A DNA stretch of 28,880 bases from a virus, in IMG/VR virus record IMGVR_UViG_3300047678_000830, positions 1 to 28,880 of that record. One strand, written 5' to 3'. Both the position numbers and the translations under genes were made by a program. Within the stretch, counting starts at the first letter, position 1. The number at the start of each line of letters is the position of its first letter. The notes beneath the pieces were generated by a model that saw only the letters and a list, made by a program, of their open reading frames with translations, was not told the origin of the DNA and made no database searches. Of this stretch, positions 1 through 28,880 are shown in pieces.

Positions 1-129
1 ATGCAAAAAATTTTAATAGAACTAAATAAAAAAATTAGCCAAAATTTAAAAGATAAATTGAATGAGCAGGAAAGTATTGATGAAAATACTCAATTTATAA
101 ATTGGTTAACCGAAGAGAAAGGAAAATAA
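1..129 (+). CDS. Small hypothetical protein, possibly 5'-truncated
   Basis: This 42-residue frame starts with an ATG at the first base of the window, so the true start may lie upstream. The peptide is rich in Lys, Glu, Asn and Ile, has no Cys or hydrophobic segment, and ends in an acidic stretch (WLTEEKGK). Its stop overlaps the next ATG (TAATG), which indicates translational coupling and supports it as a real gene. I do not recognise a family. Its position at the head of the recombination block suggests an early accessory protein, but this is only context. Confidence 0.45.
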   Translation: MQKILIELNKKISQNLKDKLNEQESIDENTQFINWLTEEKGK

Positions 130-212
130 TGCTTTCAGCAGATTATAATAATTTAACCGCCAAGGAATTAGATGGCGAAGTATTAGAGGAAATAGATTAT
201 GAAGACCAATAA
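129..212 (+). CDS. 27-residue acidic peptide
   Basis: A short frame (MLSADYNNLTAKELDGEVLE then EIDYEDQ) that begins in a TAATG overlap with the preceding gene and overlaps the start of the annealing-protein gene by 14 bases. The peptide is strongly acidic. The tight overlap at both ends is the main argument for translation. It may act mainly to couple translation of the downstream Rad52-like gene, which has no Shine-Dalgarno sequence. No family recognised. Confidence 0.35.
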   Translation: MLSADYNNLTAKELDGEVLEEIDYEDQ

Positions 213-1005
213 AAAAAGCGCCCCGACTAAGAAGCGCTTAAGGAAACAACCTAAGAAAATTGTAGCAAAGAAAAATCAGAATAGCAATATGGCTTTGGCC
301 ACAGTTTCTTATGCAGATATTATTTCACCTATAACTCATGATAGCTCTTTAAGTTTAGTTAAATCCTACTTTCCGGAAAAAGTTATAAAATTTATCATTC
401 AACCTACACCTAGAAAATTCATACAGCAAAGACCTGGACCTGGCGGAAAACAGTTTGATTATGTTTCCGGATGGTATGCAAAAAAATGTGCTAACTACGC
501 TTTCGGTTTTAACCACAGTTTTGAGATTAAGAGTAAAGAGATCTGCGGTACATCAGCAATAGTTGAAGGCAGGTTTATTGTCACGGATCCAAAAACCGGT
601 AAAGAGATTTTTCACAAAGATGATATTGGCGGACATAAAATTAGATTTATTATAGGCAAAGCATCTACCGCTGAAAATGCTGTTGATGTGGCAAATGATT
701 ATAAGAGTGCCGCCACAGACGCTTTAAAACGTTGTATGGCTCAAATTGGATTCTTTATGGACGTTTACGGGGTAGGGGAAGCTAAGGATGATGGAAATTA
801 TACAAACGGTCGTCCTCAAGAAGATTTTGTAGAAGGTTCAAATATTCATGTAGCAGAAATTAAACCTGTATCTAAAACTAATGAAGTTACGGTAGAGTAT
901 GAATGCGAAAGTTGCGCTGAAGGTATATCACAAGCAGAAGCAGAATATAGCAAAAAAATATTTAAAAGACGATTGTGCAGAAATTGTCAGAAAGCTAAAC
1001 GCTAA
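199..1005 (+). CDS. Rad52-like single-strand annealing protein with C-terminal zinc ribbon
   Basis: Likely a phage recombinase that anneals complementary single strands during recombination-dependent replication and repair. After a Lys-rich tail (residues 1-30), the core runs to about residue 200. Its signature is the region around YVSGWYAKKCANYAFGFNHS, then SAATDALKRCMAQIGFFMDV, which matches the Rad52/Rad22 fold pattern in which a conserved DALKR-like helix follows the beta-sheet. The C-terminus has two Cys pairs (CESC and CRNC) that look like a zinc ribbon, an uncommon addition. The stop overlaps the start of the nuclease gene by one base, the usual SSAP-exonuclease pairing. Family membership is from pattern recall. 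The start at 199 is chosen for its overlap with the upstream peptide; an internal Met at residue 31 is an alternative. Confidence 0.8.
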   Translation: MKTNKKSAPTKKRLRKQPKKIVAKKNQNSNMALATVSYADIISPITHDSSLSLVKSYFPEKVIKFIIQPTPRKFIQQRPGPGGKQFDYVSGWYAKKCANYAFGFNHSFEIKSKEICGTSAIVEGRFIVTDPKTGKEIFHKDDIGGHKIRFIIGKASTAENAVDVANDYKSAATDALKRCMAQIGFFMDVYGVGEAKDDGNYTNGRPQEDFVEGSNIHVAEIKPVSKTNEVTVEYECESCAEGISQAEAEYSKKIFKRRLCRNCQKAKR

Positions 1006-1907
1006 TGTCCGAATTTGAATTGACAGAATTATATAAAGGTAAAGTTCAACTTAAATTTTTCCCCGGATCTCATCAATATTGGGTTTCAGTAAATGGAAGT
1101 CCATTTAAAAGAAAAACAGGATCCACAACCTATATTGGAATTAAAGACAAAAGCCGACCCTTAGGAATTTGGCAGCAAGAATTAACAGCAGGTTTTTTAT
1201 TTGACTGTATTAAAGATAAGGTAAAAATTGATGAAGAAAAAGCTGTTGAGGCAGTTATCCAATGTGAAATTGCTAAAGACAAAGCCGCTGATATTGGTAG
1301 CGAAATTCATGCTTGGATTGAAGGCTATATAAGGCATAAATTAAAACAGCCAGGATTTGAAAATTTGCCAGATATGCCTAAATATCCGGAAGCAATTATC
1401 GGTACTAATTCCTTTTTTGAATGGGAAAAAAAACATAAAGTTAAATTCTTGTCTACTGAAACACCTGTTTATTCTTTAGAGCATGACTATTGTGGTATTG
1501 AAGATTTTACAGCAATTATTGATGACGAGTTTACCGACAATGATTTTAAAACGAGTAATGGATTGTATAACGGAGTTAGGGCACAAACTGCATCGTATGC
1601 CATGGCCCGAATGGAAAATGGGGGACGTAAGACACAGGGACGTTGGGCGATTAGATTGGCAAAATATGACGAGAAAGAATACATGAAGCGTGAATTACGA
1701 AAAAAGGAAATTAAAAAAATTATTGCAAAAATTAAAGGGGTTGCTTATAAAGAAAGCGAGATAAGACCATACGAAGTTTTTGAAGCAAAATATTTAGACG
1801 ATAAAAAAAGCTTCATTGAACGTGACTTTAAAGCTTTTCTAAATATGAAAGCTATCCATGAATGGGATAAAGAAACCGATCCTTTTTATCAAAAAGAAAA
1901 TTGGTAG
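1005..1907 (+). CDS. PD-(D/E)XK exonuclease, partner of the annealing protein
   Basis: Predicted 5'-3' exonuclease of the lambda Exo/RecB-like nuclease superfamily, making the single strands used by the upstream Rad52-like protein. Visible catalytic elements are GSEIHAWIE (residues 98-106, Glu near 100 and 106), Glu152, GIEDFTAIIDD (Asp167), the DFK core with Lys182, and the downstream QTASYAMA helix (Gln194, Tyr198). Order and spacing fit the family: acidic residue, D, then (D/E)XK, then QxxxY. Length of 300 residues is normal. Translation is coupled to the SSAP through a TAATG overlap. The Lys-rich tail after residue 225 is unassigned. Fold confidence is high; polarity and exact family are inferred from the pairing. 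Confidence 0.82.
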   Translation: MSEFELTELYKGKVQLKFFPGSHQYWVSVNGSPFKRKTGSTTYIGIKDKSRPLGIWQQELTAGFLFDCIKDKVKIDEEKAVEAVIQCEIAKDKAADIGSEIHAWIEGYIRHKLKQPGFENLPDMPKYPEAIIGTNSFFEWEKKHKVKFLSTETPVYSLEHDYCGIEDFTAIIDDEFTDNDFKTSNGLYNGVRAQTASYAMARMENGGRKTQGRWAIRLAKYDEKEYMKRELRKKEIKKIIAKIKGVAYKESEIRPYEVFEAKYLDDKKSFIERDFKAFLNMKAIHEWDKETDPFYQKENW

Positions 1908-1915
1908 TTTTCTTA

Positions 1916-1948
1916 CTCCCCGCGCAACCTCCTCGGTTGTAGGGGGAG
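1916..1948 (+). promoter_or_regulatory. Two-tier RNA hairpin between nuclease and zinc-ribbon genes
   Basis: CTCCCC (1916-1921) pairs with GGGGAG (1943-1948), and an inner CAACC (1925-1929) pairs with GGTTG (1935-1939) around the loop TCCTC. No U-tract follows, so it does not look like a simple terminator. The downstream stretch AAATTAAAAT before the next ATG also occurs after the hairpin at 7418-7452. It could be an mRNA-processing, stability or protein-binding site. Confidence 0.6.
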
Positions 1949-1964
1949 ATAAGCAAATTAAAAT

Positions 1965-2162
1965 ATGAAACTAAAATGGAAAAACCTAAACTCAAATTTA
2001 TGCCCTCAATGCGGTAAACCATTAACCGTAATGACTAAAAATGCTTTCTGTATTCCTGAATGTGGATTTAATATTTGGCGCGATAAAATGGAGCAGATTA
2101 AATACAACATTGCGAACGGAATTTATCAAGGACGAAGAAATTTTGAACAAGGTAGAGGTTAA
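1965..2162 (+). CDS. Small zinc-ribbon protein
   Basis: A 65-residue protein with CPQCGKPL (Cys13, Cys16) and CIPECGFNIW (Cys29, Cys33), a plausible four-Cys zinc site of the ribbon/topoisomerase-finger type. A basic, Gly/Arg-rich tail could contact nucleic acid. It sits between the nuclease and the replication initiator. Biochemical role unknown; DNA or RNA binding is an inference from the finger. The start follows an A-rich leader without Shine-Dalgarno. Confidence 0.6.
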   Translation: MKLKWKNLNSNLCPQCGKPLTVMTKNAFCIPECGFNIWRDKMEQIKYNIANGIYQGRRNFEQGRG

Positions 2163-2185
2163 AAACAAATTAATCAAACAAAAAT

Positions 2186-2953
2186 ATGGCTCAAAGAAGA
2201 ATGTTTAGTCCTCAAATAATTGACAGTGACGCATTTTTAGATATGCCATCATCCGCACAATCTCTTTATTTCCATTTAGGAATGAGAGCCGATGATGATG
2301 GATTTGTAGGAAATCCCCGAAAGATTTTAAAAATAATTAATAGCAGTGAAGATGATTTAAGAATACTTTTAGCAAAAGCATTTATCTTGACTTTTGAGAG
2401 CGGAATCATCGTAATAAAGCACTGGCGAATTAATAATTTAATTCGTAAAGATTGGTATAAAGAAACAGCTTATTTAGAAGAAAAAGCACAATTAAACATT
2501 AAAGAAAATGGATCTTATAGCTTGTCAAAAGAGGCTTATGATAAAGAAGAAAATGCTGTTTTCGTTAACGAGAATGTAACGAAACCGACACATAGGTTAG
2601 GTAAGGTTAGTTTAGATAAGAATACAATTGACTTTGAAAAATTCTGGAACATCTACCCAAAAAAGGTTGAGAAAAAAAAGTCAGAAGTTAAGTGGAATAG
2701 TTTAAAACTAGAAACTCAAGAGCTTATTTTAAAGGATTTACCGGAAAGAATTAAATGCGAACAATGGCAAAAAGGTTTTATTTTAAACCCAATGACTTAC
2801 TTGAACGGAGAGCGTTGGAATGATCAAATTGTAAACCCTACTGCAGCGCGAACTACTGAAAGATGGGTCCCGCCAGTTGATGACAGAGCACCGATTGATT
2901 CCGTTGGCCGTCAAAAATTTAATCAAATGAAAGAAGCTTTTAAATTAAAATAA
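2186..2953 (+). CDS. Phage replisome organizer / replication initiation protein
   Basis: The N-terminus (MAQRRMFSPQIIDSDAFLDM, then YFHLGMRADDDGFV and the GIIVIKHWRINNLIRKD segment) matches the phage replisome-organizer N-terminal winged-helix family that binds the phage origin and recruits the replicative helicase or its loader. The C-terminal part (residues about 150-215, FWNIYPKKVEKKKSEVKW, then FILNPMTYLNGERWND) matches the domain that follows it in many phage initiators. This family is typical of low-GC Gram-positive phages. Origins of such phages often lie in or near the gene; I found no clear iteron array here. Length of 255 residues is normal. Recognition is strong, from memory of the family. 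Confidence 0.85.
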   Translation: MAQRRMFSPQIIDSDAFLDMPSSAQSLYFHLGMRADDDGFVGNPRKILKIINSSEDDLRILLAKAFILTFESGIIVIKHWRINNLIRKDWYKETAYLEEKAQLNIKENGSYSLSKEAYDKEENAVFVNENVTKPTHRLGKVSLDKNTIDFEKFWNIYPKKVEKKKSEVKWNSLKLETQELILKDLPERIKCEQWQKGFILNPMTYLNGERWNDQIVNPTAARTTERWVPPVDDRAPIDSVGRQKFNQMKEAFKLK

Positions 2954-2959
2954 AAATAT

Positions 2960-3355
2960 ATGGTAAAAATAACCCCGGTATTTTACGGCGAAACAAAAGA
3001 TGGAAAGTTAGTTTTAGAAAAGCCAGAAAGATACCAAACATACATAAAATCAATCGGCAATCGAAAAGTTGTAATGGTTTTAAAAACTCCGAAGAAGCCG
3101 CGCAGCTTAAACCAGAATGATTATTATTGGGCGGTTGTAGTTCAGATGATAGCCGATGAAACTGGTTTTACTCCAGACGAAGCTCACGAAGCAATTAAAT
3201 GGTTGTTTTTAAGAAAGCAACTCGGAAATATTTTTACAGTCCGCAGCACCTCAATTTTAAATACCATTGAGTTTGAAAATTATGTGGAACAAGTGAGAAT
3301 TTGGGCGCAGACAGAATTAAATATTAAAATTCCCTTGCCAAACGAAATAGAATGA
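2960..3355 (+). CDS. NinB/Orf-like recombination-associated protein
   Basis: A 131-residue protein with a central RSLNQNDYYWAVVVQMIADE motif followed by TGFTPDEAHEAIKWLFL and a C-terminal EFENYVEQVRIWAQTEL helix. The R-S-L-x-Q-N-x-Y-Y-W start of the helical domain is typical of a very widespread phage family related to NinB/lambda Orf, thought to help load or displace recombination proteins on single-stranded DNA. The start of the methyltransferase overlaps its end by four bases (ATGA). Location between initiator and methyltransferase is usual. The NinB link is from recall and is not certain. Confidence 0.6.
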   Translation: MVKITPVFYGETKDGKLVLEKPERYQTYIKSIGNRKVVMVLKTPKKPRSLNQNDYYWAVVVQMIADETGFTPDEAHEAIKWLFLRKQLGNIFTVRSTSILNTIEFENYVEQVRIWAQTELNIKIPLPNEIE

Positions 3356-4416
3356 AACATATAGATTTATTTTCCGGTATTGGAGGTTTTGCTCTTGCCG
3401 TCGATACAGTATGGCCCGAGAGTGAGCATATGTTTTGTGACTTTGATCCGTTTTGTCAGCAAATATTAAAAAAGCATTGGCCTAATTCAAAAATTTATGG
3501 AGACATCAGGACTATTACCAACGCCGGAAGCAAAAAACAGCGAGGGATATCAGACAGCTCACGGGAAGAAATATCCGCGCCTTGGAGCAGTTGTGACATC
3601 CTCACAGGCGGGTTCCCCTGCCAGCCATTCAGTGCCGCAGGAAAAAGAAAAGGCACAGAAGATAACCGTTACCTCTGGCCAGAGATGTTTAGAATTATAT
3701 CAACTTTCAAACCGACATGGGTCATTGCTGAAAACGTGCGTGGCCTCGTTACTTGGAACGAGGGAATGGTACTCGAGCAAGTGTGCACTGATTTGGAAGG
3801 ACAAGGCTACGAAGTCCAACCGTTTATTATTCCAGCTGTCGCCGTCAACGCTCCCCACCGCCGGGACAGAATATGGTTTGTTGCCCACCGCGCAGGCAAT
3901 AGACGGTTCTGGGCAGGGTCGCCCTTTGAGACTGAAGAAAGACGGGCCACAGGATCCAAACAAGCCGGGGAGCTGGCGCGGGGACTTAAAAGATCACATA
4001 GCTCTGCTTCCGACACCAAGGGTGTCGGAAGCAGAGGGCGGGGTAGTAAAGAATGTGGAGATAAAAAATGGAAAATACAGTCGGGTGAACAAAAAGGGGG
4101 TGAGGTTTGGAGTAAAAATAAAGGACGTACTGGGAATGCTGCCGACTCCGAGATCAAGAGAGGGCAACGCAGGGAGCCCAGGGAGCCTACACAACTTAAA
4201 GAAAAATTATTTAGACGGGACAATTCAAGAAACTGGGATGACAGCTGGCTTGAAGTTGCAACCGAGCTTTGTGGAGTGGATGATGGGTTACCCGTCGGGG
4301 TGGACGGATTTAAACTTACTAAAGCCGGGCACCGAACACAAAGATTAAAAGCATTAGGGAATAGTATTGTGCCACAGGTGGCAATAGAAATAATGAAATC
4401 AATAAAATGCGCTTAA
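3352..4416 (+). CDS. C5-cytosine-specific DNA methyltransferase
   Basis: Transfers a methyl group from S-adenosylmethionine to cytosine C5, probably protecting phage DNA against restriction. Canonical motifs are all present: I (DLFSGIGGF, residues 5-13), IV (GGFPCQPFS with catalytic Cys90), VI (ENVR, 127-130), VIII (HRRDRIWFVA, 169-178) and X (ALGNSIVPQVA near 335). Between VIII and X lies a target-recognition region (about 180-300) of low-complexity, charged sequence. Residues 58-78 are an unusual insertion before motif IV. Both odd regions coincide with a second long open frame inside the gene (3497-4348). Hand-counted GC in 3541-3660 is 67 of 120 bases, well above flanking genes. No cognate restriction enzyme is visible. 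Target sequence cannot be read. Confidence 0.93.
   Translation: MKHIDLFSGIGGFALAVDTVWPESEHMFCDFDPFCQQILKKHWPNSKIYGDIRTITNAGSKKQRGISDSSREEISAPWSSCDILTGGFPCQPFSAAGKRKGTEDNRYLWPEMFRIISTFKPTWVIAENVRGLVTWNEGMVLEQVCTDLEGQGYEVQPFIIPAVAVNAPHRRDRIWFVAHRAGNRRFWAGSPFETEERRATGSKQAGELARGLKRSHSSASDTKGVGSRGRGSKECGDKKWKIQSGEQKGGEVWSKNKGRTGNAADSEIKRGQRREPREPTQLKEKLFRRDNSRNWDDSWLEVATELCGVDDGLPVGVDGFKLTKAGHRTQRLKALGNSIVPQVAIEIMKSIKCA
3497..4348 (+). CDS. LPTP-repeat protein encoded in an alternative frame inside the methyltransferase gene
   Basis: A 283-residue open frame, +1 relative to the methyltransferase, fully contained in it. Its product looks protein-like and not random: the motif (L/M)LPT(P/A) recurs four times (about residues 7, 130, 172 and 215), there is a WYSSKCALIWKDKATKSNRL segment followed by LLFQLSPSTLPTAGTEYG, and it ends with SFVEWMMGYPSGWTDL. 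I recall the same LPTP repeats, the TWK...RLLFQL block and the terminal VEWLMGxPxGWTDL signature in many phage proteins annotated as hypothetical or as methyltransferase-associated. Function is unknown. The ATG at 3497 has no Shine-Dalgarno sequence, so the start is uncertain. Recognition is from memory and needs a database search. Confidence 0.62.
   Translation: METSGLLPTPEAKNSEGYQTAHGKKYPRLGAVVTSSQAGSPASHSVPQEKEKAQKITVTSGQRCLELYQLSNRHGSLLKTCVASLLGTREWYSSKCALIWKDKATKSNRLLFQLSPSTLPTAGTEYGLLPTAQAIDGSGQGRPLRLKKDGPQDPNKPGSWRGDLKDHIALLPTPRVSEAEGGVVKNVEIKNGKYSRVNKKGVRFGVKIKDVLGMLPTPRSREGNAGSPGSLHNLKKNYLDGTIQETGMTAGLKLQPSFVEWMMGYPSGWTDLNLLKPGTEHKD
4002..4036. repeat. Perfect 16-bp inverted repeat within the dual-coding region
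   Basis: CTCTGCTTCCGACACC (4002-4017) and its exact reverse complement (4021-4036) flank a 3-base centre, AAG. In the methyltransferase frame it encodes SASDTKGVGSR; in the second frame it encodes LLPTPRVSEAE. A stem this long and GC-rich inside coding sequence would form a stable mRNA hairpin or a cruciform. Confidence 0.9.
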
Positions 4417-4736
4417 TATCACAAAAAGTAAAAAAACAAATTGATGCAGATCCTTTTTACCACCGCTGTTGCCTAGCAGATGAAAATTGTGATGGCCGAG
4501 TAGAAATGCATCATAACCTAATTTACGCCGGACAACAGCAAGATTATAAATTTTGTATTCTACCAGTTTGCGCAAACTTCCATCATAAAAACGAAAAGCG
4601 CGAAGACATCCGGGACAAATTAGACTGGATAATGTTACAAAGAACTGACCTTAATTTTTTAATCAAAACTTTTCCTAGAAGAAATTGGCTACAACTACAA
4701 AATTATTTACAACAAAAATTCAAATCAAAAATATGA
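4407..4736 (+). CDS. HNH-type endonuclease-like protein
   Basis: A 109-residue protein with CC...C at residues 21-28, then EMHHNL (His35, His36) and a late ILPVCANFHHKNEKRED segment, giving a beta-beta-alpha-metal HNH arrangement with Cys residues for structural zinc. Similar small HNH proteins sit next to phage replication and methyltransferase genes and may cut recombination intermediates or act in packaging. It overlaps the methyltransferase end by ten bases. The catalytic first His is probably the HH pair; the last His pair would complete metal binding. Exact subfamily unknown. Confidence 0.65.
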   Translation: MRLISQKVKKQIDADPFYHRCCLADENCDGRVEMHHNLIYAGQQQDYKFCILPVCANFHHKNEKREDIRDKLDWIMLQRTDLNFLIKTFPRRNWLQLQNYLQQKFKSKI

Positions 4737-4819
4737 AATGTCGAAACTTTGAAAAATGCAACAATTATATTTTCACCAGTAAAAAAAGAGCTTGCCTATT
4801 TAGAAGATATTTTGTTTGA
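4733..4819 (+). CDS. 28-residue Cys-containing peptide
   Basis: The frame starts in an ATGA overlap with the HNH stop and ends four bases before the ATG of the next gene, so it fills the gap exactly. The peptide begins MKCRNFEKCNNYIF and has Cys3, Cys9 and Cys21, reminiscent of half of a small zinc finger. No homologous family is recognised. Perfect packing at both ends is the main evidence. The competing explanation is a longer downstream gene starting at TTG 4749. Confidence 0.4.
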   Translation: MKCRNFEKCNNYIFTSKKRACLFRRYFV

Positions 4820-4823
4820 AGAA

Positions 4824-5240
4824 ATGCCAAACGACAAAGATAAATTGTGGCCGGAAAGATTTTTAAAAGCAATTAAACCTGGGGCAGATTTAAGTTTAAT
4901 TTTGCCAAAATTTTTTGTTTGGCAATTTGAAGATTCTAAAGTAGGTTTAATAACTTTAAAAGAGGTCACAGATGATAAGGAAGTTTTAGGGTTTTGCAAA
5001 GAAGTTGTCGCTTTATACAAAAAAACTATTGATGGTGAAAAAGTTTCAGAAAATGAATTTTATGAACTATATTTAAAAATCGATAGAAGTTTTGCTTGGG
5101 CTGAAGCTTGGGGTTGGGCTTGGGCTGGAGCTGGGACTTGGGCTTGGATTTGGGCTAGGGCTTGGGCTTGGACTGATTACGAAAAATATATTCTTATACA
5201 AACTGACAAACTAATTGAGCTTTTAGAAGAAGCAGAATAA
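4824..5240 (+). CDS. Trp-Ala repeat protein of unknown function
   Basis: The N-terminal part (PERFLKAIKPGADLSLILPK, then FFVWQFED) resembles a common phage family starting near this Met and continuing into an aromatic/Ala repeat. Here residues about 89-118 (SFAWAEAWGWAWAGAGTWAW, then IWARAWAWTDY) contain nine Trp alternating with small residues, followed by a LIQTDKLIELLEEAE helix. In relatives I recall the repeat as Ala-Tyr or Ala-Trp runs of varying length. Function is unknown. I chose ATG 4824 because it follows the small upstream frame and fits the family start. TTG 4749 would extend it to 163 residues in the same frame. Confidence 0.65.
   Translation: MPNDKDKLWPERFLKAIKPGADLSLILPKFFVWQFEDSKVGLITLKEVTDDKEVLGFCKEVVALYKKTIDGEKVSENEFYELYLKIDRSFAWAEAWGWAWAGAGTWAWIWARAWAWTDYEKYILIQTDKLIELLEEAE
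5093..5171 (+). repeat. G-rich imperfect hexamer repeat (TTGGGC-like) encoding Trp-Ala
   Basis: Nine runs of three or four G, at 5098, 5110, 5116, 5122, 5133, 5140, 5152, 5158 and 5164, lie within 69 bases on the coding strand. They are separated by 2-9 bases, mostly as TTGGGC units. The repeat encodes alternating Trp and Ala. Several loops exceed seven bases, so a canonical G-quadruplex is borderline, but a long-loop quadruplex in mRNA or the displaced strand is possible. Slippage would add or remove Trp-Ala units in frame. Confidence 0.8.
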
Positions 5241-5250
5241 AAAAACATTT

Positions 5251-5718
5251 ATGAAACTAATCAACTGTAAAAATTTACTTAAAGTAGGTATGGAAGTTAA
5301 GGAGGTGAGGGGAGGATATGTGAGTGAGTGTATACAACTTCAAAATGGACAAACTGTTACAATAACAAGAATAAATGAGGATGGTGTTTGGTTTAATACC
5401 TGTCCTCATTCTTGGACTGAGAATATCGAACTAGCCCTAACCCCAAGCTGGGATAACCTTTATGTCGGATTGACAATAGTTCACCCAGACGGAACTAAAG
5501 ATAAAATATTGGAAGTATTTCCAAGCGGTAAAACATTTATGAGAAGTTGTTGGTCGGGTCATGCTAATTGGGAAACTATTGCAGGAGACATCCACCACAT
5601 AGAAGAGGCGAAACGCCTTGGCTGGAAAATTATGGAAGCTGAGGAAGAAGAAACAATAGAGGTTTTAGGTAAAAAATATAACAAGGAAAAAGTAATTAAA
5701 GCGTTAGAGGGGATATGA
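5251..5718 (+). CDS. Hypothetical protein, last gene of the early block
   Basis: A 155-residue soluble protein. The N-terminal half looks beta-rich, with two similar units: VKEVRGGYVSECIQLQNGQT and LTIVHPDGTKDKILEVFPSG, suggestive of small barrel repeats. An acidic linker (EAEEEETIEV) leads to LGKKYNKEKVIKALEGI, a short C-terminal motif I have seen ending many small phage proteins. No catalytic residues recognised. Purine-rich AAGGAGGTGAGGGGAGGA at 5298-5315 lies inside the gene upstream of an in-frame GTG and could allow a second, shorter product. Function unknown. Confidence 0.6.
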   Translation: MKLINCKNLLKVGMEVKEVRGGYVSECIQLQNGQTVTITRINEDGVWFNTCPHSWTENIELALTPSWDNLYVGLTIVHPDGTKDKILEVFPSGKTFMRSCWSGHANWETIAGDIHHIEEAKRLGWKIMEAEEEETIEVLGKKYNKEKVIKALEGI

Positions 5719-5726
5719 AATATTTA

Positions 5727-5788
5727 TTAACACCTTATTAATTCATCCTCTATCCTAGCCGTCAGGGGGTGGATTAATAAGGTGTTAA
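5727..5788. repeat. Long 25-bp imperfect inverted repeat (hairpin)
   Basis: Bases 5727-5751 pair with 5764-5788: an outer 19-bp AT-rich stem (one G-U pair) continues into an inner TCCTCT/AGGGGG stem, leaving the loop 5752-5763. It lies in the 162-base gap between the early block and a strong promoter. No U-tract follows on either strand. It could insulate the early transcript, act as a processing site, or be a replication or recombination structure. Confidence 0.85.
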
Positions 5789-5791
5789 GGC

Positions 5792-5820
5792 TTGCATTAA
5801 TGCTCATTTTATGCTAATAT
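5792..5820 (+). promoter_or_regulatory. Sigma70-type promoter with extended -10
   Basis: TTGCAT (5792-5797), a 17-base spacer, and TGCTAATAT giving an extended -10 hexamer TAATAT at 5815-5820. Transcription would start near 5827. It drives the block beginning at 5881, through the terminator-like hairpin at 5845-5880. Confidence 0.65.
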
Positions 5821-5844
5821 TATTATATAATTTAATAGAAAAAG

Positions 5845-5880
5845 ACGGCTACGCTATTTTAGTGTGAGCCGTATTTTTTT
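5845..5880 (+). terminator. Intrinsic terminator between promoter and first start codon
   Basis: ACGGCT (5845-5850) pairs with AGCCGT (5867-5872), extended by ACGCT/AGTGT with one bulged G, around the loop ATTTT; a run of seven T (5874-5880) follows. It ends directly before the ATG at 5881. Transcription from the promoter at 5792 would give a short RNA of about 50 bases unless the terminator is read through. Confidence 0.75.
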
Positions 5881-6153
5881 ATGAATAGAAATTCAAAAAA
5901 AAGTATCAGATTTCATTTTACGCCAGTCATCGGAAGAGCAAAAAAAAGAAAACTTATTTTTCCAAGTAATATAAAATATGCAACTAAACAACAAAAGATT
6001 ATTGGACATATTCTTTTAGAAAAAGTCTTTGGAGAAGATATTGTCGAAGCTTACAAATGGCTTTCTGATAATAGTTATTCCGGTCATTTTAGCACAATGA
6101 ATGAATTTGATGCTAGAAATGTAATTAATAAATTAAAAAGAATACTCAAATGA
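5881..6153 (+). CDS. Hypothetical basic protein
   Basis: A 90-residue basic protein. The second half (ATKQQKIIGHILLEKVFGED, then STMNEFDARNVINKLKRIL) follows a pattern (AT-x-x-Q-x-x-x-I ... S-x-x-EA-x-x-I-x-x-L) often seen at the end of phage DNA-associated proteins, so nucleic-acid contact is possible. The ATG comes immediately after the terminator T-run and has no Shine-Dalgarno sequence, so translation may depend on read-through transcripts or be near-leaderless. It overlaps the next gene by four bases. Family not identified. Confidence 0.55.
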   Translation: MNRNSKKSIRFHFTPVIGRAKKRKLIFPSNIKYATKQQKIIGHILLEKVFGEDIVEAYKWLSDNSYSGHFSTMNEFDARNVINKLKRILK

Positions 6154-6494
6154 AAGATTTAGGACATTTGTTTAAAAAACCAACTCGAAACGAAATTACA
6201 CAGATGGAACTTGATACGCACTTAGAAGCGATGAAAGCATTACATATAACCGTAATAGTTTTATGCCGACATTTAAAAATAAGCCCAAAAAAATTAGTTG
6301 ATTTAAGTTATGAAGATTTAGCAAATGAACTTTACAACAATCAAATAATTCAAGCACAAAGAGATTTCTTAATTGCTAATCCAAACGGAAAAGTTTTAAA
6401 GTTGAGAAAAAATTTTATTAAATATTTATTTAATAAATTATGGACCAAATTCCAGAAGCTTATAAAGACATCCTCGGATCAAGTCCAAAATTAA
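6150..6494 (+). CDS. Hypothetical protein
   Basis: A 114-residue mainly helical, basic protein starting in an ATGA overlap with the upstream gene. Segment LKISPKKLVDLSYEDLANEL could be part of a helix-turn-helix or other helical bundle, but no recognition helix is clear. A hydrophobic stretch (ALHITVIVLCRHL) is too short and charged at its ends for a confident membrane segment. Its 3' end overlaps the next gene by 55 bases. No family recognised. Confidence 0.5.
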   Translation: MKDLGHLFKKPTRNEITQMELDTHLEAMKALHITVIVLCRHLKISPKKLVDLSYEDLANELYNNQIIQAQRDFLIANPNGKVLKLRKNFIKYLFNKLWTKFQKLIKTSSDQVQN

Positions 6495-6658
6495 GTATTT
6501 GTTATATAGCTGGATGTGCTTTTGATTTTTTTGAAGAAAATGGCGTATACAGAATTAAGACTAAGTATGACATAAATATTACACCCCTTGGAGAAAATAA
6601 CTATTTAGTTGTTGAAAAAAGACAGCCAGAAAGAAAAGTAATTGTAAATCTTTTATGA
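6440..6658 (+). CDS. Hypothetical small protein
   Basis: A 72-residue frame overlapping the previous gene by 55 bases and ending in an ATGA overlap with the next. The sequence (SICYIAGCAFDFFEENGVYR, then ITPLGENNYLVVEKRQPERK) suggests a compact alpha/beta or beta-hairpin domain with two Cys. There is no good in-frame start further downstream, so the long overlap is accepted. Function unknown. Confidence 0.5.
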   Translation: MDQIPEAYKDILGSSPKLSICYIAGCAFDFFEENGVYRIKTKYDINITPLGENNYLVVEKRQPERKVIVNLL

Positions 6659-6849
6659 AAAATGATTTTGTTTTAACTCCTTGGTTTGTTACTCAAGGTT
6701 ACAAAATTTTAAATAAAGCAAGAATCCATAACCAAAAGCCTGTAAAGTGGTTGATGCCTCAAGATTATGGTTTAAGATATTTATATGGTATTCCTGTTAA
6801 GTTTGATCGGGCTGTTAAACACTTAACTTTAGAAATTGAATTTAATTAA
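6655..6849 (+). CDS. Hypothetical small protein
   Basis: A 64-residue protein in an ATGA overlap with its upstream neighbour. It is rich in aromatic and basic residues (TPWFVTQGYKILNKARI, KWLMPQDYGLRYLYGIPVKF). No Cys, signal or membrane segment. Last gene of the four-gene overlapping cluster 5881-6849. No family recognised. Confidence 0.5.
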   Translation: MKNDFVLTPWFVTQGYKILNKARIHNQKPVKWLMPQDYGLRYLYGIPVKFDRAVKHLTLEIEFN

Positions 6850-6864
6850 TAATTAATCCATAAT
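6836..6864 (+). promoter_or_regulatory. Possible promoter for the RNA locus
   Basis: TTGAAT (6836-6841), 17 bases, CATAAT (6859-6864), overlapping the end of the preceding gene. Start of transcription would be near 6871, upstream of the structured RNA and tRNA. In sequence this AT-rich a chance match is likely, so confidence is low. Confidence 0.3.
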
Positions 6865-6867
6865 TTT

Positions 6868-6921
6868 ATGAAACCTACAAAAGGTGGCAAAAAAGGAAGC
6901 AAGGGCGGCAAAGGCTGTTAA
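6868..6921 (+). CDS. 17-residue Gly/Lys-rich peptide
   Basis: ATG at 6868 opens MKPTKGGKKGSKGGKGC and stops at 6919-6921, the first base-paired position of the adjacent structured RNA. Strongly cationic with a terminal Cys. I have an impression of similar tiny KGGK peptides in metagenomic phages, but no family can be named. It may be a translated leader peptide or just sequence flanking the RNA. Confidence 0.3.
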   Translation: MKPTKGGKKGSKGGKGC

Positions 6922-7023
6922 TTGTTTTCAGACATTAGGGGAGATGTTGGTTCGAGTCCAACCAGCGTGCATGAATCGCTGTACCTCAACGGTAGAGGTG
7001 TTCCCCGGCTGTTTGAAAATAAT
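6921..7023 (+). ncRNA. Circularly permuted tRNA-like structured RNA
   Basis: All cloverleaf parts are present, but in permuted order. A T-arm comes first: stem GTTGG/CCAAC (6946-6950, 6958-6962) with loop TTCGAGT. Next is an acceptor-like stem CAGCG/CGCTG (6963-6967, 6977-6981) closed by the 9-base loop 6968-6976, then TA at the U8-A9 position. A D-arm CCTC-AACGGTA-GAGG follows (6984-6998) with the usual GG in its loop. The anticodon-stem position is a 6-bp helix (6938-6943 with 7001-7006). A 3x3 internal loop then leads to 14 continuous pairs (6921-6934 with 7010-7023, two G-U). The RNA ends therefore lie at the anticodon side and the acceptor end is capped, with no free CCA. The simplest anticodon-loop reconstruction lacks U33, so decoding is doubtful. 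Function unknown. Confidence 0.72.
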
Positions 7024-7025
7024 AT

Positions 7026-7101
7026 AGCGCGTAGGGACGGACGGCAAGTTACCACTCTCATACGGTGGGGATATCGGGTTCAATTCCCGATCGCGCAACC
7101 A
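7026..7101 (+). tRNA. tRNA with CAU anticodon (Met or Ile2), encoded CCA
   Basis: The 3' half is canonical: anticodon stem CCACT/GGTGG (7052-7056, 7064-7068) with loop CTCATAC (anticodon CAT at 7059-7061, T before it), a 5-base variable loop, T-arm TCGGG-TTCAATT-CCCGA, acceptor strand TCGCGCA, discriminator A and genomic CCA (7099-7101). The 5' half is weaker. GCGCG (7027-7031) pairs with CGCGC (7092-7096), but positions 1:72 (A-A) and 7:66 (T-T) mismatch, and the D-stem is only GAC/GTT with a GG-containing loop. A 1:72 mismatch with A73 recalls initiator tRNA, but the three G-C pairs expected in an initiator anticodon stem are absent. It begins two bases after the permuted RNA. Confidence 0.75.
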
Positions 7102-7122
7102 ATTAATTAATGAAAGGAATTT

Positions 7123-7413
7123 ATGCCAGAACAAAAAGCAAGCATTGGTAGAATTGTTATTTATAATCATCCTGGTAGCGCAGACAGCAAATATCCGCCA
7201 ATGCAATCACCAGCAATTATTCAAGATGTTTATATTCAACAAAGCCCCGTAGATGCCGCACAAGTTGAAGTATGCGATTTATTTGTTATGAGTAAATCAA
7301 ATGGAATCTTTTTTGCTAAAGGAATAGAACAAGTAGATGATCGGGAAACTCCTATAAGCAAACAGGCTTTAAGTAAAATTGCTTCTAGATGGAATTGGCC
7401 AGAAAGAGTTTAA
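7123..7413 (+). CDS. Conserved phage protein of unknown function
   Basis: A 96-residue protein beginning MPEQKASIGRIVIYNHPGSA, with SPAIIQDVYIQQSP and a Gly/Phe-rich core (SNGIFFAKGIEQ), a beta-rich small-domain pattern. I recall proteins with the same IGRIVIY...PAII start in many tailed-phage genomes near the packaging genes, without known function. It is one of the few genes here with a clear Shine-Dalgarno (AAAGGAA at 7114-7120). It follows the tRNA directly. Confidence 0.65.
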   Translation: MPEQKASIGRIVIYNHPGSADSKYPPMQSPAIIQDVYIQQSPVDAAQVEVCDLFVMSKSNGIFFAKGIEQVDDRETPISKQALSKIASRWNWPERV

Positions 7414-7417
7414 TTTA

Positions 7418-7452
7418 ATCCCTCTGCCTCTGTTAACCGTGGGGGCTGGGAT
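7418..7452 (+). promoter_or_regulatory. Two-tier RNA hairpin, similar to that at 1916-1948
   Basis: ATCCC (7418-7422) pairs with GGGAT (7448-7452). Inner GCCTCT (7426-7431) pairs with GGGGGC (7441-7446) with two G-U pairs, loop 7432-7440. The next bases include AAATTAAAAT before the start codon, as in the 1916 element. No U-tract follows. Confidence 0.55.
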
Positions 7453-7469
7453 GAGTAAATTAAAATCAT

Positions 7470-7886
7470 ATGAAAACAGCAATAATAAAATATATTGATA
7501 AAATTGAACGATCTGCTATGCCCGGCCTTGTTGTTACTCAAACACTTATTCAAGGTGAAAAACTTGAGGTTTCAGATGGTTATCATACAATGGACGAGCT
7601 TTATGAGCATAGAATAGTTTTGTTTATAGCGTTATGTAAAGCCATTTACACACTAAGGTTACCGACTGGCGAATTAAGTATTTGGCGTTCAAAATTACAT
7701 AATGACGGAAGCGAATTTGAAGGATGGTTTATATTAGGAATAATGGACGAACCCGGCAAACAAATAACTTATCACTTACCATTAAGATATTGGGAAGAAA
7801 CAAATTTTGCTGATACGAGAAGTTTGGCTCCCGTTTGGGATAATCATACAAGCCAAGATGTTTTAGAAAGATTAAAAAAACTTTAA
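7470..7886 (+). CDS. Conserved phage protein (SDGYHTxDELYEHR / WDNHTSQDVLERL family)
   Basis: A 138-residue protein with the conserved blocks VSDGYHTMDELYEHRIVLFI, SIWRSKLHNDGSEFEGWFIL and WDNHTSQDVLERLKKL. These blocks are characteristic of a small family found widely in phages and prophages, usually upstream of terminase. His, Asp and Trp conservation suggests a small folded enzyme or DNA-modification accessory, but no activity is established that I know of. The start follows the hairpin element at 7418-7452. Confidence 0.7.
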   Translation: MKTAIIKYIDKIERSAMPGLVVTQTLIQGEKLEVSDGYHTMDELYEHRIVLFIALCKAIYTLRLPTGELSIWRSKLHNDGSEFEGWFILGIMDEPGKQITYHLPLRYWEETNFADTRSLAPVWDNHTSQDVLERLKKL

Positions 7887-7887
7887 A

Positions 7888-8310
7888 ATGCCCAAAGGAG
7901 ACAAACTAGCACCAAAGGAAGAATTGTTTTGTCAGTATTATGTAAATAACTCTGAATTTTTTGGTAATGGTACTAGAGCATATGCTAATGCTTATGGGAT
8001 GAACATAGATGGTAAAGGGGCAAAAAAAAAATATAAAACCGCAAATGTTTTAGCTGTAAGGATGTTAGCAAAGGATAGTGTCAGAAAACGCATAACAGAA
8101 CTTTTAAATAAGTTTCTTAAGAATGATATTGTTGATGGCGAATTGGCAAAAGTTATTATGCAAGACAATGAGCTTGCTTCTAAAGTTGGAGCTATCCGCG
8201 AATACAACCGAGTTAAAAAACGTGTTGATGAAACTCCTAAGACAAACATATTTAATTTACCAGCGGATAGGCAAGCGGAGTTAGCAAAGATTTTAAAGAA
8301 AAATATTTAA
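7888..8310 (+). CDS. Terminase small subunit
   Basis: Recognises phage DNA and hands it to the large subunit for packaging. The N-terminus (APKEELFCQYYVNNSEFFGN, then GTRAYANAYG) is the classic small-terminase helix-turn-helix opening. Central helices (NVLAVRMLAKDSVRKRITEL) and a Lys-rich C-terminus follow. Length of 140 residues is normal. It lies one base after the previous stop and directly upstream of the large subunit. No Shine-Dalgarno is visible. Confidence 0.88.
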   Translation: MPKGDKLAPKEELFCQYYVNNSEFFGNGTRAYANAYGMNIDGKGAKKKYKTANVLAVRMLAKDSVRKRITELLNKFLKNDIVDGELAKVIMQDNELASKVGAIREYNRVKKRVDETPKTNIFNLPADRQAELAKILKKNI

Positions 8311-8315
8311 AATGA

Positions 8316-10073
8316 ATGATAACCAAATTAGACCCTAAAGTTTGGGAAGTAATAATTAAAGGTACGCCAGATGAGCGTAAATATATCTGCTCTGAAAGCA
8401 AACTCTATTTCTTCCTTTATTACTTCTCGGAATATTTTACTTATCAGCTCGCGCCATTTCATTATGAGATGGTGAATGATTTAGAGGAATTAGACCAAGG
8501 ACTATTTCATTACTTAATGTGGTGTATGTTCCGTGAGAGTGCTAAAACATCTATAGCTAAAATGGATGTAGTTCATAAAATCGCTTATGAAAAAAAACAC
8601 TATATTAATTGGGATAGCTTCGACAAATCTAATGCAGAAAGTGCGCTGTTTGATATTACGCAAATATTACAGACTAATGATAAGTTTATATCAGATTTTG
8701 GCCAGTTATTTTATGAGCCTAAAGCAACCGAACTTAAAAAATCCACAGTCAAAAGACTTAATAATTTCGTTACTGCTAATGATATCAGAGTGGAGGCATT
8801 CAGTACTCAACAGTCGACTAGAGGACGTATCTACAAACAATATCGTCCAGACCATTACATAATTGATGATTTCGAAACCATCAACACCAAAGACAGTTTG
8901 CTTAAAATGGGGCAAGTCAAAAAGCATATCGGGGAACTCCAAGCAGGGTTAGCCACTAATGCCACAGTTTTATTTCTTTGCAATCTTATAACAGAAGCCG
9001 GAGTTGTAAATTGGCTGATGGAAACTCACGCTGAAAACCCAAACTTTAAAATCAGGAATTTACCAGTAGAGGATAATGGAATAATCGCTTGGCCCGGGAA
9101 ATATGTTTTTACAGATGAAGAGGCAAATCAAATTAACAAAACCATTGTGGACCCAAACGAGCATAAAATATCCTTGGAAAGCAAAGAGCGAGATTTGACC
9201 ACTCCAGTTTATCAAATGGATATGATGAACAATCCGGCCGCCGCAGGTGACTTATTCTTTGATCGAGATATATTGGATGCTTTAATTGAAAAATGTAAAG
9301 CTCGAAAGTATTTAAAGAAAATTGGCGAGAGGTATATTTACGCTACTTATGACCCAAGCCATAGATACGGAATTGGAGCGGATCCGGCTAAAGGAGTTAA
9401 GCAAGATCATAACGCCTCAGCAGGAATTGATTTTACAACCATCCCAGCCAGACAAATAATGAGTTTCGCTAACAACGAAATTCCCCCGGACTCATTCGCG
9501 CACGAACTTAAAGCCGAGGGTGAAATATTTGGTGAATGTATAGTCGCTATTGAAATTAACGGAGAGAGCGGTGGTACTTGTGTTAATGAGTTTAAGCATA
9601 TTTACGACATCGGAAAGATTTATAAGCGCTTATCGAACAAACCCCGGGCGATAGACAAACCTACAAAGAATTTTGATTTAGGTTGGGAAACAAACGGAGC
9701 TACAAAGCCGGAGATGATGTTTGCGCTTAAAAAGGCGATTGAAGAGGGATATTTAGATATTTACGATATTCGTATTCTAAAAGAAGCCCGCAAGTACACA
9801 CAGGCAGATTTACGCGATACAGGGGATAGTGATACCACACGCCATTTTGACTTATTGAAAGCCTGTGCCATAGCTTGGAAGATGAAAGACTTTGCCGAAG
9901 CTAGCAAGAAAGTGGCACCATATGTTCAAAAGCCTTATGAGGGAATTTCAGATTTTGAAACTCCTACAACATCTCAACCAACATTAAATAACGGTAACAA
10001 CTTTTTTAACCCTTTGAATGGAAACCCTAACGACCCGTTTAATAGCGATACTTTTCAAACTAAAGAAATATAA
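8316..10073 (+). CDS. Terminase large subunit
   Basis: ATP-driven motor and nuclease that cuts and packages phage DNA into proheads through the portal. The ATPase domain shows a variant Walker A, FRESAKTS (residues 72-79, Lys77), and Walker B YIIDDFE (Asp184, Asp185, catalytic Glu187). The RNase H-like nuclease domain shows GADPAKG (Asp356), AIEINGESGG (Glu413) and RHFDLLKAC (Asp512), the three expected acidic residues. Length of 585 residues is usual. The C-terminal 40 residues are Asn/Pro-rich and probably disordered. An out-of-frame ATG at 8312 is ignored. The packaging strategy (cos or pac) cannot be told from sequence alone. Confidence 0.93.
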   Translation: MITKLDPKVWEVIIKGTPDERKYICSESKLYFFLYYFSEYFTYQLAPFHYEMVNDLEELDQGLFHYLMWCMFRESAKTSIAKMDVVHKIAYEKKHYINWDSFDKSNAESALFDITQILQTNDKFISDFGQLFYEPKATELKKSTVKRLNNFVTANDIRVEAFSTQQSTRGRIYKQYRPDHYIIDDFETINTKDSLLKMGQVKKHIGELQAGLATNATVLFLCNLITEAGVVNWLMETHAENPNFKIRNLPVEDNGIIAWPGKYVFTDEEANQINKTIVDPNEHKISLESKERDLTTPVYQMDMMNNPAAAGDLFFDRDILDALIEKCKARKYLKKIGERYIYATYDPSHRYGIGADPAKGVKQDHNASAGIDFTTIPARQIMSFANNEIPPDSFAHELKAEGEIFGECIVAIEINGESGGTCVNEFKHIYDIGKIYKRLSNKPRAIDKPTKNFDLGWETNGATKPEMMFALKKAIEEGYLDIYDIRILKEARKYTQADLRDTGDSDTTRHFDLLKACAIAWKMKDFAEASKKVAPYVQKPYEGISDFETPTTSQPTLNNGNNFFNPLNGNPNDPFNSDTFQTKEI

Positions 10074-10076
10074 AAA

Positions 10077-10256
10077 ATGACGGATAATATCCAAATCGCA
10101 CAATTTATATCCAATAAGCCCGGTTATTTAAAAAAGTTAGAGCAAATTATTAGCTCGGGAATTTTAGATGTAACTAGCGATGTAGGAGAAATCCATTTTG
10201 ACAAAGACGGTAACATTAGAAAAATTAAGGTGCCTAAAGTAATTATCTATCCATGA
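10077..10256 (+). CDS. Small hypothetical protein after terminase
   Basis: A 59-residue frame starting three bases after the terminase stop. It has an N-terminal helix (FISNKPGYLKKLEQIISSGI) and a beta hairpin (GEIHFDKDGNIRKIKVPKVI). Its stop overlaps the ATG of the next small gene (ATGA). Tight packing and balanced composition support it being real. No family recognised. Confidence 0.6.
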   Translation: MTDNIQIAQFISNKPGYLKKLEQIISSGILDVTSDVGEIHFDKDGNIRKIKVPKVIIYP

Positions 10257-10318
10257 CTATATACGCAATAATAATTATAGTCGTAGCAATTTTAATTTTT
10301 GCTTGGAAGACTAAATAA
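10253..10318 (+). CDS. 21-residue single-pass membrane peptide
   Basis: MTIYAIIIIVVAILIFAWKT followed by Lys is almost wholly a hydrophobic helix with a positive C-terminus. It starts in an ATGA overlap with the upstream gene and ends four bases before the next ATG. Such mini-membrane proteins in phages may be holin-like or modulate the host envelope; that is only a guess. It would fit as a companion to the CHAP enzyme, but no other lysis gene lies nearby. Confidence 0.5.
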   Translation: MTIYAIIIIVVAILIFAWKTK

Positions 10319-10322
10319 ATTT

Positions 10323-10571
10323 ATGGCTAATAATAGAATTTGGTTACTTTGTAACGTTTGCTGTCCCGAATTTAAAAATGTTCCTCCATTATTAAATGGA
10401 AATAAGGTTGGGTTTTGTTTGGGTAAGTGGTATCCAGGGCACACAGAGCACGGTGGGTATGGTCCAATTTATACTGATGGAATAAATGATTTTTTTGATG
10501 CTCATAGCCATAATAATATTGAATATCCAGTACGCTTAGAGTATGAATCCCCACAAGATTTGACCAAATAG
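10323..10571 (+). CDS. Conserved small phage protein with Cys cluster
   Basis: An 82-residue protein beginning MANNRIWLLCNVCCPEF, then GFCLGKWYPGH, and a DFFDAHSHNN segment. The pattern (NRI-x-L-x-C-x-x-C ... LGKYYP ... DFF-x-x-H) matches a small, very common phage family with a presumed metal-binding Cys pair and no known role. I place the start at ATG 10323; an in-frame TTG at 10299 would add eight residues that overlap the upstream peptide. The promoter -35 element of the late operon overlaps its last codons. Confidence 0.65.
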   Translation: MANNRIWLLCNVCCPEFKNVPPLLNGNKVGFCLGKWYPGHTEHGGYGPIYTDGINDFFDAHSHNNIEYPVRLEYESPQDLTK

Positions 10572-10588
10572 TTTTTTCGTGCTATAAT
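10560..10588 (+). promoter_or_regulatory. Consensus sigma70 promoter for the structural operon
   Basis: TTGACC (10560-10565), exactly 17 bases, then TATAAT (10583-10588) preceded by TGC, an extended -10. This is the best promoter in the window. Transcription should start near 10595, giving a leader of about 90 bases before the portal ATG. It presumably runs the structural genes with host RNA polymerase. Confidence 0.8.
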
Positions 10589-10606
10589 TTTATTAACTAA
10601 ATATTT

Positions 10607-10655
10607 CCCCTAACCTAACCACGGCGGGGCCTTAGTATATCTCACAAAATGTGAG
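10607..10655 (+). promoter_or_regulatory. Leader hairpins, including a possible antiterminator
   Basis: First, CCCC (10607-10610) can pair with GGGG (10626-10629) around a C/A-rich loop. Second, ATCTCAC (10639-10645) pairs with GTGAGGT (10651-10657) around AAAAT. The second hairpin uses the same GTGAG that forms the 5' arm of the terminator at 10651-10672, so the two cannot coexist. This is the arrangement of a transcription attenuator. The controlling ligand, protein or ribosome is unknown. Confidence 0.6.
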
Positions 10656-10678
10656 GTCTATTGAGGCCTCGCTTTTTT
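10651..10678 (+). terminator. Intrinsic terminator in the late-operon leader
   Basis: GTGAGGTC (10651-10658) pairs with GGCCTCGC (10665-10672), eight pairs with two G-U, loop TATTGA, followed directly by six T (10673-10678). It stands between the strong promoter at 10560-10588 and the portal start at 10686. Default termination would give an RNA of about 80 bases. Confidence 0.75.
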
Positions 10679-10685
10679 GCGTACC

Positions 10686-12713
10686 ATGGCCAATATAACA
10701 GACGAACAATTACAAAAAGACATAGTTCAATCTGCTATGAAACGGCTGATTGTCTGTACTGATTTTAAAAGACCCAGATTAGAAAAAATTAAATTGTATC
10801 AAGACACTTACGCAGGAAAGCAAAAACCTAAATTAAGAATCCAATACAACGTACCATTGCCAATTTTATCCGGTATGGTTGATAGCTTATGTGCTGATTT
10901 TGATGAAGATATTATGGTTAAGTTTGGAGAAAACCACCCAGCCGATTATTTAAAGATTAAAAAGTTACAAGCAGGCTTTGATCGCGAGGTTCATTCTTTA
11001 AGACCAAATGCAAGATGGAATTATAAAGTTCGCGCAGATAAATTTTTAGCGATAATGACTGGTGTTGGAATTACTAAGACTTGGGGCGAAAGTGATCCTA
11101 AATTCTCATTGAACTTTGATAATGTTGCACTTGAAGATTTTATTTTTGAACCAAAAGGTGGTGGAATTCTTGAAAATCATATGTTTGTTGGAGAAGAGGG
11201 AATTTTCAAGACTAAAGAGCAATTAGAAAGTGGTGCTGAAAGCAAATTATATATTGCTAAAAATGTTAAAGAAATTGTTAGTGCAGGAGCTAGTGACGAA
11301 TACAGAAGAGAGATGGAGGGTTTATACGGAGATAAGTTAAATCGTTTTCGTTCAATGGGCTTAGATGCTGATAGCAATAATTATATTGGCCAACAAGTTC
11401 ATAACTTAGTTCAAATGCAAATAGTTTTTAGAGGAGAAAGATATTATTTGTTATTTGACCCGTGGACACAAAAAGCTGTTCGATTGGAATTAAACAAAGA
11501 TGTTTTTGAATCTAATTTATATATTTATACCGCTTGGCATACACACTCAGACCCAAAAAACTTTTTATCCAAATCCTATACTGATGATTTTTACCCAGTG
11601 CATGATTTTATCGGAACTTCTTTAAACCAAGAGTTAACAAACAGGAATAAAAAGAACATGACACCTACGGCTTTTGATAGGGACATGTTTAATGCCGCAG
11701 AACTTGATTCGAGATATGAGCGACCAGACAAGTTAATCGGAGTTGATACTAAAGGTGGTACAAGAAGAATTTCAGAGGGCTTATTTGAATTTAAAGCAGG
11801 TGAGTTAACCGGAACAATTGATTTAATTTCTTGGTTACAAAAGTCTTTTAATTCATCAACTGGTGTTGAAGAGTTAAACAATCAAGCTAATGATAAAAAT
11901 ACATCTGCCCATGTTGTTTATTCATCCTTACAGTCTGCCAGCAAGCGCATAGGCCACAAGGCAAAGAGTTATCAAGAATGTTATGCCGAAGTAGGTTTAA
12001 GGTCACAAAAGGCCTTTGATGAGCATTTAACAGAAGCCATCGCAGTAAAACTAGTTGGCGTTGAGGGTTACGGATGGGATTGGTTAACTAGAGAAGATTT
12101 AAAAATGAATCAATCGGCCGATGCAAAAGTTATTTCTGCCGGTGAACAAGATCGAGAAAATATTATTGGTAAAGACCAAAAACTTAAGTGGTTAACTACA
12201 GTAATTCCAAATCAAACTTTATTTTCTCAATATAACCCAAAAGTTATTGCCGAAATGGCAGCTCGAGATATTGCCGGTTTAAAAGATGATGATATTACAG
12301 AATTAATGGATGTTTCTGCTTACGGAAATAAAGATATTAAAGCCAAAGCTGATATTGCAATTATGCAATTACGAAAAGGTAAAATGCCAGAAATTGTTTG
12401 GGATGCAACTATAAAATTTATTGAAATTATTTTTGATCACGCAAGAAGTTATAAAAATCAATTAATTAAAGATAAGACTTATAATTTATTTTTTGATTTT
12501 CTAGATAAACATTATGTTATTGCAGCCGAAAATATGGCAACTATAGCTAGTCAAATTCAATCCAAAGCTGCGCAATTGAATACTCAACCACAAGATCCAA
12601 ATCTACCACAGGAAAAACCCACTCAACCGCAATTACAAACGCAAAATGTTGGAGCTGGTAGTGGTATACCACAGGTTCAACAAACTGATATGAATTTTGG
12701 AGGAACTCAATGA
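10686..12713 (+). CDS. Portal protein
   Basis: Forms the dodecameric ring at the head vertex through which DNA is packaged and to which the tail attaches. Support: 675 residues, place between terminase and scaffold/capsid, and sequence typical of podovirus-type portals (LRIQYNVPLPILSGMVDSL, WNYKVRADKFLAIMTGVGIT, ALEDFIFEPKGG and later SLNQELTNRNKKN). The last 60 residues are rich in Gln and Pro and look disordered. I use ATG 10686; an in-frame TTG at 10679 falls within the terminator-distal leader and is unlikely. There is no Shine-Dalgarno. Its stop overlaps the next gene (ATGA). Confidence 0.85.
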   Translation: MANITDEQLQKDIVQSAMKRLIVCTDFKRPRLEKIKLYQDTYAGKQKPKLRIQYNVPLPILSGMVDSLCADFDEDIMVKFGENHPADYLKIKKLQAGFDREVHSLRPNARWNYKVRADKFLAIMTGVGITKTWGESDPKFSLNFDNVALEDFIFEPKGGGILENHMFVGEEGIFKTKEQLESGAESKLYIAKNVKEIVSAGASDEYRREMEGLYGDKLNRFRSMGLDADSNNYIGQQVHNLVQMQIVFRGERYYLLFDPWTQKAVRLELNKDVFESNLYIYTAWHTHSDPKNFLSKSYTDDFYPVHDFIGTSLNQELTNRNKKNMTPTAFDRDMFNAAELDSRYERPDKLIGVDTKGGTRRISEGLFEFKAGELTGTIDLISWLQKSFNSSTGVEELNNQANDKNTSAHVVYSSLQSASKRIGHKAKSYQECYAEVGLRSQKAFDEHLTEAIAVKLVGVEGYGWDWLTREDLKMNQSADAKVISAGEQDRENIIGKDQKLKWLTTVIPNQTLFSQYNPKVIAEMAARDIAGLKDDDITELMDVSAYGNKDIKAKADIAIMQLRKGKMPEIVWDATIKFIEIIFDHARSYKNQLIKDKTYNLFFDFLDKHYVIAAENMATIASQIQSKAAQLNTQPQDPNLPQEKPTQPQLQTQNVGAGSGIPQVQQTDMNFGGTQ

Positions 12714-13072
12714 CAACTCACGAATTATTATTAAAAATTGAACAAGCTAAATTACGGCAATGGGACGAAGATGATCAGTTATTACTTGATGAGTATACAA
12801 AGACAGTTTCAGATTATGAAGCTTATCAAGTATTAGCGGAAAATCCTTTAGTACAAAGAAAAATTGAAAAATGGATGGAAGAGCTGAAAGCCATTGATTA
12901 TAAATTAGCAAATGATAGAGATCTAATAATGGACCCGAATAAAAAAGTTGAAGCCGCTGAATTATTCGCAAGGAAAAATGTTTTAAAAGATTTCATTAAT
13001 GAATTAAGTATTAATCGTCATGGCCAAGAAATTACAACAATCGAAGAAAATATTAAAAGGTTCATCCGTTAA
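12710..13072 (+). CDS. Small helical protein following the portal
   Basis: A 120-residue protein, charged and almost entirely helical by composition (LLLKIEQAKLRQWDEDDQLL, YEAYQVLAENPLVQRKIEKW, FARKNVLKDFINELSI). It is translationally coupled to the portal through ATGA. Position suggests a head-assembly or portal-associated factor, but no family is recognised. Confidence 0.6.
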   Translation: MTTHELLLKIEQAKLRQWDEDDQLLLDEYTKTVSDYEAYQVLAENPLVQRKIEKWMEELKAIDYKLANDRDLIMDPNKKVEAAELFARKNVLKDFINELSINRHGQEITTIEENIKRFIR

Positions 13073-13223
13073 AAACCGAAAAGAATTTGTTAATTTACAG
13101 AGCTACAAAGATAAAGACGGGGTAGATAAATTTTATTGTGGTTACAAAGTAGGTAAAAAATATAAAGAGCAGGACGAGCATTACAACTCGCCCGAAGAAG
13201 CAAGACAAGCATTAAAAAATTAA
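13020..13223 (+). CDS. Small basic hypothetical protein
   Basis: A 67-residue, Lys-rich protein whose first 53 bases overlap the previous gene. The C-terminal part (DGVDKFYCGYKVGKKYKEQD, then HYNSPEEARQALKN) reads like a compact beta domain with an ending helix. The overlap region encodes a poorly ordered Lys/Ser tail (MAKKLQQSKKILKGSSVKNR), so a later non-ATG start cannot be excluded. Function unknown. Confidence 0.5.
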   Translation: MAKKLQQSKKILKGSSVKNRKEFVNLQSYKDKDGVDKFYCGYKVGKKYKEQDEHYNSPEEARQALKN

Positions 13224-13254
13224 GCGTTAATTAAAACGCAGAGAATAAAAATAT

Positions 13255-13620
13255 ATGACAAAAGCAGAAAAAGATGCCGCTAAGGCAAAAAAACAAGCAG
13301 AAAAAGATGCCGCTAAGGCACCTAAATCTGCTGAAAGTCAAGTAGGTGCCACTGCACCAGTTCAGACAGAACAAAATCCACAAGGTGAAAATGTAACACC
13401 ATCTGGGATTGTTGTTCCGGGATCTGTTGTTGCTGAAACACCAGCCCCAACCCCAGTTGCATCTAAAGGGGATGCAATTGTTGAGTTCATGCACCAAGGA
13501 AAATTGACGACAAGAGTTTATACCGAAGAGATACACGGTGAAGATTATAAAGAATTAGCAAAAGGTTTTGCTGAAAAGAAAGCAAACCTTGGACTAAAAG
13601 GTAAATTTTATCTTAAGTAG
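13255..13620 (+). CDS. Head-region protein with Ala/Lys repeat N-terminus
   Basis: 121 residues. Residues 1-22 are an Ala/Lys/Glu helix made of a duplicated unit (AEKDAAKA twice, 11-residue period). Residues 23-75 are Pro/Val/Thr-rich and likely disordered. Residues 78-121 (DAIVEFMHQGKLTTRVYTEE, then a Lys-rich helix and GLKGKFYLK) look like a small folded domain. Place between portal and scaffold suggests a minor head or assembly protein. No family recognised. Confidence 0.6.
   Translation: MTKAEKDAAKAKKQAEKDAAKAPKSAESQVGATAPVQTEQNPQGENVTPSGIVVPGSVVAETPAPTPVASKGDAIVEFMHQGKLTTRVYTEEIHGEDYKELAKGFAEKKANLGLKGKFYLK
13263..13320 (+). repeat. 25-base exact direct repeat, 33-base period
   Basis: Bases 13263-13287 are repeated identically at 13296-13320 (core AGCAGAAAAAGATGCCGCTA then AGGCA). 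They encode the duplicated AEKDAAKA unit in frame. Identity at the nucleotide level suggests a recent duplication. Confidence 0.9.
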
Positions 13621-13624
13621 TTTT

Positions 13625-13744
13625 CACACCTCGGGCTTAATCATGTAAAGCCTGAGATTGTGCAAATTAAAACCGACACTGGCGGTAAATCCAGATGCCC
13701 AAGATTGGGCTTAAATAATAATCAAAGGATACTTAAATCCTTTG
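13625..13744 (+). promoter_or_regulatory. Structured leader with four consecutive hairpins, upstream of the scaffold gene
   Basis: The gap holds CACA + CTCGGGCTT (13625-13638) pairing with AAGCCTGAG + TGTG (13648-13662); ACCG/CGGT (13672-13675, 13683-13686); GCCCAA/TTGGGC (13697-13702, 13705-13710); and CAAAGGAT/ATCCTTTG (13723-13730, 13737-13744). None is followed by a U-tract. It may tune the high scaffold and capsid expression, or be a distinct RNA. No known RNA family recognised. Confidence 0.55.
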
Positions 13745-13760
13745 GGAAACCATAAAAAAG

Positions 13761-14687
13761 ATGCCTAATGATAATTCAGAGGCTTTAAACGCAGAGGTAA
13801 ATAAACAAGCCGAGGCAATGGGCCTTACACCAGAAGATATTGATGGAGGTTTAGACCTTACGGAAATAAAAGCAGGTGAAGAGCTTAACCCGGGATTTAA
13901 TACCGATGCACCTCAAGGGGAGGAAAAACCCGAAGACCCGACACCGGAAGAAAAACCGGAAGAGGGCAAAATGGAAGATGATTCAAAGATTGAAACCGAT
14001 GATAAATCTTCCGACCCAAAAGTTAAAGCTAGAGAAGAATTTAAGAAGCGCGAAACGAAGCAAATGTTTGATGATTTTAAATCTGAAATATTTGCCGGTA
14101 TAGAGGAAAAATTTAAAGGATTTCAAACCGCAACTCCGACTGAAAAGAAAGAGATTAAAGCGGAAGTATCCGAAGATATTAAACAGTTTGCATCTAAATA
14201 TAAAGATGCAGATGGTAACCCTCTTAACGCTGAATTTTTGGAAGATTTTGCCGCAGCTATTGTAGCTAAAACTACAAAAAGTTTACCGGTAGATTTACAA
14301 AAATTAAGCGAGCTAACCGCTAAGGATAAAGCCCAAGAAGAAAATAACCAATTCAACAATGAATGGGATAAAGTTCTTTCTAAAATTAAAGGCCAATTTC
14401 CTAACGCTTCTGACGAGCAACTTTCTAAGGCTAAAACCGAAATGAAAGAAACTTTGTCAAAATCTGATGTTAAAGATATGGAATACCTATATCTACATAA
14501 AGCGGCAGATAAATTTAAAACTATTCTATTTTCCCCAAAGCGTAAAACTGCTGAAAGCGGCCACGTAGGGGAAGCGGATATGCCTGATGAGGGCGATACG
14601 CCATTCAATTACGAAACTTTGACACCTGAAAGGGCTTCAAAGGTTCAATCTGAAATAGACGAGTTTTACTCTAAAAAGAAAAAATAA
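13761..14687 (+). CDS. Scaffolding protein (predicted)
   Basis: A 308-residue, highly charged, helix-rich protein immediately upstream of the capsid gene, the classic scaffold position. Residues 40-85 are Glu/Pro/Asp-rich and disordered (GEEKPEDPTPEEKPEEGKME). Residues 85-250 are coiled-coil-like (REEFKKRETKQMFDDFKSEI, AEVSEDIKQFASKYKDADG). The basic C-terminal end (EIDEFYSKKKK) could bind the capsid shell, as in other scaffolds. There is no protease signature in it. The call rests on composition and position; sequence homology is not recognised. Confidence 0.75.
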   Translation: MPNDNSEALNAEVNKQAEAMGLTPEDIDGGLDLTEIKAGEELNPGFNTDAPQGEEKPEDPTPEEKPEEGKMEDDSKIETDDKSSDPKVKAREEFKKRETKQMFDDFKSEIFAGIEEKFKGFQTATPTEKKEIKAEVSEDIKQFASKYKDADGNPLNAEFLEDFAAAIVAKTTKSLPVDLQKLSELTAKDKAQEENNQFNNEWDKVLSKIKGQFPNASDEQLSKAKTEMKETLSKSDVKDMEYLYLHKAADKFKTILFSPKRKTAESGHVGEADMPDEGDTPFNYETLTPERASKVQSEIDEFYSKKKK

Positions 14688-14694
14688 CTTTTGG

Positions 14695-14714
14695 GGATTT
14701 AATTAATTAAATCC
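14695..14714. repeat. 20-bp perfect palindrome upstream of the capsid gene
   Basis: The sequence from GGATTTAA to TTAAATCC is a perfect palindrome with centre TTAA. As RNA it gives an 8-bp stem with a 4-base loop, nine bases before the capsid ATG. It could stabilise or demarcate the capsid mRNA, or bind a dimeric protein as DNA. Confidence 0.85.
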
Positions 14715-14722
14715 TAAATAAA

Positions 14723-16063
14723 ATGGCTAATACATTCCCAACCAAAACCGTTTGGTCAAGAATATTCCAGCTTTCCCGTTACAAGGTGCCGGTATATTCT
14801 TTGCTTGCCAAAATGGACTTGGTTGATGAATTAGAATTTGGTGCTAGTGTAAAACGCACCTATTCTAGTGATTTTGCTACTGGCAAAATGAGTGCTGCAG
14901 GCGGATATAATATTCGCAACCGTGTAAACACCGAAGAGCAAATTGATATCGATCAAAAAGATTTCATTGCCTCTCGTTTCCCATCATGGGAAAAATTGCT
15001 TTGGGTTATGAATAATGACCAAAAGTTTTCTCAAGATTCTGCTGCAAGATTACACACACAACTTGATGCAGATGGTTTAAATGTTGTTCGAGCAGGTGCC
15101 GGACAAACTTTAGATGACAGTGTTATAAGCGCAGGTGGTGTTGCCGGTAATGGTATTACCGCAACTATTGGTAACATTATTCAAATTTTTTCTACAGCAG
15201 AAGAATTATTGAACTTAGCTAATGCTACCTATCCAAGCGTTGTCCCATATACTGGAAACGTAAAATTGGATTTAGCTAATGATATGAAAGTTGCAATTTG
15301 TGACCCTCATACCATTAACATCATCAGACAATATCAAGCAGGTAGAAATACCCCGCTTGGTGATACAAGTGTAAAAAATCAAGGTTATGTTGGTTACTTT
15401 ATGGGCTTCAATGTCTTTTCAAGTAACTCTTTGCCATTTACAGCAACATTGGCAATGCCAACTCAACCAACTGACGGCGACACCGTTGTTATTGGTGGAG
15501 TTACATTTACTTTTAAAACAACACTTGGTTCTACAGCCGGTAACGTTTTGATTGGTGGTTCTGCTGATGCAGCTAGAGCAAACCTAACAGCATTAATTAA
15601 TGCCCCTTTCACTACAACCGCGCAAGGTGTTGCATTAACATCCACTGAAATTGATGTTTCGACTGCTACAGGTGTAGCAAAAGCTTTAATTTTTGGTGAT
15701 CCTGCTGACACTACAAATGCTCAGGTAAATATTAGTGCTACCAACGACAACACTGCTGACACAATGGCAATTGTTGTTAAAGGTGTAAATAAAATCACTG
15801 TCAGCGACACTTTGACCGCAGCTGATGGTATTTTTACAACTACTTTGCAATGTGTAAATAACATTTTTGCAGTTACAAAATGTTATGACTTGATTTTAAA
15901 ACGTGACCCATCTATTGATACAAACCCTGTATCAAATAGTGTAGCTAAAGATTTTATCTTCTGGGATTTATACGGACGTAAAGTGTTCCGTGATCAAGCA
16001 GTTAAAATTGTTAACGTAAAAATGCAAGCTTCTACACTAACTGCCCCAACTCAAACTTTTTAA
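14723..16063 (+). CDS. Major capsid protein with an inserted beta domain
   Basis: Forms the icosahedral head. 446 residues, directly after the scaffold. Residues 1-240 and 373-446 read as the capsid core (AKMDLVDELEFGASVKRTYS, FIASRFPSWEKLLWVMNNDQ, DMKVAICDPHTINIIRQYQA, SVAKDFIFWDLYGRKVFRDQ). Residues about 241-372 are different: TDGDTVVIGGVTFTFKTTLG, NVLIGGSADAARANLTALIN and repeated Thr/Asn beta-strand sequence, a module I recall from surface-exposed parts of several phage structural proteins. It is probably a surface loop or decoration domain. There is no N-terminal pro-region. Capsid identity is strong from position and overall pattern; the fold family is not proven. Confidence 0.85.
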   Translation: MANTFPTKTVWSRIFQLSRYKVPVYSLLAKMDLVDELEFGASVKRTYSSDFATGKMSAAGGYNIRNRVNTEEQIDIDQKDFIASRFPSWEKLLWVMNNDQKFSQDSAARLHTQLDADGLNVVRAGAGQTLDDSVISAGGVAGNGITATIGNIIQIFSTAEELLNLANATYPSVVPYTGNVKLDLANDMKVAICDPHTINIIRQYQAGRNTPLGDTSVKNQGYVGYFMGFNVFSSNSLPFTATLAMPTQPTDGDTVVIGGVTFTFKTTLGSTAGNVLIGGSADAARANLTALINAPFTTTAQGVALTSTEIDVSTATGVAKALIFGDPADTTNAQVNISATNDNTADTMAIVVKGVNKITVSDTLTAADGIFTTTLQCVNNIFAVTKCYDLILKRDPSIDTNPVSNSVAKDFIFWDLYGRKVFRDQAVKIVNVKMQASTLTAPTQTF

Positions 16064-16076
16064 TTAACTACTAATT

Positions 16077-16102
16077 GAGAGGTGATAATTTTATCACCTC
16101 TC
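16077..16102. repeat. Perfect inverted repeat after the capsid gene
   Basis: GAGAGGTGATAA (16077-16088) and its exact complement (16091-16102) give an 11-12 bp stem with a very short loop. No U-tract follows, so it looks more like a stability or processing element at the 3' end of capsid mRNA than a terminator. The next gene starts five bases later. Confidence 0.85.
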
Positions 16103-16106
16103 TGGG

Positions 16107-16631
16107 ATGAAAAATATGAAGAAATATATTATTTCTACAATCATCGCTTTAGTGGTTAGCGTTGGGTCTTGGGCTGTTTTGCCATCAAAAGTACAGAATA
16201 AAGTTAGCGGTACAGTCGAGAATTTTCCTGTTTGGTTTTATAACGGTTTAGTTGGTGGAAACAATAGCCAATTTTCCGTTAGCACAACTGGTACAGTGAC
16301 ATCTTCTTCGTCTGTATCTTCTACTTTTAGTTCTGCAACTGTTGGATCATCCAGTTCTACCCCAGCAGCTTTTGGGAGTGCTGCGGCTGGACATTTTATT
16401 ATTGCCGCCGCTGCAACAACTGCGAACGCTTCAACAACTGCGGTAACAGCAAACAGCACAATTTTACTTCAACAAGAAAGCACTACACCTATTCCGGGAA
16501 CTACTTGTAATTCTACAATTGCATCTAGTACAGTTGTGACAAGCAAAATTGCTAGTAATGGATTTATCGTTACTAACTCTTATGCTCCGGCAACTAATCC
16601 TCAGTGTATGTCTTACTTTATTGTAAACTAG
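16107..16631 (+). CDS. Predicted exported Ser/Thr/Ala-rich virion-module protein
   Basis: 174 residues. A Sec-like signal opens the protein (KKYIISTIIALVVSVGSWAV); cleavage could occur after the hydrophobic stretch near residue 25. Residues 45-85 are Ser/Thr-rich (TTGTVTSSSSVSSTFSSATV), and residues 85-120 Ala/Thr-rich. A Cys-containing beta-like tail follows (TTCNSTIASSTVVTSK, QCMSYFIVN), with two Cys that could form a disulphide outside the cytoplasm. It sits right after the capsid, where a head decoration or fibre protein would be expected. ATG 16116 is an equally good start. No family recognised. Confidence 0.65.
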   Translation: MKNMKKYIISTIIALVVSVGSWAVLPSKVQNKVSGTVENFPVWFYNGLVGGNNSQFSVSTTGTVTSSSSVSSTFSSATVGSSSSTPAAFGSAAAGHFIIAAAATTANASTTAVTANSTILLQQESTTPIPGTTCNSTIASSTVVTSKIASNGFIVTNSYAPATNPQCMSYFIVN

Positions 16632-16632
16632 C

Positions 16633-16677
16633 GATGTAAAATCACCCGCAATAAATATTGTGGGTGAAAATTACATC
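16633..16677. repeat. Two-tier hairpin between exported-protein genes
   Basis: GATGTAA (16633-16639) pairs with TTACATC (16671-16677), and TCACCC (16642-16647) pairs with GGGTGA (16662-16667), separated by small symmetric internal loops. A short A-run follows, so on the reverse strand it has a weak U-tract. Probable mRNA stability or partial terminator element. Confidence 0.75.
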
Positions 16678-16691
16678 ATTAAAAAAAGAAT

Positions 16692-17069
16692 ATGAAAAAA
16701 TATATAATAATTTGTTTGGTAGTAATTCTTGCTTTTTTTGTTATTTCTAGAAATCAAAAAAAGTACGGTGTTGACGTTGTTTATTCTGCGCCAACAATGG
16801 CAACAAGTTCAGTAGGTATTTATTCTTCAAGTTTAATTTTAGCGGGGGATAGCGGTAGGCAATATGCATCATTTTGTAATGCAACAAATTCACTACCGAC
16901 AACTAACGACGCTTTATTTTTAGGTTTTGGCGCAACCTCAACTAAGCCCTACGGAATTTTAATCGCCCCTCAAAAATGTTATGAGATGAATTTATCAAAC
17001 ATGTTTACTGGCCCAGTTTATGCAATTGCATCTACAGCAACAAGCACTTTACTTATTATTTACAAATAG
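16692..17069 (+). CDS. Membrane-anchored or exported small virion-module protein
   Basis: 125 residues. An N-terminal hydrophobic segment (KKYIIICLVVILAFFVISRN) is followed by a beta-rich domain. Its pattern (RQYASFCNATNS, DALFLGFGATSTKPYGILIA, YEMNLSNMFTGPVYAIASTA) resembles a small phage head-associated family with a ...R-x-x-x-x-x-N-x-S...Y-L-G-x-G...G-I-x-L...Y-E-I...N-L-Y-x-G-x-V-x-A-I consensus, which normally lacks a signal. A Cys pair (Cys60, Cys97) could form a disulphide. The fusion of a signal or anchor to this domain is odd. The family link is from memory. Confidence 0.6.
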   Translation: MKKYIIICLVVILAFFVISRNQKKYGVDVVYSAPTMATSSVGIYSSSLILAGDSGRQYASFCNATNSLPTTNDALFLGFGATSTKPYGILIAPQKCYEMNLSNMFTGPVYAIASTATSTLLIIYK

Positions 17070-17072
17070 AAA

Positions 17073-17966
17073 ATGCAAACAATTCGCCCGGGAATACAAT
17101 TTAGAATACCTTGGCAAATATCCGCATCTGATGATGTAGGCACTACTTACTATCCACAAGCGGTTATTAGAGCCTCAGTAGGAAATTCCATTATAGAAAC
17201 TTTAAATCTGTCGCATGATGGAAATGGAAGATACTCCGCATTATGGTTACCGCCGGGTGATTCTTCTGGCTTGGGTTACCAAATCGACATGACTATTAAT
17301 GTCTATACAGATTCTGGTCACATCACATTATCTCCAAATTACAGTATAGAGAATAGAGTTTATGTAATAAAAGAAGAGAACAGAAATTTTGGCGCTACAA
17401 ATTGGTTTGACTGGGAGGGTTTAAAGAGCGTTGTAACAAAAATTGTTGAAAAGGTTTTCGATGAAAAGATAAAAAAATTACCGCCACCAACAGTTACAGA
17501 AAAAGAAAATGCGGAATTGCCAGAAATTTTAAATAAGCTTAAACAAATAAAAGGTGGGTTACCATCTATTGATGGACTTGCAGATAAATCGGATATTGAA
17601 ACGCTTAGAACTGATTTTATTAATCAGACTTCGAGTCTAGAAAGTGTTGTTGGCTATCTTCAAGATAAAATTGAAAATTCTGAAAATGATAACAGTCAAA
17701 ATTTTGATGTTATTAATACTGCTATTGAAAACTTGAAAAATGAACAACTGAGAATGTCAGAAATGTTTATAAGTTTGTCAAAACAAGTTTCTCAATCGCA
17801 AGCAGAATTTTTAACAGAGGCATCTAAAATTATACAAAATGAGATGCAAAAAGTTTTGGCCGGTGTTGATTCAATTACTTATAGTAAAGGCGTTAAACCG
17901 CCACAAGAAAATGTAAAGAGTGAAAATAATGCAAATAACTATTTAGATTTAGCTAGAAAATTATGA
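17073..17966 (+). CDS. Structural protein: beta domain plus coiled coil
   Basis: 297 residues. Residues 1-95 look like a beta-sandwich (RPGIQFRIPWQISASDD, GNGRYSALWLPPGDSSGLGY). From about 110 onward the sequence is helical with Leu/Ile heptads (LRTDFINQTSSLESVVGYLQ, IENLKNEQLRMSEMFISLSK), probably a trimeric or dimeric coiled coil. This layout fits a tail or head fibre stalk. It overlaps the downstream peptidase gene (ATGA), which suggests assembly together. No family recognised. Confidence 0.6.
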   Translation: MQTIRPGIQFRIPWQISASDDVGTTYYPQAVIRASVGNSIIETLNLSHDGNGRYSALWLPPGDSSGLGYQIDMTINVYTDSGHITLSPNYSIENRVYVIKEENRNFGATNWFDWEGLKSVVTKIVEKVFDEKIKKLPPPTVTEKENAELPEILNKLKQIKGGLPSIDGLADKSDIETLRTDFINQTSSLESVVGYLQDKIENSENDNSQNFDVINTAIENLKNEQLRMSEMFISLSKQVSQSQAEFLTEASKIIQNEMQKVLAGVDSITYSKGVKPPQENVKSENNANNYLDLARKL

Positions 17967-18781
17967 TAAATAATTCCGGATTAAATCCTACTCCTATAGA
18001 TTATAACGACTATTCTTTACCAAAAACTTTTGGGCAAGCAATTTTAAGTTTGCCTGCTGAATATATTGTTATTCCTGAAAGAATTATGGATCAATCTGGA
18101 AGTGATTTTTGTGGTGCGTTTTCATCAACTGCAGTTTCTGAAAGTATGGATATGCAATATTTATCACCAGAATTTTTATTTGCAAAAATGAAACAAATTA
18201 CAGGTGATATTTATGGCTATGGCGGAGATTTAAGAAGTTTTTGCAAAGCTTGGATTAAATACGGAACTATTAAGCAATCCGATGCGCCATTTAGTTTAAA
18301 TGATAAAGATAGAAATTTTTTAGCTGATTATAAAAACTGGCCAAGCGAATTAGACATGAAAGCGGCCGAGTTTAAAAAAGAAAGTTTTTTTAGAGTTGAA
18401 AAGATACAAGGTTTAGATTTATTTGATTCAATACGACAAGCTTTATTTAATAATGCAATTCCAAAGAGGACTATTTTTACTGGCGCAATGTGGTATAACG
18501 ATTGGACCTTTGCAGAAAATGGAATAATCCCTACTGAATACAGCGAAGCCGCTGGATTACATGCTTTTAGAATAATTGGATGGAAAAATGAGTATTTAAT
18601 TATTCAAAATTCTTATTCTTCTCGAATAGGCAATGACGGGTTGTTTTATATGCATAGACAAACGGTTAATAAAGAACTTACCGAGCCTTGTTATATGTTT
18701 ATTGATTTGGGAGATATTGTGCCTAAGCCGATTGGTAATTTTTTGCAATTATTATTTCAAAAATTATTGAATATTTTATGA
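17963..18781 (+). CDS. Papain-like (C1) cysteine peptidase
   Basis: 272 residues. DQSGSDFCGAFSS aligns with the papain active-site motif: oxyanion Gln44 six residues before catalytic Cys50, then GAFSS in place of WAFSS. GLHAFRIIGWKNEYLIIQNS supplies His200 and Asn216 in the expected order and spacing, and IGNDGLFYM follows, as WGxxGY does in papains. There is no N-terminal signal or propeptide. The gene is in the middle of the structural operon, coupled on both sides by ATGA overlaps, so the enzyme could mature virion proteins or be carried in the particle to cut host-surface proteins. Catalytic residues are visible; substrate is unknown. Confidence 0.82.
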   Translation: MINNSGLNPTPIDYNDYSLPKTFGQAILSLPAEYIVIPERIMDQSGSDFCGAFSSTAVSESMDMQYLSPEFLFAKMKQITGDIYGYGGDLRSFCKAWIKYGTIKQSDAPFSLNDKDRNFLADYKNWPSELDMKAAEFKKESFFRVEKIQGLDLFDSIRQALFNNAIPKRTIFTGAMWYNDWTFAENGIIPTEYSEAAGLHAFRIIGWKNEYLIIQNSYSSRIGNDGLFYMHRQTVNKELTEPCYMFIDLGDIVPKPIGNFLQLLFQKLLNIL

Positions 18782-19485
18782 CTGCAATAACAGCAATGAC
18801 AAGAAATCAAATGCTTGATCTAACTACCCAACTTTTGGGCGGGTTTGTTCTTGGTGCTGACGACTTTGATAGATTATTGCTTATTGCGCAGGTTAAATAT
18901 GAATTAAAAAGAGAATGGCAGATTTTAAAAAAGATAGATGATTCGATATTAATTACTGCAGCCAATTCTTATTTAACCTTAAATACTTTACCAGAGGATT
19001 TTATTAGATTGACCTCCGATAACCCAGTAAAGCTTTATGGTGCAGCAGGTGATGTACTTAACTGCAAACAAATTCCTATGGAGCAAAGATTGTCTTATAA
19101 AAATAACTTTGGATATTTTTATTTAGATTATGCACAAAATAAAATTGCTTTCACTGGCAGTCCTCAAGGCACATATACAGCGCAATTATCCTATTTATAT
19201 AAACCGGCTGATATTAATGAAAATACTTTGTGGGCTTTTCCGGGATGGTGTCATGCAATTTTACCATACGACATCGCTGTTAATTATAAAGGTGGTATTG
19301 ACTATGATTCTATTTCCGAAAGTCAGGCTAGATATAACCAACAGGAATTAGATGAAATTTGGGATTTTATGGTTGACTGGGATTGTAAATTACAAACACA
19401 AGCTTTGGATGGTTTAGAAAGAAATCAAGACGGGATTAATTTTACACCAAATCAAGTACAAAATTTTAACAACGGGGGTTATTAA
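18778..19485 (+). CDS. Head-tail connector / tail adaptor protein
   Basis: 235 residues. An N-terminal helical part (MLDLTTQLLGGFVLGADDFD, LLLIAQVKYELKREWQIL) is followed by a beta-rich segment and a second helical part (AILPYDIAVNYKGGIDYDSI, ESQARYNQQELDEIWDFMVD), the architecture of podovirus and siphovirus adaptor proteins that bind below the portal. The Asn/Gln-rich tail is probably disordered. It overlaps the nozzle gene by one base (TAATG). Call rests on pattern and on place between capsid and tail genes. Confidence 0.68.
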   Translation: MTAITAMTRNQMLDLTTQLLGGFVLGADDFDRLLLIAQVKYELKREWQILKKIDDSILITAANSYLTLNTLPEDFIRLTSDNPVKLYGAAGDVLNCKQIPMEQRLSYKNNFGYFYLDYAQNKIAFTGSPQGTYTAQLSYLYKPADINENTLWAFPGWCHAILPYDIAVNYKGGIDYDSISESQARYNQQELDEIWDFMVDWDCKLQTQALDGLERNQDGINFTPNQVQNFNNGGY

Positions 19486-21443
19486 TGTCTAAATTTTTAA
19501 GAAGATCATTAAGTAGAAGCCGAGGGTCGGCAAGTGTGGTTGACTTTACTGTCAATAGATTTTTAGGTTTAGTTACAAATGTTGCTGATCCGAAAGAAGT
19601 TCAAAAAGGTGTAGCTATTGATAATCTAAATTGGTTAACCGGCGCATTTAATGATCATATAGAATTAAGGCCCGGAATGAAATTATTAGGCTTACAAAGA
19701 TTAACAGAATTAGGAAAAATAAGCGGAATGGGTGTCGGAATTCAAAATGATGGGACACAAAGGCTTTTTTGGTCGCATGGAAGAAAGGTCAAGTACTATG
19801 ACCATGTTACTGATTTACCCGTGGAGGTTGGTAGTAATCTATTACCTGCATCAGCCGATGGCGAAGATGTATCTTTTGAATATTACAACGGAATTGCTGG
19901 AGCTTTTGAATATTTGTCATCCCCAAACTCTTCAATTTATAAAATTCCGATTGCAAATCCAGCAAGTGCAATTGATTTACAATCTGCAACTTACAAAGGG
20001 AAAATAAAAATTAAACAGGGCAGAACTTTTTTATGGGATAACAAAGTTACATCGACTGGTTTTACAGATAAGACAGGTCTGTCACTTTCATATATCGACA
20101 AAGCTCTTTTTACTGATTTTACATCAGTCAGTGCCGAAGCTTTTGGTACCGGTGATGGTACTACAAAAACTTTTAATCATACAGCATCGGCCGTAACTAG
20201 TAAACGGAGTGGATTTGGTTTTGTTGTTACCGATGGTGTAGAAACATTTTTGGATAATAAAAATGGAGTAATGATCGGAAGTGCTGGCGGTACCGGAACA
20301 GTTAATTATGCAACTGGTGCTGTATCTGTAACTTTCAATACTGCACCGATTTTATCGGCTGCTATTACTGTTAATTACCAATGGGAAGATGCCACATCTA
20401 CTGGTATAGCAGATTTTACTTTTTCTTCAACAAGAACGGCAGGACAAGGCAATTACTTTAGACAAGACGATGGTGGTGGTAATTTAATGACGGTAATGAG
20501 TTTTAATACCAAAGAGTATTGTTTGCATTTGTTAAAAACTTGGTTATTAGAAATTGGGGCAGATGACACAGATGCAACAAACTTAATTTACAGAAACAGA
20601 GTAGGCATACCGTATTGGTTAGCCGCTTGTGAAACAGGGGACGGAATAGTTTATTTAGATTACACAGATAAAAATAATCCAGAAATTAAAAGATTGCAAA
20701 TTGGCAGTAGTGAATATCCGGCATCTACAGAAGTATTACCTAATCCTTTATCTGTAGCATTAAATTTATCACCATACGAATTTGACTATGCTTTAGTTCA
20801 AGAATGGGGAAATTATTATCTCTTATCTTGCCAAGAAAAAGTTTTAGGAACAGCTAATAATTATAATGGTGTAACTTTTGTTTACCACAAAACCGCAAAA
20901 GCTTGGGATAAATTAAATTATTTTGTATCAAGATTTGCTATTTTAGATGGTAAATTATATGGTGGCGATTCTATTTCCAATAATGTATTTGAATTATTTA
21001 GCGGAGCTGATGAAGATGGAAATATAATTGATAACTTTTGGACAAGTGGCCAAATGAATTTAGGAGCAGAGGGTAGAAAAAGATTTTACAGATTTTTAAT
21101 AGACGGCTACATCAACCAAGCTCAAGACTTTGATATTTTTATTTCCTATGACAACGGAGCATTTACTAAGGTCGGGAACATAAATGGAACTGCCGGATAT
21201 GTAGATTCATCTTTAGGAACTATGGTGGGGAATACCACGGTAGGAACTGATGTTGTTGGTTCATCCGGTGGCTCTAACGCATATCATTTTAGGAATGAAT
21301 TTGTTGTTGCGAGTGATGTATTTGAATATGCACAAGTTAAATTTGTAGCCAACGAAGTAGGTGCTTTGCAAATAAACTCTTTCACTTTTAGAGATATTAG
21401 ATACAAAGGCAGAAAATCAATGCCTGTTTATGTCACTCAATAA
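19485..21443 (+). CDS. Tail nozzle / gp10-like DNA stabilization protein with inserted domain
   Basis: 652 residues. The start (VDFTVNRFLGLVTNVADPKE, then IDNLNWLTGAFNDHIELRPG) is typical of large beta-propeller-like tail nozzle proteins of short-tailed phages, related in role to P22 gp10 or T7 gp12, which seal the DNA channel and carry the fibres. Residues about 218-301 form a distinct module (FGTGDGTTKTFNHTASAV, GTVNYATGAVSVTFNTAP), a repeat domain I recall in many phage tail proteins, inserted into the propeller. The C-terminal half (WGNYYLLSCQEKVLG, WDKLNYFVSRFAILDGKLYG) resumes blade-like repeats. Confidence in the nozzle role is moderate to good. Confidence 0.7.
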   Translation: MSKFLRRSLSRSRGSASVVDFTVNRFLGLVTNVADPKEVQKGVAIDNLNWLTGAFNDHIELRPGMKLLGLQRLTELGKISGMGVGIQNDGTQRLFWSHGRKVKYYDHVTDLPVEVGSNLLPASADGEDVSFEYYNGIAGAFEYLSSPNSSIYKIPIANPASAIDLQSATYKGKIKIKQGRTFLWDNKVTSTGFTDKTGLSLSYIDKALFTDFTSVSAEAFGTGDGTTKTFNHTASAVTSKRSGFGFVVTDGVETFLDNKNGVMIGSAGGTGTVNYATGAVSVTFNTAPILSAAITVNYQWEDATSTGIADFTFSSTRTAGQGNYFRQDDGGGNLMTVMSFNTKEYCLHLLKTWLLEIGADDTDATNLIYRNRVGIPYWLAACETGDGIVYLDYTDKNNPEIKRLQIGSSEYPASTEVLPNPLSVALNLSPYEFDYALVQEWGNYYLLSCQEKVLGTANNYNGVTFVYHKTAKAWDKLNYFVSRFAILDGKLYGGDSISNNVFELFSGADEDGNIIDNFWTSGQMNLGAEGRKRFYRFLIDGYINQAQDFDIFISYDNGAFTKVGNINGTAGYVDSSLGTMVGNTTVGTDVVGSSGGSNAYHFRNEFVVASDVFEYAQVKFVANEVGALQINSFTFRDIRYKGRKSMPVYVTQ

Positions 21444-21458
21444 TTAATTTTTTTATAC

Positions 21459-22754
21459 ATGACAAAATTACAAAAAATTATTCTTTCTGGTTTATTAGCA
21501 GTTGCAATATGTGTTGTCGGATTTAATGTTTATAAAACCAAAAATAATTTTGGAGCTATCTCAATTCCAGATGCGCCATATTTATTTAATACAACCTTAC
21601 AAGCTGGTATTTCTGTATCTGATATTTCGATGTCGCTTACATCTGGAACACTTAAGGATGGGACAACGTTAACTGGTTATCAATGTTTTACTATAGACAC
21701 TGGATCCGCAACTGCTGAATATGCTTGCGGTACTGCATCTGGTACGGCAATATCAAGCCTATTAAGAGGTATTAATCCTTTAAATCCTAATGCTACCTCT
21801 AGCGCTTTGATTTATGCTCATAGGCGCGGTGCAGATGTGCGTATTACAGATTTTCCAATTTTGCAAATTACAAAAAGATTAGTAAATGGGCAAGATGCTT
21901 TTCCTAATCCATTAAAATACGATTCTGGAGTATCAACAACAACATTACAGGGTAGTGGTTCTTATTTAGCATCTGTGGATTATGTTAACGGTGTTTCAGT
22001 TGCCGGTGCAGCCAATGCTACAACTACGGCAAAAGGAATACTGCAATTTGCTACTGGCTCACAAGTGAGTAACGGTACTTTACAGGGTTCAACCGGCGCA
22101 TTCTTAGTTGCGCCAAATTGGATATTTAATTCTACACCTGGTTCATCAACAACTGTGCCGGTAACTTTAGCTAATGGAAAATTAGCTCAAGGGTTTTTAG
22201 ATTTAACACAAAATTATATTTGGACTGGCGCTCATTCTTTTAGCGCAACAACAACTCTTGCAACTACAACAATTGCGGGAACTTTAACAGTTAATGGAGC
22301 AACGACAACACTAAATAATATTATTTTAATTCCAGCAACTCCAGTCGCCACCTCTTCCGCCGCAAATAAATTTTATGTGGATAATAGATTTTCGTATGGC
22401 AACTCTACTACTACTGCCATTAATAATCAATGGACTACAGTTGCATCAACAACCATTGCTTCTTTAACAGTAACTCCTCCAATTGCCGGTAGGCTTTTAG
22501 TGACTGCAAATTTATCGGCAACAGGTTTTACAGGTAAAACTTGTATTACGGCTTTATATATTGATAAAGTTTTCCAAGCTAGTACAAGCGCAGTATCTGT
22601 GACGGCTACTGGTGACATTGCAACTTTAAATTTTAGTTTTATGACATCACAACAAACAGCAAGCACCCACACAATCGATTTAGTAGGTTCAACAAGTCAA
22701 TCCTGCACTTTGTACTCAGGCCCTAATTTCTCTGTATTAAATATAGGTAATTAA
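21459..22754 (+). CDS. Fibre-like virion protein with N-terminal membrane segment
   Basis: 431 residues. An N-terminal hydrophobic segment (LQKIILSGLLAVAICVVGF) precedes Tyr-Lys-Thr-Lys, an anchor or uncleaved signal. The body is beta-rich and Thr/Ser-rich (TLQAGISVSDISMSLTSGTL, TAKGILQFATGSQVSNGTLQ, TTLATTTIAGTLTVNGATTT), like a trimeric fibre shaft. The C-terminus (TVTPPIAGRLLVTANLSATG, with Cys residues) is a likely beta-sandwich tip. It follows the nozzle gene directly, the normal place for a fibre. No chaperone domain is visible. Confidence 0.62.
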   Translation: MTKLQKIILSGLLAVAICVVGFNVYKTKNNFGAISIPDAPYLFNTTLQAGISVSDISMSLTSGTLKDGTTLTGYQCFTIDTGSATAEYACGTASGTAISSLLRGINPLNPNATSSALIYAHRRGADVRITDFPILQITKRLVNGQDAFPNPLKYDSGVSTTTLQGSGSYLASVDYVNGVSVAGAANATTTAKGILQFATGSQVSNGTLQGSTGAFLVAPNWIFNSTPGSSTTVPVTLANGKLAQGFLDLTQNYIWTGAHSFSATTTLATTTIAGTLTVNGATTTLNNIILIPATPVATSSAANKFYVDNRFSYGNSTTTAINNQWTTVASTTIASLTVTPPIAGRLLVTANLSATGFTGKTCITALYIDKVFQASTSAVSVTATGDIATLNFSFMTSQQTASTHTIDLVGSTSQSCTLYSGPNFSVLNIGN

Positions 22755-22765
22755 TAATAAAAAAT

Positions 22766-24709
22766 ATGGATCAAGAAGTAAAAATTCCAAATTGGACACA
22801 AGATCAGAACGCTTTATTAAATAATGCGACTGTTAAGGCTGGAAATCCGGGTAGTCCTTGGACTTCGACAACCGCAACTCCTGCTCCAGCAGTAGTAAGT
22901 CCCACACCAACAAATACAGCTATAGCAAATGCTGATCCCAATGCTAATTATAACCCTACGACTGGGAAATATACTGTTGCTGATAAACCAACGTCATTAC
23001 CGGTTGGAACAAATCAACCAGATTCATCATTACCCTTAGCTCCAACCGCGCCATTATCCGAAGCTGATTTAATTAAACAAAGAGAATCAGAAGCGCAAAG
23101 CGTTATACAGTCAATTAATAAAGCTTTTGAGTCAAAAATTTCTACAGAAAATCAAGCCGGAGATGTTAGAAATAGGCAAACTAATGCTTTAAATGTTGCG
23201 CGAGGTTTAACGGGTTCTCCCGATGCCGGTGCAGCAGCTGAAAAAACCAAAGACGTAAACTCAAAAGCAGTGCAAGCGATTGAGGATGAGCGATCGGCTA
23301 AAATTGCACAAATTCTTTATGACGTAGATGTTCAAGCCCAAAGAGATGCAAAGGATTTACAGGAAACGTATAAAAATGATTACGAAAGTTATAGAAAAGC
23401 AACAGTAGAACAAGCTGAAAAAAGAAAAGCGGATGCACAGGCTCAATTTTCTGCTTTGGCTAAAAATGGGGTAGATTTTGAGAAATTAAAAAACACTCCT
23501 CAATACCAACAAATGTTAAAAGATTCTGGGTTTGATCCCGGGTATGCGGATTTATTTTATAATTCTCAAAAACCTAAAGCTGCACAAATTGAATGGAAAA
23601 CTCAGGAATTGAAAAATGGTAATGTTTTATTTTACGGCAAAGACCCAGTAACAGGGCAATTAAGACAAACAGAATATAATGTTGATTTACCAGATGGATT
23701 TACATTACAGATAGCCGACGATGGAACTCCAATTATTTTTAATAAAGATAAAGGTGTTGCAAGTATTGCATCAGGATTTAACCAAGGACAATTTGCAAAA
23801 TCAGAAAAAGGTTCGGGACAAAAAATAGTCAACATAAATGGCACTGATTATGTTCAAAATTCTGACGGCTCATATTCAAATCCAAATGTACCGGAAGCAA
23901 AGCAACAAGCGACTGAATTAAAAACTAAGGCTTTGAGTTCGGCAAAAGCTTTATTAGAAAAACTTCAAAAAGGACAAGGTTCAAGCGCTGTCGGAGGTAG
24001 TCGCATATTTGGAGGCGCATTAGCAGCTAGAATACCGGGTACTGATGCCGCTGGGTTCGTGAACGATTACAACACTTTAAAGGGACAGCTTTCTTTGGAC
24101 AATGTTAAGTTACTAAAAGGACAAGGTGCTGTTTCTGATTCCGAACGTCAATTATTAGCCAATGCTTCCACTAGATTAAATTTAGCCCAATCTGATAAAG
24201 AATTTCAAGATGCTTTAAATGATATTATAAGTGGTTTGAGCGGTACTGGTGAAAATAATCCAGACAATAAAACTTCTACTGGGCAGGTAATTGAATGGAA
24301 TGGTAAAAAATATCAAACGGATGCGGAGGGAAATTTTGACCCAAACAGCCCTTTAACTAAAGAGGGGAGCGTCTCGAACAACGCTCAAGCAAATTCAGTT
24401 ATTAATACGGTTTCCACCATTCCCAATGGTAAAAATGGCGGTCAATGTGGACACTTTGTTAACCAACTAACAGATTTGGGGATGGGTGATTCCTATCAAT
24501 CAAAAATAAGCAAAATGGACCCAAGCATTAAGACACCACAGCCCGGAATGATATTCGTAATGCCATATAAGGACAATGGGCATACCGGAATTATCCTTTC
24601 TGTAAATAATGGTATTGCCACTGTAAAAGATTCTAATTACGGATTGGACGAAAAAATCCAAACTCATCAAATACCAGTTTCTAAAATGACAGGATTTACT
24701 TACGCATAA
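22766..24709 (+). CDS. Internal virion protein with C-terminal CHAP peptidoglycan hydrolase
   Basis: 647 residues. Residues 1-90 are Pro/Thr-rich and disordered. Residues 95-240 are long charged helices (AEKTKDVNSKAVQAIEDERS, EKRKADAQAQFSALAKNGVD). A CHAP domain occupies about 554-647, with GGQCGHFVN (catalytic Cys561), PGMIFVMPYKDNGHTGIILS (His606) and VKDSNYG (the third, polar residue). CHAP enzymes cut peptide or amide bonds in peptidoglycan. Lack of a signal and place among tail genes point to a virion-carried enzyme that opens the wall during DNA entry. It is separated by one base from the next, probably cooperating, gene. Confidence 0.8.
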   Translation: MDQEVKIPNWTQDQNALLNNATVKAGNPGSPWTSTTATPAPAVVSPTPTNTAIANADPNANYNPTTGKYTVADKPTSLPVGTNQPDSSLPLAPTAPLSEADLIKQRESEAQSVIQSINKAFESKISTENQAGDVRNRQTNALNVARGLTGSPDAGAAAEKTKDVNSKAVQAIEDERSAKIAQILYDVDVQAQRDAKDLQETYKNDYESYRKATVEQAEKRKADAQAQFSALAKNGVDFEKLKNTPQYQQMLKDSGFDPGYADLFYNSQKPKAAQIEWKTQELKNGNVLFYGKDPVTGQLRQTEYNVDLPDGFTLQIADDGTPIIFNKDKGVASIASGFNQGQFAKSEKGSGQKIVNINGTDYVQNSDGSYSNPNVPEAKQQATELKTKALSSAKALLEKLQKGQGSSAVGGSRIFGGALAARIPGTDAAGFVNDYNTLKGQLSLDNVKLLKGQGAVSDSERQLLANASTRLNLAQSDKEFQDALNDIISGLSGTGENNPDNKTSTGQVIEWNGKKYQTDAEGNFDPNSPLTKEGSVSNNAQANSVINTVSTIPNGKNGGQCGHFVNQLTDLGMGDSYQSKISKMDPSIKTPQPGMIFVMPYKDNGHTGIILSVNNGIATVKDSNYGLDEKIQTHQIPVSKMTGFTYA

Positions 24710-24710
24710 T

Positions 24711-27263
24711 ATGAACATCAAAGACCTACCACAAAATTCCTATAAAGTTGTTCAACCCGCACAAACGGGTTCTTCCGGTAAGGTAAATGTCAAAGATTTA
24801 CCCGCGGGGTCTTTCAAGGTTCTCAGTGGTGAAACTACATCATCAGATAATGAGCCTAAAAAAGAGGGATATTTTAAAGGCCTTACAAACCCTCAAAATC
24901 CTAATGGAATTTTACCTTACGAGGCAATAGATAAAGCCTTAGCGCCAACTTCTTTGGAAACAAATAAGGATAACAATATTGGAACTACAATTAAAAACGA
25001 TTTAAAAAGTGCCACTAAATTTGTCGCTGGGGTTGCTAATTTTCTTGATCCAGTTATTATTGGAAAGAAAATAGGCGAAGTAGTTGGAGGTTCAATAAAT
25101 TATGGAAAAGAATTAGGACAGCAAGCACAATCTGAAAAAGCAGTTAAAGATTATATTTCCAAATTACAGGAAACTTTAATTAAAGCTCGCGCGGCCGGAA
25201 AAGATACTAAAAATATTGAACGCTTAATTAAAGAAAACGGCGGCGCTCCCGCTCCAATTACTTTAGAGCAAGGAATTTCAAATTATAAAAAGGAACTTCC
25301 AAAAGCAATTTATGAAACTGCTACGCCAGCATTTATAAAAAAGGGGGTAGAAGCTGGAAAAAATGCGACTCCAGAAAAATTGGCGGAAAATAATTTTGGT
25401 AAAACTGGAACTGGGGCCAGAATATTCGAGGGTATTCATGCCGCTACTCAAGATTTAGCCGAAGATCCATATCAATTGGCACCTTACTTCTTAATGGCCA
25501 AAGGCGCTATTGAAAGTAAGTTACCGGGTGTAGATAAAGCTATAAGTAAAACCGCCTCTCCTGTAATAAAGGTAGGCGAAAAAATTGCATCAGTAATTCC
25601 CGAGGCTATAAAAAGCCCAATTAAAACTTACAAAGCTTCTCAGGTAAAGGCTGAGGCAAAAGTTAATGACCAGATTATTAAGCAACGTACAAATGAGCTG
25701 GAAAATATTGAAAATAATTACGCCAAACTTAGAAAGAATAGAGATTTTTCCCAAGACCAAAATGCTAGTAGCAGGCAGCGTGTTGCTTCCACTGATGTTT
25801 TAGTTAATGCCGTAGATGAGGCCGGAACAATTAACACTAAGAAGTCAGGGGGCGCAATTGAGCAATATAAAAAAATGACCCTCGATCACGCTGAGGGTGT
25901 TGTCAGAAAAAACCTTGTTAGATTAAATGAAACAGTTAATTTGAGTAAAGTTGAAAGTGAGTTAACAAAGGCAGTTTATGATAGCGGTCTTGAGGGAGCT
26001 GATTTAAAAAATGCATTAAATAATGTAAAAAAAGAAATTTCTGGTTACAGATTAAAAGCCGATGTTAATGGTGATGTACCTTTGGCATTAATTCACGATG
26101 CAAAAATTAGTACCACAAATGGGATTGATTATAACACTCCAGCGGATGTTAAAGCTTATAGAAAAGCTATTGCAAGGGGATTGAAAAAAACAGTAGAAAA
26201 GAATAGTGAGTTTCCAGTTGAGGATGTCAATAAAGCACTCTCACCATATTTACAAGATATTAAATATTTAGAAAGTTTGGATGGCAGAAAAGTTAAAGGT
26301 GGAAAATTGGGGAAATATTTTTCTCAAGTTACAGGAACGATGATTGGTGGCGCAATGGGTTCAGCAATTGGTGGACCGATAGGGTCGGCTATTGGAGGGA
26401 TTGCAGGGCGTGAAATATCTGGTAAAATGGTTAGTTCAAATTTATCTAAAACTTTTGGCAAAGAATCCGGAAGAGTTGCAGAACAGCATCCAACAATAAA
26501 AAAAGCGGTGGAATTAGGAAATACTCCACCAGAACCAATCACGATTAATAATTATCGGGTAAAAGAATCTCCCCGAAACCAAACATACAATCCAATCAAT
26601 AAAAATGCTAAAAGTAAAGCTATCATATCCGATACCTTACCACAAACCGAAAAAAATGTCAAGCTAGGCACTACTGCCAAGCCTATGGATTTAAAATATC
26701 GTGGTACTCCCGAGCAGGGATCAGTAAAGGTAAACGACTACCGAAAAGATTCAAGATATCCAAAATATATTACTCCGGACTTAATCAATAGATTTAAAAA
26801 AGTATTGGATTACAAAGAAAATGCAAACCGCCCGATTGACATGGGAACTAAGCCGGTAATAAAAAAAGTTATACCAATGGGTGACATGAAAGTTATGGGG
26901 GGAATTAAAAAAGTTACTGCAAATGATGTGCCAGTTGAATATGCAAATAAATCATTTGAGCAAATTAAAGACCACACTGCGGAATTGGCTAAAAAAGGAC
27001 TAGAAGAAAACCAACAAGCGTTATCTATAAACACTGAAAATTATTATTCTAGTTGGAATAAAACTGCTCAAGATAGCTACAAAGTATTTAAAAAGATTTT
27101 CAATGCATGGAAAGATAATCCGGAAGATTTTGCACAACTGACAAAAACAAAAGCTGGAAGTAAATTGCGTGAACAAATATATGACGTTGCCAAGCAGATG
27201 GATGTTACAGAGGGTGAAGTATTTGAGTTGTTTAAAGATAGGTTACTAAATGAGGGAAGTTAA
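24711..27263 (+). CDS. Large internal/ejection virion protein with glycine zipper
   Basis: 850 residues, mostly helical. The N-terminus carries a short duplicated motif (NIKDLPQNSYKVV and NVKDLPAGSFKVL, near residues 2 and 26), perhaps a virion docking tag. The middle is rich in amphipathic helices. Residues about 540-565 form a glycine zipper (GTMIGGAMGSAIGGPIGSAI then GGIAG), typical of sequences that insert into and oligomerise in membranes. The C-terminus ends in a helical domain (TKTKAGSKLREQIYDVAKQM). With the adjacent CHAP protein it probably forms the injection apparatus that bridges wall and membrane, as the T7 or P22 ejection proteins do. Homology not recognised; role inferred. Confidence 0.65.
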   Translation: MNIKDLPQNSYKVVQPAQTGSSGKVNVKDLPAGSFKVLSGETTSSDNEPKKEGYFKGLTNPQNPNGILPYEAIDKALAPTSLETNKDNNIGTTIKNDLKSATKFVAGVANFLDPVIIGKKIGEVVGGSINYGKELGQQAQSEKAVKDYISKLQETLIKARAAGKDTKNIERLIKENGGAPAPITLEQGISNYKKELPKAIYETATPAFIKKGVEAGKNATPEKLAENNFGKTGTGARIFEGIHAATQDLAEDPYQLAPYFLMAKGAIESKLPGVDKAISKTASPVIKVGEKIASVIPEAIKSPIKTYKASQVKAEAKVNDQIIKQRTNELENIENNYAKLRKNRDFSQDQNASSRQRVASTDVLVNAVDEAGTINTKKSGGAIEQYKKMTLDHAEGVVRKNLVRLNETVNLSKVESELTKAVYDSGLEGADLKNALNNVKKEISGYRLKADVNGDVPLALIHDAKISTTNGIDYNTPADVKAYRKAIARGLKKTVEKNSEFPVEDVNKALSPYLQDIKYLESLDGRKVKGGKLGKYFSQVTGTMIGGAMGSAIGGPIGSAIGGIAGREISGKMVSSNLSKTFGKESGRVAEQHPTIKKAVELGNTPPEPITINNYRVKESPRNQTYNPINKNAKSKAIISDTLPQTEKNVKLGTTAKPMDLKYRGTPEQGSVKVNDYRKDSRYPKYITPDLINRFKKVLDYKENANRPIDMGTKPVIKKVIPMGDMKVMGGIKKVTANDVPVEYANKSFEQIKDHTAELAKKGLEENQQALSINTENYYSSWNKTAQDSYKVFKKIFNAWKDNPEDFAQLTKTKAGSKLREQIYDVAKQMDVTEGEVFELFKDRLLNEGS

Positions 27264-27430
27264 TCAGGTAAATTTTTTGAATTTTTCTTCTTCAATTCTT
27301 CTAATTTATCAAGATCCTTACCAAATTTAATTAATTTCTCCATTTGTTCTATGTCTATCCCAAAATTTTTCTTTAAGACACCACAAAACATAATCATTAA
27401 TATTTGTTCTTCGTCTTCTTTGCTCAACAT
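27260..27430 (-). CDS. 56-residue helical protein of the reverse cassette
   Basis: The reverse-strand frame starts at 27430 (MLSKEDEEQILMIMFCGVLK) and ends DKLEELKKKNSKNLPD. It is charged, Leu-rich and helical, suggesting a small coiled-coil. Its stop lies across the stop of the converging virion gene, a two-base overlap, so the two genes end head-on. The start is four bases after the stop of the upstream reverse gene, so they form one operon. No family recognised. Confidence 0.55.
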   Translation of the reverse strand: MLSKEDEEQILMIMFCGVLKKNFGIDIEQMEKLIKFGKDLDKLEELKKKNSKNLPD

Positions 27431-27434
27431 AAAT

Positions 27435-27680
27435 TTATTTACTTAATTCAATATCAATTAAACCCTCGGAGTTTGAATGGGGAGTAAGTTTACATTTTGT
27501 ATATTCAGGATAACGATCTTTAATCTTGTTATATTCATTCTCGCACATTTCTTTAACTTTACTTCCATAAATATCTGATTCCCAATTAGGATGTCTAATA
27601 TTAAGCCAAAAAAAATATAACCCTATGAGAATGGACAGAAAAATTATCGGGAATAAATACTTAGTTTTAGTTCGTTTCAT
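27435..27680 (-). CDS. Small single-pass membrane protein of the reverse cassette
   Basis: 81 residues from ATG 27680. A basic start (MKRTKTKYLF) precedes a membrane segment (PIIFLSILIGLYFFWLNI), then a soluble charged domain with two Cys (EMCENEYNKI, YTKCKLTPHS) that would lie outside if the positive-inside rule holds, perhaps as a disulphide. GTG 27695 is an alternative start. A promoter-like sequence sits immediately upstream. A stand-alone reverse operon in a late region is typical of moron genes that alter the host, for example superinfection exclusion. That role is inference only. Confidence 0.6.
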   Translation of the reverse strand: MKRTKTKYLFPIIFLSILIGLYFFWLNIRHPNWESDIYGSKVKEMCENEYNKIKDRYPEYTKCKLTPHSNSEGLIDIELSK

Positions 27681-27686
27681 TCCTAA

Positions 27687-27715
27687 ATGATACACCTATA
27701 TTTTACTTTAATCAA
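27687..27715 (-). promoter_or_regulatory. Promoter for the reverse cassette, possibly giving leaderless mRNA
   Basis: Read on the reverse strand: TTGATT (27715-27710), 17 bases, TATCAT (27692-27687). The expected transcription start, about seven bases on, coincides with the A of ATG 27680, so the mRNA may be leaderless. The nearby AGGA touches the ATG and is too close to serve as a Shine-Dalgarno. Confidence 0.5.
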
Positions 27716-27731
27716 TAGAAAGGCCAATTAT

Positions 27732-28880
27732 ATGAAAAAACAAGTCATTTTAGCCATTTTAATTTCAGTTGGGCTTACTCTAGCTTTTTCAGTAAAAGCA
27801 GGGGTTTTTGATTGGCTTCATTCAGTTTTCAACCCTCCAAAAGAACAACAATTTGGCGATACAATTGGTACTGTAAGTCCTTTTAAAGTAAACTCAACAG
27901 GCGTTATTATTGAACGATCTGCAACTAACACGCAGCTCACGAATTTAACTGTTACAGGAACTTGTACCGGTTGTGGTACTGGTGGGGGATCATCTTCATC
28001 TACTCAAATTACAGTTGGTGCTAATACAATCACAAATACTGCATACACTTTTTCTACAGGCACACCATCTTCCGGATTGTTTTTAAGTTTAACAAATAGT
28101 AGCAATAATATTATTTGGAATTTACAAACAACATCCGGCTACAACATTCCCCTCACCGCCTCAACTACTCAATGGTCTAACTTAATTAACTCTCCAATAT
28201 GGAAAATAGGGAGCGGTACTGTTTACAACGCCACCTCAACAGATTCAGTTTTAATCGGCACATCCACCCCAACATCAGCTAAGTTGTTTGTGCAGGGGAG
28301 TGGAGCGTTAAACCCTTTCCAAGTTAATTCATCCACAGGTACATCTTTATTAACAGTTTTGGCAAATGGAAATGTTGGAATTGGAGTTACTAATCCAGGA
28401 AATACACTTCATGTAGTAAACAGTGCAACTGGGATTAATCTTCAGGGAAGATTTGAAAATACAAACTCCGGTCAACCAGCAGGTTTTAGAATGTCTAATG
28501 GCGGTTGGGACATAGGGTTTAGAACAATTCCTAGCGTTGCTTGGTTTGATATTGCAGATAGCGTTGGAGGGTCACAGCATCAATGGAACGGCAAATATTA
28601 TTATTTGGATCCAGCAGGCAGAATTGGTTTTGCAAACAGCCCTTTGTCTAACTCAGCTGCGCCAAGTTATGGTAATGCATATTTTTATAACAGCAGTACA
28701 AACACTATTTCCACACCCGGGTCATTTAATGCGATTGGTAGTGTAGGAATTGGAACCACAACTCCAACTCAAAAATTAGTTGTTGTTGGGAATGAATATG
28801 TTACTGGTGCAAGATTTGATTCTACTAACGCTTCTGGTACTAACGGACAATTATTAATTTCTACTGGTATTGGCACTCAA
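27732..28880 (+). CDS. Tail fibre/spike protein with N-terminal signal, truncated by window end
   Basis: 383 residues are visible and the frame is open at the window end. A clear signal-like start (KKQVILAILISVGLTLAFSV, then KAGVFDW) precedes a Ser/Thr/Gly-rich beta shaft. Repeats of the form NVGIGVTNPGNTLHVV and SVGIGTTTPTQKLVVV are a hallmark of phage tail fibres and spikes, which often end in an S74-type self-cleaving chaperone; that part, if present, lies beyond the window. A CxxC occurs at CTGC in a Gly/Ser loop. A good Shine-Dalgarno (AAAGG, 27718-27722) precedes the ATG. It is separated from the other virion genes by the reverse cassette. Confidence 0.72.
   Translation, partial: MKKQVILAILISVGLTLAFSVKAGVFDWLHSVFNPPKEQQFGDTIGTVSPFKVNSTGVIIERSATNTQLTNLTVTGTCTGCGTGGGSSSSTQITVGANTITNTAYTFSTGTPSSGLFLSLTNSSNNIIWNLQTTSGYNIPLTASTTQWSNLINSPIWKIGSGTVYNATSTDSVLIGTSTPTSAKLFVQGSGALNPFQVNSSTGTSLLTVLANGNVGIGVTNPGNTLHVVNSATGINLQGRFENTNSGQPAGFRMSNGGWDIGFRTIPSVAWFDIADSVGGSQHQWNGKYYYLDPAGRIGFANSPLSNSAAPSYGNAYFYNSSTNTISTPGSFNAIGSVGIGTTTPTQKLVVVGNEYVTGARFDSTNASGTNGQLLISTGIGTQ

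What the first reader, a model, noticed from the sequence alone, without database searches (positions are those of the whole stretch)
6921..7023. Circularly permuted tRNA-like RNA with a capped acceptor end
Within 103 bases every tRNA arm can be drawn, but the order is T-arm, acceptor stem, D-arm, with the molecule's ends at the anticodon side. The T-loop (TTCGAGT), the D-loop (AACGGTA), the TA at the U8-A9 position, two fully paired arms, a 5-bp acceptor closed by nine bases, a 6-bp anticodon-position helix and a 14-bp terminal helix are too many matches for chance. Known permuted tRNA genes (red algae, some archaea) are processed through a circular intermediate. I know of none established in phages. 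Here the capped acceptor lacks CCA and the anticodon loop lacks U33 in the simplest model, so it may be a tRNA mimic: a decoy for host tRNA nucleases, a processing signal for the adjacent tRNA, or a regulatory RNA.
Basis: partly seen in the sequence, partly recalled or inferred. Interest (0 to 1): 0.92.

Follow-up and report, generated by a model that had tools for sequence, protein, structure and literature searches.

The report
Phage Y RNA mimicking transfer RNA
The odd hairpin cluster is real and is most likely a divergent phage copy of a known bacterial and phage RNA class (Y RNA, Rfam YrlA), whose head copies the shape of a transfer RNA with its parts in rotated order and which normally works with a ring-shaped Ro60-type protein.

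Summary
It is not two broken tRNAs.

As a kind it is known. It aligns end to end with Rfam RF02553 YrlA, the bacterial Y RNA, whose crystal structure superposes on tRNA with a circular permutation. The score, 34.3 bits, is below the curated 69, but phage Y RNAs beside Ro-type genes score alike here (39.8 in mycobacteriophage LeBron, 32.8 in L123).

Capped permuted RNAs found by pattern in other phage records share the record with a TROVE (Ro60) gene in 16 of 28 cases, against 1 of 50 tandem-tRNA controls. A second set (5' ACAGCAA) shares it with DUF2828/DUF7788 Ro-like proteins (37 of 50 versus 3 of 50). Acceptor and terminal helices covary in relatives.

Best reading: a phage Y RNA, made with a tRNA(CAU) 3 nt downstream. 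Open: no Ro60-like gene lies in this 28.9-kb fragment, the Ro-binding end is not recognisable, and no close relative was found. New member of a known kind.

The parts
6921..6934 (+). 5' strand of 14-bp terminal (Y-stem-like) helix
   Evidence: MFE
6938..6943 (+). 5' strand of 6-bp helix at the anticodon-stem position
6946..6962 (+). T-arm, loop TTCGAGT
6963..6981 (+). 5-bp acceptor-like hairpin capped by 9 nt (TGCATGAAT)
6982..6998 (+). TA (U8-A9 position) and D-arm, stem CCTC/GAGG, loop AACGGTA
7001..7006 (+). 3' strand of 6-bp helix
7010..7023 (+). 3' strand of terminal helix
6915..7033 (+). full extent of match to RF02553 YrlA (34.3 bits, model 1-114)
7027..7098 (+). adjacent tRNA, anticodon CAU, ACCA to 7101; may set the Y RNA 3' end through RNase P (inference)
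   Evidence: RF00005 31.4 bits, cut-off 29; missed by ARAGORN

Best explanation
A phage-encoded Y RNA of the YrlA class. The head folds like a tRNA elbow and acceptor with rotated connectivity; the acceptor is capped, so it can be neither aminoacylated nor given CCA. The two ends pair in a stem at the anticodon side. By analogy with studied Y RNAs the stem is bound by a Ro60-type ring protein and the tRNA-like head tethers or gates an effector such as PNPase, changing decay or repair of structured RNA in the infected cell. The RNA is probably made with the tRNA 3 nt downstream, RNase P cutting its 3' end free. Shown here: fold, family match, covariation in relatives, linkage of relatives to Ro60-type genes. 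Inferred: transcription, processing, protein partner, effect.
For: Full-length match to RF02553, E 4.7e-6, 1.2e-7 for the whole record. Phage Y RNAs beside Ro-type genes score alike: 32.8 in L123, 39.8 in LeBron, 58.4 at best. TROVE in 16/28 capped-RNA records versus 1/50 tandem-tRNA records, and in 37/37 records found by the anticodon-arm motif, 11 bacterial and 26 viral. L123 has the window's D-stem, no anticodon hairpin, an unbroken terminal stem, a tRNA-Met(CAT) just downstream and a TROVE gene. Covariation: 9 of 14 core pairs with double changes; 63 of 63 ACAGCAA RNAs close with a terminal helix, 54 different sequences. Y RNA superposes on tRNA with circular permutation (PMC11472068).
Against: Below the Rfam gathering score. 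Ordinary tandem tRNAs also score on the T-arm/D-arm core, so the family match alone is not decisive. No TROVE, DUF2828 or DUF7788 in the 28,880-base record. Neither the 5' motif of TROVE-linked RNAs nor ACAGCAA is present. No homologue of this very RNA was found, so its own pairs are untested by covariation.
Confidence: 0.72

Rival explanations
1. An orphan tRNA mimic derived from a Y RNA that no longer uses a Ro60 ring and works alone, for instance as a competitor of host tRNA-processing or tRNA-cutting enzymes.
For: No Ro60-type gene in the record; 5' strand motifs of both phage classes missing; competitive inhibition of an anticodon nuclease was proposed for YrlA (PMC7790460).
Against: The record is a linear fragment. 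It lacks the anticodon loop a decoy would be expected to need, and Salmonella YrlA is not cut by that nuclease. L123, with a similar stem, has a TROVE gene.
Confidence: 0.15
2. A real permuted tRNA gene, processed through a circle to a working tRNA.
For: Order of arms as in red-algal and archaeal permuted tRNAs (own knowledge).
Against: No anticodon loop with U33 forms when the ends are joined; relatives cap the acceptor with stable loops such as GAAA, GCAA or TTCG; no bacterial splicing endonuclease is known for such ends (own knowledge).
Confidence: 0.02
3. Two decayed tRNAs whose halves pair by chance.
For: A tRNA lies directly downstream; T- and D-arm sequences are canonical.
Against: z -4.7; 14-bp closing helix; the missing halves are not in the sequence.
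Confidence: 0.03
4. A leader or processing element acting in cis on the adjacent tRNA or the 96-aa gene at 7123.
For: Three nt from the tRNA; on the same strand as flanking genes.
Against: Relatives lie in varied contexts, mostly near Ro60-type genes and not always before a tRNA.
Confidence: 0.08

Closest known systems
YrlA, bacterial Y RNA (Rfam RF02553; Salmonella YrlA, PDB 6CU1)
   Same: Order of arms, T-loop, TA plus D-arm, capped acceptor, three unpaired bases (UUA here, CUA in the consensus) before the anticodon-position helix, end-closing stem
   Different: 34.3 bits against a gathering score of 69; longer unbroken stem; Ro-binding bases not recognisable; no Ro60 gene in view
Mycobacteriophage Y RNAs (LeBron, downstream of gp53 Ro-like protein)
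   Same: Phage-borne, tRNA-like permuted head, sub-threshold RF02553 score (39.8)
   Different: LeBron has several elements with AGCAGCAA/ACAGCAA 5' motifs and a Ro-like gene of the DUF2828/DUF7788 type next to them
Circularly permuted tRNA genes (red algae, some archaea)
   Same: Rotated order of tRNA parts
   Different: There the ends are joined and the acceptor opened to give a tRNA; here the acceptor stays capped and no anticodon loop forms
Permuted tmRNA (Rfam RF04321)
   Same: Rotated tRNA-like domain
   Different: Only a 17-nt T-arm match within the adjacent tRNA, 8.9 bits

Membership tests
YrlA / bacterial Y RNA | Circularly permuted tRNA-like domain: T-arm, capped acceptor, D-arm | tested here: met
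YrlA / bacterial Y RNA | Stem formed by the two ends | tested here: met
   14-bp helix
YrlA / bacterial Y RNA | Score at or above the Rfam gathering threshold (69 bits); a curation cut-off, not a biological feature | tested here: not met
   34.3 bits; the LeBron and L123 phage Y RNAs also fail it (39.8 and 32.8), as do all matches
YrlA / bacterial Y RNA | Ro60-binding bases in the stem | tested here: inconclusive
   5' strand GTTAATTGTTTTC resembles L123 GTTGATGTTTGG; the 3' side does not match the consensus
YrlA / bacterial Y RNA | Encoded near a Ro60/TROVE or Ro-like gene | tested here: inconclusive
   None in the 28.9-kb fragment; relatives have one
YrlA / bacterial Y RNA | Binds Ro60; modified by TruB and DusA | not testable with these tools
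   needs experiment
Permuted tRNA gene | Joined ends give an anticodon loop with U33 | tested here: not met
   sequence, fold
Permuted tmRNA | Match to RF04321 beyond the T-arm | tested here: not met
   8.9 bits, T-arm of the adjacent tRNA only

The most novel reading that the evidence does not exclude
A Ro60-independent Y RNA: a phage tRNA mimic that has lost its ring-protein partner, is cut free by RNase P at the adjoining tRNA, and acts alone on tRNA-handling enzymes.
Probability: 0.12. Interest if true: 0.55.

Novelty: new member of a known kind. Interest (0 to 1): 0.33.

Why it matters
It places a visually striking element in a known class and shows that the Rfam cut-off hides phage Y RNAs: every phage example tested here scored below it. 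Phage Y RNAs paired with TROVE or DUF2828/DUF7788 ring proteins appear common in uncultivated phages, often with a full anticodon arm, which makes tests of what phages gain from Ro60-type RNPs practical.

Tried and rejected
Close relatives of the window phage: none by DNA in the phage collection; TerS gave one contig whose upstream 0.9 kb lacks the RNA; TerL and the 96-aa protein gave none; TerL in isolates only below 30% identity in the rows listed. A covariance model of the T-acceptor-D core (R1) does not separate permuted RNAs from tandem tRNAs, so it was not used as evidence. A duplex-energy control was uninformative for the same reason. L122, L126, L127 and L128 from the CCTC patterns are, on inspection of sequence and fold, ordinary tandem tRNAs or unclear. 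Source papers of the YrlA class (Chen 2014, Wang 2018, Sim 2018 and 2020) are not held, so statements on them come through citing papers or memory. The idea that the DUF2828/DUF7788 partnership was wholly new was dropped when isolates turned out to be annotated as Ro-like.

Full report
Observation. ARAGORN reports no tRNA. The contiguous 14-bp closing helix is reached by 3 of 2000 shuffles of the flanks and by 1 of 103 tandem-tRNA controls. The halves do not belong to two ordinary tRNAs: nothing tRNA-like precedes the T-arm, and the next tRNA begins 28 nt after the D-arm.

Identity. With Rfam's gathering cut-offs nothing is found. With E-values, 6915-7033 matches RF02553 YrlA over the whole model, 34.3 bits, E 4.7e-6; the next match is the downstream tRNA. 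YrlA is the bacterial Y RNA. A review describes it as a stem made by the ends plus a domain like the D, T and acceptor arms of tRNA, bound by the Ro60 orthologue and by PNPase (PMC8394870). Its crystal structure superposes on tRNA with a circular permutation (PMC11472068). Phage Y RNAs have been reported, for mycobacteriophages among others (PMC12282133; PMC7765460).

Is a score below the cut-off meaningful? Ordinary tandem tRNAs share the T-arm and D-arm core, so I used independent evidence. A pattern scan of viral contigs gave 120 loci, which I sorted by the capped acceptor. Of the 28 records with capped RNAs, 16 hold a TROVE gene, within about 2 kb of an RNA match; of 50 control records with tandem tRNAs, one does. 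Some of the 28 may not be Y RNAs, so 16 is a low count. All sampled records found by the anticodon-arm motif plus permuted core, 11 bacterial and 26 viral, hold TROVE. Phage Y RNAs next to Ro-type genes score 32.8 (L123) and 39.8 (LeBron) against RF02553. The window's 34.3 is therefore normal for phages.

Covariation. On 17 TROVE-linked RNAs, 9 of 14 core pairs have double changes, strongest in the T-stem and the capped acceptor; part of this set was chosen with the hairpin in view, which biases it. In a second set with 5' ACAGCAA the terminal helix was not used for choice: 63 of 63 distinct RNAs have a 6-12-bp helix with 54 different sequences, mean score 18.2 against 11.8 with partners swapped. 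The window RNA has no near homologue, so its own helices remain untested.

Partners. ACAGCAA records have no TROVE (0 of 50) but 37 of 50 have DUF7788, against 3 of 50 controls. The gene is on the same strand as the RNA in every pair seen, mostly within 1 kb. Four of five proteins tested match both DUF2828 and DUF7788 at E below 1e-4 and all five match DUF7788; vWA matches appear in three. A predicted structure (pLDDT 85.9) has Ro60/TROVE structures as its five best PDB matches, including Ro60 of Thermus phage phiLo. Mycobacteriophages annotate this family as Ro-like RNA binding protein, and LeBron carries elements with AGCAGCAA/ACAGCAA just downstream, one of them a permuted tRNA-like RNA. 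The partnership is thus known in outline; the held library has no paper that links DUF2828 or DUF7788 with Y RNA.

The window RNA among these. It has no anticodon hairpin and no ACAGCAA. Its nearest likeness is L123: D-stem CCTC/GAGG, unbroken terminal stem with GTTGATGTTT (window GTTAATTGTTTT), a tRNA with CAT anticodon just downstream, and a TROVE gene nearby. No Ro60-type gene lies in the window record, which is a linear fragment. I read it as a phage Y RNA whose protein partner lies in the missing part of the genome or in the host. The 3-nt spacing to the tRNA suggests that RNase P makes its 3' end (inference).

Verdict. Real, known in kind, divergent in sequence. The permutation that looked new is the defining trait of the YrlA class.

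Noticed in passing
L031, L038, L054, L056, L062, L073, L075, L077, L085, L091, L095, L108, L109, L114; L129-L173: Many Ro60-linked Y RNAs in phages and bacteria carry a full anticodon hairpin (7-nt loop, mostly U33 and purine 37; anticodons GUU, UGU, UUU, GCU and others) before the T-arm, so all four tRNA arms are present; a review describes only D, T and acceptor arms. Whether this is already described could not be checked.
   Followed up: partly
L031:1171-1245, L056:2305-2373, L085:10435-10508: ARAGORN calls the anticodon-plus-T-arm part of such Y RNAs an ordinary tRNA; phage tRNA lists may contain Y RNAs.
   Followed up: no
L174-L249 and their records: A large class of phage permuted tRNA-like RNAs with 5' ACAGCAA next to a covarying terminal helix, beside DUF2828/DUF7788 Ro-like proteins and without Pfam TROVE.
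   Followed up: yes
L123:3420-3860 (- strand): Three Y RNA-like elements around a tRNA-Met(CAT), with a repeated TCGTTG motif, near a TROVE gene.
   Followed up: partly
window 7027-7101: tRNA with CAU anticodon, only 5 acceptor pairs in the simplest reading and encoded ACCA; found by Rfam, missed by ARAGORN.
   Followed up: no
window 6868-6921: 17-codon ORF MKPTKGGKKGSKGGKGC ending exactly at the first base of the 14-bp helix.
   Followed up: no
G149:C1:5041-5604 (record of L215) and G159:C1:12519-13070 (record of L232): DUF7788 genes with 2 and 4 in-frame TGA codons in otherwise strong matches, suggesting phages that read TGA as an amino acid.
   Followed up: no
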